Shown here one piece after another: positions 1 through 64,000 of a stretch of 64,000 bases of DNA. This stretch comes from Marvania coccoides (Eukaryota; Chlorophyta; Trebouxiophyceae; Chlorellales; Chlorellaceae). Numbering within the stretch: position 1 is the first letter of the stretch; the number at the start of each line of letters is the position of its first letter. The notes below the pieces were generated by a model that searched no databases, was not told the origin of the DNA, and saw only the letters and a list, made by a program, of their open reading frames with translations. The stretch lies in the NCBI GenBank assembly GCA_963854735.1, contig OY978102.1, positions 806,001 to 870,000 of the forward strand. The letters run 5' to 3'. Made by a program: the position numbers and the translations under genes.

Positions 1-1916
1 TCTTCCAACGAGGCCATCATGAGCGAGATCTTCGACACCGCCTTCGCCATCAAGCAGCGCATCTATGGCAACCGCATCGTGCTGTTCGCCCCCCTTTACC
101 TCGCCAATTACTGCGTTAACAACTGCCGCTACTGCGCCTATCGCGCCCCCAACAAAGCCATCGAACGCTCGTCGCTGACCGACGAGGCCCTGCGCGAAGA
201 AGTTGCCGCGCTGGAGCAGCAAGGGTAGGCACTTTTCTTTACCATTTCCTCCAATTTTCACTGTTTTCATGTCCTTCAAATATATATTAAATGAGAGTTT
301 TCTTTGCTGTTTTTGTGCGTGCAGCCACCGGCGGCTGTTGGTGCTGACGGGTGAACACCCCCGCTACACCTTTGACCGCTTCCTGGAGGCCATCGAGGTC
401 ATTTCTTCGGTGAAGACTGAGCCGTGCGGCAACATCCGCCGCGTCAACGTCGAGATCCCCTCCCTCTCCCTCTCCGACATGCGCCGGCTGAAAGCCACCG
501 ACAAGATCGGCACCTACACTTTGTTCCAAGAGACCTACCACAGGTGAGCAGATTTTGCATTTTTATTTAATATTTTTCAAGTTTATCTAGTGGCTTTTAT
601 GAAGAATTCGGCGCATTAAAACACAAAAATGGCATTTTTTTTAAATTATACGTTGTGCAGGCCCACCTTTAAGTTCATGCACATGGCAGGGCCCAAGAGC
701 GATTACAACAACCGGGTTCTGACGTTTGACCGCGCCATGCGTGCTGGGCTGGATGACGTGGGGCTGGGGGTGCTGTACGGGCTGTACGACTACCGTTACG
801 AGGTTCTGGCCACCCTGATGCACGCAAACCACCTTGAAAAAGAATACAACGCTGGGCCGCACACGATCTCGGTACCCCGCATGCGCCCGGCTGAAGGCAG
901 CGACGTGTCGCTGAGCCCGCCCTACCCCGTGAATGACGCGGATTTCAAGAAGCTGGTGGCGGTGCTGCGCATTGCGGTGGTAGGTGTAGTTGAATTTGTG
1001 GGAGAGAAACCTGATTTTTTTATTAATACGGTCTTATGTTTTCCCTTCGCTTCACCTCTGCGCAGCCCTACACTGGCATGATTCTGTCCACCCGCGAAAG
1101 CCCCGAGATGAGGAGGGAGCTGCTGCAACTGGGAATGAGCCAGGTGTCGGCTGGCTCGCGCACCGACGTGGGGGCCTACCACCGCGACACCTCCAAAGAG
1201 TCCGAGGCGGTGCTGGCTGACCTGAATGGCCAGTTCACGCTGGTAAGCTATTTTTCAGTTTTCCGTTTTCCGTTTTGAAAGCAATTGAGCAAATGTGGAT
1301 TTTTTGCGTCCAATTTTGCTGTTGATGATGACGAATACATCTTTTTTCTTCTTTTCATCATCCTTCTGTTATTGGGGTTTACAGGCCGACCACCGCCCTG
1401 TGAACGAGATTGTCGTCGATCTCATGAAGGAAGGCTACGTGCCGAGCTGGTGCACTGCCTGCTACCGTAAGGGCCGCACCGGAGAGCACTTTATGAAGAT
1501 CGCCAAGGCAGGCAACATCCACAACTTCTGCCACCCCAATTCGCTGCTCACGCTTCAGGCAAGCGAGAACATTCCTTGCGTACTCAACGGCGCTAGAGTA
1601 TTAGATTTTCCTATATTAGATATGAAAAAAATAGATTGCATAATGTCGTCTACTGTATACACATTTGAAAAAATGCATTCAGTTTTACCAGCAAAAGAGC
1701 TTCATCGTCTCTTAAGGGTTCCCCCGAACTGACGCAACAAACTAGTGTTGTTTGGCGCAGGAGTACCTCAACGATTACGGCACCGAGGAAGAGAAGGAGC
1801 TGGGCAAGCGGGTCATTGAGCGCGAGATCAATTCTGGGCTGTCCGAGGGCGCCCAGCGGCTGACGCGGCGCAAGCTGGAAAAAGTGAACAAGGGAGAGCA
1901 CGACGTGTACGTCTGA
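1..1916 (+). CDS. HYDG: [FeFe]-hydrogenase maturase HydG, 3' part of gene (six exons in window)
   Basis: HydG is a radical-SAM enzyme that splits tyrosine to supply CO and CN ligands for the [FeFe]-hydrogenase H-cluster; in green algae it acts in the plastid. Exons read here are 1-224, 325-543, 661-979, 1066-1242, 1385-1558 and 1761-1916, giving 422 residues in one frame; the N-terminus lies upstream of the window. The radical-SAM cluster motif CVNNCRYC (CX3CX2C) is in the first exon. The C-terminal second-cluster motif CX2CX22C (CTAC ... NFC) is in exon 5, so both iron-sulfur sites are intact. The last intron starts with GC (CAG|GCAAGC) and ends at 1760. Cluster spacing and the EYLNDY C-terminal region separate it from ThiH and HydE. 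The hydrogenase and HydEF are not in this window. Confidence 0.93.
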
Positions 1917-3113
1917 ACCACGATACACCGAAAATTGAGATAAAATTCTACTAGAACCGTCCAAACTGCGGTGGATACCTAACCTATTATATATAGGATA
2001 CTGCATACTTGAAATAATAATAATTCGTTTTTTTCATAATGAATTTCCCGCTGCTTACTTTTTTTTATTGCCTGATGGCCTTGACGAGGGTAACAGCTTG
2101 AGGCTGTCATTCTATCGAATTATTTGCGAATGAAAATACCCCCTCATATATATATATATATATAAGCTTTTCGACTTTGCTTGTTTTGTTTTTGCCTTCA
2201 GAAATTTGAACACGAAGGAATCCTCTCTCGTTAAATGAAAATGCCTTTTGTTTCCCCCTGCTATGCATTTCTCTTCCCCTTTCCATTTGTTAGAGCTGTA
2301 AATCGATACTAGCCAGTGGGAAAGTAGTATTGGCGGCACGGGAAAATATTTTCCCAGCAAACCGCAGTTGATGTTGATAAAGAAGACGGCCATTGAGGAG
2401 AATTGGTGGACGGGGAAATAATGTTGCTCTCAATCGAATGAAAGTATTCAATATGTGCAATCGAATGAAAATATTCAATATGTGCTTCAAATTTGGTCCA
2501 CTTTTCGTCGTTTCCTCGATTTGAATTTGTCCTAATGCAGAGGGGTGTCCCAGCGTTTTCAGGCAACTCCCCCCCTCTCAAAATCATTGTATCCTCATTA
2601 TAGAGCCCGCATACCTAGCTGTGATAGATAAATCCTTCTTCATTGTCAAATTGCCAGGCCAATGTTTCGACAAACGCAAGCATTGCAAAGCAATGGGAAT
2701 AAGCGCCCACGAATACACGTTATCACACTATTTACTACATTTTTCATCACCCTTGATCGCCCACGTCTCTCAAGCACCGCCCTCTCATTAAAAAGAGCTG
2801 AAAATCGACTTTTTTTCTCCGCCTGCCGCTTCCTCGCCACATTTCGGCTTTCACAGCAAAAAACAAACAAACTTTCGCTGCAAATTCGCTCTGCTCCCTC
2901 CTGCTGGGCGTCCCTTGAAGCAGCACACAGCACACCTCGCTGCCATTCGTTGCATCGCACCACAGCCTCCAACCACCAATTTTCCGCCCCCAAAAGGCAC
3001 CAGCGTATGTGATTTGTACGGAAACAACGCACACACACACGCCTCTCTCCTTCTCGGTTCACCATTTCTTCGCATACTATTCTGAAACTTCTTTCTTCCT
3101 TCAGCATCGTCTA
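1917..3113. other. Intergenic region between convergent HYDG and UPF1
   Basis: AT-rich sequence with no convincing coding exon. The open frames at 2646-3107 are composition shadows without recognisable protein features. It holds a short (TA)n run near 2151-2164 and a 27-bp tandem duplication at 2431-2484. It should contain the 3' UTRs of both neighbours. Confidence 0.6.
2431..2484. repeat. Two-copy 27-bp tandem repeat
   Basis: Two adjacent 27-bp units (2431-2457 and 2458-2484) differ at one base. Each reads CAATCGAATGAAA(G/A)TATT followed by CAATATGTG. No function is apparent. Confidence 0.85.
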
Positions 3114-6100
3114 CTACCCCAGCGCCCCCATTGTGGATTCTTGGCTCAGCCCAAAGCCGCTCTGGCTGAACCCCGCCTGAGTGTTCTGAGACGAAGGGTA
3201 GCCCAGCTGCGTGGCCATGCTGCCCTGGGTGAGGGGGGCGCGGGCGGGGGGGGGGCCGCGAGCCATGCGGGCGCCGCGAGCGGGGCCTGGTAGGCCAGAG
3301 GGGTCAGGGATCGAAAAGGGGTGGTCGGTGGTGGGCAGCTCACGGTAGTACCCTGCATTTAAAAAAAACGACAAAACAGTCGTATGAATTCAAGCCAATC
3401 AATTCAATTCATGCAAGAGCACAATCAAATATCAAAAATTAAAAATTAAATATCAAATAAAATCGTTCGCAGCTTCAAATTTTGAATAAAAAAGAGCAAA
3501 AAGAGGGAAATCATTTAAAATTTAGGTAGATTGTGTAGCCTTACCGTCTTCACGGACGATGCTGGCCGAGCCCGCGGTCTCGTGCCGCTCTCCGGCCCGC
3601 TGCACCGGCCTGAACCTGCTGCTAAGCGCCGAGCCCAATCCAAACAGCCCCGGGTCAAACGACCTCTTGGGCCGCCCCAGCTGCACCATGCTGCCCTTCA
3701 GGTTCGTCAGCGGCCCCTCCACCATCGCCTCGTCCTCCTTGAAGTGCGCCAGCAGCGCCGACCACACCGGCTGCCGGCTCAGCACCCGAGGGTTGCCCAC
3801 CACCACCAGGCCGTACCGGGCACGCGTGAGCGCCACGTTCAGGCGGCGAGGGTCGGACAGGAAGCCAATGCCCTGGTGCTCGTTGGAACGCACGCAAGAC
3901 AGGATGATGTAGTCCTTCTCCCGACCCTGGAACGAGTCTACCGATGCCACTTGAATTTCGGAGTAGAGGACCTGGCGGAGCGGGCCGTTGCGCGCCATTA
4001 CTGCCACCACGTGCGCGCGCTGGCCCTCGTAAGGCGTGATGATGCCGATCTGTGCGGGCAGCACGCCGCAGCGGAGCAGCGAGGTGACGACTTTTTCCAC
4101 CGCTGCGGCCTCAGTGCGGTTGAGGTAAGAGGTGCCAGAGGCGGAGATTTCTTCGGCGCCGAGCTGCGCCCAGAACATGAGGGGGCGATCGGGCTGCGGC
4201 CAGGGGAAGGCGACCTCTGGGGCGGCTCGCTCAGCAGCGGAGACGCCATTTTGCAGGGCGCCCTCATAAAAGGTGTTGGAGGGGAAGGAAGACAGCAGGG
4301 GATGCATGCGGTACTGCACAGAGGAGTAAATATAGTTTGGTTAAGAGATATATTTTTAGTGGCAAAATGGGGTACTCACTTGCGGGGGGGGGGGGATGAA
4401 TAAGAAAAACAATAAAGCCCTGAAATTGATCGATGGCATTGAGTTTTTAGTTCCTTACCTGCACCGCGAGGCGGATGGGGCGTACCCCCAGCAGCATGAG
4501 CCGCTCGAACAGCGACTGGCACAGCCCCGCCTTTGCCGCCTTCTTGTTGAGAATAACGGGGCCCAGCTGGCAGTGGTCGCCCACCAGCACAGCCTGCAAT
4601 GCGTATAATAACAGGAGACATAAAGTGAATACGCGACGCTGAAAAAAAGTCAGAGAAATCAACACGAAAGAAAGAAAGAAATCAACACTCAAAAACTCTT
4701 CAAAAGCAAAATCATTCCTTAGGTACTTGAGAGTACTATTTAAATAAAAATGCACCGACAAATGCGTATTCAATAACACACTACTTTTATACATAGTAAT
4801 CAACATTCCAACGCGTATAAACTTGCCTGCTTGCAGCCCATGACCAGCGGAATGAGCGCCTCGGGCTCCACCGCCTGCGTGGCTTCGTCGATCAGCACCC
4901 GCCTGAACCGAAACTTGGTGAGGCGGGGGTCGCCCGCGCCCACGCACGTCGCGCACACCACGTCCGCCGCGTGCAGCACCTCCCGCTCCAGCGAGCGCAG
5001 CAGGCTGCGAAACTTTCGCTCATCCCCCGCCGACAGCTCCCCCGCCTCCTCCCGCAGTTGCTGCAGCTTGCGCAGCTCCGCGGCGTCGGGAACGTCCAGC
5101 TGGCGAACCTGGTACTGCAGCGTGAGAGCCTCCACCGCCCCGGCGACCTCCTCCCGATTTTTCGCCTGCAGGCGCACCACGCGCAGCCCTGTGAGGGAGA
5201 TCCGCTCCGCCAGGTGGTCCACCGCGATGTTGGAGGGCGCCACCACCAGCACCTGCCCCTGTCCCGCCCTCGCCAGGTGGTACACGATAGTAGCCGACGT
5301 CACCGTCTTTCCAGTACCAGGAGGACCCTGGATCAAAGACAGAGGTGACGTAAGCACGCGCTGTACCGCCTCCAGCTGGGAGTGGTTGAGGTCGGGCAGC
5401 CCAGGGGCGGACAGCTTCTTGGGGAGGGTAGACTTGATGGCCGTCTCGGGGGCGTCTTGTCCCAGGATTTTATGGTACAAATAGCCTGAGAGGGAGGTGT
5501 CGTCGGTGGAGAACGCACGCAGCGCGCGCGACATGCGCTCGTAGCTGGTCCCCCGCCACACATACTCCACACTGTAGCCTGTGGCGGTGCTGATGGGCGG
5601 CGGCCCACTGGACGACGGCTCCTGCAGCAGCTTGGCCGCTTTGGACCGCGCGGCGTACCCCTTGGCGCCTTTCCCCCCGCCCCCGCCCCCGCGGAACTCC
5701 ACCGCCACCTCTTCAGACGCTTCATCCAGCCGGGTCACAACGCCGACGCCTTGCCATGCCGGGGAGCCTACGATGCCGGGACAGGGGTGCCGCAGCCGCA
5801 GCTCGTCGCCCACCATCAGGCGCAGGTCGGTGGAGTCTTTGGGGAAGAAAAAGCGCGCCACTTGGCGCTTATTCAGCCCCACCGTCCACGTCACCGCCAC
5901 GTTGTCCCGCCCTTGACTTTCTTTCGTAACGCGGTCGTAGTCCGCTTCCAAGTGCACCAGCGCGCCAAAAACGCCGTCGTACGCCGCGGCGTCGTCGTAG
6001 TGCAGCGCCACCGGCAGCGGCGCTTCTTCCTGGGCGGGGGCGGCGGTGAGATCGTCTACCGTGGCCTGGGTCTTGCCAGAACGCCACAGCTCCTCCAGGC

Positions 6101-6974
6101 GGGCCACTTCGTCCAAGGACAGCAGCATGGAGCGCGCGGTCTCCTCGGGGGAGGGGTGGCGCACCAGCCAATCGACAAACGCTCGATCTGAAACCAGCGG
6201 CTGCCACTGCGACATGTCCAGGTTTAAGTCCTTGATGGCGGCCGCGGAAGCAAGCGTGTCACGACACAGCAGCACCACCGTGTTTTCGTCGCGCAGGGGG
6301 ACGTACCCCAGCGCGAAAACGTTGCGGGAGCCGGTGGCAAAGCACTCCAGCACAGTCTCGCCCAGAGGGCTCATTTTGTGGAGGGACACCTCACGGAACT
6401 TGCCCTTGACGAGGTGGGTGATGATACAGGAGGCGGAGCTCAGCGTGCGGCCGTTGCAGAACCATTTTCCCGTGGAGAGGCATTTCACGACCGAGGCGGG
6501 GTTGTGGATGCCGCAGTAGGCGCAGGCCCACTCCGGGCGCTCCGCCGGGTACTCGTCGTCGATGCCCTCGGTGGGCAGCAGCGGGTCGACAAAGTCCAGG
6601 TCGCGGAAGGCGCCCTCCAGCCCGCTGATGGCCGCATCTTGGCGCTCGGTGGCCTGAATTTGGCAAGGTAAAAAAATGGGGAGTGAGCCAAGGGTGGTGA
6701 ATTGATGGTGTGCAGGGTGTTTATATGCAGCAAACGAGTTAATACTAATCTAGAACGCCTCCAGCAACTTTGAAATTTCGGCTGCAAAGTTCGAAATCAA
6801 AGGTTGGCTGGAGCTGTGAACAGCATGCGAGCAGCGACAATAACCCACCTGCTCTTCAGGCTCCTCGGGGAAATCGGCAAAAGCGGCACTGTCTTGCTGG
6901 GTATTAAAATCTAAAAATGAAAAGTCCACTTGGCTCGCCAGCGCCGCATCTGTGAGTTCTTCATTGTCCTCCAT
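3114..6974 (-). CDS. UPF1: UPF1/RENT1 RNA helicase, nonsense-mediated decay
   Basis: Superfamily 1 ATP-dependent RNA helicase central to nonsense-mediated mRNA decay. Five exons (6974-6849, 6653-4827, 4593-4459, 4313-3545, 3352-3114) join in frame to 1031 residues, close to plant and animal UPF1. An acidic N-terminus is followed by the Cys/His-rich zinc domain that binds UPF2 (CAYCG, WFCNGR, HLV). The helicase core has Walker A GPPGTGKT near residue 485, DEAT near 630, YRMHP, and the motif V/VI block SFQGREKDY ... [10 protein letters not shown]. The C-terminal tail has six SQ/TQ sites, the type phosphorylated by SMG1. Intron 2 has a GC donor (CAG|GCAAGT). In the CH domain the stretch ECFATGSRN lacks the extra cysteines I recall from animal UPF1 (ECYNCGCRN), so one zinc site may differ. 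Identity is secure. Confidence 0.96.
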
Positions 6975-7486
6975 TTGCTAAATTATTTAAATTTAAAAAA
7001 ATACAACTGGGAAGCTCACGGTGCGTTCAACACCGTGGTGGAATTTTTTTCTCAGCCACCCTTCATGCTGAGAGACTTTCCCCCACTCCTCAGCACGCTT
7101 TTTGCATGCGATTCTTCACACAATGTATAATGGCACCACGCATTGCAGGCCCCAGCCTGGCCCCGCGAGCAGCCCGTCAGGCGAGCACAAGGGGTTGAAA
7201 AAATTTCCAAGTCAGCCAGCTGAATATTCCTACTGTACGCCCATTTGCGGAGCCTGCAGGCATCGCTCTCGCATCCAGCAAACAGCGATGGCACTTTGAG
7301 CTCGATCACCCAGAAAAACCAGCGCGTTTCGAGCCTGTGGGCGATTTTTTGCTCACCGTGTCGCTATGCGTTCGCCGCTTCATTGCAGGCGGGATTGCAG
7401 GTAGGAGAGCCATGCAAATAGCTAATTAAAGTTCTTTGCTGGGATGTTTACTCCCCATATTACTGAGCATACAAAAATTAAAAAAA
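6975..7486. other. Intergenic region upstream of UPF1
   Basis: About 0.5 kb upstream of the UPF1 start codon, presumably carrying its promoter. No coding exon, RNA gene or repeat is recognisable. Confidence 0.4.
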
Positions 7487-7968
7487 ATGTCACAAGAAAC
7501 CCTCAGAACGCGAGCGGTGCTCACTGGAGCCACCCCCGCCGCGTGTTTTACCCAAATCATAAGGACAGATGGGCTGGGAGGGCTGTTTCAGGGTATAGAC
7601 GCTTCCATTTTGGGTATTATGCCGTACACATCGACACGGCTCGGAGCGTACGAAGCCCTGGGCCAATGCTATAAGGAAGCTATGGGGGAGGAGCATGTGC
7701 AACCTTCCGCAGCTGTGCTGTTTGATGCAGCGGCGGGGGTGGCGTCTGCGGTGGCAACGTTTCTCCTGGAGGTGGCGAGACGGAGAATGGTGGCTGGGGT
7801 TGCCTTACGGCAGCATTGCGGCGGCGTTGGTGGGGACTGTGGCGAAAGAAGGGATGGAAGGGCTGTTCGGAGGGGTGGGGATGATGGTGCTGAAGCAGGC
7901 CCCCGCAGTACGCGCTGGGATTTTGGGCGTACGAACGGGCGAAGCGAGCGCTGATGATTCGACAGTAA
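7487..7968 (+). pseudogene. Brittle1-like mitochondrial-carrier-family pseudogene, 5'-truncated and frameshifted
   Basis: The translated fragments match the second half of a Brittle1-type adenylate carrier of the mitochondrial carrier family. The first frame has ETLRTRAVL, GLGGLFQGIDASILGIMPY and FLLEVARRRM, resembling the PLE-type signatures of repeats 2 and 3. After about 7800 the match moves to another frame (YGSIAAALVG, GLFGGVGMMVLKQAP), and after about 7910 to a third (LGFWAYERAKRALM). At least two frameshifts and the missing first half, including its membrane helices, argue for a decayed fragment. The proline of the first PxE motif is also absent. An unannotated tiny intron could explain one shift but not both plus the missing half. 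No second carrier copy is in the window. Confidence 0.65.
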
Positions 7969-8113
7969 ATTTTGATTAATATTCCTTGAAGCGGCTAGGA
8001 AAGAATGGATTCTTTCTGAGCACTGATGCGCAAAACGTGAAACCGCAAAATCTGAATTGTTAAAAAGAAGGGGGGAAATGTAAAGAAAGGGAAAAAATAA
8101 TGCTCGGCGTCTC

Positions 8114-9554
8114 CTACTTTCTGTCCTTCTCCCACTGCGCCGCGCGGTAAGTGCTTATGAAGGCATCCGATTTTCGAGTAGCGAAGCGGTCTGGCGTGGT
8201 ATCAAACGCCCCCTTTGCCGCCGCCGCTGCTGCGCCCGAGGGAGTCTGCTGCAGCCCTTCCCCCTCTCTCCCACGCCCTAAACTCGATTTGTACGATGCT
8301 CTCCGCGTAATCGCACTTGGTGAAGAGGGCGCTGATGGCATCTTTGTCCTCACTGCTGGCAGAGAGGCCGCATGGGGCAGGCGCTGCAGTGACAGCTTTT
8401 GCCGCCTGGAATCCCACGACACGCCTTCTCTATTAGCAACATTGTCCGCAGCGTCTGCCAGGGGGAGGAATTGACCGCTGGGAAGCGGTGTTTTCTCTTC
8501 CTGCACGGCTTTGATTCGGGGCGAAGCTGCTACTGAAGGCGCCGCTGGCGTCTGCTGCTGCTGCTGCCCTGCCCCGGAGGCAGCTTGGTGCAGCGCCAAC
8601 TGCCCCAGTACGCGGGTGACCAGCGCAGAGGCAGCATGGACTGCGTTCTGCGTGTGCGCCAGCTCTGTTAGCGCCCGGTGGAGCTCACTGCGGAGGCCTT
8701 CTGCTTGGGTGAGCGGCAGGCCTGGGAGCATGGGCGCAGCGGTGGAGTGAGGCTCCGAAAGGGAGGCAGAGCGCTGCAGAGCCTGGGCCAGGGCGTCCTC
8801 CGCCGCCCGCCGCGCTGCCTGTTCAATCTGCAACAAAAAATCGTTTGAAATGGAGTTTATTTTAGCGTAAAAATCCATTTTAGGAGGTAATGGTGGAATA
8901 TATATCCACGCTTGCCTTGACGTGGGCTTCGATGCGCTTGATGGCGTCCTCCAGCTCCATTCTGGCTGCGGCAGCGCCCGGTGGCAGCGGGGAGCGAGGG
9001 GTGGCGTCGGCGCTGAAAAGAGAAGACCTCGCTGGCTGCCCAATCATGGAACTGCGCGGGGAATCAACAGCCTTCTCTTGCAGCTGAGGCTCGGGTGCAG
9101 GCGGCGCTGGTGCGGGGACAGCAGCAGCAATAGCAGCAGCAGCGGCTGCAGCTGAACCGGCTGCCGGACTGCCCTCTTGATGGCATTCCACAGATGTGTT
9201 CTCCTCTCCTACCGCCTTTTCTTGCGCCTCCCGTCCTTCTGTCACAGCTACTGGCGCAGGCTCAACTGGAGCCGCCGTTTTCTCAACCACCGCCACAGCA
9301 GTGGCGGCAGCGCTGCTCTCTACGGGAGCCTCTGTGGGCTCAGCTTCACCCACGGGGGCGCTCCCCGGCTCCTTTTCAACCTCAAATACCTCATCCTTGA
9401 CCTCTTTTATAGCAGCAGCAATCGAGTCTTCTAAGGTTTGAGTTTCGGCCGCTGTCTCTGAGACCTCCGGGACAGGCTCTAAGGGGGTGCCCCTCCACGA
9501 GTCTTGCCGCCCCACAACCCGAGGAGACGAAAAAATAAGGTCTTCGTCAATCAT
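8114..9554 (-). CDS. Unrecognised Ala/Pro/Glu-rich protein with a coiled-coil segment
   Basis: Two exons (9554-8916 and 8827-8114) give 450 residues. I do not recognise the family. The N-terminal 190 residues are low-complexity and rich in Ala, Pro, Val and Glu. Around the splice junction is a likely amphipathic or coiled-coil stretch (MELEDAIKRIEAHVK then IEQAARRAAEDALAQAL). A second helical segment follows (SELHRALTELAHTQNAVHAA), then a basic serine-rich tail ending ISTYRAAQWEKDRK. The intron uses a GC donor (AAG|GCAAGC) and a strong polypyrimidine-TTGCAG acceptor; continuity of the helical heptads across it supports the splice. The ATG at 9554 is the first in frame. No membrane helix or catalytic motif is visible. 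It may be a structural or adaptor protein. Confidence 0.6.
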
Positions 9555-9877
9555 GGCTTTCGAACGCTTAAAATCGAGGAATTTGGGGGGGGTCAAAGTT
9601 CAGTTGGTTTTTTGTGATGAAGAAGCTTCTGGCTCTCTTTTCGGTGGAATTCTTCAATGAAAAATCGATTATGGGACGCTCCAGCTCCCTATATTTACGC
9701 AACGCCCCCCTCCACCCCCCTCCCAGCTGTCTTTGCCGTTCAAAACGCCTGGTCAAATGGAAAGAAGCGCTGCCCATGTTACAAAGTGTCGCACAGTTGT
9801 CTACCTAATTTAAAAAGTATTTATAGAAAAAAAATCTTTGACATATTTCCTTTATACATATTTCCCGCTGCGTGGTC

Positions 9878-10496
9878 TTACTCCACCACCATGGCCTTCT
9901 TCAGCAGCGACTGCACAGTCTCAGAGGGCTGGGCGCCCACCGACAGCCACTTCTTGATGGCAGGGGCGTTCAGGTTGGCCTCCTTCTTCAGCGGGTCGTA
10001 CCAGCCGAGGTACTCCAGCGGCGGGCCGTCGCGCCTCTTGCGGGAGTCAATGGCGATGATGCGGTAGAACGGGAGCTTCTTGCGGCCCATGCGGGTGAAG
10101 CGAATCTGGGGAAGGAAGGGGGGAGAGGAGGGGTGCGATGAGATCTAGGTGATCGGGAGTGAAGGAGAGCGGTCTGTAGCTGTGGGATGCACTCATTAGG
10201 TGCTCGAAATTGGAATTAAAAACTTACTGCCACTCGGTCTTCCACCACAAGTGGGGTGCGCACGGTGAGAGGCTGCGCCCTAGGGGCCTGCACGTCGGAA
10301 ATCCGGGGGTTTAGGCGTTGATTGAAAGGCCAGAAAATCCAGCGGCAGCGATTGGTGGAGTTGGTCTGTGAAGATGCGGCAAACATATGGGTGGGGCGAA
10401 GCGTACCGTGGCCCTCAGGGAAGAGGCATCCGCAACATTCGTTTTGAACGCGATATTCTGCTGCCTGGCCGCAAATGTGCTTGTCAATGCCGCCAT
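9878..10496 (-). CDS. Ribosomal protein bS16, probably plastid-targeted
   Basis: Small-subunit ribosomal protein of the bacterial type. The last exon (10105-9878) encodes the whole fold: [20 protein letters not shown], then [10 protein letters not shown] and [19 protein letters not shown]. Upstream are 10496-10407, which starts with ATG and encodes a Ser/Thr/Ala-rich transit-like leader, and a middle exon ending at 10228 ([12 protein letters not shown]). The middle exon begins at either 10287 or 10365; both acceptors keep the frame, giving 125 or 151 residues. RPS16 is absent from chlorophyte plastid genomes, so a nuclear copy with a leader fits a green alga. Mitochondrial targeting is the main alternative. 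A TGTAA lies on the minus strand at 9783-9779, about 95 nt after the stop. Confidence 0.88.
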
Positions 10497-10963
10497 CCTC
10501 GTCTTTATTTTTTCGGCTGGCTAGATAAAAAAAATGTGCAACTCGCGTGCCGACCAAGGGAGGCGGCGGACGAAATGCTTGATTGAATTTGTCAGTAATA
10601 AAAGTCGGAATTGGCCTTGCGAGAGAGCAGAACAGCGATTTAATCCGTCGCCGCTTTTGGCCTGCTGTGGTGAAGCGCAGCACGGCTCTCAAACTTCCTT
10701 TAAACGTTCGAGTGCACAGCGCAAACATTTGTTTACTCCCTCACGTTATAGAAACCCAGCACAATGCCTAGGTTTCAGCGCACACACACACCGTAAAACG
10801 TATCGTTCGAGCACCGTTTAAATTTTGGGCTCGGCCTGAGAAACGCCTCCAGACGCCTGATCATGGGGAAAGCGAGTTCTGCATATATATTTTATGCGTT
10901 GTGCACTCCCCAACCCGCCCCGGAGTCACCAACCACCGCCCGTTTCATTCCATTTTTTTGCAG
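10497..10963. promoter_or_regulatory. Divergent intergenic region between bS16 and Dna2
   Basis: This 467-bp stretch separates the bS16 start codon from the first recognisable Dna2 exon on the other strand, so it should carry both promoters and probably the first Dna2 exon with its initiator ATG. ATGs at 10863 and 10894 are out of frame with the next exon unless an unseen splice is used. Confidence 0.4.
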
Positions 10964-13900
10964 AAGGTGGTGCAAAAGCCAGGGCCGGCGGGCCCCGGCA
11001 TTCGACATTATTTTGATTCGCGCAACATCGCGGGCCAGGTGAGCTTGCAAAACGCCGCGAAACTCCCCTTGTTCACCAACGTTTCCAAACTCGATCACTA
11101 ATTTCGCCCACTTTTTGGTGTTTGTGTAGCGCCCCGACCGAGAAAACGTCGCCGGGGAGGCCCCTGTGCACCGCGTCGACACCGCCGGTGCAGCGGCGCC
11201 GGCAGCTGCAGCTGCTCGCAACTTTCACCGCTCCGCTCCAGGAAAGGCAGGCGCCTTGGAGCTGCTGCCTGAGCCCGCTGCCGCTGACGCGGAACCCGAC
11301 TGCATTAATCTCAGTCAGGTGGAGTGGGTGGACCCCGCTGCAGCGTTCCCAGACCAGCTGCCATCCCCTGGCGGCGGTCCCATTGCAACCTTGCCTCAAC
11401 ACCAGACTTCCGCCAGTAAACACCGCCTCATGCAGGCAGCAGGCCAAGCGGCAGTTGCCCGGCCCTTGGCCGGTGGCAGCAGCGAGTTTTCCGACCGAGA
11501 CTTGGACGAAATCCTCGCAGCACCGCTCGCTGGAGGCTTTGGGGCGGCGGCAGCGGGAGGCGGGAACCTTCGCGACAGCCCCTGCGAGGCCCGCGCGCTG
11601 CACACCCCTGCCACAGGGCCCCGGAGGCTGCCTGGGTTCACGCGGTTTGAGAACCAAAACCGCGGCAGGCGGTTCTCAGGGCCGCTTGGCATGGGCGGCA
11701 TTGTGCTGCCGCCCAGCCGCGGCGGCGGCGGCGCCAAGCGCCCCGGCGGCGGGCCTGCGACCTCCTCCAAGAAGCGCAGGCACACGGCGCAGCTGGACGC
11801 CGTGCTGGAGTCCATTCTGCACACCACAGCGGCTGCAGAGGGCGGCGGGGACATGGAGGGAGGGGAAGGAGCAGGGGGTGCTGCTGCTGTGGCTGCTATG
11901 CCTGTCATCATGGAGGAAGGCTCAGGCGCAGCAGGGGAAGCTGCCGGCGTGGTGGGGCCGCCTGGGGCAGGCAGGAGCGGCTTTCACACGGCAGCACCCC
12001 AGCAGCAGCAGCAACAACAACAGCAACAGCAACAGCAACAGCAAAATCCAGCGGCAAATTCCGGTGCTGGTGGTGGTGGTGGTGGTGGTGGTGGTGGTGG
12101 TGGTGGTGGTGGGAACGCGGGGCCTCCCCGCGCTGCAGGGGCAGGAGCCAAAAATGGCGGCGGCGGCGGTGGTTTTCAAGCTGCGGTGGGCATCCCCCTT
12201 GCGAGAGCGATCAATGCATGGGAGAGCGCAACTACTGGCTCAGCGGGGGACCCTCCTCCGCCTACCCAGCCGATCAGCCCTGCAGACACGGGAGCTGCCG
12301 CTGTCGGGGAGCCGATGCTAGTGGATGCGCCGCCTCCGCAGCCGCTGCAAGCCCCTCCGCCTTCCCCCTACGACCCCAACGCCCCCCCCTCGCAGTCCCA
12401 CGACCCCCAGCGCCTGGCGCAGGCGGCGATTCAAGCCAACCACGCCGCTGCTGGTGGTGGTGCTGTTCCTCCGGCTGGAGTGGACTGGGGGGAGTTTGAC
12501 GATGGCGACGGCGACGGCGGCTTCGACATGGGGGCGCTGGAGGCGTTGGAGGCGGGCTTTTTGGCCAACAAAGAGAAAGAAAAGCAGTGGGGGGGGGCAA
12601 CTGCAGCAGCTGCAGCGGTTGGTGCAGGTCCTGGTAATGATGCGCCGCAGCAGGCAAAACAGGGGCAGCAGCAGCAGCCTCAGCAGGCGCGGCGTGTGGT
12701 GGGCGACCGGGCGATGGTTCACTACCAGATTCAGGCGGTGTGGGCCAACTGCCAGGGGCCCCAAGGCCCGGAGACCCAGCTCCAGCTCCACAACCCCTTT
12801 CTGGTGAGCAACACGCCCCTCCAATCGAAATAATACACCGACCAAATTACACCAAACATTTTACATGCTTTTTTCTCGAATTACGGCATTCTACCCATTT
12901 TTTTCCAACCCTCCATTTGTTATGCTGGTTTATGTTTGCTGCAGAACACCACCGTCATCTCCCACCTGCGCTCCCCTTGGGACGATGCCGATTTTCGAGT
13001 GGGCGATGCCGTCAACTTGGTGGTGCCCCGGATCGATGAGTTTCAGGGGCACTACCACTGCGCGCTGGGGGGCAACCTCCCCGGCCTGCTGGTGCACTTC
13101 CCCGACATCCTGCTGGGTGGCACCCGCATTGTAGGAGAGTCATACTGTTACGTTCCATTCGACGACGTTCTGTGCGGTGCCTCCCTCCTCTTGTGTCTAT
13201 GTTTGCATTCTTTTTCTACTTTCAAAGCTGTCCTTTCCATCCTAATTATTTATTTTTCTCTCTCAACCGTTTGACCTTATCTAAACGCGTACACTTTCCC
13301 CTCTTCTCGCTTCCGCAGGCGCCACTCATTGCACGCGCATTGGGTACCTCTCTGAGCGCATCGCCTCAATCCCCGACGGCCCCCTCGGCACCAGCGATAA
13401 ATGCACCAGGGGAAACATCTACCACTCCCTCTTCCAAGCCGCGCTGCCCTGGGCGCCGCGCGAGCGCACGCGGGTGCGGCTGGAGGCGTCGGCGCGGGAC
13501 ATCGCCACCGCTCGGCCTTTGGAGCTGCTGGACTCAGGGATGACTGAGGACGACGCGTTCACGTATCTGAAAGAGTCGGTGCCGTCCACGCTGGCGTTTA
13601 TGAACCGATTTGTGCGGCCGCAGCCCGGGGAGAGCGCAATTGCGTCGGCCGGTACCGTCATCGATTTAGACGGCTCTGGGCGGGAGGTGACGCGCCGGCT
13701 GGCCATCCCACAGGTATGTATTCGAAGTATTGTGCATTGCTTGTACTTATAGATGCTTTATCGCAATAATAAAATGCAGCATAAGCATTTTGGGCATCAT
13801 TTTTACAACTAATTTACACTTGTGTCTATCAATTTCGCTGCAGGTAATGGACATCGAGGAGTACATTGCGGCGCCCAAGTACGGTCTCAAGGGCTACGTG

Positions 13901-16498
13901 GACGCCAGCGTCGAGGTGGTGCTGGCCGGGGGGCCCCAGGGCGAAGAGCGGGCGGTGGCTCCGCTGGAGCTCAAAACCGGCAAAGACAAGCCAGACGACA
14001 AGGCGCAGGTAAGAGAAGACGCTTGTGTACTTAGGCTATTTTTTTATATACATTTTCACCGCACAAAACATTGATTAGTAATAAACAATAATCTCTTCGT
14101 TATTGTTCATTTATTGCAGGTTCTGCTGTACCTGCTGCTCATGGAGGCGCGGTACGGCCACCCCCTGCGGTGGGGGGTCCTCATCCACAAGTCAGAGGCC
14201 AAGCACCCCAAGCTGGTGGCCCGCCAGGAGAGCCAACTGAACGCCGTGATGGCGGCGCGCAACCGACTGGCTGCCGCCCTCTCCCGACGGGAGCTGCCCC
14301 CCCTGGCGGCGATGAAATCCAAGTGCAAGTGGTGCTATGCGCGGCGGGAGTGCATGCTGACGCACGCGGGGCTGCAGGGGGGCACAGAGGAGCAGTTTCT
14401 GGAGGGGCTCATGGCAGGGCGGAGCCGCGAGGAGCTGGCGGCCGCCTACCGCGGGGAGACGGCGCACCTGACGCCCGGCGACCGTGCATTTTTGGCGCAC
14501 TGGACGGGGCTGCTGGACCTGGAGGAAAGAGCGTCGAGGGAGAGCAGCAAAGCCGAGGCGTGGGTGATGACTGGAGACGAACGGGAAGCCACTGGGCGCT
14601 GCGTGGCGGGGCTCACTATTACTGCAGTTGCCCCCCACGAGGCCGGGGGGTGGCTGTACACCTTCTCCAAGGCTGAGGGGTGCGAGGGCGCGGAGGAGGC
14701 GGCGGCGGCATTCCCCCCCGGAGAGATGCTGATGCTGGGGGTGGACGGGCAGCACGCGGGGGTTGCGAGGGCGCATCTGTACAGCGCCTCCGCGGCGGGG
14801 CTGGTGGTGCACGTGGCCAAGGCTCTGCGCCGGGGGTTGCTGTTTCCTGCTGGCGCCAGCAGCAGCGTCGGTCCTGGTCCTGTTGGTGCTGCTGGCCCTG
14901 CTCGGGTAGTGAATCTGGCAAACAATGCTGCGCTGGAAGGCGCGGGGCAGCTCCAGCTCCAGCAGCAGCCTGCAGGGCCGCCGTTTTGCGACCCTTTGCT
15001 GCGGTGGCGGGTGGACAAAGAGGACATCACGACCACCGTGCCGCGCATGCGGGGCTTCCTGTACGCGCTGTTTGCGCGCGGGTGCGACGACCCGGAGGTG
15101 GACCCCGCAGCCTCCCCCGCGGGTCGGCTGCGGCGGCTAATAGTTGAGCTGGACCCCCCCCGCCCGCCCCCGGCGGAGCTGGAGCCGGCTGCAGCGGCTG
15201 CCGTGGCCGCGGAGGTGTCCGCACTGAAGCTGAACGTGGAGCAGGCGCGGGCTGTGCACAGCGCGGTGGGCTCAGCCGACTACACGCTGGTTCTGGGCAT
15301 GCCAGGTGCCGGTAAAACAACTGCAGTGGTGGCCATGGTGCGGGCGCTCGCTGCGGCCGGGAAGCGCGTCCTGCTGACGTCCTACACCAACTCTGCCGTG
15401 GACAACGTGCTGCTGAAGCTGGCGAAGGCGGGAGACGTGCCTTTTGTGAGGGTTGGACGGGAGGGCCGTCTTCACCCGGATCTGCTGCCGTACACCCCCG
15501 GGGGCGAGCGTCACGGCTCCAAGACCACGCAACAGCTGGCGGATCTTGCGGACAGCGTGCGGGTGTGGGGTGTTTCCGCGCTGGGGGCCACCGACGCGTT
15601 GATTCGTCGCGTGGCGTTTGACGTGTGCATAGTGGACGAAGCGGGGCAAATCACGCTGCCTGCGACTCTGGGGGCCCTGCTGCGCGCTCCCAAGTTCGTG
15701 CTGGTGGGCGACCCCCACCAGCTGCCACCCCTTGTCACTAGCAAAGCGGCAGAGGAAGGCGGGCTGTCGGAGCCGCTGTTTGAGCGGCTGATGAAGGCCC
15801 ACCCCGCCGCGGTGGTGTCCCTCCCCGTGCAGTACCGCATGGCGGAGGCCATCCAGGTGCTGCCCAACCTGTTGACGTACGCCGGTCAGCTCCGCTGCGG
15901 ATGCAGCCGGATCGCCCGCTCCTCCCTGGCACTCCCCAGGTGGCGCCCCGCCCCCAGCATGACCAGCAGCTTCAGCACCAAAGCGTGGATCAACGCCGCG
16001 CTGGATCCCTCCCGCCACGTTGTATTTCTGGACACCGCAGCTTCTGGCCTTGGAGAGGTGGTGGCAGGTGAGGCAGTGACGAATCCTGGCGAGGCAGAGG
16101 TTGTGCTGGAAATGACGCGCGCGGCGGTGCGGGCGGGGCTGCCTGCGGACGGGCTGGGCCTGCTGTCGCCGTACCGTCGGCAGGTGGCGGTTCTTGAAGG
16201 CCTGACGCGCGCAGAGGCGGCGCTGGCGGGCGTGGAGTGCTGGACCGTGGACAAGGCGCAGGGGCGCGACAAGGACGCGGTATTTGTATCGTTAGTGCGG
16301 TCCAACGCGGAGCGCGACCCAGGGAAATTGCTGAAGGACCTGCGGCGGCTGAACGTCGCTATTACGCGGGCCAAGGCAAAGCTGGTGCTGGTGGGGGACA
16401 GCGGCACGCTGCGGGTGATCCCTGAGCTGGCGAGGCTGGTGGAGGAGTGCAGGGCGCGCGGATGGGTGCTGCCGCTGCCGCCCAACGCGGTGGGTTGA
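10964..16498 (+). CDS. DNA2: DNA2-like replication ATP-dependent helicase/nuclease
   Basis: Dna2 trims flaps during Okazaki-fragment maturation and resects DNA ends. Exons are 10964-11038, 11130-12803, 12945-13176, 13319-13713, 13844-14008 and 14120-16498: 1639 residues in one frame, with the initiator exon not found. The PD-(D/E)XK nuclease shows KGYVDASV and the catalytic LELKTG. Four iron-sulfur cysteines are present, one in HCTRIGYLSERI and three in CKWCYARREC. The SF1 helicase has Walker A GMPGAGKT at 15298, DEAGQ, GDPHQLPPL, QYRM and a C-terminal RLNVAITRAK. The roughly 600-residue N-terminal region is low-complexity, with polyQ and polyG tracts, and is much longer than in most relatives. 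Near its start GIRHYF resembles a degenerate PCNA-binding box. The donor at 13177 was chosen to keep frame; ATT|GT at 13130 looks better but breaks it. Confidence 0.93.
12001..12111 (+). repeat. In-frame CAG/CAA polyglutamine and GGT polyglycine tracts in Dna2 exon 2 of the window
   Basis: CAG/CAA codons from 12001 encode about 14 glutamines. After a short spacer (NPAANSGA), a (GGT)n run at about 12066-12110 encodes about 16 glycines. Both are in the Dna2 frame and may vary in length between strains. Confidence 0.9.
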
Positions 16499-17674
16499 GA
16501 GGGAGCAGCGAGAGAAGAAAGAAAATACGATGTGCACTAAAATGCAATATGTGTGAGTGTGTTGATGCCCCTTCCATATGCACGTGATAGAGTGATAAAT
16601 CCTTCGTTGCCTGATATAAAAAAATGAGCAATGTGTATTTGTAAACTCCCCCCCTTGAGCTTTTTCTTATGTTTGCTTTTATTCCCCTCACCTTCTTCTG
16701 TTCTATATTTTGAGTGAACGCATGAGAGCGAAGAAGTGTGTATTTCATAATCTACCACCCCTATTTCAAAGTCTACCTCAGCCTATGACGTATGTAACAC
16801 CTGAAATATATTTCGTTTGTTTGTGGAATTAGCAGAGAGAGCGCCAGGACTCGCTGTCAGCTGGAGTCTTGAATGGGTGTTTAGCCAGCTGGGTGACTGA
16901 CCAGGCATATTCGTTATCAACATCATCATCACCATGGAGCATTGTTGTTTGTTCGAGAGTTCAGTGGGCAGGGAAACCGAAGGCGGCAAGGGTAAAAAGA
17001 AAAGGTCAGCAAACAGAGTAGGCACGAGACGCCATAATGAACGTGTGATAGTACCATCAATGCATTTTGTTGTGTGCGGGTGTGGAGCAGGAGCAAGGAA
17101 GAGACATTAGGCATAATTAGCCCCCCACAGAGAGGAGAGGGGGATTGTGGAAAGCGAAACACAAGGCACACCATGCGGAAAGGGAAAATTGAGTTACATA
17201 ATCGCCTCAGTGGATGGTTAAGAAAAAAACAAGAGGGGGGAGTCTCTCTGGCTTGATTTCGGGATTAAAAAAGCATGGAGAGAGAGGACGTACAAATTTT
17301 CCGAGTTTCAAGAAAGAAAGGAGGAAAAGAAATATTAGATAGCCAATAACCGGCCTCCCAAAGGCACACCCTGGGCAGGGCTGTATAGTACGCCAGTTTT
17401 GGAGGGGCCCAAAAAGGAACGCAGAGGAAAAAATCAAGATACGTGGAGAAATACAGAGCGGCGGCCTTGTGCTTGGACAAAAATAAGAACGACTCGCCCT
17501 CGCTGTCTTCAAGGAAACGGAAAGTACCGAAGGGAACGGAAAAAGGAAGATGAACGGAAAAGCTAAGCTATGGTCAAAGAATAAAGTAAAAACAACGCCG
17601 AATAAGCAGGGTGGAAGCAGAAAACCAAGCGAATCTCTCTCTCATAACAGCCCCGTTGATTTTATTATTTCATT
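16499..17674. other. Intergenic region between convergent Dna2 and bZIP genes
   Basis: About 1.2 kb of AT- and purine-rich DNA with no convincing exon. It holds the 3' UTRs of both flanking genes; TGTAA occurs at about 16637 and 16792 on the Dna2 strand. No repeat or RNA gene was recognised. Confidence 0.5.
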
Positions 17675-20098
17675 TCATCGTTGGCAGCATGGCATAGGGG
17701 CCCCAGCCACACCAGAGCTGGTGCCGCCTGCGCAGCCACCCCTCTCACCCGCTGCGCTTCTGGCGGCTGCCGCTGCCGCCTCCCCCCGCCGTGACGCCAG
17801 CACGTTCGACAGCGCTAGAGCATCGCAGTGTTGGGGGTAGAGATTCACCATGTAGCGGGCTGCCTGCAAGGGGGTGAGTACCATGGACACCGTGGCGCAG
17901 TTGATGTCCATGGCGCTGCGCTGCTCGCGGCGGAGATTGTCTGCAGTTGAAGGCGTGAAATGGAACGGAACTTTCAGAATGCTTGGTCATTTTTTGGGGG
18001 GAAGCAAACACCCCCAAGAAACACCTTTAAAATGAAACTATTTTCTCATTAAAATCTTAATAATCCTTGACGCAAGTACTGTTGGTGTGGCTCTTCATCG
18101 GAGGGTATGTTCACCTTTAATGGCATCCAGCACCGACGCCAGCGCCGCATTGCTTTTTGCCATGGGCAGGTACCCGTACTGCGCGATGTTCTCCATGCGT
18201 CCCTCCAGAGTGTTGTCCTCCGCAGGGTTGCGCGAGTGGTGCGGCAGCATCTGCGCCATTGCCTCCAGGTTAAGCGCCTGCCGCTCCGCGTAGATCTCGC
18301 GCATCTTCTCCAGGTGGCTGTTGCGCAGCAGGATGAGCTGCTCCTCCTGCGAGGGCGTCAGGTGCATGGCCTCCAGCGCCGCCACGAAGCGGTCCTGCGC
18401 CGGGTGCTCTGCCGAAGACATCTGTGAAGGGTCGCCTGCAATGAGCTCCAAAACGCGGGCGCCCTCCGCGCGGATGGCCGCCTGGCATAGCTGGCAGGAC
18501 GTGCCCACGATCTGTGCCAGCTCCATCACAATTTCAGGGGGCACCGAGGTGCCCAACGGGTCAGCATCGTCTAAGCTGTGTTTCGTTATGTACTGCCGCA
18601 ACAGCTCGATCTGGTCCGCAAAGCCCGACTTAAAATCGATGCCGCTCAGGTCGCGAGGCAGCAGGTCGCACGGCACACTCGCCCGCTCCCCGTTGAACCC
18701 CCCAGTCGCCGCAGCTGACGCAGTGCCTGCCGCCCCTTCGCTGCCGCCAGACGGGCGCACCGCCCCCGTGACGCCTTCACTGGCCTCCGAGGGGCCGACG
18801 CCCCCGCCCAGAGAGGCGTCAGCGTGAGTGTCAAGCTCGACTTTTAGACGCTCGACTTCCCTCTCCCGATCGATCAACGCTCGCTGCAGCTCGTCGTTCA
18901 TGCCCTCCAGGATCTGGTTGCGCGCCGCCACAGTCTGCAGCTGCGCCAGCTCCAGCCGCAGCGCCTCCACCGTCTGTTCCATGTCGGAGAACTTTTGCTT
19001 CTTGCGCTCGCGGTACCTAGAAAACATAATAACATGATAAGAGAATATAATATGAGAATGAGAGACTATAAGAGAAGATAATACTAAGTAATGAGAGACT
19101 ATAAGAGAAGATAATACGAGAAACAATCGGAAAAGGAGGAGGGTTTAGTTTTATCTATTGTACAGTTTTGCAGAAAAACGTCATTTTTTTTCTCGTGTAG
19201 TGCATAATGATCAATATATGCATGCATCTCCTCACCGCTGCTGCGCAATCTTGTTGGCCTGCTGCTGCCTGGCGCTCTTTCCGCCGCGGCCGCCCCTCGG
19301 CTTGGCGCCGCCCTCCTCGGTGCTAGCAGGGCTGCCGTGGTTGTCTTCCGAGCTGGGCCGAGAAACAGTAGGGATCAAAACAGCCCTCGCTGCTCCACCG
19401 CCCATTCCTGGCGGCCTAATTCCCGCCAAAGCGGCGAGATTTGCTTGATACGCCGCAGCTTGTTGAGGCTGCATGGTTGCCAGGCCCGCCTGCTGCAGCA
19501 TTGCCGGGCTGATGCCTGCCGGCAGGCTGGTCCCCATGCCTCCGAGGAAGGGCGAGGGCTGCGCTGGCCCTGTGGGGCGGGGGCCGAGCGCTGGAAACTG
19601 CTGGAAGGCGCCGCTGAAGCTGGTTGCGACCTTCGCCTGCTTGGTAGCGGGGTCAATGGACACTGCACACGCGAAAGAGAATGAAAACAACTTGTGTGAG
19701 TGGGGGAAAACAATTCAAATCGACAGCATTGGAGGGATGTTCAGTGGAGAGGAGAGCCGCTGGGGGGAGCGGCTGCGAGGGAGCTGTCAAGTGTGAAAGC
19801 AGAAAGAGAGTGGCAATGGGTGAGGGGTAGAAGCGCTCACGTTCGGCTCCAGCACGCTTGCTTCTCTGCGTGAGTTCGGCAACATAGCTGCTGAAAAAAT
19901 CGTCCACGCTGTGCAGCCTGGAGGGGATTGCAAGTATATGTATGTGAGGTGCACAGGAGCTTGAACAAGCCATGGTGATCAGCCAGGAACTCACTCTTCG
20001 TTTGCAGCAAGAATCCCACTTAAGTCCAAATTGTCAAGGCTCTCCATGTTGATGGCGGGCATTCCATTTACGGTGGGAAGCCCGTTGCTGAGGTTCAT
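17675..20098 (-). CDS. TGA-like bZIP transcription factor with DOG1 domain
   Basis: Five exons (20098-19995, 19917-19841, 19662-19236, 19016-18115, 17940-17675) give 591 residues. The basic region spans a splice junction (ANKIAQQR|YRERKKQKF) and has the bZIP signature NxxAxxxYR. A leucine-zipper segment of heptads follows (VEALRLELAQLQTV ... ILEGMNDELQRAL). The C-terminal half is a DOG1 domain: FADQIELLRQYI, SPSQEEQ-type LTPSQEEQLILLRN, and the typical end LDAIKDNLRREQ ... LTPLQAARYMV. This layout is that of plant TGA factors, which bind TGACG elements; DOG1 domains can bind haem in some members. The N-terminus is Ala/Pro/Gln-rich and may activate or repress. The shared upstream region with the gene at 20416 is only 317 bp. 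Confidence 0.88.
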
Positions 20099-20415
20099 TT
20101 TTAGCTCGCTGTGAGTTATTTCGCCTCAAAAGATGTTATTTCATTTCATTAGCGTCTGCCGATCTAGCCGACTGGGGAGTGGCAATTTTACAATTTTTTA
20201 AATTGCTTCACCACGAAAACAGCCAGAACACGGCAAAAATAGCCATGCTAGACTCAGCGCCATTTTTTCATTTTTTTCGATGGTCTGGAAGAAAATAGTT
20301 TTGCAAAATTTGGTGATCCCACTGCTCATAATGCCACACGCTCGAATTCTTACAAGTATATGAATTATATACAATTTACTGCAGCAGCGCAGCGCTTACT
20401 TTTGTTTTTTGCTGA
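20099..20415. promoter_or_regulatory. Compact divergent promoter region (bZIP and GS-hydroquinone reductase)
   Basis: A 317-bp AT-rich interval between two divergent start codons, so both promoters must lie in it. No named element can be assigned from sequence alone. Confidence 0.5.
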
Positions 20416-22523
20416 ATGATCAAGTCGCTGCTGTCCATCTCAGCACGAAACCTGCCTTTACAGCACAAATTCCCAGCCTGTCGAGGCGCTTCCAAGCTCA
20501 ACCTGCCCCCTTCCAGATCCTCAACCCCGTTTCTCACCCCACGACACAGCCGCTCTCTCGTAACGATGGCCACTGCCGCTCCCACCAGCGGCACCCCTGC
20601 GGTCCGCACTGCGCTCGCTGAAGTCTCCTCCACCGGCGCTTTCGTCCGCAAAGACGCCAGCTTCCGCAATTTTATTGAAACGGGGGGCCGGTTTGAGCCG
20701 GAAGGCAAGTTTTTATAGCAAAACTAGTTTTTTTAAATATTTTCCCTTGCATTTTACGTCTTTTCTCTTCCTGGTTCCTCTCCTCCAGCCGGTCGCTACC
20801 ACCTCTACGTCAGCCTGGCGTGCCCCTGGGCCAGGTAAGAAGCTATTTGTGTACATTAATATCCCATAATTATATCTGGTAAAAATATTTTGAGTCTACT
20901 TTCCTTTTCTATTCGAATCTAGCCGCTGCGTCGCTGTGCTCAACATGAAGGGCCTGCAGGATGCTATCGGCCTGTCGGTGACCCACCCCACCTGGCAGAA
21001 GACCCGGCTGGACGACCCCAACGACGGCCACCAAGGTAAGTATGAATAAGTATAAATTGAGAATTGGGGGGGGACTTTGCGGTTTCAATAAAAAAAACCC
21101 TTTAATGCTATATGTCAACGGGTTTTCTCCCTTTTGTTTTTACAAATATTTGTTTATTTTGTAGGCTGGGCGTTCACCACCCCCGGGGATGCCCCCGTTT
21201 CCAATCCTGAAGGCCATGGCAGCTTCGGCCACGATGGGTGAGATTCTTTCAAATTTAAGTTTGATGCCGGGGAAACAGACAAATTACATGCACGCATTTG
21301 GTCGTTGGCTTGCTCAAGTTTCTTTCTTCGTCGCTACTTTCTTCTTCAGGTGCATTCCCGACCCGATCAACCACGCCAAGTTTGTGCGCGACCTGTGAGT
21401 TGGGAAGAAAGAAAACATCAAATCTCAACCCCAAAACAGCAGCACATCGATGCTCTACTAACAACACAATTGCTTAAAATAATGTCTTCCCCTTTACCAC
21501 CGCCGTCAAGATTATCACCCTTCTCACGCTCGCTTTAAAAACTGTTTTCAGGTACGATCTGGCTGGGGACACCAACGGCAAGTACACCGTGCCCATTCTG
21601 TGGGACAAGAAGGAGAAGACGGTGGTCAACAACGAGTCTTCTGAGATCCTTCGCATGCTCAACTCCGCCTTCAACGACTTTGCCGCCAACCCCTCGCTGG
21701 ACCTCTACCCGGAGGCGCTGCGGGAAGAGATCGACTCCGTGAACAAGTGGGTATACCACAGCATTAACAACGGGGTCTACAAGTGCGGATTCGCCACCAG
21801 CCAGGGTGAGTAAAATAATGATGACGTTGATACTTGCCTTTTTTTTTTGCTTTCTTGCTTTTTTGAAAGCTCCATACCATCAACACTAGAACTTGAAGCT
21901 TATTGTTAATAAAATATAGCGTGCAATCGTGCATATGCATTGCCTAATTAACATTTTATTAAATTTCCCATCACGCACTCTCCTCTCCTATTCACTCGCT
22001 TTCGAACGCCAACGTTATTTCCCTGCAGCCGCGTATGACGCCGCGTTTGAGGAGCTCTTCGCCGCCCTGGAGCGCGTCGAGGCCATCCTCTCCAAGCGCC
22101 GCTTCCTGGCCGGCGACATCATCACTGAGGCAGACATCCGTCTGTTCGTCACCCTCATCCGCTTCGACCCCGTCTACGTGGTATACTTCAAGACCGACCA
22201 CAAGGCCATTCGAGAGTGAGCAAAGCGCGCCGTATGCTGCAATATTAGAAAGGGTACTTTGGCGTCGGATATTATATTTTTTAATCTTTATCGATCGGTT
22301 CTGCGTGTGCAGGTTCCCTGCGCTGCGTGAGTACGTGCAAGACTTGTACTCGACCCCGGGGATTAAAGAAAGCGTCAACATTCAGCACATCAAGACCCAC
22401 TACTTCACGAGCCACCCCAAGCTCAATGCTTACGCCATCATCCCTGGGGGGTGCGACCCGTGGTGGGAGGAGCCCCATGGGCGCCATCGTATGAACAAGC
22501 AGGCGGTGGCATTCACGGTGTAA
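20416..22523 (+). CDS. Glutathionyl-hydroquinone reductase (ECM4/Xi-class GST), organelle-targeted
   Basis: Xi-class glutathione transferase that reduces glutathionyl-hydroquinones. Eight exons: 20416-20704, 20789-20834, 20923-21035, 21165-21237, 21350-21394, 21552-21804, 22029-22215, 22313-22523. The N-terminal thioredoxin-like part has the family signature [13 protein letters not shown], with the catalytic cysteine of the CPW motif. [48 protein letters not shown]-type [12 protein letters not shown] and the C-terminal [10 protein letters not shown] region all fit ECM4/YqjG proteins. The first 50 residues are basic and Ser/Pro-rich, suggesting a transit peptide; an internal Met about residue 51 could give a cytosolic form. 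Intron 1 has a GC donor (GAAG|GCAAGT) that frame and homology make unavoidable. TGTAA lies at 22672. Confidence 0.93.
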
Positions 22524-22821
22524 AGCGGTGTTCTTGTATGAAAATTTTACTTCATGAACCAAATTCTGTTTTTTCTCGTGCAAAATGCATTATTATCATA
22601 GAGGAACTTTTTCTCCCTTCTGCGTTGTTATATCTCCATTCTACCTGCGTGCACATAATCCTCCTCCTCCTTGTAATCTTTCGTTTCCTCCTCAAATTTA
22701 AATAAATACGTTGAAAAAATAATAATAAGATGGTTGAAAAATAAACGCATAAAAACGGAAATTGATTACGCTGAATAATGAGTTATAGTTCAGTGGTTAT
22801 TGTTCAGTGGCAATAGTCCCA

Positions 22822-24243
22822 TCAGCTGCCCGGCTCTGACCCCCCAGGGAACGGCTTCAGCGCCTCTTTGTCACCCTCGATATAATGCGCATACACCGCC
22901 CGCATTCGCTCCGTTTTATCGGGGTGGTAGTTCATGTGCACCATCACAGGTTTTTGCGGCGTGGTTACGTCTCGAGCGATCTTGAACAGGTACTTAGAGT
23001 TCATAAATTTTTCTCGCAGCATCACCCGCACCGTCACCTGCGGGCTCTTGTACTTGCCGTGGCTCAAGAAGAAGATCTCCTCATTGAACACGCTCTGGTC
23101 CCACGCCTTTTGCTTCCTCAATCGCGAGGCAATGCGGCGGACAAGGTCCATCGTGCGGGAATTTGCCTTTAGGTAAAACAAACCGGAGTTCAGCACCATG
23201 TGGCGCACGCCTTGCGCGTACTTGGACCACCCCATAGACTCATCCGTCACGCCGTAGATTTCTCCGTAGTTTGTGGGGTCATCAAAACCGTCCGACATTC
23301 CTTCCACGTCAGAATCGCGGTACAAGTGGTCAAACGGATCCAATACAGTCACGATGTCCACGTCAGACAGCAGTACATTCCACCCCAGGGACAGAAAGTC
23401 CTCCAGGATTTCGTACTTCATGGCAGAGATGGCGTGGTTGTCGCCGCCGTCAGCCTGCGACTTGGGAATCTGCGAGGAAGGAAGAAATGAAGAAAAGAAA
23501 GGAGGAATGCGAATGACTAATACGTCGAGAGGTGCGGCGTCGTGTGGGGCCTTCCATGACTTGCGCATGCAAAGCAAAATAGCGCAATTAAACTTGAGTA
23601 ATGCTTTTTTTTCTCACGTTGACAGGGCGGTAGAAAACGTTGATGTGACGCTTTCTGCAGTAGTCTCGTAGCTGCTTGTCGATGGCCACCACCATCCAGT
23701 TCTTGTGGCGAATGCGCTTCGCAGCCTGCATGAGTCACAATAATTTAAAAACTCTCCTCGAAGCCCAAGTATTCAAATAATTCCGGCCCCCTCTCTCTCT
23801 CTTCTCACCTTGAGCCAAATCTCCAGTGACTGCGACTCGATGAGGTGGAAGTTGCTGATCACGATCATCACCTCCCCATCAGGAGCCACGTTCTGTAGCA
23901 CCCTCTCCAGTTCATTCCTTGGTGCGGCGCCCGTCACAAAAGAAGGCTCCCCTTCTGCCGCCGCCAACGCCGCGGCGCCCCCACTGATGCTGTTGCTGCT
24001 GCTGTCGCTGCCGGCGCCGAACCAGAACCACCTGCGGTTAGACGCTGCCGCTGCCTTTCTTGCTCGCAGTGCCGCCAGCGCTGCCTCCGATGTTGGCGAA
24101 ATTTGATGCCGCAGGTACCATTTCTCTGCCAGGACGACTCCTAGGCATACTCCCAGGATGAAAATCACGGATAGCGCGTGAGAACGAGGGCGATGGCCAT
24201 GTCTGTGTTTGCCAGTGGAGTCGAGATGTTCTTTCGAGCCCAT
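22822..24243 (-). CDS. RRA-like arabinosyltransferase, GT77 family, type II Golgi membrane protein
   Basis: Three exons (24243-23809, 23725-23618, 23469-22822) give 396 residues. A short cytosolic tail with a His/Arg-rich patch is followed by one membrane anchor (ALSVIFILGVCLGVVLA), then a stem and a nucleotide-diphospho-sugar transferase domain. Diagnostic features are LLSDVDIV with the DxD metal site, HLYRDSDVEGMSDGFDD, LNSGLFYLKAN, WDQSVFNEEIF and the C-terminal VMVHMNYHPDKTERM. This pattern matches plant RRA1-3, which add beta-1,2-arabinose to hydroxyproline-linked arabinose on extensins. Green algae make related Hyp-glycans, so a role in wall or flagellar glycoprotein decoration is inferred. 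The gene is convergent with the one ending at 22523. Confidence 0.88.
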
Positions 24244-24575
24244 CTCTACACCCCACTGTTCGGTGCGCGATTAAATCTCGTTTTAGATGGTAAAATGACG
24301 GTCAATTGAGAAATGGACACCAGCTGAAGGGGCTAAATTTCTTATATGTCTTGCAAAAAATGATTCAAAAAATAATACCTATTTTGTTATTTATAAGTTC
24401 TCAATCGCATCAGCATCGTCCCACAAATATATAAATTATTTTTTTGAAGCCAGAAGATGCCCCAATTAGCGGCACTTAAAGCCTTCCCCTTTGAAGAAAA
24501 AAATAGGCCTAGGTGCAGTTCTGCGGATCTATTGACGACTGTTTGTTTAAAATATAACATAATGAGCGCAACCGC
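24244..24575. promoter_or_regulatory. Divergent promoter region (RRA-like and ENY2)
   Basis: 332 bp of AT-rich DNA between two divergent start codons. No specific motif is recognised. Confidence 0.4.
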
Positions 24576-25103
24576 ATGATGAGCAAATCTGGCGAGGACG
24601 GCGCAGAGGTGCTGACCATTGAGCAAACAGTCGAGGTCAAGGTAGATGCCGAGAAAATCGAGTGATCTTAGTTTGCGGCGCTCCATTGCGCCTATCTCAC
24701 CCGCAACCCTTTGTGACGCACAGGCCTTTCTCAGCGGCGAGCGCAGCAAACTCAAGAAGCTGGCCAAGGAGAAGCTGGAGCAGTCTGGTTGGACCGACGA
24801 TCTTCGACAGCTTTGCAGAGGTGCGCCTGAGGCTCTAATTTATTCTCTTTCGCCTTCAGTACTCTATTAATTCTATCCTCTATCCATTTGAGAGCTCAAA
24901 ATTGTATATTTAATGCTGCCAGTATAACAAAAATCACCCCGTCGTCGTATTTTATTCTTGCAGACCAAGCCGCCCGCTGCAGCCCCGTAGATCTTACCCA
25001 CGAGGGCCTGGTGTCAGAGGTTGGTGAACAGGGCAGGTCCCGCGTCCCAGACCACCTCAAAGCCGAGCTTCTGGCCGATATTCGGCACCTTCTGGAATCT
25101 TAA
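24576..25103 (+). CDS. ENY2: ENY2/Sus1, subunit of SAGA deubiquitinase module and TREX-2
   Basis: A 100-residue protein in three exons (24576-24641, 24724-24820, 24964-25103). ENY2/Sus1 links histone H2B deubiquitination in SAGA with mRNA export in TREX-2. The sequence follows the family helix by helix: FLSGERSKLKKLAKEKLEQSGW (here cut by one splice upstream), DDLRQLCR, then LTHEGLVSEVGEQGRSRVPDHLK and AELLADIRHLLES, matching the metazoan order of an E/R-rich helix, GW, a central helix, GRxxVPxxVK and a C-terminal helix. The first donor is ambiguous: GTAGAT at 24642 or GTCAAG at 24636 both keep frame and differ by two residues. The stop is only 65 bp before the next ATG (RMC1). Confidence 0.88.
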
Positions 25104-25168
25104 ATCGAGAAATAAAAACGCCGCTTCTTACCGCAATAAATTCAGCTTCTTACACAAATAAACTCGAT

Positions 25169-27948
25169 ATGGCGGCGCGAGAAACGCCTCCTTGCCACCC
25201 AGCATCCCCGTTCGTGGTTTTGGAGGACACAGGCGTGTTGTACGTGCCCCATCCTGGCGGCGGCCAGCGAATTTTTTACGATGAAGGCGCCGGGCTCCTG
25301 CACATCGTGGAAGGCCGCATGGTGACCGCCGTAGCCATCCCTACCCCCCGCACCATCGAGCGCACCGCTTCAGGGGCAGAACAGGACCATCCTCCCCCTC
25401 TCCAGACCCCTAGGCTCACGAGCGCAGGATCAATGGTCAGCCAGCTGCTTTCGCCGCTGTTTGCGGCGTCTTCGCCGCCGCAGCTGACCCCCGCAGTGTA
25501 CCACCGCCGCGCGCTGAGCGAGGAGAGCCAAGTGAGCAGCTTGGAGAGCTTGGGCAGCGCTACGGCGAGGGCTTTTCTGGCCAGCGAGGGCCCGCCGGTG
25601 ACGGCAGTGCTGTCTTCGCTGGATGGGACGCTCACCGCGTTGCAGCGGTCGCGCACGCAGGTGGAGATCATGGATCATGCGGCGGGCAACATGTTTGTGG
25701 AGGTGCCGCAGTAAGTTATCTGTGGTTCGCAATGAAAATTCAGATCTTCTGAGCGTTTCCTCTCTCCAACACTCGATGCTTCTAATACAGCCGAATCTGC
25801 GGAAGTTCACTTAAACATCGAGCAGCTGTAGAAAAGTGAACTAATTCCTCGTGTGTGCTGTATTTTCTCTCCTGCAGAAAACGAGACGCTGAGCTGCATG
25901 GCTTTTTCTGGACCGACGCCCCTGACGCAGAGTTCGTCATGGTCACCTCCGAGGGCATCGAGCTCTTCTCCCTGCAGACCAGCGGCCAGGGTCTGCGCCC
26001 CACAGCCTTTCAGCGCCTTTCCTACGTCCAGTGGTTTTCTTGGTCGCATTCCACCCGCATTCTGGTAGTGGGGTGCGGCTCTGCAGGCGCCAAACTGCAA
26101 CCCTTTCAGTTTTCTCGCTCCGGGGTGCTGAGGCTGCAGCTGCTGGACCTCACGCCGCCGTGGGGGTCGCCGATGAAGGCGTCTGCTTCGCGCGCTGCGC
26201 CCTGGCTGCAAATAACCCCAGCTCAGGTGAAACAAGCTTTATACTAGGTTATCCGTAAACACGAGTTCTAGTGCAGTTTAAACCGCAAAAAAATGGAGCA
26301 GAATTAATGTTGCTTTCAAACGTCCAACAACTTCAACGCTAAAACTTGCATTAATTAATTAATACACTGGGCGCAGGTGTGGACGCTGCTGGTATACCGC
26401 CGCGTGCTGATCGCCGTGCACGATGACTCTGACGCCACTCCCTCCTCAGGCGGTACACTCAAAGTGTATAGGGTGTACCGCGATGCCACAGCACTGCACG
26501 GCGAGTGTCCCCTGCCTGAACGCGGCCCCGTGGAGCTGTCTGTAGTGGATGACGTCATAATTATTCATCACCTAGCTACCGGCACCACCTCCGCTGTGGA
26601 CCCTGCTGATGTGAGGGCTGGGCCTAACTCTCAAGGCCGGCCCACTCAAGTATTAAAGCCGCTCTGCCGGGCAGCGCCTCTAGGGGTTGCGCACGGGGAC
26701 CTGCTGGACGGCGAACATGGTCATAACCATGGGGATGCTGCTGAGCGCGCTCACCGCGGGTTCGTGGAGGAGGAGCCGCCCAATAACGAGCCGGGAAGAG
26801 CGGCAGCAGCGGAATTAGAAGAGCGGGAAGCAATGCGGGGCAGTGAGGAGATGAAGGAGGAGCCGCAACAGAATTTGGCGCTGTATCATCCCGATCTGGC
26901 GTTGGATCCCAGCTCCGGGCGGCTGTTGCGGCTGCGGATGGATTTGATGGCGCTGGTGGAGGCCAGCGATGACGTGGCAGCCGCGCTTTCTTCCTTGCAG
27001 AGGCGGCGGCGCGCAGAGGGGTCTGCGCCGCGTGAAGACCCCCGCCACGTCACCCTCAGCATGCTGCGGCGGCTGATCACCGCGCGCGCGCCTCCGGCGC
27101 AGCTGAGAGCGGCGTTTGATGCAGTCACCGCTGCCGCCGCCGCCGCTGCAGCGGCTGACAATAAACTGCTCGGCAAAGCCGCCGCCGCCTCTGCAGCCGC
27201 CTCTATTCCTAAAGAAGTTGCGCTGAGCGTGCTGTCCCCGCTTCTTTCTTCCACTCCTGCCATGTCACCGCTTCTTTCTTCCACTCCTGCCATGTCACCG
27301 CTTCTTTCTTCCACTCCTGCCATGTCACCGCCACCGCCTGCAGCATCTCCCCCCTCGTTTGCTGCCGTCGCCGCTGCTGGATCTACCCCCACCGCAGATG
27401 CTGCGAGCGTCAGGTACCTCCAAGCAGCTCTGGCGGAGCTCGTAGCCTCCTGCCACGCCTCGAAAATAACCTTGGAAGCGGAAGTAGCAAACTTGTATCT
27501 CAGCGCTTATTGCGCCGCTGGACAGGCGTTCCTCGTCTCCCAGCTGCTGGAGAGCCACGCCCCGCTGCTGGATTCCGCGGAGCTGGCGGCGCGGCTGGAG
27601 AGGGGGGCTGCTGCGCATGCTGTGCCTGCTGAGGCCCGCTGGGAGTTGGCACTGGCGATGTGGCGGCGGCTGGGCGACCACGCGGCCGCCTGCAGCCTGC
27701 TGCTGCGGCGAGGACGCGCAGCGGAGGCGGTGCGAGAAGCCAGGCGTTTGGGGCTGCCGGTGGGGCCGGAGTGGGTGGCTGCAGCCAATGCAACCGGAGA
27801 CGCTGCAGCGGCACTTCAAGCAGGCGCGGCGGTAGCTGCTGCCGCCGCTGCCGACGTCCCTACCTCAACGTCTGTGCTGCAGCTTACGCCGAGCACGGTT
27901 GGGGGTACGCCGCCGCCGCCCACTCCGCCGCTGCAGCAGCCTGAATAA
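25169..27948 (+). CDS. RMC1/Mic1 homologue (regulator of MON1-CCZ1)
   Basis: Three exons (25169-25710, 25878-26226, 26377-27948) give 820 residues. RMC1 (Mic1, C18orf8) stabilises the MON1-CCZ1 exchange factor that activates Rab7 on late endosomes and vacuoles. Matches to the family are LHGFFWTD, VMVTSEGIELFSLQ, LQPFQFSRSGVL, SVVDDVIIIHHLATGT and ALYHPDLALD. The C-terminal Mic1 alpha-solenoid is divergent but shows LDSAELAARL, LALAMWRRLGDHAAACSLLL and the final AAEAVREARRLGL. Between these lie Ala-rich insertions and a three-copy 10-residue repeat. The weak conservation of the C-terminus and the large insert are typical of GC-rich algal proteins. Identification rests on remembered family similarity and is fairly sure. 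Confidence 0.8.
27241..27330 (+). repeat. 30-bp in-frame minisatellite, three perfect copies
   Basis: Three identical 30-bp units (27241, 27271, 27301) in the RMC1 reading frame, each encoding the ten residues LLSSTPAMSP. They lie in the low-complexity insert before the C-terminal domain. Because the unit is a multiple of three, copy number can change without breaking the frame. Confidence 0.95.
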
Positions 27949-28030
27949 AAAACCGGCGCACTCGTATTTTGACGAGTCTTTCTTTACAGTATGAACCGCC
28001 CGTGTACAAAAAAAAGTGACACAAAAAGAA

Positions 28031-28035
28031 TGTAA
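28031..28035 (+). terminator. Candidate TGTAA polyadenylation signal of RMC1
   Basis: TGTAA occurs 83 nt after the RMC1 stop codon. TGTAA is the known chlorophyte near-upstream polyadenylation signal; its use here is inferred. Confidence 0.4.
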
Positions 28036-28137
28036 ATTGAGACTTGAGAAACGAAAGAATGACGTGGAGATGTTTTTATTGATATTTCATAATAGATATC
28101 CTTGGGGTACACTGAGCATACGGGAAAAAAAAACATA

Positions 28138-28200
28138 ACATACATACATACATTACAGGGTTTAAAGTCCGCACAAAAGGGCAACTGAGGCCCCGTATAA
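28138..28200 (-). repeat. Dispersed retroelement 3' end (family B) with TGTA tail
   Basis: On the minus strand this reads GGGGCCTCAGTTGCC, then TTTTGTGCGGACTT, AAACCCTGTAA and (TGTA)n. A very similar block occurs at 35107-35165 and its last bases again at 38700-38717. Conserved 60-bp blocks ending in TGTAA plus a 4-bp tandem tail look like 3' ends of a non-LTR retrotransposon or SINE. It lies just downstream of the flavin-reductase gene, in its likely 3' UTR. Confidence 0.6.
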
Positions 28201-28264
28201 AAGGAATTTATAGTTCTTCTGGTAGTTCATGGTCCTAGCATTCATTGCTCTCTCTACTTTCTCT

Positions 28265-29467
28265 CTATCTGTCGGGCCGGGGGAGGTCAAACAGCCCAGC
28301 TGTCCTGCCGTAGGAGTTGCCTCCGAGCCTTGACATTGGTTTTAATTTTTCAACGTCCACAACCAACTTTCCGCTGGGAGACTTGCCTGTCGCAATGCAA
28401 AAATGAAGAAAAGATGCGCATATTTAGTTCTTGTTAAGAAAAACAAAAAGCAGCTACATGAAAGCCACCATTCGCATGCATTTTGTGACTGAGCTTAATT
28501 ATCCTCGGTGCTTATTGGGCATATGAAAAAAAAATTCCCATGCATTTTGTAGATTTTCTCCTTTCCTACCTGCCACGCCCTTGGCCACGTGCCACATCAC
28601 CACTTCGCCGATGACCACCGTCGACCCCACCTCTCCTGCCGCGTTTTTCGCCTCGTACGTGTGTCTTAACACGCACTCTAGTTGCACTGCTGACTCAGCA
28701 ACTCGAGGAGCCTTCACAATAATCCCAGGGACTGCATGGAGCCCCGACAGCTCCCACTCGCTCTCCCCGTACGAGAAGTTCCCGCAGCAGTGGTTTGCCG
28801 CCTCGATAAACCACTCGCTGATGATGTTCACCACAAATTCCCCAGACTCTAAAATATTCAACAGCGAGTCTTTCTTTCCGTGGGCGCGCAGCCCCGTGGC
28901 GCAGAACCCGATGGCCACGGTGGGCGGAGAGTGGCCCACGACGTTGAAGTAGGAGTAGGGGGCCAGGTTGCGGCTGCCGTCAGAGCCTGAGGTGGAAATA
29001 AAGGCGATGGGACGAGGCACTACAGAAGATATTACGAGAGGGTACATGACAGCGGCAGGAGTGGCGGTGGGGTCCACGCTGTGGTAGCCTTCCGAGGGGT
29101 CAAAGGGAGGGGGCTGGGGCTGGGGAGGGGACCACGAAGGATGGGGCGCAGGGTGCCAGAGCGAGGTGGTTGAAGTGGGAGTTGGAGAGGGGTGATCTGG
29201 CGCTGTTGACGGCGCCCAGAGATTGCACGCTAGTTTTATGGCTCTCTGGGTGAGCAGCACTGCGGCAGCTCCGGCAGATGCAGCCAACAAGAGGTTGCGA
29301 TCTCGGAAATCCATGCCGTGGTGGTTGGGCGAGCTACAGCGCAGAGAAGGCTCTTCCTTTTGAGTGTTTGAATATTTTTGATGTGCCAAAGTGGACAAAA
29401 ACTTTGAATTTTTGTGGTGAGTGAGGGAGCAAGTCGAGACAAGCTGTTGGCAAAGTACGTCGATCAT
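28265..29467 (-). CDS. Flavin-reductase-like FMN-binding split-barrel protein
   Basis: Two exons (29467-28570 and 28386-28265) give 339 residues. A basic N-terminus precedes a hydrophobic segment (LLLAASAGAAAVLL) and a proline-rich linker. The core domain follows: MYPLVISSVVPRPIAFIST, GSRNLAPYSYFNVVGHSPPTVAIGF, KDSLLNILESGEFVVNIIS, then VIGEVVMWHVA. This is the DIM6/NTAB or flavin reductase-like fold (PF01613), which binds FMN; substrates vary and cannot be predicted. The last exon supplies the typical end MSRLGGNSYGRTAGLFDLPRP. The second exon junction (GTGGCAG|GCAAGTCT) restores frame exactly. An in-frame Met at about residue 52 (MDFRDR) is an alternative start. The anchor suggests membrane or organelle association. 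Confidence 0.85.
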
Positions 29468-29652
29468 GTCCGACTTTTAATCGTTAAATTTATCATATTT
29501 TCGTCAGCGTGAACAGGCCGCACACTGCCGGGCGACACCTTCAGCTGCTATTATTTTTACTTTTTGCGGCTCCTCTAAAGCGGCGATTGAAGGCTGTGCA
29601 GCGCATTGCACACCGTACTTATTCCTGATATTGCGCTCGACCCGCAATTACC

Positions 29653-30807
29653 ATGGCTCAGATCCAGCAGATGCACCGTCCCGTGCCGGTGGCGGGCATG
29701 TCCCACATGCGGACCTTGCCTCGCGTGGCAGCAGCCCTCCCTCGGCAGCGCCTCGCTGGGGTAGCTCGCGTGGCGCCCGTGCCCAAGCGCGCTGCCCTCC
29801 ATGTCGCCCGCGTGGCTTCTGGCGAGAAATTCGAAGAAGAGAACAAGCAGTATGCCGCACTCACGCAGCAAATTGAGGCGAGAATTGAGCAGCTGTTTCA
29901 TTGTTCTGGACGTTCATGGCAGTCAACCACGTCTCATTTTCTTTTACCCTCCCTCTCAGCATTTTGCTCACCCTTGAAGCCCTCGAAATTAACATTTTTC
30001 GCTCCGTTGTCATTTTTTTTCTTCCCTCAGGAGGCAGCGGCAGAGGCGGTGGAGGGTCTGCAGGGCACCAGCATCTTCCTGGTGGGGATGATGGGCAGCG
30101 GCAAGTCCACAGTGGGCAAGCTGGTGAGCCAAGCCCTGGGGTACTGTTTTTTTGACACAGACGGTCTCATTGAGCAGCTGGCAGGCAAGTCCATTCCCGA
30201 GATTTTCGCGGAGGACGGGGAGGAGGACTTCCGCGCCATCGAAACCCAGGTCCTGCAGGAGCTGTCCCCTTTCAAAAATTGCATTATTTCCACCGGCGGC
30301 GGCGCTCCCATCCGATCTCAAAACTGGGGGCACATGTCTGCCGGCGTCTCCGTGTGGCTCAACGGCCCTCCCGCGCTGCTGGCGCGGCGGCTGGCGCGGG
30401 AGGGCACCGAGAACCGGCCGCTGTTGAACCAGACAGGCGCGGAAGAGAGCGGGACAAGTGGCAAAGGGCGGGAAGTGGTGGTTGATTTTGACACAGCGTA
30501 CCAGCAGACCCTGGGCCGATTGACGCAGCTGCTGGAGGAGCGACAGGGGAAGTACGCGCAGTCGGACATTATGGTGTCGTTGGAGGGGGAGGACCCTGCC
30601 ACTGCGGATTTTGGGGCGCCGGTGGCGGCGGTGGCGCTGCGGGTGTTGTCGGCGATCAATGACAGGATACAGCGGGACGCGGCGACGCGAGAGGAGCGAA
30701 AAAACTTCAAGGTGGTGAACACCGACCTGCCGCCCACGATGCAGGTGATTGAGAGCATCAATCCTGCTGTGGGAACCACTGGTGATGCTGACCCTTACTT
30801 GCCTTGA
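29653..30807 (+). CDS. Shikimate kinase, plastid-targeted
   Basis: Catalyses ATP-dependent 3-phosphorylation of shikimate in aromatic amino-acid synthesis. An Ala/Arg/Pro-rich leader of about 55 residues (plastid transit type) and a helical stretch (NKQYAALTQQIEARIEQL) are followed by the kinase domain. It has Walker A GMMGSGKST, FFDTDGLIE, EEDFRAIETQVLQEL, the shikimate-binding STGGGAP and a C-terminal VSVWLNGPPALLARRL ... RPLL lid region. The reading frame is open throughout, but 29,895-30,030 reads like an intron, with a pyrimidine-rich end at CCCTCAG|GAGGCAGCG. The donor is unresolved; a GC donor after ATTGAG or GTTCTG near 29,903 are candidates. A TGTAA is at 30848, 41 nt after the stop. 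Confidence 0.9.
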   Translation: MAQIQQMHRPVPVAGMSHMRTLPRVAAALPRQRLAGVARVAPVPKRAALHVARVASGEKFEEENKQYAALTQQIEARIEQLFHCSGRSWQSTTSHFLLPSLSAFCSPLKPSKLTFFAPLSFFFFPQEAAAEAVEGLQGTSIFLVGMMGSGKSTVGKLVSQALGYCFFDTDGLIEQLAGKSIPEIFAEDGEEDFRAIETQVLQELSPFKNCIISTGGGAPIRSQNWGHMSAGVSVWLNGPPALLARRLAREGTENRPLLNQTGAEESGTSGKGREVVVDFDTAYQQTLGRLTQLLEERQGKYAQSDIMVSLEGEDPATADFGAPVAAVALRVLSAINDRIQRDAATREERKNFKVVNTDLPPTMQVIESINPAVGTTGDADPYLP

Positions 30808-30847
30808 TTTGATCGATATTAAAACTGTGAGCTGCGCTGGGCGTTGA

Positions 30848-30852
30848 TGTAA
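30848..30852 (+). terminator. Candidate TGTAA polyadenylation signal of shikimate kinase
   Basis: TGTAA begins 41 nt past the stop codon, a spacing plausible for the chlorophyte poly(A) signal. Inferred from motif only. Confidence 0.4.
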
Positions 30853-31047
30853 AGTATGTGGACGGCGGAAGCTACGGGCGTGAGAGTTTGATTGAACAGA
30901 GGTCGTAATGAACGCAGAGGGCTGGACGAAATTGAGAACATTTTTGGGTCGAAAATGGAAAGCAAATGAAATTTCGCAGAAATATTGTTTACTCGGTTCG
31001 GTTTGAACATTAATTCCCCCCCTTTTACGTTTGTCAGCTTCGAAATC

Positions 31048-33504
31048 ATGCAGCGCCTTCGGGCTCTGCAGCGGCTCAAGCCGCTTACCGAGCAATCACA
31101 ATGTTCTTTGCAAGCCCAGCGCTGGATGGCAGCCGCAGCGGCCCCTGAGGACATGATTGAGGTCACCATCAACGGATCGCCCGTCAAAGTGGCCAAGGGA
31201 TCGAATGTGCTGCAAGCCTGCGAGGCAGCAGGCGTGGATGTGCCAAGGTTAGTAGCCCGGGAACACCCTTGCCCTGTGCAAGCGCTGCTGGACGAGGGGT
31301 GTCGATCTGGAAATCTTCCTCGCAGCCAGGAGATCCCACTGAATTCTGGGTTAATACAGCTTGACTAAAAAAATGCAAATTATTTTTTTATTTCCCTTCT
31401 CACTTTATCCTTCTCATTTCGCGCAGGTTTTGCTACCACCAGCGCCTCTCGATTGCCGGAAACTGCCGCATGTGCCTCGTGGAGGTGCGCTCGCTTGGGT
31501 TATCACAAACACTTTTTTTTTTTCTTCTTCTCCTATCCCAAATATTTATTCCTGCTCACACCCGTTCTCCCACCCCTCCCGAGCGAGCAGGTGGAGAAGA
31601 GCCCCAAGCCGGTGGCGTCGTGCGCGATGCCCGCCAACCCCGGCATGGTCATCAAGACCGACACCCCTCTGGTGAAGAAGGCGCGGGAGGGCGTGATGGA
31701 GTTCCTGCTGGTCAACCACCCCCTGGACTGCCCCATCTGCGACCAGGGCGGGGAGTGCGACCTGCAGGACCAGGCCATGAGCTTCGGATCCGACCGGGGG
31801 CGCTTCACCGAGGTCAAGCGCGCTGTGCACGACAAGAACCTGGGCCCCTTGGTCAAAACCGTGATGACGCGGTGCATCCACTGCACCCGCTGCGTGCGGT
31901 TCGCCAAAGAGGTCGCCGGGGTCGAAGACCTGGGAGTGACGGGGCGGGGACGGGACTCTGAGATCGGAACGTACGTGGAAAAGATGCTTACATCAGAGCT
32001 GTCCGGCAACGTCATCGACCTGTGCCCCGTGGGGGCGCTCACCTCAAAGCCCGCGGCGTTTACCTATCGCAACTGGGAGCTGCGCACCACCGAGAGCATC
32101 GACACCAGCGATGCCGTGGGGTCCAACATCAGAGTGGACGCGCGAGGGCTGGAGGTGCTCCGCATCCTGCCCCGCCTGAACGAGGACGTCAACCAGGAGT
32201 GGATCTCCGACAAAACGCGGTTCCAGTACGACGGGCTGCGGTACCAGCGGCTGACTGCGCCGATGGTGCGGTCGGCTGCCGCCGGCGGGCTGGCCCCGGC
32301 GGGGTGGGCGGAAGCTCTGGGCGCCGCCGCCAAAGCGCTGACGGGGGTGAAGGGCAACGAGATTCGCGCGATTGCGGGCAAGCTGGCGGACGCTGAGTCG
32401 ATGGTGGCGTTGAAGGATCTGGTGAACCGCCTGGGCGGCAGTGACCTCCGCCACGAGGCCGGATTCGCGGATCTGGACGCCGATGCGCGGTCCTCCTACC
32501 TGTTCAACTCCTCGCTCAAGGGCGTGGACGAGGCGGACGCCATCCTGCTGGTGGGAACCAACCCTCGGGTGGAGGCGCCGGTGCTGAACGCACGCCTGCG
32601 CACGGCGGTGATTGCAGGCACCCCTGTGGCCGTGATTGGCGCACCCGAGGATCTGACCTACCCGTACGACCACCTCGGCGAGGGCGCAGACGCGCTGGAC
32701 GCGCTGGCCAAGGCCTCTGCGGAGTGGCACAAGCGGCTGAAGGGTGCTCAGCGTCCCATGGTCATCGTGGGGGCGGGTGTGCTGAAACGGGGTGACCGTG
32801 ACGCGGTGCTGGCCCGCGTGCATAAGCTCGTCGACAAGACCGGCGTGGTGAAGCCCGAGGCCGCGTGGAACGGCTTTAACGTGCTGCACGACGCTGCAAG
32901 CCGAGTGGCGGCGCTGGACATCGGCTTCCTGCCCTCAGCGCGCGCGCGCGCGCCCAACGCCCCCGCTCCCAAGGTTGTCTTCCTCCTGGGAGCGGACGAC
33001 TACTCTGAGGCTGACGTCCCTGCGGACGCGTTCGTAATCTACCAGGGGCACCACGGTGATCGCGGCGCTGCTAGAGCCGATGTTATTCTCCCAGGCGCGG
33101 CCTACACCGAGAAGTCTGGGGTGTTTGTGAACACAGAGGGGCGGACGCAGTCCACCCGCGCGGCGGTGGCCCCCGTGGCGGAGGCTCGGGACGACTGGAA
33201 GGTGCTGCGAGCGTTGAGCGAGGTGGCAGGGGCGGCGCTGCCGTACGACACGCTGGAGGGCGTGCGGGAGCGGCTGGCGGAGGTGGCTCCCCACCTGGCG
33301 AACAAGGGCGCCGTGGAGCCGCCGCTGTGGCTGAATGGGGAGTACGTCAAGGCGGTGGAGGCGCGGGCGAAAAAGGCGCCGGTGTCTAAGGAGGCGCTGG
33401 CCACCTCGGTGGCGCAGTTCTACCAGACGGACGCCATCAGCCGCGCCAGCAAGACCATGGCGCGGTGCATCAAGGCTCGCGCCAACCCGCTGCCTGGGCT
33501 TTGA
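31048..33504 (+). CDS. NADH:ubiquinone oxidoreductase 75-kDa subunit (NDUFS1/NuoG)
   Basis: Peripheral-arm subunit of mitochondrial complex I that carries clusters N1b, N4 and N5. Exons are 31048-31247, 31427-31484 and 31591-33504. An amphipathic Arg-rich presequence ([13 protein letters not shown]) is followed by the ferredoxin-like domain with [19 protein letters not shown], the N5 ligands in [19 protein letters not shown], and the N4 motif [17 protein letters not shown], then [25 protein letters not shown]. The C-terminal molybdopterin-oxidoreductase-like domain ([23 protein letters not shown] ... [21 protein letters not shown], cut here for length) is complete. All cluster cysteines look intact. 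TGTAA is at 33615. The gene at 54174 resembles another complex I component, but the two loci are unlinked. Confidence 0.97.
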
Positions 33505-33818
33505 ATGGAAAAAGAGAAATGCTGGGCAGGGCTTGTTTTTAGTTTATAAATTCTTCTATTTTGGGGGGGGACTGCATATGTTTTTAACCCTAGGCTGTTG
33601 CTGTGAACGGAATGTGTAAGCTTGAAGCTACTGGTTTGTGTGGGCGCCACATAGGTATTTGAAATTCGAACCCATCCGACCCCTGATTTGCTGGTAAAAT
33701 AGAAAGGAGTCAACGTTTCCTTCAAAAAGTGTCGGGGAGCAATGAGTGGCATTTCCGGGCCGCTGAAGGCCAAATACATCTGTTTCCATTGATAGAAGGT
33801 AAAAAAAAGCGTCTGGTG

Positions 33819-34424
33819 ATGGCTGACAAGCCAAGAGCCAAGGTATTCATGCCCCCCGCAGTGTCTCGCACGCTGCTTTTCGCCGTAATCGCACTCGTGT
33901 ACACGCTGCGGTGGTCCCGAACAGAGAGCAATGGCGAAGCCGCATCAGAGGTGAGCTGCGTGGCTGGGTTCGCGGCGGGTTCATGTTTCACGAGTGATCA
34001 ATGACGCGAAGGGTGCATCCCACCGTCTCCACCTCTCCCAATCTCGCCCCCACCCCGACAATTAATCGTAATATGTTCATGCATGGTGCAGGAGCCGCTG
34101 AGCTGGCTGGGAAGAGCGACGCTCACGTTGGCACGCGGGCTGGATGTTGAGGACAGCGCCTGGCTGCCTCCCTTCTCAGAGCAGCGCCTGGCGTCGCTGG
34201 GGAAGCAGCCCGCCGATGCGGCGAGCTCCTCCCCACGCAGACTGTTGCGAGACAGGCGGCTGGGCCGCGGCAGGAGCGAGCCTTTCGACTCGGACGACGA
34301 CCTCAGCAGCCAGGGCCTCCGCTTTGAGCCCGACCAAGACCTGGACGTGGAGGAGCAGGAAGAGTTGCACTGGGAGTTGGTATTATCAGGAAAGGCGACG
34401 CCAAAAGGCAGGTACAACAATTGA
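33819..34424 (+). CDS. Small single-pass membrane protein, unrecognised
   Basis: Two exons (33819-33950 and 34092-34424) give 154 residues. One predicted membrane segment lies near residues 14-30 (SRTLLFAVIALVYTL), preceded by a basic N-terminus and followed by WLGRATLTLARGLDVED, an arginine-rich stretch and a strongly acidic tail (FDSDDDLSS, DLDVEEQEELHW). The splice GAG|GTGAGC ... GTGCAG|GAG keeps frame. I do not recognise the family; a mitochondrial inner-membrane or ER protein is possible. The start at 33819 is the ATG closest to the membrane segment; an upstream in-frame start at 33729 is non-ATG. Confidence 0.5.
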
Positions 34425-35619
34425 TGAGTTTTAGTGAGTTTTATAGCGTGTTGATACTTGTTCTTTCGCCGAGTTTTCCCCTCCTTCCGTTGGCTTAGGT
34501 CTTCAAAGCAAACTGAGAGCGTGTAGTTTTTTTTTCGTTTCCCATTCTAATGTGTGCTTTATATCCCATATGTTTCATTGCTTTTGAGAATTACTGTTTT
34601 AGGCTCGCCAGTGCAGCTACCGCGTAAATACTATTACGTAAATATATTACTCCCCTTTCTATTCGGTTTGTTTTAATAGTACTCTGCTTTTTCCCCAATC
34701 ACTATTATACCGCATCAACATCTTTGGGCAGTGTTGAACGAGCCACATTGGTGCCATGCAACCCCTGTAAGGAATGAGGCTTTCATCTCTCATAGATAGT
34801 AGACGATTGGGAGGAACATTCGCAGGAAGGGTTTAATTTCAGGGTCGGGCGGGGGTGGGGGAGAGTTACCGGTGAGTGAACGGGGTGGGCTTTCGATATA
34901 CAGTACTTAGAGATGGTTGTACGCTGATAGATAGCAGAATAACTCGCAGCCGATGTGGAGATGTGGCGGGATAGAATTCGAGGAAGAATTCGAAGTTTTC
35001 TACGTTTGCAAGCGGCTAATTTGAATTTAATTTATGGCGTTAACGTTGTCTGGGCGCTGCTAATTTCGCCATGAGGAGGCGGAGGCAGCAGAGATGCAAG
35101 GGCGGTTACATACATACATTACAAGGGTTTTAAGTCCGCACAAAAAGGCAACAAAGGCCCCATAGCAGACTGGCACTTAAGTGCAAGCAGAAGTAATAAT
35201 TGAATGGAAAAAAATATATTGAAATTGTAATAAGAAAAGAAAAACAAACGGTTAATGATTGGCGGCGAATTAATGCAAAAATGTGCAAATTCACGGCAAG
35301 GATAGTACTTATCGTGCTTATTTTGTAAAGCTTGGCTACTTGTTGCAATAAATAGTTGCTACTACGGCCTCGCCAGCCTGACACCAGTGCGAGTCTTCAA
35401 TTCTCAAGGAATTTTCATGCCGAAAGGGAGAGCGCCAGCAGAGCGGGCCATGCTTTTAAGTGCATGCACCGTCCCACTTAGTAGAGGGGGAAAAATGCTT
35501 GCGCATTGTGCTTGACGCTGTGAATCACAAAAAATATACCTTTCTTTTTGAAAATCATTAAGAACATGCATAAAATAAAACAATTCATATCCTGCACTAT
35601 TAATTATCTAGAGCGCAAT
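34425..35619. other. Intergenic region with one retroelement 3' end
   Basis: About 1.2 kb with no supported gene between the convergent genes ending at 34424 and 35620. It contains the family B retroelement end at 35107-35165 and otherwise AT-rich unique-looking DNA. Confidence 0.5.
35107..35165 (-). repeat. Dispersed retroelement 3' end (family B), second copy
   Basis: Minus strand reads GGGGCCTTTGTTGCC, TTTTTGTGCGGACTT, AAAACCCTTGTAA, then (TGTA)n. It differs from the copy at 28138-28200 by a few bases and small indels, as expected for independent insertions of one family. Confidence 0.65.
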
Positions 35620-36935
35620 TTACGTGCTCATGGTGGCCAATACTTGATGCCGATGTGCCGCGACAATCTCCCTCTCCATAAACTCCCTCGCCACCGTCGC
35701 CAGGTCATCAGAGTCCTCCCACAGGTTCCTCCACACGCACAGGTCAGCGCTCAGCCGGGGGCTCACCACCCGCGAGCTGAAAGACTCGAAAGTTATTGGC
35801 CCAGAATATTCCGCTGCAGCCAGCGCCCGAAACAGCCCGGTGAAGTCAACGGAGCCGCTGCCGAGGTAGCCGCGGTGGGATTCGCCAATATGGACATAGG
35901 CCAAGCTGTCGCCGGCTGTTGTGACGGCTGCAGCCATCGACGGTTCCTGCAATTATTAAAGGAAATAAGGAAATTTGCAACATAACAAGTTTCGGACTAA
36001 CTGAAGACGAAATAAACACCAGAAACTAGCCGGCATTGGCATTAATAATAAAATCGGTACCTCAATGTTCATGTGGAAGGTATCCAGGTGAATTTTCAGG
36101 TTTTCGTGGCCGACGTCACTCAAAAATTCCATAGCCTGCGCTGTGGTGTTTAGCAGGTTGCTCTCGTACCGGTTGATCACCTCCGCACACAGCACGACCC
36201 CCAGATCCTCTGCCTCGGCTGCGATGCGGCGCAGAGCCGCCACAGCGTTGCTGCGGCCCTCTAAAGTTGGCGGACCTGCACGGTAAAAAAGAAAAGAGCT
36301 TTAAACCAAAGTGAATGGTTGAAAATTATATTAAAGTGCAGGGAATTGGGGCTCTTGCCTGGATACTTGGCGATGGCGGAGTAAATCGGGCCGCACAGGT
36401 AGTGGGCGCCAAAAGAATGGGCAGTGTGAAGGGCAGTTCTCAGCAAGGCCTCCCCCGCTGCAGCGCACTCTGGGTCGGCGCTGCTGACGTCCGCGTCCAG
36501 CCGGAGCCCCAGGGAGGCCGACGCGGCGATGCCGTGGTCTAATAAGAGGCTTTTAGTCATGGCACCGTCCACGCTCTCGGGTTCAAGCAGCGGGACTGCA
36601 TGGTTAAAATTATTATTTAATGGTGGGAGAAGAACGAGCGGGTGTGATGTGAGGGTGGTTGGATGAGAAGTAGTACCATGCAGCAATTTAATGAAAGAGA
36701 GAGACACACCTTCTATGAGGGAGTAACTGTTCCTTGCGGCGCCCGAGATTGCAACTTCAGCAGCTGCTCTGTCCCAGGCTCCAGAGAACACCAGGGCGTG
36801 GACCCCTAGTGGGTTTGATGGGGAGGAGTTGTGGGCCGCAGCGGAGGCGCGCACGGTGCGAGGCAGCGATCTACAGGTGCCAAACATACTTTGAGGTGTA
36901 ATCTCAGCGCCAGCAGGCCTGGTGCAAGCAGACAT
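35620..36935 (-). CDS. D-tagatose 3-epimerase-like sugar isomerase/epimerase (TIM barrel)
   Basis: Four exons (36935-36710, 36595-36359, 36275-36061, 35946-35620) give 334 residues in frame. The fold is the xylose-isomerase-like TIM barrel of ketose 3-epimerases. The metal-binding set is visible: Glu in LCAEVINRYE, Asp in KIHLDTFHMNIE, His in AYVHIGESHRG and Glu in GPITFESFSS. Also typical are SYSLIEVPLL at the start of the barrel and GAHYLCGPIYSA. The first 45 residues are a Ser/Arg/Ala-rich leader, suggesting plastid targeting. Substrate is unknown; a role on rare ketoses or sugar phosphates is inferred. Intron 2 has a GC donor (CCAG|GCAAGA). The ATG at 36935 is the first in frame. Confidence 0.88.
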
Positions 36936-38369
36936 CACGGCTGAAGATTTTTTGGTGCAATTACTTGAATCCCAGCTACAAAGAGATGAAGGTGTCGGAG
37001 GAGTTTTTATTGGGGGTCTGCATCCTCCCGCCAATTTTTCGTGCTAAATAAAAACACGTACAAATATTGCGACATGGTATTATTATACGGCTTCTGATTA
37101 AAGCGATTGACGGGCAGGTGGGCCCTTTTAATAATTTATTTCAGATCAGTTCTCTTCAAAATCAAAATAAATAATACAAATAAATAAATAAATTCTTGGC
37201 TCCCACCCTATGCTTTGAAGGCAGCTACCCACACATCGGGTATTGGGCGCTGCGACCTGCCTGAAGGCAGCCGTCTGTGTCGCTGCCAACTGCACAGCAT
37301 CTGGAGTTCTAGTCTGTTTAAAATATTTTCTCGCTGTTTTTAACGCAGAAACTGGTGCGCCTGGCAGCCATGATTCTCATCGGGACTGTTCGCTCAGGGG
37401 CGCCTCTACCCCTGCCACCACCCCCCTTCCTCCTGAGCTGAGAGTGCCTTCCACCGCCATTGCCGTCGTTGCTGAGCCCAGGCTGCTGCGCCTACCGTCG
37501 TCGCAGCCGAAGCCGGAGCCACTGGTACCTCTGCTCTCGCCATCTCACCACGCCCCTCCTGAGCTTCGCTCTCGGGTGGCTGGTCATTGTCGCCACATTC
37601 AGCGTCATCCCGGCGTGCTCTCTTCTGGCTTCGGCCATCCGCTTTGTCCACCTGGCCATCATCGTCGTGGTACACGCCACAGGTTATGCGCTCGAATGCG
37701 TGGACTTAGGGGCAGGCACGCTTTGTGGCGACTGAGGCGGCGACGACAGCCCCAGCACATAAAGCACGCCTGAAAGCCAATGAAGCGCATAGCTGGATTT
37801 CTTTGATTTCTTGCGCGCACACTCTGTCAAAAATCGCGCCTTAATTGTCTTGAAAGTGTGCTGTGCTTCTGAAAACAAAGATGAGTGTTTTTCAAATAAA
37901 GGGAAAATTCAATTCTGTGAGCTGACAGACAAAACTCGGCATGCCCGTGTTTTTTGCCGGCAAAATTATTCAAGTAGTTGTTAAAAAATGGATATAAACT
38001 CGATAGAAAAGGTGCTGGGTGCAGCGGCTGCAGAGACCCCCAAACCACTTATGTTCTAATACAATTATTTCCAGAACAAAATAGGATCCTGCTTGGCATA
38101 CGGCTCGCTGCAAAGCAATGTTAATTTGGATGCTTTGAGGGAGATCGGAAAGGAGGGAAACCCGGCGGGGGTGAAACCGCATCGGCCTTGCATGGAAAAG
38201 TATAAGAAAAGAAAAATGTACGCCAGCTTTTTGTAGCCCGGTACCGTTGCATGGCGAGCCGCTTGGTTTCCCTTTCCTCGGCGAACTTATTTAATAATAA
38301 CGAGCTCAGTGCGTGCGAAAAGAGGCCCGAATTTGAGGAAAGCGAACTTTGGTCTATATATATAGGTAT
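36936..38369. other. Intergenic region with one weak ORF
   Basis: No confident gene. A frame from about 37460 (non-ATG) to 37735 encodes two possible membrane helices (LLSFALGWLVIVATFSVIPA and AIRFVHLAIIVVV), with an ATG-started segment in the same frame at 37370 broken by a stop before it. It could be a short membrane protein with an unseen splice, or chance. The rest is AT-rich. Confidence 0.3.
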
Positions 38370-38481
38370 ACATACATACATACATACATACATACATACA
38401 TACATACATACATACATACATACATACATACATACATACATACATACATACATACATACATACATACATACATACATACAT
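38370..38481. repeat. (CATA)n microsatellite, about 27 units
   Basis: An uninterrupted CATA/TGTA tetranucleotide array of about 110 bp. Family B retroelement ends at 28138, 35107 and 38700 terminate in short (TGTA)n runs, so this array may be an expanded retroelement tail. Confidence 0.95.
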
Positions 38482-38699
38482 TTCCTTCCTTTTTCTTCTA
38501 AAAACACCGGGGGGTGTAAATTTCTGGACCAATTATATATTTTTAACTCTTTATACTTTGCCCACATGATAAGACTCGGGTTCTTTGATTGTGGTATACT
38601 CGATAGGTCAGGGACGATGGCACATGGGTAGGCACCGGCACCTACTATGCGTCCTCCGCTTGGGCAGTGTTCCTCGTGGTATATTGAGAAAGTGAAAAA

Positions 38700-38717
38700 A
38701 TACATACATACATTACA
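38700..38717 (-). repeat. Very short family B retroelement tail
   Basis: TACATACATACATTACAG, i.e. minus-strand CTGTAA plus (TGTA)n, the same junction as at 28138 and 35107 but without the conserved upstream block. It may be an extremely 5'-truncated insertion. Confidence 0.4.
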
Positions 38718-38930
38718 GTTGAAGAGATCATGCTTACAAACTAACTGATCAGCTTTAAACAACTGGGGAAACAGCAGGGATCATGGCATCTATTGGGGCA
38801 TAGCAAGAAAGGGCATAGCAAGAAAGGGACGTTGCCATAAAGGGAGTGTGAATTCAAAACGGCCCTTACCCTGGTCAAATTTGCTTTTTATTCTCAGGAT
38901 GGACTAAGGGATGGACGGTACGGCCCCCCT

Positions 38931-40283
38931 TTTGGAGGTTTGGAGGTTTGGAGGTTTTACATATGGTTGTAACGTCTACTACCAAGGTTGGTGCAAGCCG
39001 ACGTGCCACTCACCCCGCCACAGTAAGGCGGAGTACCCCCTTCCATCCGTGGGATCAACCTCAGGTACTGGGGGCGTACGGATACAGCATTACGCCGATA
39101 CCGCACCGTCGCCCACAATGTAAGACTCTGGCCCCTGTCTTCCTGAGTCCCCCACCGGCGCGACCGACATGAATAAAAGAAAGAGGAAAAAAAAATTTGG
39201 GGAAAGCAGGACTCTCCGGACGGCAAACGGCCCGTCCGGTTTGGGGTTCGCGCTTGGGCAATGCTGGCCCGCCCAGCACCCCTCCCATCTACAGCGGTCA
39301 CTCAACCCCTGGCTTAAGGGTTTATGGTGTACTACCCGGTGTGCTCACTGGAAATGTGGCACCCGCCATTTGTACCCGTCCGATAGAGACTACGATACCA
39401 CGGGGAAGTGAAGCATCCGACGTCGCAGTGCAGTAAACAACCAAAGTTTACGCACTGGCAGCTACAATGAGCTAACTAGTAGGGAGCGCGAACCACCGCA
39501 TGTGCAAGCATAATATATTAAATAAATCACCATATTGTAAAATTTCTTCATCTTCGTAATCTTGACTCTCTCTCGCTCCTTGTGCTCTCTTTATTCGCCG
39601 CCTGTACGCCCTCCAGGTGCGCCCGCACCAGGGCTGCCACCTGGGTGAGGTCTGCCTCCGCCATTTCCAGCAGGCTCCTAGTCGTTGGCGCCGCTGCCAA
39701 CGCTGTGGCCGCCTGCGCCCGCTCTTGATGCAGCGCGGAGCAGGTGCGCAAGATGTGCGATTCGTGGTGCGGGCCTGGCTGCGCGCACAGGGGGCACACG
39801 GCTGGTGGGTGCCAGACTCCACTCTCCCCCACCCTTGGGACTCGGATCCATTGCACTCCTAGCCGGAAACGCGACAGCGCTGCTCTGTCCGCTCTCGGCA
39901 AGAGTGCCTGCAATACCGTCCCTTCCGCACTCTGCAGGTGGCGGTGGGGCACGTAGTCCTCCGCGGAGAGCGGTGTAGGGTACCAGGTGTCGAGATAAGT
40001 GCTAAGCTGCAAACTTGCCGACCCCGTCAGTGCTGCCAGCCATTTCCCCTCGGCATTGGTGCGCAGCAGTCCTGACGCGTCGTCATGGAGGGAGCCATTG
40101 GCGCGCATCACGCCGAACTCCCTTAGCATTGCGCGCGCCTCTGCCGCCCAGCACGGTGGCCACGCCGCCCTTGGCTCCGCCACCGGCAACCCAACCGCCG
40201 CCGCCGCCGCTGCTGTCACCTCCGCGGCAGCCCGCGTCGCCAGCTCGCCCTTCTCCATCTCCTCGCTGGCCAGAAACGCCTAG
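38931..40283 (-). mobile_element. 5'-truncated non-LTR retrotransposon (family A): RT C-terminal end plus 3' UTR
   Basis: Read on the minus strand, the element has the end of an ORF2-type protein (40279-39548), about 600 bp of 3' UTR, and a 3' tail of tandem AAACCTCC units at 38931-38955. The 3' UTR is repeated with apparent identity at 47526-48161, and its last 200 bp recur in diverged form at 40392-40591 and 41522-41812. A single-stranded 3' UTR, a short tandem tail and loss of everything 5' of the RT C-terminus are the hallmarks of a LINE that stopped reverse transcription early. The upstream boundary is approximate. Confidence 0.8.
39548..40279 (-). pseudogene. LINE ORF2 C-terminal fragment with zinc-knuckle-like domain
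   Basis: About 243 codons, stop at 39548; a TAG immediately precedes 40279, so there is no complete protein. The distal part resembles the end of LINE ORF2 proteins: ALSRFRLGVQWIRVPR followed by CPLCAQPGPHHESHILRTC, a C-x2-C-x7-H-x4-C arrangement like the zf-RVT module. The catalytic reverse-transcriptase and endonuclease domains are missing, so it cannot move on its own. Confidence 0.7.
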
Positions 40284-40391
40284 AAGTGCCGCTGCGCGGC
40301 ACAAGTCTTAACATTATCCCTCCTAAAATTGTCAGAGTCCCTACCGTGCCTGTTTTGTGCATGTATTTTGCTGCTCTGCACCTGTTTTCCT

Positions 40392-40591
40392 GTGTCGGTC
40401 GCGCCGTCGGGGACTCGGGGGCAGGGGCCAAAGCCCAGAACTGAGGTTGATCCGGCGGATGGAAGGGGGGCTCTGCCTTACTGTGGCGGGGTTTGTGGCA
40501 AGTCGACTTGCGGTTCTCTATAGGGGTAACCTCGGTAGTAGACGTCAAACCATCTGTAAAACCTCAAACCTCAAACCTCCTCGCGCCAAAA
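40392..40591 (+). mobile_element. LINE family A 3' end, diverged copy, plus strand
   Basis: Shares GTCGGTCGCGCC, GAGGTTGATCC.CGGATGGAAG, CCTTACTGTGGCGGGGT and GGTAGTAGACGT with the reverse complement of 38931-39180, and ends in tandem AAACCTC units. It points away from the element on its left, so these are two separate insertions, not one inverted element: both retain a 3' terminus. Confidence 0.7.
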
Positions 40592-41108
40592 ATTCATTTG
40601 TATTGAAGCTCTTGAGAGGTGAATTTTAGGAAGCCGCAACGCAAGAGCCAGACAGGGTATCCCCGAGCCTTGAGGAAGCTCTGGCGATCCGCAGAGCGGC
40701 CCATTGTCCCAAGCCCTCGCTGGCTACGTCTCCAGCGGGTATCGCATTTGATGGCGAGGGCGAAAATATGGGTTTTAAAGCTCAGAGAAGAGAGGTTCGA
40801 CAGAACAGTCCTTTGCAGGGAAATAGGCGCCGTGCATGCTAAAAATGCGAGCCCCAACATAGTTTTTGTTTCGGAGGTGGAACAAAAAATTAATTTCAAC
40901 GCCCGTCACAGCATCATTTGCTGTCCGTTTTTTTCCAGCTGGATCCCTGATGTCTGTAGACGTGTGCAGAGAGCTCAAATGAGTTTAAACGTTTGCTGGG
41001 AGGGCCGTGGAATCGGTTTGAACGAAGTGTTCTTTTGCAATTTCAGGTTATGCCGTATGCAGACGGCGTATGCAGGTGTTTTCGCGTGCATACGTGGTTT
41101 TTCGGTTG
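40592..41108. other. Region upstream of the permuted tRNA, no gene recognised
   Basis: An open frame runs 40619-41116 on the plus strand but has no recognisable motif, and its end overlaps the tRNA 3' half. GC content is lower than in real exons here. The last 25 bp (GTGGTTTTTCGGTTG at the end) form the leader of the permuted tRNA. Confidence 0.4.
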
Positions 41109-41201
41109 TGCGATAGGCCGAGGGTTCGATTCCTTCCAACTCCAAGAATACAGCCGGATGCATCTGGGGTTGTAGCTCAGGGGTAGAGCGATCGCTTCGC
41201 A
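41109..41201 (+). tRNA. Circularly permuted tRNA-Ala (anticodon CGC): 3' half upstream of 5' half
   Basis: The 3' half is first. 41109-41144 gives U38, anticodon-stem strand GCGAT, variable loop AGGCC, T-arm GAGGG-TTCGATT-CCTTC, acceptor strand CAACTCC and discriminator A. A 21-nt spacer (41145-41165) follows. The 5' half, 41166-41201, gives acceptor GGGGTTG, TA, D-arm GCTC-AGGGGTA-GAGC, G26, anticodon-stem strand ATCGC and loop TTCGCA. Joining A37 (41201) to U38 (41109) makes a normal cloverleaf: 7-bp acceptor, 5-bp anticodon stem ATCGC/GCGAT, 7-nt loop TTCGCAT, 5-bp T-stem. The acceptor has G3-U70, the alanine identity pair. A perfect B box (GGTTCGATTCC) lies upstream of the A box (TAGCTCAGGGG), and a T7 Pol III terminator follows the 5' half. 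Maturation should need circularisation and spacer removal, as known for permuted tRNAs in red and prasinophyte algae. Confidence 0.9.
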
Positions 41202-41204
41202 GGC

Positions 41205-41211
41205 TTTTTTT
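41205..41211 (+). terminator. Pol III T7 terminator of the permuted tRNA
   Basis: Seven consecutive T residues start three bases after the 5' half (A37). Termination after the 5' half, with nothing resembling a 3' half downstream, supports transcription of the permuted order. Confidence 0.8.
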
Positions 41212-41226
41212 GGCACCTTGGGATCT

Positions 41227-41262
41227 GGGGTTGTAGCTCAGGGGTAGAGCGATCGCTTCGCA
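41227..41262 (+). pseudogene. Tandem duplicate of the tRNA-Ala 5' half with its own T8 tract
   Basis: A 61-bp unit covering the 5' half, poly-T and the GGCACCTTGGGA spacer is duplicated (5' halves at 41166 and 41227, T tracts at 41205-41211 and 41265-41272). The second copy has no adjacent 3' half, so it cannot make a tRNA by itself unless the first terminator is read through. Confidence 0.8.
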
Positions 41263-41272
41263 GGTTTTTTTT

Positions 41273-41521
41273 GGCACCTTGGGAACTTTCAGGCTGCAAG
41301 GATGTAGCTAGCAAGGTTATTTGGGGCGGTTTTTCGATCGCCGAAATTTTTGTGCACTTTCTTCCCCGTATGTCACACGGCGATTCCGGTGGCTACGAGG
41401 GGTGAATTTGGTTTAGATGCATGCACTAGACGCTTCCAGTTTTTGATTATCGAGGAAAAACCAAAAAAAATATCACAGCTTGCCAAACCAATCTCCATCT
41501 TCGATGTAAAGTTTTTTTTTT
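41273..41521. other. Unassigned spacer after the tRNA locus
   Basis: About 250 bp of AT-rich sequence with no recognised gene, ending in a poly-T run next to a LINE end. Confidence 0.4.
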
Positions 41522-41812
41522 TGTGAGGTTGATCCGGCGGATGGAAGGGGGGCTCAGCCTTACTGTGGCGAGGTTTGTGGCACGTCGACTTGCGGTTCTC
41601 TATAGGGGCGAACCAAAACCTGCAAACCTGTAAACCTGCAAACCTGCAAACTTAGTTTGAAACTAAACAATTTAACCAAAACCTGCAAACCTGTAAACCT
41701 CCAAACCTGCAAACCTCGCGAAGGTAACGTCTCCAACCCACGGTACCAACTTCGGTAGTAGACGTTACACCAATATGCAAAACCTGAAACCTGAAACCTG
41801 TGGGACATTATC
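41522..41812 (+). mobile_element. LINE family A 3' end with long AAACCTG tail
   Basis: Begins GAGGTTGATCCGGCGGATGG as in the copy at 40392-40591, then a long run of AAACCTG/AAACCTC/AAACTTA units (41626-41717) interrupted by a second GGTAGTAGACGT-like block and a second short AAACCTG run ending near 41800. The doubled tail may record two successive insertions into the same site. Confidence 0.65.
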
Positions 41813-41830
41813 GGCCCGCGCAACCGCACA

Positions 41831-43224
41831 TAAAATTCATACATCGCTCATTGCAGATTAATGCGCCGTTCACACCCTTGGCACGTTTTACATAATTCAA
41901 ACAGGCGGCACTGAATTTCCCTTGTCCTGACATTTCTCAAAGACGTCGCTCCTTCTCCCCCTCCTCTGCGACCTCAAACAGCGCCGCAGCTGCGGCGCAC
42001 TCGGCGGACTCGGCGGACTGGAGTCTCTCTCAGAGGCATGGCTAGTGGTACCCGTCAGGTGGCGCCCTTCTAGGTGAGGATGAAGGGGTGCAGCAGAGAA
42101 ATGACGGTGCCGGCTCCAACAAGGGGGGCCTGCTACTGGCGCGCGCGCGCGCACTTTGCAGACCGCCTCAGATGCAGCCTCCCGAGTGGCGCTGCCCACC
42201 TCTTCTCGGGTGTGGCCTTGAGGAGGCGGCGGCGGCGGCGGCGGCGAAAGCGAGCCTGGCCCGAGGTTTAAGTCCCGAGTGCTGTCGGCAGCACCGACAC
42301 AGGCGCAGGCGCGGGACGACGGCAGCGATGCAGCCGTCAATGCATCTTCCTGGGTCAGCACCGTGGTGAGTACAAAACAACGGAGGATTTTGCGTTGTTT
42401 GGTTTGACTTTTTTTAATTATAATTCGCACATTTTTTAACTCTGGGCGCAATTCCCGCATCGCTGAAGTTATTTGAGGCCGTTCCGCCGTATTTGGAAAT
42501 TCCCGGGCCCATCCCACCGTCGCACAATTGCGGCAAATGTTGGTGAGAGTGGAGCATTACGCCGTGGGCCAGCTATGGCATATGATGAGGGGGGCCTAGT
42601 TGTGGGGCTGCCCAAGGGCATTGTCTCGGCGGCAGGCAGGGTCTTTAGGAAGTACAGCAAGCCATTCCAGCGGTGGCCTCGTGTTTTCGCTATCAGACCC
42701 ATTTTTTGCATTTATTTTGCTGCGCACCTTTTGGTTACGTCTCTGCACATAGTTTAGCTCTCTGATTGTGTGTCGGTGGGTGTGAGGGGTGTGATTTTTG
42801 GCTGACAGTCGAAAATTCAATAGTTTTGTAATCATTACACCATTTACGGACTGGTTTGATAGCCAGGCATGCAGCAGTGACCAGTAAACATATAGATAGT
42901 GTACATGCAGCAAGAAAGAGTAGGATGATGGTGGCTGGGCCGCACAAGCGGGGAGCTGGCGGTCTGATGGTCTGCGGCGCGCTTGGCTGGGGGTGGGTGA
43001 GGGGTGCAGGGTTGGTTTCATACATTGTCATGCCTGTAAATTGAAGCCCGTGGCTTCGTCAGCATGGTCTTCTGGCGCCAGAATAGTGCTGAAAGATGAG
43101 GCCGTCATGGCTGGCCAGCGCCTGGCCTGCGACCCTGAGCGCGAGCGCAGTGCAAGATGCGATTTAATTGTTCAAATTGCAACAAACACCGGCGCTCCAG
43201 CTCCCTTGTGAATTTCGGAGAAGA
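41831..43224. other. Accessory region without a supported gene
   Basis: Contains GC-rich segments (42060-42363 with a CG-rich (GGC)n run, and 42960-43210) and several short frames, none with recognisable motifs. The stretch 42640-42760 (CATTTATTTTGCTGCGCACC) resembles part of the LINE end near 40360, suggesting another old insertion. Coding status is unresolved. Confidence 0.35.
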
Positions 43225-43593
43225 CTAACCTTGAAAGAAAATTGAGCCGACTCGATTTCATCTCCCGCTCTCCCAGATTGATCTCCCAGATTTATAATTT
43301 TTTCAAGGTGAGCAACGTGTTTATTCCGGGCTGTCCCTCTGCTGCATGCTTTGAAAAATTGGGGGGAGGGCTGCTTTTAAAAGAGTCCTTTTTCAAAAGT
43401 CTTTGATGCTGCCGCCCTCTGCAGGTATTTGTCGCGGACTGCAGCATTAAAAGAGAGAGGTAAGCCCCGGTTGAAGCGGCATGGGTCTGCTGCCTCTTTG
43501 CTGCATAATAAAAGTGAAGGGGGAAATTCTAAATTATAACCGCCTATCTCGTGCCTCTCGACCTACGCAGATTATTTTCGCCTTGGACGAACC

Positions 43594-44782
43594 ATGGCGT
43601 CTGCTGAAGAGCAGGCCTTCAGGGCCCGGGCACTAGCGGAGGTGAGTGCTCCTTTTCCCGCCGCCATGCTCTTCGCTTTCTTCCCTTGTTCGCTTCATCC
43701 TTGTGCTAGACCGTTTAACCTTTGCAATTAATCTTGCAGACCCCCTTCCAGCCGGCATCTGCACCGCGGGACGCCGGCGAGGAAATGGAAATGCGCCAAG
43801 TGGGCAAGCGCTACAAGGCTGCCTCTCCGCCCCCGGCAACGGCAACCCCTGCCATACCTGACGACGGCATGGACTTCCAGGAGCAGCAGTCTTCGCCCCC
43901 GGCTGATTTAGACGACGCTGACGATGAAGATGAGGATGAAGGTGAAGAAGAGTGTGAGTTGTGCATTTTCATGTCTCGAAAGACCGCACCGCTGTACTAC
44001 ATCTGAAATACATCTGATGAGAATTTTCTTTTCAATTCATTCACTCTATGTCATGGTTCGAGCACGCATCTAATTTAGTTACTATATTTTGAAAATCACA
44101 GAGTCCACTTCAAAAATTTGCCTCTTTTGCAGTGCGCCTGACCCCCGCTCGGGAACAGGCTATCGATGCCGAGGCCGCCTGCCTCGTGGCCGCCATCGAC
44201 CACTTTCACCAGACCTCCGGGCTCCAGCGCTGCCTGCCACCATTTATTGAAACTCGTATTCAATACAACGCGGCGTTCAAGTCGATGATGTGGCTTCGCA
44301 ATCATCACGGCTTGACGTCGAAGCAGGTGGCGGCGCACCTGAGCGTTCATACAGTTCAGGACGCCAAGCGTGCTGCCGGGCTGTTTGGGGGGGGCCACCT
44401 GAAGAAGGGGGACCGGTTAGGCGCTCAATACCGGAGGGCTGGAAAGGTGACGGACGCAGAGCACCAAGCCGCCCACGCCGAGTATAAAAGGTGGTTTGCC
44501 CTTTCCGACGCGGAACGGGTTGAGGAGGGGCTGCCAAGCCCCTCCTCAACAAACAAAGGGCAAACCACCTTTTATACTCGGCGTGGGCGGCTTGGTGCTC
44601 TGCGTCCGTCACCTTTCCAGCCCTCCGGTATTGAGCGCCTAACCGGTCCCCCTTCTTCAGGTGGCCCCCCCCAAACAGCCCGGCAGCACGCTTGGCGTCC
44701 TGAACTGTATGAACGCTCAGGTGCGCCGCCACCTGCTTCGACGTCAAGCCGTGATGATTGCGAAGCCACATCATCGACTTGA
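43594..44782 (+). CDS. Internally deleted copy of the palindrome gene (303 aa), unrecognised
   Basis: Exons 43594-43641, 43740-43953 and 44133-44782 join in frame to 303 residues. It starts MASAEEQAFRARALAE like the full copy, but exon 2 fuses the first-exon partner (TPFQPASAPRDAGE) directly to the late segment (KRYKAASPPPATATP), skipping the equivalent of about 575 central residues. An acidic stretch (DLDDADDEDEDEGEE) and the last exon are shared. The last exon carries a helix-turn-helix-like segment, LTSKQVAAHLSVHTVQDAKRA. After the palindrome centre (about 44505) it reads into the antisense strand of the other copy, so the final 90 residues are not ancestral. Intact splice sites and frame suggest either recent origin or selection. 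Function unknown. Confidence 0.6.
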
Positions 44783-47462
44783 ACGCCGCGTTGTATTGAA
44801 TACGAGTTTCAATAAATGGTGGCAGGCAGCGCTGGAGCCCGGAGGTCTGGTGAAAGTGGTCGATGGCGGCCACGAGGCAGGCGGCCTCGGCATCGATAGC
44901 CTGTTCCCGAGCGGGGGTCAGGCGCACTGCAAAAGAGGCAAATTTTTGAAGTGGACTCTGTGATTTTCAAAATATAGTAACTAAATTAGATGCGTGCTCG
45001 AACCATGACATAGAGTGAATGAATTGAAAAGAAAATTCTCATCAGATGTATTTCAGATGTAGTACAGCGGTGCGGTCTTTCGAGACATGAAAATGCACAA
45101 CTCACACTCTTCTTCACCTTCATCCTCATCTTCATCGTCAGCGTCGTCTAAATCAGCCGGGGGCGAAGACTGCTGCTCCTGGAAGTCCATGCCGTCGTCA
45201 GGTATGGCAGGGGTTGCCGTTGCCGGGGGCGGAGAGGCAGCCTTGTAGAGCTTGTTCACCCGACGCATTTCCTTGCTGGCCAAAGAGTCTTGCGCCGCTG
45301 GGACACGCGCACCCCCAGCTGCACCTTGCTCTACATAACCCCGTGCGCTGGAATGCGCAGCGGAGGGCGCTGACGTCTCCACCTGCTCGACTGAACCACC
45401 GCCGCCGGGCGGGGTTAGGTTTAGAGGGAGCGGCGCGAGGCGCTGGGGGTGAGGGATCAGAGGGCTCGCTGCTAGTGCTGCCACTGCGCTTCCAGTGCAC
45501 CGCCGCTTCACCAGCTGCGGCAGGCGCTTTCCTAGGGCGGGGTTGTCTGCCACCGGCCTTCTCTGCCTTATTAGAATGCCTGCGAGGTTTCTTCGCGGGG
45601 CCCTGCGCTGCCTGCCCAGCAGACCCTCCGCCAGCGGGTGCATTACAAGTTTGCACTGCCGCAAAACGCTTCTCCGCCGGCCCCTCACCCACACCATCGT
45701 GCTCAGCCGTGCGTTTCAGCCCGTTGGAGCTGCGGGCAATGGCGTGGGGCGGCTGCGCCCCCTCACCAGGCGCCCTTTTGGCTGCCAGAGAGACGGGGAC
45801 AGCGACGGGCCTCTCCACACCTGCGAGGGAAGACGCAGATTGGTGACCTTCGTGGGCAGGGTACCGCGGCGACGCGACTGCGCTCTTCGCCAGGTGGAGG
45901 TGCTCTCGCGCTTCGGCGAAAGTTGCAGGCGCCACCCAGGTATAATTCGCAGGCGCCTGCGCTTCCACGTTCGCTGGGTCTTCGCCTCCGGGGCACTCCA
46001 AGTAGATGCCAGAGTACTCAATGAAATCGATTGTCAGCTGCAGGTCCTGCTCCATCCTCTGCTCCACCTCAATGCGCAGGTGCTGCACATCGTCCAGTCC
46101 GGCACCATTCTCGAGTGCATATTTCATGGCGGCACGCAGCCAATCCTGGAGCTGGAAAATACCTTGCATGCAGCCCTTCATGAGCTCCGCGAGGGATTTG
46201 AACTGCAGAAGCTGGCGCGCAAATTGCTGGTTGGGCTGCAGGTCCTCCATTGTTGCGATATCGCACAGAAGGGCGGCGTACGTCGCCGAGAGGCGGACGA
46301 ATTTAACACGGTGACGCGGGGGAAGCAGGTCTAGAAGCGGCGCGCCAGGGGTGCTGGAGGCCTGGTTTGCTGCAGTGTACGGCCCCTGCTGCTGTTGCTG
46401 CTGCTGCTGCGGCGGCGGCTGCGGCTGCGCTGCGGAGCCCTCGTTGTCGCCGCCGCCGCGGCTAAAGCACAGCTGGGTTCCCTTGGCAGCGATTGCGCTA
46501 ATGACGGCACCAATCTGCGCCTCCAACTCCAGCCGCGCCTTCTTCATGCGCGCGTATCTTCCCTCGCTGTGGTCCAGAAATGCTTCTGTTCGGTCGATGA
46601 GACTAGACAGCGCCGCATCCTTGCGCAAAATGACACTGCGCACCCCCTCTGCTTCTGCTTCGCATCCGCCACAAAGGACCTGCTCCGCCAGCATGCGCAA
46701 CACGGCTTTGCCCAGCTCCGGAAACTCACAGGCTATTGTAGATTTCAAAAGCGGGGCGAACTTGATGTAGAGGTCGTCACCTTTGCGCAGCTCATCTTTC
46801 ACCGCCGAGGTGCTGATTCTCACAGCATTGAGCGCCCTCCTCCGAACATAATACTGGGGGTATTTGATTCGGAGCTCGGCCAGAGAAAGGTCAGCGGGAT
46901 CTGCAATAGTAGTACAAATAATTCAGTAAACACGCACTGAGTTATTATTAACCAAAGCGGCAGCGGGAAAAGTTAAAGGGTTTATTATTTTTTGAAAGGC
47001 AAGGGGTAAAGTGCCACACACCGCGATGCTCTTGATCTTTGGCACCCGCAACAAGCGTCTTCTCGCCGTCCCCGTGCGCGGTTGCCACCGCCTTTGCCTC
47101 CGCCACCGCCGCTGCTGCCGCTGCCCAAGTGGCCGCGCTACTGCCGCTGGCGTTAGCTGAGACGCGGTCATCACAACCTGGATTGTGAGGTCGAGCGCGG
47201 CGAGGTAAAATAAAGAGCAAGTGGACGAAAAACTGATCATATTTTTCAAAGAGCATGTATGCACCTGGTTGCCTCTCGCCGGCGTCCCGCGGTGCAGATG
47301 CCGGCTGGAAGGGGGTCTGCAAGATAAATTGCAAGGGTCAAACGGTCTAGCACAAGGATGAAGCGAAAAAGGGAAGAAAGCGAAGAGCATGGCGGCGGGA
47401 AAAGGGACACTGACCTCCGCTAGTGCCCGGGCCCTGGAGGCCTGCTCTTCAGCAGACGCCAT
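44277..47462 (-). CDS. Full-length palindrome gene (868 aa), polyQ and HTH-like, unrecognised
   Basis: Six exons (47462-47415, 47316-47265, 47177-47022, 46900-45485, 45390-45106, 44926-44277) join in frame. I do not recognise the family. Exon 4 encodes a helical region (LAELRIKYPQYYVRRRALNAV, DDLYIKFAPLLKSTIACEF, cut at 20), a polyQ run before GPYTAANQASSTPG, and LLDLLPPRHRVKFVRLSATY with acidic helices; later parts are basic and low-complexity (KKPRRHSNKAEKAG). The shared last exon has LTSKQVAAHLSVHTVQD, similar to a MerR or excisionase-type helix-turn-helix. The intron 45484-45391 has a weak GTGGCA donor but is needed to keep frame. The 3' end runs through the palindrome centre into antisense of the left copy. 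A DNA- or chromatin-binding role is a guess. Confidence 0.6.
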
Positions 47463-47525
47463 GTTTAAGCCAAGGCGGAAAGAATCTGCGTAGGTCAGGA
47501 CAGGCGGTTATAATTTGAATTTTTT

Positions 47526-48161
47526 TCATGGAGGAGGTTTGGAGGTTTGGAGGTTTTACATATGGTTGTAACGTCTACTACCAAGGTTGGTGCAAGCCGA
47601 CGTGCCACTCACCCCGCCACAGTAAGGCGGAGTACCCCCTTCCATCCGTGGGATCAACCTCAGGTACTGGGGGCGTACGGATACAGCATTACGCCGATAC
47701 CGCACCGTCGCCCACAATGTAAGACTCTGGCCCCTGTCTTCCTGAGTCCCCCACCGGCGCGACCGACATGAATAAAAGAAAGAGGAAAAAAAAATTTGGG
47801 GAAAGCAGGACTCTCCGGACGGCAAACGGCCCGTCCGGTTTGGGGTTCGCGCTTGGGCAATGCTGGCCCGCCCAGCACCCCTCCCATCTACAGCGGTCAC
47901 TCAACCCCTGGCTTAAGGGTTTATGGTGTACTACCCGGTGTGCTCACTGGAAATGTGGCACCCGCCATTTGTACCCGTCCGATAGAGACTACGATACCAC
48001 GGGGAAGTGAAGCATCCGACGTCGCAGTGCAGTAAACAACCAAAGTTTACGCACTGGCAGCTACAATGAGCTAACTAGTAGGGAGCGCGAACCACCGCAT
48101 GTGCAAGCATAATATATTAAATAAATCACCATATTGTAAAATTTCTTCATCTTCGTAATCT
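47526..48161 (-). mobile_element. LINE family A 3' UTR-only insertion, apparently identical to 38931-39561
   Basis: About 630 bp matching the 3' UTR and AAACCTCC tail at 38931-39561 with no difference seen. Similarity stops at CTTCGTAATCT (48160), just short of the ORF2 stop region. It interrupts the right arm of the inverted duplication: sequences on its two sides (47463-47520 and 48162 onward) align to one continuous stretch of the left arm near 43500. So it inserted after the duplication. Confidence 0.85.
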
Positions 48162-48379
48162 AGACTGGAAGGGGCCCTTCACTTTTTTTATGCAGCAAAG
48201 AGGCAGCAGCCCCATGCCGCTTCAACCGGGGCTTACCTCTCTCTTTTTAAATGCTGTAGTCTGCGATGAACGCCTACAGAGTGCGGAAGAATTATCAAAG
48301 ACTTGAAAAAAAACATTTTTTTTAAGCGGCCCTCCCCCCAATTTTTGAATAATGCAGCAGAGGAACAGCCCGGAATAAG

Positions 48380-48384
48380 CAGCA

Positions 48385-48452
<68 letters not shown>

Positions 48453-48495
48453 GGCCGTACACTGCGGCAAATCAGGCCTCCAGCACCCCTGGTGA
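48380..48495 (+). repeat. Expanded CAG array with captured exon fragment of the palindrome gene
   Basis: About 22 AGC/CAG units (48387-48451) are followed by GGGGCCGTACACTGCGGCAA and on to AGCACCCCTGG, which encodes QGPYTAANQASSTPG, the same string found in exon 4 of the full gene (46415-46350, minus strand). The fragment lies on the opposite strand to the exon, inside the right arm, and its CAG tract is much longer than in the gene. Confidence 0.85.
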
Positions 48496-48610
48496 ATAAA
48501 CACGTTGCTCACCTTGAAATTTTTATCAAGCTGGGAGATGGAGAGCGGGAGATGAAATCGAGTTGGCTCAGTTTTCTTTCAAAACGAATATTGGACGAGG
48601 GAAACCTTTG

Positions 48611-49659
48611 AGTAAGGAACTGTGCACCTACATTACTGTTTAACTGTGCTCTGCCTGCTGCATCCACCCCGCCCTCCCCCGAGGGCAGATCGAATACCAT
48701 AGTTTCTGGCCTGACGTTAAGAACTTGCTGGGTTAGGGGTATTATATTCGGGTCTTGCTTGCTTGTTGACGGCGCGGTGCTGTGCTCTACCATTGCTAAC
48801 GCTTGCCAGGCAGTGCCTCCTCATAAATCCATCCAACCCACTCAATGCTGGGTGCTTTGTCACACACACAAACTCGCTGTAATGATAACTCAAAACTAGT
48901 TTACAAAGTAGGTGGTGAAAAGAGGAGAGAGAAAAGTTCAGATTTTTTAAAAAGAGCCGTCACCGTAGTTGTTATTTTTTTAGACTGTCACTCTTTTCCT
49001 CAATCAAGGCACACCCCGCGTTCGGAGTGCCCCCACAGAGAAAGAAGGAGAGAAAAAAAATCGGAAGAGAAAAAATGACTGCTGATGCTGGAGAAATCAA
49101 AAGTGGATCAATCATTGGTAGGAAATGCGGCACTCCCTCGGGCGCACAGACAGCCAAACTGGAAACGCAGCGCAAGGGGAGGTCGCGGCACTGTAACCCC
49201 TCTCTGTGATAGACAGAAAACAGAGAAACCGTAGAAAAAAGAAACACACGGGCATGAAAAACAGGAACGTGAAGAGAGAGAGGGGGGGAGTGGGTGTCGC
49301 AGAAAGACACAAGAATCATTGAAGAAGAATGATGAAGAAGAAGAAGAATAAGAATCATCAGAAAATATAAAAAAAATTGGAGTCGTCATTGGTTGATCAT
49401 CTCGGGTGGGGTGTGTGGAAATATGGTGAGAAAGAGAAATTGCTCAGCATCCCGCAGGGCATCATTCGTTTGGAGTGTCATCGTCATCATCGTCATTTTC
49501 AGACACATCAGTGAGAGAAAACGGGAGAAGGGTATGTCGGGAAAAAGTTTGGTACGAGGGTGGGTAATACACACAGCATTTTGCCAGCTTGAACACATAA
49601 ATCATACTTAATCATACTCGGTAGTAGCGTAGTGGTATCGCAACCACACGGGCCATTAC
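48611..49659. other. Purine-rich intergenic region
   Basis: About 1 kb without a supported gene. From 48900 to 49560 one strand is strongly purine-rich (many GAGAAA and GAAGAA runs), which could form triplex or R-loop structures. The 3' UTR of the minus-strand gene ending at 49660 lies here. Confidence 0.45.
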
Positions 49660-51894
49660 TCACTGCAACCGCAGCACGCTCAGCACGCCTTGGCTGTTGG
49701 CCGCCAGGCAGTGCCGCCCCGCCCTGGCCCAGCACACGGAGCTCACGAACGCGCGCTGGCTGCTGGCGTTGGCCGCAGCAGGCCCCTTGTCGCTCTTTTT
49801 GGCGCTGCCGTCGCCCATGCCGTGCGATGCCACGGCAAACGGCAGCGTGTGGTAGTACGCATGCACCGAGTTGTCTTCGCTGCCGGTGGCGATGTAGCCG
49901 TCATCCGTGGCAGACAGCCCCACAAAGTTGCGCTCGTTGCGGTGGCCGGTGAAGGTGCAGCGGGGGGGGCGGCGCCACGCCGGCGCCTGCGGCGTCGCTG
50001 GCGCCTGCTGCCAGCGCCTCCTCCACGCTCCACACCCGCACGGCCGAGTCGGTAGACGCCGCCACCAGGGAGTGCGGCCCCATGAAGCGCACGTACGACA
50101 CGGCGCGGCGGGGGCCGGCGATGGCGGCAGCCGGAATGTCCGGCCGGCGCAGGTCGTACAGGTAGACCTTGTGGTTGGCGCAGCCCGCGGCAACGAGGTG
50201 GGGGGAGGTGGGGGAGAATTGCACGCTGCAGACGTTGGCAGGAGCGCGCATGACCGCGGCAGAGCGCTCCTGGTTGACGCTCCACAGGCGCACGGTGCCA
50301 TCGTCGGAGCCCGACACGAAGCGCAAGGGGTCCGCGCGCGAAAAGTCCACAGACCACACCCGCCGGGAGTGCTCTTCAAAGGACGCGGCCTCCGCGGTGG
50401 GCCCCACCGACGCGTCCCACAGCTGAATGAGGCCGTCGTAGTCGGAGGTAAGCAGCTGTGACCGGACGTAGGTGTTCCAAGACACGGAAGAGAGCTTGGA
50501 GCGGGTCGTGGCACGCCACACCGGCACGTGCAGCGCCCCAGGCGACGCCAGCACCGCGGAGAAGTCAAACACCTTGATGGAGCGGGAAACGGAGACGGTG
50601 GCAAAATGGCGGTCGTCAGCGTCGAAATCGGCGCAACACACCATTTCCTGGGGGCACGCGGTGTCCCCCGCGCGCAGCGTGGCGCACGGCACCAGCGCGC
50701 TGCCTCTGGCGAGCACGTTGAGGTCTTTTGCGAGCGAATCCAGCGGGGGCAGCTCAAAGCTCGAATTCTGCCGTCGCCGCTCGAAGTACAGCGGCTCCAG
50801 GGCGTCCAGGCGGGCGGCCACCGCGCGCCACGCTGCCGTATCGCTGGAGGATGCCTCCCCGCTGCTGGCGGCGCCGTCTGTGCGCTGCCGCTTGGCAGCC
50901 CGAGGCGCCTCGCTGACGCCGTCGCTGACGCCGTCGCTTCCGCTGGCTTTTATCACCATTGCGAGGTCCTCGTCGAGCTCCTGCAGCTGCTGCTGCACCT
51001 CTGCGGCCTCGCGCTCTCGAGCCGCCCGCATGAGCCGCAAGAAACGCCCTGCAGCCTGCATGTCGGGCAGCGGGGGTTCAGCAGTGGTGGTGGTGGTGGT
51101 GGTTGCCGCACACGCTGCTGCGCCTGCGCCGCCCTCAGGCTGCTCCAGCTCCCCAGAGATGGTCTGCGGGACCGTAGCCAGGGCGCTGCGCTTCCGCAGC
51201 ACGTGCTGCCACCTACAAATGTAGGAAAAACCCAAGATTCTTGTCAATCCCTTGCCGATATCACCAAAAAAAGCAATATTTCCAAGATCTCAAAATATCC
51301 AAAATAAAAAAAATCCGAAATTTAATATGTTCCAAAATGCAGGGAAAGCAGGTTTGAGTCGTATTGCTCACATGTGCTGGACTTCTCTGCGGGTCACCGG
51401 CTTGACGAGGTACTCCTCAGCGCCCGAGGACACGCATTCGTACACCGTATCGCCCTGCTCGATGGAGGACATCATGATGACGGGCACCGAGCGCAGGTTC
51501 TCCTCCTGCTTGACGTACTGCAGCAGCTGGATGCCGTTGACCTCAGGCATGCAGACATCTGTGAGTACCAAATTGAAGGTGCCGGGGGCGTGCGAGCGCA
51601 GCAGTTCCATGGCTTCAGCCCCATTATCGGCGGTGGTGACTGCAATTGTGGAGACGGAAGCGGGGATGGGGGGTGAGCGAACTTTGTGTGGATGAGAGGT
51701 GGGATGACAATTTTTAGGGCAGCGCTCTCACCTTTGTAGTCGCATCGCCGCAGGAGGTTGGATACCACGGTGCGGCTCAGCCGCTCGTCGTCCACCAGCA
51801 GGACGTGGACGTCTGCGGCTGAGAGCCCGGGCTTCTGCGTGGACTGCAGCCCAGCGACGCCAAACGGCGCGCTGGTCGACGGCAGCGAGTCCAT
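49660..51894 (-). CDS. Response-regulator receiver fused to SPA/COP1-type WD40 protein
   Basis: Exons 51894-51732, 51639-51372 and 51212-49660. The N-terminus is a receiver domain of the PRR/TOC1 type (HVLLVDDERLSRTVVSNLL, LTDVCMPEVNG, VIMMSSIE, EEYLVKPV), with the phospho-acceptor Asp, the acidic pair and the Lys all present. It runs across a splice into WQHVLRKR, the end PRR receivers normally have, so the fusion is not an artefact of joining two genes. A helical linker (AAREREAAEVQQQLQELDED, LEPLYFERRRQ) precedes a seven-blade WD40 domain with SRSIKVFDFS, RSKLSSVSWNTYVR, SDYDGLIQLWD, RVWSVDFSR, GHRNERNFVGLS and FVSSVCW, closest to plant SPA. RING and kinase-like domains are absent. A G8 run at 49962-49969 shifts the frame by one base; with seven G the protein is 660 aa. 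Confidence 0.87.
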
Positions 51895-52339
51895 ATTGGC
51901 TGTTCTGGCTCTTGGTCACAAAGTGGATGGAGCTTGAGGGAGGTGAAGGCTGTTTTCTGGCTGCATATGTGTTGGGATTACTCCAAAGCGTCAAGGCCTA
52001 CTCCGCCTCCGTGGGCGTGCGAGTCACGTGGATACTGATCACAAAAACACCACAATATTGAATGAAATTGAAAATGAAAAGCTGTGTGTGGCAAAATTCG
52101 CGTGGTGGAGATTGAAATCTTTTTTTCAGAAGATTTTCCAGCTTGTGAGATATCTTGTTTGTTGTCATCTCGCCTTTTTCTTGCTTCCAATCATTCTGGG
52201 CTCCTCTTACACACATTACAACCAACAAACCACGACTGCGGCGCCAGCCCCAGCGAACCCCGCCCCATCGCGCCGTTGCCAACAGCCCAAGGGGGCGAAA
52301 ACGCCAGAAACGCCCAAATTTTAGTTTTTTCTCACATTT
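51895..52339. other. Intergenic region upstream of the receiver-SPA gene
   Basis: 445 bp holding the promoter of the receiver-SPA gene and the 3' UTR of the next minus-strand gene. Two TTACA (minus-strand TGTAA) sites lie at 52207 and 52216, about 120 nt after its stop. Confidence 0.45.
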
Positions 52340-53898
52340 CTACGGTTTCGGCGGCGGGAAGAACCTGGGCGCAGGGGGCACGGTACCCCCCGCAGCGGGC
52401 AACCCGCCTAGCGCAATCTGCCACAGGGCCGCCGCCGACTGATCTGCCCCCATTGGCGGAATGGGAGGCTGCAGCGGCTCTGGTGGCCTGAAACCAGGTG
52501 GCAGCAAAGCAGGGGCATGCATTGCCATTTCCCTGGGAGCAGCCGCTTTTCTCCCTTCTCGCCCACCCCGCCGCCCCGCAAACCTGCCGCCGCCTCGCCT
52601 GCCGCCTGGGGTGTAAAATCCGCTGGGTTTCTGCTGGGGTATCACGTGCTCGAACCCAGGGGGCGCTTCGTCTTCGAAACCGGGCGGCGGCGCGTCGTCC
52701 TCTCGCAAATTTTCGAATCCTGGGGGCGGGGCGTCGTCGTCCGCAAGCGTAGCATGCGAAGCAGCCGCAGCCGCAGCAGCAGCGCGAGGAGGGGGGATCA
52801 CGAACCCAGATGATGTCGCAGGGGGTGTGCCGCGGTGGGCGGGCGGGTAGCGCTGATGCACGCCAGCAATGGAGGAGTGGCCGCTGCCGTACGAAGAAGG
52901 CGGCGTTGAATTGTACTGCTGCTGCTGCTGGAATGTCCTTCCCCTGCCGCCGCGCCCGCTGGGGATGTTGAAGGGCACGGGACCGCGGCCTCGCGCTGCT
53001 GCTGCGGGGCAGGGCTGCTGCAAGTTCAGAATCATAATTAGGTCCATTGTAAATAAAAAAGGGGGAAAAGTGGTTGTTGTTCCTCACTCTTTGAGGGCCA
53101 GGGTACGCTGCCACGGGGCCTCCTCGCCCGCCAGCTGGGAGGCTGTCCCATCGCCCTCGCCCAGGGTACGGGCTGCGCCCTCTGCCGCCATAAAACCCTC
53201 TGCCGCCATTGCCGCTGACGCCTCGCTCCCTCCAGGAGCCTCTCCCGCCGTCTCCCTGCTGCCAAAACGGCTCAGGACCCTCAGGACGCTTCTCCGCTTC
53301 GTATACCTGCGATTTGGGGGCCCCTGCGCCGTTCCCTGCCCCTCCTTCTGCCTCTTTTCCCTCCTCGCTGGCTTCTTCCGTTGCCAGAGCTGCCTTGTTG
53401 TCGCTGTCGTCCTCCACTGCCGCCCAGCTGGTGTCCACCTTTCTCGGCGCCGCTTCTGCTTCCTCCTCCAGCGGTGGATCGTCCATCCTGGCCGCAAGGC
53501 ATTTCTGTTGTGCTTCGTGAGTGGAGGAGCGGTGCGTTTGTAAAAGTGCCTTTTCCTTCTCCTCTGCTGCCTGTTCGCTTCCTTGTTCTAGAAAGATGCT
53601 TTGGACTGCCTCTGCCAATCCCTGCTCTGCAGGGACCTCTGCTTCCTCCGCACCCCTTCCTGCTCTGCCGGTTTCCAGACTCTCTGGCTGCTCCTCCTCC
53701 TCGCCGTCGGAGGAAAGGGTGCTCTCCTGCAATGTTTTATAGAGAGGAAGCGGTGGTGGTTCAGACAAAAAAAGTTGGTTTGAGGGTGCGGTGGGCCCAG
53801 GCTGCGCGACTCACGCTGTCCGTGAGGTCGTTTGCGTCTTCAAAAACCTCGCTCCCGCTTCCATCGTCGTCGCTGGCATAGTGTCTCCTTTCGGCCAT
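52340..53898 (-). CDS. RGG-rich, PPGF-repeat protein, probably mRNP-associated
   Basis: Three exons (53898-53815, 53726-53088, 53017-52340) give 466 residues. I do not recognise a named family. The N-terminus is acidic (SDDDGSGSEVFEDAND, then a Glu-rich stretch). The middle is Gly/Arg-rich with RGG and GRG motifs (GGRGFYGGRGRSPYPGRGR). The C-terminal third has four PPGF motifs (APPPGFENL, APPPGFEDE, APPGFEHV, LPPGFRPP), which resemble ligands of GYF domains in GIGYF/EXA1 translational repressors. RGG motifs usually mean RNA binding. Barentsz/CASC3-like proteins share the general composition, but I do not see their eIF4A3-binding motif. Splices keep frame. Function is inferred only from composition and motifs. 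Confidence 0.65.
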
Positions 53899-54173
53899 CG
53901 TTGAGCAAGACGGTGGACGCTCGTGCTCAGCGTCGTGACTCCTGCAGGCCTGGATCAGCGTTGCCGAGAGTACTTTATAAACAATTGGCTTTGAAATTGC
54001 TCACGAGCTCTCTAAACGACTCGGAAAAACTCTTTCTTTTTCATAGCAAAAAATGCCAAATTTTGGCATGCTTGCAGACAAAAAAAATCAAAGCGCATCC
54101 ATCACGCATTGATTTCTCACAAGTGAAGCTGCCAGCGACCAGGGTTGCAGTTAATTTTCTCAATATCATTTTC
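53899..54173. promoter_or_regulatory. Divergent promoter region (RGG protein and ferredoxin-like protein)
   Basis: 275 bp between divergent start codons; both promoters are expected here. No motif is assigned. Confidence 0.4.
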
Positions 54174-54881
54174 ATGTCTCGGGCCTCAACTCTGCGAGCG
54201 CTGGTCTCGCGCTGCGGATTGATCACAGGGAGAGACATCCCGTCATGGGCGCGCGCAGCCGGATCAGCTCCCTCAGTGTTCGACAAAATGTGAGAAGAAC
54301 CCTCCTTCTGTCCGCCCTCACCTCTCCGCTTCTCACCTCCAGTGTGTTTTCCATGTGCAGCGTCAACGTCACTGTGATCGATAAAGCGGGAAAGAGGCAT
54401 GCGCTGCGCGGCTTGATGGGTCAGAGTCTTGCTGACCTTTTGAAGGAGCACACCGACACCTTGGGCGACGATGGTGAGAAATTTTATAATTAAAACTTTA
54501 TATTAAAGCATTCTAGCTGTAGAATACTGTTCGAAAGCCAAACATTATCCAGTTTATTGCATCTGAAAAAACTATTCACTGTGCGATTTTTTAAAGAATT
54601 TATCATCTCTAAAATCTATTTCATTTTCATTTTCAACAAATGCAGTTGTGGCGTATAGCCCGGAGGGCAGCGGCAGCGTGGACTCCCACGTCAAGGTCCC
54701 CAACGAGCTGCTCACCAAGCTGCCTGCGCCCGAGGGAGATGACGTGCGGTGGCTATCTGAGCTGGCATCAAATGGGTCGATAGACACCCACTCGCGGCTG
54801 GCGTCGCGAATTACGCTGGGCGCGGACATGCAGGGGTCCGTGGTGGCGCTGGGAGAGCATGCTCCTTGGAGATCGCTTTGA
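54174..54881 (+). CDS. Adrenodoxin-fold ferredoxin-like protein without cluster cysteines (complex I C1-FDX-like)
   Basis: Three exons (54174-54289, 54361-54473, 54646-54881) give 154 residues. An Arg/Ser-rich N-terminus looks like a mitochondrial presequence. The rest follows the adrenodoxin-type fold: VNVTVIDKAGKRHALRG, GQSLADLLKEH, then VKVPNELLTKLPAPEGDDV, SRLASRITLGADMQG and VVALGEHAPW. The four cysteines that normally hold the [2Fe-2S] cluster are absent; the only cysteine is in the leader. Plant and algal complex I contains an unusual ferredoxin, C1-FDX, bridging the membrane arm and the gamma-carbonic-anhydrase module, and this sequence resembles it as I recall. A structural rather than electron-transfer role is therefore inferred. 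TGTAA occurs twice at 54941-54950. Confidence 0.75.
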
Positions 54882-55154
54882 AGAAGGTGGTGTAATCATG
54901 GCGGAACTTTGGCTGCTGGCGTTTATAATTTGTTTGGTGATGTAATGTAATGGCTTCTTTTCTTTCTTGCTGGTAGTGGTGATGGCGTTTGTTTTTATTC
55001 CTTTCACAATTTTAGTAAAAATAGGAAAACTAAGAATGGAAAAAACTCGATCGAGAAGAAAGGGCGGGGCGGGGCGTCTTCACACAATAGGGGAAAAAAG
55101 CTGAAAAACAAAACTGCCGAATCAAATGCTCGCCATCTATTGCTGAAAAGAAAT

Positions 55155-55192
<38 letters not shown>

Positions 55193-55236
55193 CCAACCCA
55201 ATTTTCAATACCCGTTGTTCATTATTATATTAGCAC
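54882..55236. other. Intergenic region between convergent genes, with (GT)n
   Basis: 355 bp of 3' UTR sequence for both neighbours. It contains the TGTAATGTAA motif at 54941-54950 and a dinucleotide array at 55161-55189. Confidence 0.5.
55161..55189. repeat. (GT)n microsatellite, about 14 units
   Basis: Pure GT dinucleotide run of about 29 bp in the intergenic region. Confidence 0.95.
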
Positions 55237-56621
55237 TCACAAATCAATGAAACTGACATAATCTCCCGACAAATGCCCCATATACAGCCTTCCTTCGGCT
55301 TCCGCCACCCCGCTCACCCCCGAAACTCTCACCCCTGTAGGATCCGTCAAAATCTCCAGCACCTCTCCTTCCTCGCTCACCCTCACCACCATGCCCCACT
55401 TTTTCATGGGCGGACTCACCACCTGCAGGATCCACGACACCGCCCAGCGCGCGTACTTTCCTCCCGCCCCCACCGCACGCAGCAGCGGCAGATCTTTGAT
55501 GATGATCGCCACCCAAAAAGTGCCGTCCGCGGCCCGAGTGACGCCGTCAGGATAGCCAGGCAGGCCGTCCAGCAGCACCTCTGTGGTTCCCACGCTTGGA
55601 CCCTTCAACCATACCTTTATCAGCCGCTGCGAGCAGGTCTCTGCTACGACTAGAAAGGACTCGTCTGCTGCCAGCGCCACTCCGTTGGGAAACCACAGCC
55701 CAGCAGCCAGCACATGGGTAGTTTTCTTAGCAGGGCGGTGCACCAACACCCGCCCCGTGGCGCCGCCCTGCATGGCGGTGAGGCTGCAGCACAGAAAAGC
55801 GGCGTGCTTGGGTTAGAATGAGGTGGAAAAGACGAAAGAGCAATGGAATGAATGAATGCTTGGCAGAAAAGGGCGTGAAAGACATTACTCACAGGTACGA
55901 CATCATGGTGTCATAGAATCCGGCCCTATTGAGCGCTGGGGGGATGGCAGTGGCGTCGGTAAAGTAAATAGCGCCACTGTCGGCTGAAATGTCAAGATCG
56001 TTGGCGTAGCTAATGGGCGAGCCAGGCGCAATGGGGGAGTCCACGCTAGCGCGATTCGCCAAAATGGTGAGCTGCCCGGAGGCGAGGTCCAGGGCTGTGA
56101 GCCCCTTGAGGGAGTCGCAAATGATGAGTTTATCGCCGCCGATGAGATGGTAGCCTAGAGGCCGGCCTGGGCCGACGTAGCCTGCTGGGGTGAGCTCGGG
56201 GCAGGTGGTGGAGCCTTTGGGGGGCACTGGTGCGGTGTAGTAGTTGCCGTAGCGGTCCAGCATGTGCATGGTGTTGGTTTTGGCGTCCACGGCAACCGAC
56301 TCTAGAGTGTGGGGGAGGAATCGTGCGAGAGAGAAAATTTAAGGAAAGATCATTTTTTTTTTGAAAGTAATGGTCAAAAGAACTATGATTGTAAGGATTT
56401 TTTTTTTTTTTGAGGCGAGCCAGAAACTCGCCTACACCGAAGAAGCGGCCTTCAAAGAGTTTCGTGGCGCTTTGCAGCGTGGTATTGGCTGTGTTCTCGT
56501 ACGCTATCGTCGGAGGCTTCGGAAATACGGCATCTTGGGTCGCCAGTCTGCTGGGAAGAGGCTGGAGGAGCCAATAACGCCGGAGGACCGCTGCCGCCAG
56601 CAGCAGGAGCAACTTGTTCAT
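55237..56621 (-). CDS. Strictosidine-synthase-like / APMAP-like beta-propeller protein
   Basis: Three exons (56621-56438, 56301-55893, 55783-55237) give 379 residues. It begins with a hydrophobic signal anchor (MNKLLLLLAAAVLRRYWLL). The six-bladed propeller family is recognised from GRPLGYHLIGGDKLIICDSL, KGLTALDLASG, ISYANDLDISADSGAIYFTD, TGRVLVHRPAKKT, LWFPNGVALAADESFLVVAE and GLPGYPDGVTRAADGTFWVA. These match strictosidine-synthase-like (SSL) and adipocyte plasma-membrane-associated proteins. Such proteins in algae are not alkaloid synthases; calcium-dependent hydrolase activity is likely but unproven. The first splice (TTCG|GTGTAG ... TCTAG|AG) restores frame and links FEGRFF to ESVAVDAKT. 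Probably lumenal or secreted. Confidence 0.88.
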
Positions 56622-57035
56622 TTCAACCCCGCAGCTGATGCTTTAGAAATTTTAGAAATTTCTAAAATAATCAAACGTGGATTGTGGGATGGCAAGTAAT
56701 CTCAAATGAGGCAAAATTTGGGGTGATTTTCTGTCGAATGAAATTTGAATTTGAATGTTATTTCGAGCGCCTGGCCGTCAACTCACGGGCATCCGGATCG
56801 ATGTAGCATGTATTTTTATGCATCCAACAAGCAAAATACTGCCCGCAATGATCGAGCTCCACTCGAAGAAATGCAGGAAGAAAACGTCTGACCGAACGAA
56901 AACCAGCAATTTTTGTGCACCAAACACCCCATTTTCTGCTCAAAATAAGCATTGGAACAGTATATATGTAATTTTAATTTCTCCTCCCCGGGCATTGACC
57001 TGCGACGCATGCTATTTTGTTTCTGTCAAATCAGG
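56622..57035. promoter_or_regulatory. Divergent promoter region (SSL-like and Rieske oxygenase)
   Basis: 414 bp between divergent start codons. Contains a short direct repeat of TTTAGAAATT near 56641-56660; no other signal is recognised. Confidence 0.4.
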
Positions 57036-59383
57036 ATGTTCAAACTGCACCGGCCCCGGCCCCTGTGCGTCAAACTGCCCCAGCATGTCAAAATAATCAC
57101 CAGGCATCTTCCCCAGCGTGCACACGCCCTGAAGAACGAAAGCCCGGCTTCCCTCGCGACTGAGGTGCGAATTATTTTTGACATTATTTTTCACATGCCC
57201 AGTATATACTCCGAGGATGATTAAGCTCGTCGTGTTTTAGAAAAACAAGAACCAAGAGACCCTTGCCTTTTGAGACTGAATTTTTGTTGGCTCAATAAGT
57301 TTGAAAACTGCTTCAACTTGCGTGGTACAGGAGGCTGTGCCTGATGCCTACCTCGAGCCCTTTGTGCGCGCCTTCGTTCTCGGCATCTCCAGCGGCGCCG
57401 TCCTCGAAGCTTCTCACGTTGCCGTGGAAGCCGCCCTGGGCCTCTGGGGCCAGTTCGCGCCCCCGCTCTTCCTGGCAGACCACGCCGCCGCCATCGCCTG
57501 CTGGGCCACCTTCTACATCATCGACGTCGTCGCCATTAAGGGCGTTCTGGAGCTCTACCGAGACGATGCTCAGGGCGCCCGCCAAGCCCTCAAAAACCTC
57601 GTTACCCTGCCCAAGCGCATGCTTCCCTTGCGCCTGGCCCTCTACAAAGGCCTAACCGAGGCGTTCCCCCCTTCCCCAGCCCCCAAACCCGCAGATATGT
57701 CTGATTTTTCTACCGCCACCGCCAACCCCGCTGCTCCCCTGGCATCCGCTACTTTGGCCCCGCCCTCCAGGCCCCATACAAAGAAAGCACCGCAGACCCT
57801 CCCCCCTTCCCCCTACCCTGGCGCCACTGCACCGCCTCCCCGTCGGTTGGGCCGACTCCGCCAAAAGAAAGGCCTGCGCCCGGGTCAGTTCGACCCCTCG
57901 ACCCTGGAGACGCTGTCCCGGCGGCGCAAGGAGCTCGCCGACCGCCGCGCCTACCTGCACGGCTTCTGGTACGCCGCTGCGCTGTCGCAGGCACTGAAGC
58001 CGGACGCCCCGCTGGGCGTCGACATTCTGAGCCGCCGGGTGGTGCTGTTTCGCGACTCTGTGACTGGGGAGGTGCGGGGGCTGGACGACGCGTGCCCCCA
58101 CCGCGGCGCGCCGCTGTCCTCGGGGTGGCTGAAGGAAGAGGGCGGCCACTCCTGCGTGGTGTGCCCCTACCACGGTGCGTTTATCTTTTTTCACATGCCC
58201 AGTGTAACCCGAGGCAGTACAACCCGAGGGTTCTTAAGCTCGATTGAGAAGCCCCAGGGAAGGAATCCATTAAATTCGTGTGAACAGAACCAGCTCAACC
58301 CTGTTGAAATGAAAATCTCGGCAAATATTGTGTTTGCGACGTTGATATCAACTGTTTTTTTATATATATTTTTTTATATTTTTTTTGCACTCATTTCCCC
58401 CCTCCGCAGGCTGGGCACTTGACGGGGAGGGCCGCCTGCGCGACGTTCCCGCCGAGGGCGCCAAGGCCGGCCTCCCCCGCCGCCCCATGGTGCCCACCCA
58501 CGACGTGCAGGAGCGCGACGGCTTCGTGTGGCTCTGGTACGGCCCTCAGAGCCTCCCTGCCGACGCCCGCCCGCCCATTCCTTCAACCTCCGTTCCTGAG
58601 CTGTCAGACCCTTCGTGGAAGCCGGTCTACGGCGAAATTGAGTTCGAAACTGGGCATTTCCCGGTGTTTGAGAACGCCATCGACATGTCGCACATTCATT
58701 ACCTCCACGGTGACAGCTTCGGCAACCAGGAGAGCCCAGAGATTCGTGACATGCGGTGCACGGCGGACGCCCACTCCGTCACCGCCACGTTCACGCTGCA
58801 GAACAAGCCTGCGTCGGTGCTGTGGGAGTGGACCAAGGTGCCGGCGGTGGAGGTCACTGCCCGGGCGTTTCTGCCGTCAACCTCGGCAATCTCCTTCACC
58901 CTTGGCAACGGGCTGTCTTTCACCACCTTTGTAAACACCGTAAGTTTTGTTATTACTGCCCCCCCTTCTTTTGCCTGATTTCCTGTTTTTTTCCCGTGAA
59001 AATTTTCATCCTTTAATAAGCCTTTCGTTTTCTTTCTTTCTATTTTGCAGGTGCCCATCTCCGCGAACAAGAGCATCAACCGGTTTGCACTGGTGCGCAA
59101 CTTGGAGTGGGACCGCACCGGCGCGTTCAACGCAGCTGCCTGGGACGGCTGGGCGCGAAGCGCCATGATGAAGATTCTCGGCGAGGATAAGCTCATGGTG
59201 GAGACATTGCGCCCGGAGCTGCTGGCCCAGGAGTTCAGCGTGCGCTCAGACCTGCCGCAGGTCATGTTCCGCAAGCTGCGCCAGCAGTGGGTTGACCTAG
59301 GGTACGTTCGCTCACCTGAGGCAGAAATCGGCAACGGCGTTTCCTCGCAGCAGGGAGAGACTGAAAACCTGCCCGACTATTAG
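57036..59383 (+). CDS. Rieske non-haem iron oxygenase with hydrophobic N-terminal domain, probably plastid
   Basis: Four exons (57036-57164, 57331-58174, 58410-58939, 59051-59383) give 611 residues. A basic leader is followed by about 120 residues with several hydrophobic helices (FVLGISSGAVLEASHVAVE, WATFYIIDVVAIKGVLEL) and a Pro-rich linker. The Rieske cluster has CPHRG and CPYHG, the second completed across the exon 2/3 junction. The mononuclear iron site is visible as D-x2-H-x4-H in IDMSHIHYLH. The chain resembles the PAO/CAO/TIC55 group of plastid oxygenases in layout, but spacing and C-terminus do not match chlorophyllide a oxygenase or pheophorbide a oxygenase as I remember them, so the substrate is left open. 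Introns 1 and 2 share a similar 5' segment. Confidence 0.85.
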
Positions 59384-60375
59384 GCAGGATCGATGAATGC
59401 GAATGTATAGATGGATCTAAATTTTCGTGGGGGGGTTCTCAAGCTCTATCCTGTGCAGGTTTTAGAGGACACCGATGATAAAAATTTTACTTCGATTCTT
59501 TTTCCTCGACCTTGATAAATAGCTCTTTTCCCCTATTTTTTTAATTATGTTCGTGTCAGTCCATGCGTCTGCTGAGCCTTTGATTGCCTGGTTTCTTTTC
59601 ATTTTTTTAATTCTTTTGCGTACCGTGTATATTAAAGTACTGTACGCGCCACGATGGCGAATTGTCGTGTGTATACCTTACGAATAGAAATATACATCAT
59701 TTTCTTTGCTTGAAATTCATTCCATGTCTTATATTTCATGTTTCGATAAGATTGTGCCGCTTGCACTTGTTTCTTTGTTTACCCAAGCTCTCTTCTTTGT
59801 AGCCTTCTTTCTTCACAGTCTTCGTATTAAGCCGTGCCCGTTGTGCGTAAAGCCCTTGTCTCAATTTCTGTACCAATACCTTGCTGTTTTGTAGTTTGCA
59901 CGAGCCATGCTTTTTCCTCGGTGCATTTCACATGCATCAGTAACGTACACGGCCCTTTTTCTGTCCAATGCCGATGTGACACGTATCTTGCTTGTAAAAA
60001 TAGATGTAAATTACAAAATGCAGTGCTAGATAATATAATAATATTGCTCTGCATTTATTCGCTCTCCGGCCCTCGAGAACATCAGGGCAATCTCTGCCAC
60101 AGTCATAAACAAAAAACGAATCCTCTCTTCACTCTATCTCCTCTCCGTTCATGATTTCCATCACGTCAGCCAGCTCGTGTTCCGCATCAAACTCCATTAG
60201 CAGCCGCTCCCAGCGGTGGATCAGGGCGATTTTCCAAGTAATAATGTACTTTCTACATGATCTTCTTGCCTTGCATTACATCAACATCACCCAGCGTTCA
60301 ACTCATCTAGTTTTGCGGTCTCAAACACAGTCGAAACGGACCTCTGATTATTTGTTCGAGCACCACTGCAGCTGC
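59384..60375. other. Intergenic region between convergent genes
   Basis: About 1 kb of AT-rich DNA with the 3' ends of the Rieske and LRR genes. Short frames at 59706-60154 have no coding character. No repeat or RNA gene is recognised. Confidence 0.5.
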
Positions 60376-61981
60376 TCAGTCCCACCCAGACAGCGCAGGC
60401 AGCCCGCCCTTCACATCCTCTCCTCCCTCAGTCAGCAGCGCCTGCAGCGCGGCCTTCCCTCGCACCGCCTTCCCTTCTTTCAAGCCACCGCCGCTTTTTT
60501 CCCCTAACTTCACCGCCTTCTCCTTTTTCTTCTTCTGCCCGCCGCCTGCCACTGTCGACACCTTGACGACCCCCGTGGTCTTGGGTTCCAGCCTGGGGGC
60601 CTGGGCGCTGCCTCCTCCACGGGAAGAAACATTGATTTTTGAGTGAAAGAAAGTCGCAGGATCCAACGCCCCATCATCGTCTGCTTCGTTCCCTTCCGCT
60701 AGCGCCGCTGCTTCCTTCACCTGCTTCCTCTTCTTCGCCTTTGATGCTGCCACCTGAGGCGCGTCTTCAGCTGCAGCGGCCGCCTTTTTGTGAGCCATAA
60801 CTTTCTCCTCCCGCCCTGCCGCCACCGGCTCTGCTGCTTTCTTCTCAGTCTTCAATTTCTTGGCCGCGGGCGCCTCCACCAGCTCTGCTACCTCCTCCTT
60901 TTCTTTCTTTCTTTCCCCATCTCCACCGCAAACATCTCCACCGCCACCACCAGCAGCGCCTTCACCTTTCCTCCTTTTGGGGACTTTCTTTTTCTCCTCC
61001 CCCACAGTCGTTTTCTCCTCCCCCCCAGTCGACAGCGGCGCCGCTTCTTCCTCCATCGCTGCTGCCTCCACTACCACACCCGCGGGAGTCCACGCCGGCG
61101 GCGGCTCTCTTCCTTTCCTTTTACCCGGAATCATTCTTTGGTTGTCCAACACTTCCAGCCGAGGCATCATCTCGAGGATTTTCTCGCGGTAGTCCTTCCT
61201 GTCCGCCAGCGGACACCCCTTCAGGCTCAATTGCCGCAAGCTGAGGTCTCGCAGCACTGCCACCGCCTCCCAGCTGTTGATCATATTGCCGCCTGCATCC
61301 AGAATTCTCAGCCGCGAATTGGCCACCAGCTCCGCCGGCAGATCCTCCAGCCCGCAGTGGTTGACGCGGAGCTCCTGCAGCGCGCGCAGCGGCTTCAGCG
61401 CGGCACCCAGCGAGGGGCCCAACGGGTTATGGCTTATTGAAAGCTTTCTTAAAGTTACTGCCCCTGACAGCCACCCGCCCAGCGCCTCCACCGCGTTGTG
61501 GGACAGCACCAGGGTGTCCAGCTGCGTGAGCCGGTCCAGTCCGCCTACCGCAGTGACGCCTGCGTTGTCGTTCAGAATCAACGCCTTCAACGCTTTCAGC
61601 CGACCCACCGAAACTTTGCCTTGCAGCTGGTTGTGCGAGGCATTGAGGACCTCAAGGTATGTAAGATCTTTGAGGGCGTCCAGGGAGGTGGCTTGGTTTT
61701 TAGAGAGGGACAGCCAGCGAAGAGAGGGACAGCCGGCGATGGCGTCCAGCGACGTGAGGGCGTTCTTGCTGATGTCCAGGCGCCAAAGAGACTTGCATGC
61801 GTCCAAGCCGACGACCTGCAAATGGGTTTTCTCGTATTGGCGACATGAACAAGCGAGTTGTGACTGCATTTGACTTCCCACTCACTGAATCGATGCTCTT
61901 GTCGGTGACATTCAGCTTTTCCACGGCTCCGATGTCTTGATTATTCGTTAATTTCGCGATTTCAGACGGCGAAAGCTTCAT
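60376..61981 (-). CDS. Leucine-rich-repeat protein with Lys/Glu-rich tail (SDS22-like LRRs), probably nuclear
   Basis: Two exons (61981-61886 and 61815-60376) give 511 residues. Eight or so SDS22-type LRRs start after VEKLNVTDKSID: SLWRLDISKNALTSLDAIAG, LRWLSLSKNQATSLDALKD, LEVLNASHNQL, LKALILNDNAGVTAVGGLD, LDTLVLSHNAVEAL, LRKLSISHNPL and LQELRVNHCGLEDLPAEL, with a cap region (KDYREKILEMMPRLEVLDNQRM). The C-terminal half is low-complexity and very basic/acidic (KKKVPKRRKGE, AAKKLKTEKKA), with several putative nuclear localisation signals. Such proteins include regulators of PP1 and ribosome-biogenesis factors, but I cannot assign an orthologue. The short first exon supplies only the N-cap. 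Confidence 0.8.
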
Positions 61982-62292
61982 TTTGTTTGCTATTTAATAT
62001 GGTTTTAAAACAATTTAGAGTTCAATTATTTATTTATACAAGAGATGGCCTCTTGATTGACGTTATTAGTATTTTTAATATTTATTTAATTTGCATGCAT
62101 GCCACAAAGGGCTTTATTTTACTGAATCGCTTTCCTCTCGAAATTTTGAAATTTGGTCTGCTGCCCTCATCCACACAAAGGCTTATTTTACTCCAGCGAC
62201 CGCATTTAATTCGCACCCAATAATTGCAATGGCGCTGGGCAAAGAGTAAGGGAGACGCACACACGCATCCTTTACAATTCTTCGTACACAGA
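61982..62292. promoter_or_regulatory. Divergent promoter region (LRR protein and carotenoid oxygenase)
   Basis: 311 bp of AT-rich DNA between divergent start codons; both promoters are expected within it. Confidence 0.4.
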
Positions 62293-64000
62293 ATGGTCCT
62301 TTTTCCAATCCAAGACCGCAGCCTTCTCTCACGCCCACAGCGCTCAGTTGAACCGCATTTTGGACAGCGCCCCAAGCCTCGCCGCGCGGCTGCACGTCCT
62401 CGTTTTGCAGCATCAGCACCGCCGTCGGTCGCTGACAAAACCACCGACAATTCCAGTTCCACCAGAGAAGCTCCCCGTGTCAAAGATTGGCACGGGGACA
62501 AGACATGTCCCCCCGTGTTGGTTCGACAGACCAACACCCGCTACCACAAGTTCCTGACAGAGTGGGACAAAGGATTTTTCGACGTGGAAGAGTGCGCCGA
62601 TGGCTACTTTGTGGAGTGCATCGAAGGCGAAATTCCCGCCGAACTGGAGGGCACGCTGTTTCGCAACGGGCCTGGCAAGTTCACGCTGGGAGGCAACCGC
62701 ATTGGGCACCCGCTGGATGGGGATGGCCTCATCGCCAGCCTCGCGTTTAAAGACGGCCGAGCCTTTTTCCGCTCCCGCTTTGTCCAGACGCCAGAGTGAG
62801 TGAAGAGGTAGTAAATTCTTTAATTTGCAATTTTTTTTTCACGAATAATATTAATAGCAATGCAGGTTTATTGCCGAAGCTGCTGCAGAGGAGGTGCTCT
62901 TCCGAGGCACCTTTGCCACGCAGCGCGCCGGTGGCGCCCTCGCCAACATCCTGGACCTGCACGTCAAAAACACCTCCAACACCAACGTCATCACCTTTGG
63001 GGACCGCCTCCTCACTCTTTTTGAGGCGGGCCAGCCGTACCGTCTTGACCCCTTCACCCTCAAAACAATAGGCCTAGAGCTCCTTGATGGGCTGCTCCAG
63101 ACTGGCATGCCCTTTGACCTCGGTTCCGCCTCGAACAACGCCACATTTGGCAAGATTGTGGGCGCTGCCCAGACAATGGCAAACCCAGCGTTGGAAGGTG
63201 CGCTGCCCCCTGAAATGCTGGCGGCGGGTGGCGACGCGATGACCGCGCACCCTCACGTTTGCCCCGTGACTGGTAGGTTGGTGACGTTTGGTTACAGGGT
63301 GCGCCCTGTGCTGCCTTCTACGCCCACCAGCCCTCCTTTCGTTACCGACATCACGTTTTGGGAGCTGGACGAAGGGGACACACGTCCGGTGGTCACGACG
63401 CAGTACTCTATCCCTGGGTTTGCGTTTCTCCACGATTTTGCCATGACAGAAAACTACTACGTAATTTTCCAGGCACGTTTTGCATTTCTCCGTTTCGTTC
63501 CTGTAAATACCCAGACCCATCCTGCCGCCGCACGGTCTCCCAAGGGAGACTTTCGCTCTTTGCGCCAAAACTAGTTTGATTTATGTTTAAAAAGAGCTGG
63601 ATTCCCTTTTGCAGAACCCCGTGACGGTGGATAATGTGCCCTACATTTCTGGCCAGGCCCCCGCTGCCTCCTGCGTGCGGTGGGTAGCAGGAAAGCCCAC
63701 CATGGTGCACTTGGTTCCCCGACCAAAGGCTGGCGAAGAAAATTCCCCCAGCTTTATTAGTCGCACCGTTCGCGTCTTCACGGCGCCGTCTTCTTTTGTG
63801 TTTCACCACGCCAACGCGTACGAGGAAGCTGGGCGGGTGGTGGTGGATTCGATTCATTATCCGTCGCTGCCAGCGGTGGGGCAAGAAGCCACCGCGGCGC
63901 AGAACGTGGATCCCGATGCCGCCTTTGCGTCGCGCCTCCGCCGCGTGGACATTGACCTCGAAACTGACGTTCTGGCGAGTTCAAGCAATAGCAACCCCAC
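62293..64000 (+). CDS. Carotenoid cleavage dioxygenase, 5' part of gene (cut by window end)
   Basis: Non-haem iron dioxygenase of the RPE65/CCD family that cleaves carotenoid polyene chains into apocarotenoids. Exons 62293-62795, 62866-63472 and 63615 to beyond 64000. The first 60 residues are Ser/Arg/Pro-rich, consistent with a plastid transit peptide. Family motifs are LEGTLFRNGPGKF, HPLDGDGLIASLAF, GGALANILDLHVKNTSNTNV, and three of the four iron-binding histidines in AHPHVCPVTG, FAFLHDFAMTENYYV and FVFHHANAYEE. The fourth lies beyond the window. Intron 2 has a GC donor (TTCCAG|GCACGT); reading FQ|NPVTV across it restores the conserved QNP. Which CCD class it belongs to cannot be decided. 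The start at 62293 is the first in-frame ATG. Confidence 0.92.

Follow-up and report, generated by a model that had tools for sequence, protein, structure and literature searches.

How should a tRNA gene be read when the 3′ half of the tRNA is encoded ahead of the 5′ half? The question is raised by a short segment of the 64,000-nucleotide stretch of DNA that was analysed here and that we call the window. On the plus strand, the 3′ half of a tRNA-Ala(CGC) (41109-41144, tRNA positions 38-73) precedes the 5′ half (41166-41201, positions 1-37). The two lie 21 nt apart, and in order, coordinates and gap the sequence agrees with an initial annotation of this DNA. The 3′ half consists of T38, the 3′ strand of the anticodon stem, the variable loop, the T arm, the 3′ strand of the acceptor stem (CAACTCC) and the discriminator A73, and its T arm contains the B-box sequence GGTTCGATTCC (41123-41133, plus strand; pattern match at G000:C6:847123-847133). 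The 5′ half supplies G3 (41168), which pairs with U70, as well as U33 (41197) and the anticodon CGC (41198-41200). Upstream of the 3′ half is a putative leader (41095-41108) whose last six bases are CGGTTG, three of which can pair with tRNA positions 33-35. The intervening sequence of 21 nt between the discriminator and G1 (41145-41165) is predicted to be excised; it contains no T-run and, as AGAAT comes next after A73, CCA is not encoded. Behind the 5′ half, a trailer (41202-41211) made up of GGC and seven T (41205-41211) is presumed to end in a Pol III terminator. The initial annotation had also placed a B box ahead of the A box and a run of seven T behind the 5′ half, and both are present. 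No clear TATA box was seen upstream at this locus. With its junction at 37/38, the gene is a type II member of the known class of circularly permuted tRNA genes.

When the halves are joined at A37/U38 they give 72 bases that form a complete cloverleaf (-25.0 kcal/mol) with seven acceptor, four D, five anticodon and five T pairs. U8, A14, U33 and TTC are all present together with the paired stems, and ARAGORN calls the joined halves Ala(cgc). Folding and ARAGORN on the join thus confirm the four paired stems, U33, the CGC anticodon and the G3-U70 pair claimed previously. In genomic order and without introns, ARAGORN finds no tRNA at the locus, and Rfam reports none in the 64-kb window at the gathering score; both results are expected because the gene is permuted. 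A covariance model of a permuted tRNA (R1) was trained without the Ala(CGC) gene, using 15 conventional tRNAs from the same assembly that were permuted in silico and given random spacers (eight mitochondrial, including Ala(TGC), two plastid and five nuclear). In the window R1 scores 62.4 bits exactly at 41109-41201, with an E-value of 2.9e-18 that is only approximate, since for matches this strong the tool can err by orders of magnitude. This match stands well clear of any other: up to E 10 there is just one more, the D-arm of a second 5′ half, at 9.0 bits. This score, together with the symmetric test with shuffled acceptor strands described below, rules out a chance arrangement. One might still suppose that a conventional gene or a tandem pair had been misassembled, or that chance was at work. 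There is indeed a tandem repeat at the site, and the arrangement was judged from the assembled sequence. However, the E-value of R1, the recurrence of this order of halves in 13 further genes for other tRNAs, and the permuted tRNAs published in the related alga Auxenochlorella (in the accessible parts of PMC12633428 and PMC12636532) make an error of this kind scarcely credible.

The tandem repeat (41162-41284; 2.0 copies, 98% matches) contains a duplicate that the initial annotation had overlooked. Its first copy, of 61 bp (41162-41222, plus strand), spans the last four spacer bases, the 5′ half, the T-run and GGCACCTTGGG, and its second copy (41223-41284, plus strand) has one mismatch in 61 against the first. 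The second copy therefore carries another 5′ half (41227-41262, plus strand), identical to the first in 36 of 36 bases and followed by GG and eight T (41265-41272). Because the trailer and T-run were copied too, the duplication would have taken place after permutation, and this extra 5′ half is, on the sequence, most likely a recent tandem duplicate. It is probably dispensable. With one 3′ half followed by two identical 5′ halves, it is conceivable that the gene is functional but that its 3′ half is joined to the second 5′ half by read-through, or that the product is a split tRNA joined in trans. ARAGORN does choose the second copy on a circular or doubled stretch; when introns are allowed and a 250-nt piece is treated as a circle, the call is Ala(cgc), but by way of that copy. 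On the other hand, a run of seven T separates the two 5′ halves, the extra copy has the look of a recent duplicate already noted, and in 14 of the 14 permuted genes described below a 5′ half is found close by in cis (6-85 nt, in a search that reached about 150 nt downstream). As regards a split tRNA, the two halves considered here share a strand, with 21 nt between them, and no other locus is matched by the joined sequence. We consider joining to the second copy or in trans very unlikely, and regard 41166-41201 as the 5′ half of the gene. The same pattern is seen at a permuted Leu(CAG) locus (L020, about 127-311, and L122, 1-30; G000:C2 about 846600-846810), where behind the gene come a truncated 3′ half and then a further, complete 5′ half that has a T-run too. 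In Ostreococcus lucimarinus, an extra 5′ half that lies downstream of the permuted Cys(GCA) gene is regarded as a possible permutation intermediate in the part of a 2014 review that was accessible (PMC3978253).

The joined tRNA was compared with the whole genome (22.46 Mb in 15 contigs) at E up to 10, and yielded three matches, all at this site: one to the 3′ half and one to each of the 5′ halves. A DNA search of this kind picks up close matches only, and a divergent Ala(CGC) could escape it. A search with the tRNA model RF00005 gave nine nuclear matches, of which zero are Ala. Thus a conventional tRNA-Ala(CGC) gene, which the initial annotation had named as counter-evidence, appeared neither in the close-match genome search nor in the RF00005 search, and RF00005 and the B-box census described below revealed no other nuclear Ala gene with any anticodon. 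GCG is the commonest alanine codon, with 223 of the 452 in the six window ORFs that were taken as coding. A tRNA-Ala with U34 could read GCG too. Because there is a single matching locus, a need for the gene is likely. These data bear on the reading that the halves are non-functional remains of a broken tandem array and are not transcribed or matured. Degenerate permuted-like sequences do exist in the genome (L101, L085 and an orphan 5′ half in L067), and the linear RNA, by energy alone, misses the processed form. Against this, all the stems of the Ala gene are intact, the T-run stands directly behind the 5′ half, and the joined tRNA is without another genome match while GCG is so prominent a codon. 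A relic is for these reasons very improbable indeed.

How common is this arrangement in the genome as a whole? Nuclear sites matching GGTTCRANYCC (four patterns) were collected, which gave 86 matches and 85 distinct sites; the match that was dropped, L084, has a 51-nt context that is the same as that of the 3′ half of Lys(CTT). At each site the same rule was applied upstream and downstream, in search of a 5′ half that pairs with the acceptor strand and possesses a D-arm. The search extended about 150 nt downstream, and upstream it reached only about 150 nt at 14 loci, where conventional genes with long introns could therefore be missed. A matching 5′ half was found downstream, as in a permuted gene, at 15 of the 85 sites and upstream at 10; none had both and 60 had neither, 36 of these being without a T-stem. 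Shuffled acceptor strands lead one to expect 1.5 downstream and 1.2 upstream. Of the 15 downstream sites, 14 are convincing permuted genes, that is, 13 besides Ala(CGC). The set comprises Ala(CGC), Arg(CCG), Arg(CCT), Arg(TCG), Arg(TCT), Asn(GTT), Glu(CTC), Gly(GCC), Ile(AAT), Leu(CAG), Phe(GAA), Ser(GCT), Thr(CGT) and Thr(TGT). ARAGORN assigns to each of the 14 joined sequences the anticodon given here. In every one the break is at 37/38, the spacer measures between 6 and 85 nt, and a run of four or more T begins 2 to 8 nt past the 5′ half; the background probability of such a run is 0.076 per random nuclear 16-mer. R1 scores 11 of the 14 at 41-70 bits. Ser(GCT) and Leu(CAG) score 37.6 and 36.0 bits and, owing to their long variable arms, have their start misplaced. 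Gly(GCC) was missed by R1 and came from other searches, the symmetric test among them. This gene (L019, minus strand) has a spacer of 85 nt, compared with 74 nt for the longest in the accessible part of the 2014 review (PMC3978253). Inspection of the 14 leaders revealed no shared TATA box or upstream motif; their AT content is 0.46-0.62 per 10-nt bin, against a background of 0.44.

Several further R1 matches of 30 bits or more were set aside. The remaining downstream site, L101, scores 55.6 bits with R1 and its join is called Glu(ttc) by ARAGORN, but it lacks a T-run and, in the R1 register, also U33; it is counted with the 15 downstream sites and enters the pairing analysis below, and is not one of the 14. 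L085 (36.6 bits) is degenerate and also has no T-run, L018 (31.4 bits) is a conventional Thr gene, and L029 (30.0 bits) is Arg(ACG) with a 95-nt intron. The sequences in L101 (1487-1569) and L085 (1444-1521, minus strand) look like decayed permuted tRNAs, with an unclear anticodon loop, and are possible permuted pseudogenes. Isolated halves were seen as well. In L067 (about 447-481, minus strand) there is an orphan 5′ half that is similar to Thr(CGT) and is followed by a T-run, at a distance of some 1 kb from the permuted gene for Thr(CGT); no intact T arm was seen beside it. A second 3′ half of Lys(CTT) lies in L084 (about 1487-1523; G000:C8:773621), about 5 kb from the gene (C8:768592), and no 5′ half was seen in the surrounding stretch that was read.

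Conventional nuclear genes number 13 in our survey: Val(TAC), Gln(CTG), Met(CAT), Gly(TCC), Glu(TTC), Cys(GCA), Asp(GTC), Lys(CTT) and Thr(AGT), with a further four that have introns, Ser(TGA), Ser(CGA), Arg(ACG) and Ile(TAT). Seven of the 13 have an intron in the anticodon loop. No anticodon is common to the permuted and conventional lists. With RF00005, 61 genes were recovered at E 0.001 (62 at E 10), and its nuclear count of nine is incomplete because intron-bearing genes are missed, four of which were found at B-box sites. As judged from these predictions, about half of the nuclear tRNA genes found are permuted. For both kinds of gene the census is a lower bound, since it is confined to an intact B box of the form GGTTCRANYCC, and a permutation within the T loop would disrupt that pattern. 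Of 42 nuclear AGTTCRANTCT sites it covers three, all already known, and the other 39, like other forms of the B box, are outside the count.

We may now ask whether the transcript could be processed at the junction. The register of the bulge-helix-bulge we take to be that of the leader against tRNA positions 32-35. In the Ala gene, three of the four central pairs can form (33-35), and position 32 faces leader position -3 as U-U. Over 15 genes, with L101 included, the central helix has 39 of 60 pairs, compared with a mean of 30.2 when leaders were dealt out at random among genes (p=0.0008). The expected register is the best of seven, the neighbouring one giving 36 pairs. Position 32 taken alone is paired in 8 of the 15 genes, against a mean of 7.8, and so is at chance level. 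The minimum-energy fold of the linear Ala RNA (-31.8) is a different one and contains no bulge-helix-bulge. Adding the three leader pairs did not lower the computed energy (-21.2 vs -22.6), and the z-score for folding of the whole transcript is 0.44. The bulge-helix-bulge anticipated at the two ends of the gene therefore fares unevenly: three of its four pairs are available and the set-wide pairing is significantly above the random expectation, whereas it is absent from the minimum-energy fold. The match between the halves themselves was assessed in an alignment of 11 permuted genes, which are different tRNAs and were fitted to the structure; 98.3% of the cells are paired, compared with 59.5% after shuffling and 38.9-48.9% after sliding. 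Changes on both sides of a pair number 89 cells, compared with 26.9 after shuffling. Because the alignment is fitted to the structure and its members are different tRNAs, this covariation indicates that the halves match each other and does not speak to circle formation.

These considerations suggest the following route to the mature tRNA. Pol III would transcribe the leader, 3′ half, spacer and 5′ half, and would stop at the T-run. The tRNA-splicing endonuclease would then cut at the junction in the anticodon loop and so release leader and trailer, after which a ligase would close position 37 to 38 to give a circle, from which RNase P and tRNase Z would excise the spacer at the acceptor end. 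After addition of CCA, the finished tRNA would read GCG. This proposal agrees with the route published for permuted tRNAs, including the step that involves RNase P and tRNase Z, as described in the accessible part of the review (PMC3978253). The catalytic domain of the tRNA-splicing endonuclease (PF01974) has two matches in the genome (63 and 53 bits), and its control was positive only in the four archaea. The B-block-binding domain of TFIIIC (PF04182) has one match of 46 bits, which is weak evidence because its control was also positive in two bacteria and two archaea. In Cyanidioschyzon, TFC1 and TFC3 homologues are reported as not identified (accessible part of PMC3978253), to be set beside this weak match. 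The lack of a conventional copy among the matches of the close-match and RF00005 searches, the T-run, the lack of an encoded CCA and the 13 further genes all support the original interpretation of the locus as permuted. From the DNA itself, we are highly confident that this nuclear locus encodes tRNA-Ala(CGC) in a functional, single-copy gene that is circularly permuted and of type II (37/38).

Permuted tRNA genes were reportedly described in Cyanidioschyzon merolae by Soma et al. in 2007. For comparison with other genomes we relied on the 2014 review, as far as it was accessible to us. Its table contains 34 permuted tRNA genes from seven species, with at most 11 per genome, and the only alanine entry is Ala(TGC), of type IV (PMC3978253). 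The Cyanidioschyzon genes resemble those described here in their permuted order, the downstream T-stretch and the lack of an encoded CCA. They are processed via a circle, as is proposed here. In that alga 11 of 43 genes are permuted, with junctions also in the D and T arms, as in the type IV Ala(TGC). Here, unlike in Cyanidioschyzon, all 14 junctions are at 37/38, in a search limited to an intact B box. The nuclear permuted genes of green algae are more alike, in that their junctions are mostly at 37/38, their spacers are short, and both class I and class II tRNAs are represented. The table nevertheless has at most six of them per genome and no Ala, compared with 14 here that include Ala(CGC), Phe, Ile, Gly, Glu, Thr and four Arg (PMC3978253). 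Two permuted Ser genes occur in a further nucleomorph, according to the accessible part of PMC4494063.

The initial annotation held that permuted tRNAs are known from a few lineages only. Its list is incomplete, as Auxenochlorella is missing: permuted tRNA genes are reported in the trebouxiophyte Auxenochlorella UTEX 250-A, in the parts of two papers that were accessible (PMC12633428, PMC12636532). That alga is related to the one studied here, has permuted genes and likewise has an incomplete tRNAscan-SE set. Among the open-access papers listed for this topic, no further trebouxiophyte with permuted tRNAs was found besides Auxenochlorella. The class itself is known; what is unusual is the size of the set, which holds more permuted genes than any genome in the review table as accessed (PMC3978253). 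We think it rather probable that permutation is the main way of encoding cytosolic tRNAs in this alga, accounting for at least half of the nuclear genes, including the only ones found for Phe, Asn, Leu and Ala. If this is true, much translation would depend on circular RNA intermediates, and the repeated 5′ halves at the Ala and Leu loci would show that genes still duplicate after permutation. What leads tRNA genes to be permuted, and whether processing through a circle serves a purpose, are described as open questions in the accessible part of the review (PMC3978253). A genome in which about half the genes are permuted, all at 37/38, seven of the 13 conventional genes have introns and fresh copies of half-genes are present would make it possible to weigh models of origin against each other for individual genes. 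Standard annotation of tRNAs in such algae overlooks a large part of the set, as the nine nuclear genes recovered with RF00005 illustrate.

The relationships of the host were approached through proteins. An ORF for NDUFS1 in the window (31627-33504) is 74-75% identical to its counterparts in Micractinium and Chlorella and 70% to that of Auxenochlorella, among named proteins. For cytochrome b, the best named protein among the matches listed is that of Prototheca wickerhamii (85%). The top matches overall are metagenome proteins (80% for NDUFS1 and 99% for cytochrome b). By this evidence the host is a trebouxiophyte close to Chlorellales and is a different species from Auxenochlorella UTEX 250-A. 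Two contigs look like organelle genomes from their proteins, C14 (49 kb) being the mitochondrion, with cytochrome b, and C15 (100 kb) the plastid, with what we take to be PsbA.

Some features of the surrounding sequence may be recorded. A dispersed repeat, roughly 140 bp long and containing AAACCTG-type runs, flanks the tRNA locus on either side in direct copies (40434-40596, and 41524-41608 with 41745-41799) and has copies on the minus strand at 38934-39072 and 47516-47671; it occurs also in at least L047, L083, L086, L088, L093 and L117. About 60 bp of the window (41319-41376) are 83% alike to L076 (1806-1863). This likeness sits some 120-200 nt downstream of the permuted Ala and Asn genes, and may be due to chance or be part of a repeat. 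Finally, a perfect ATAC microsatellite of 28.5 copies occupies 38368-38481.
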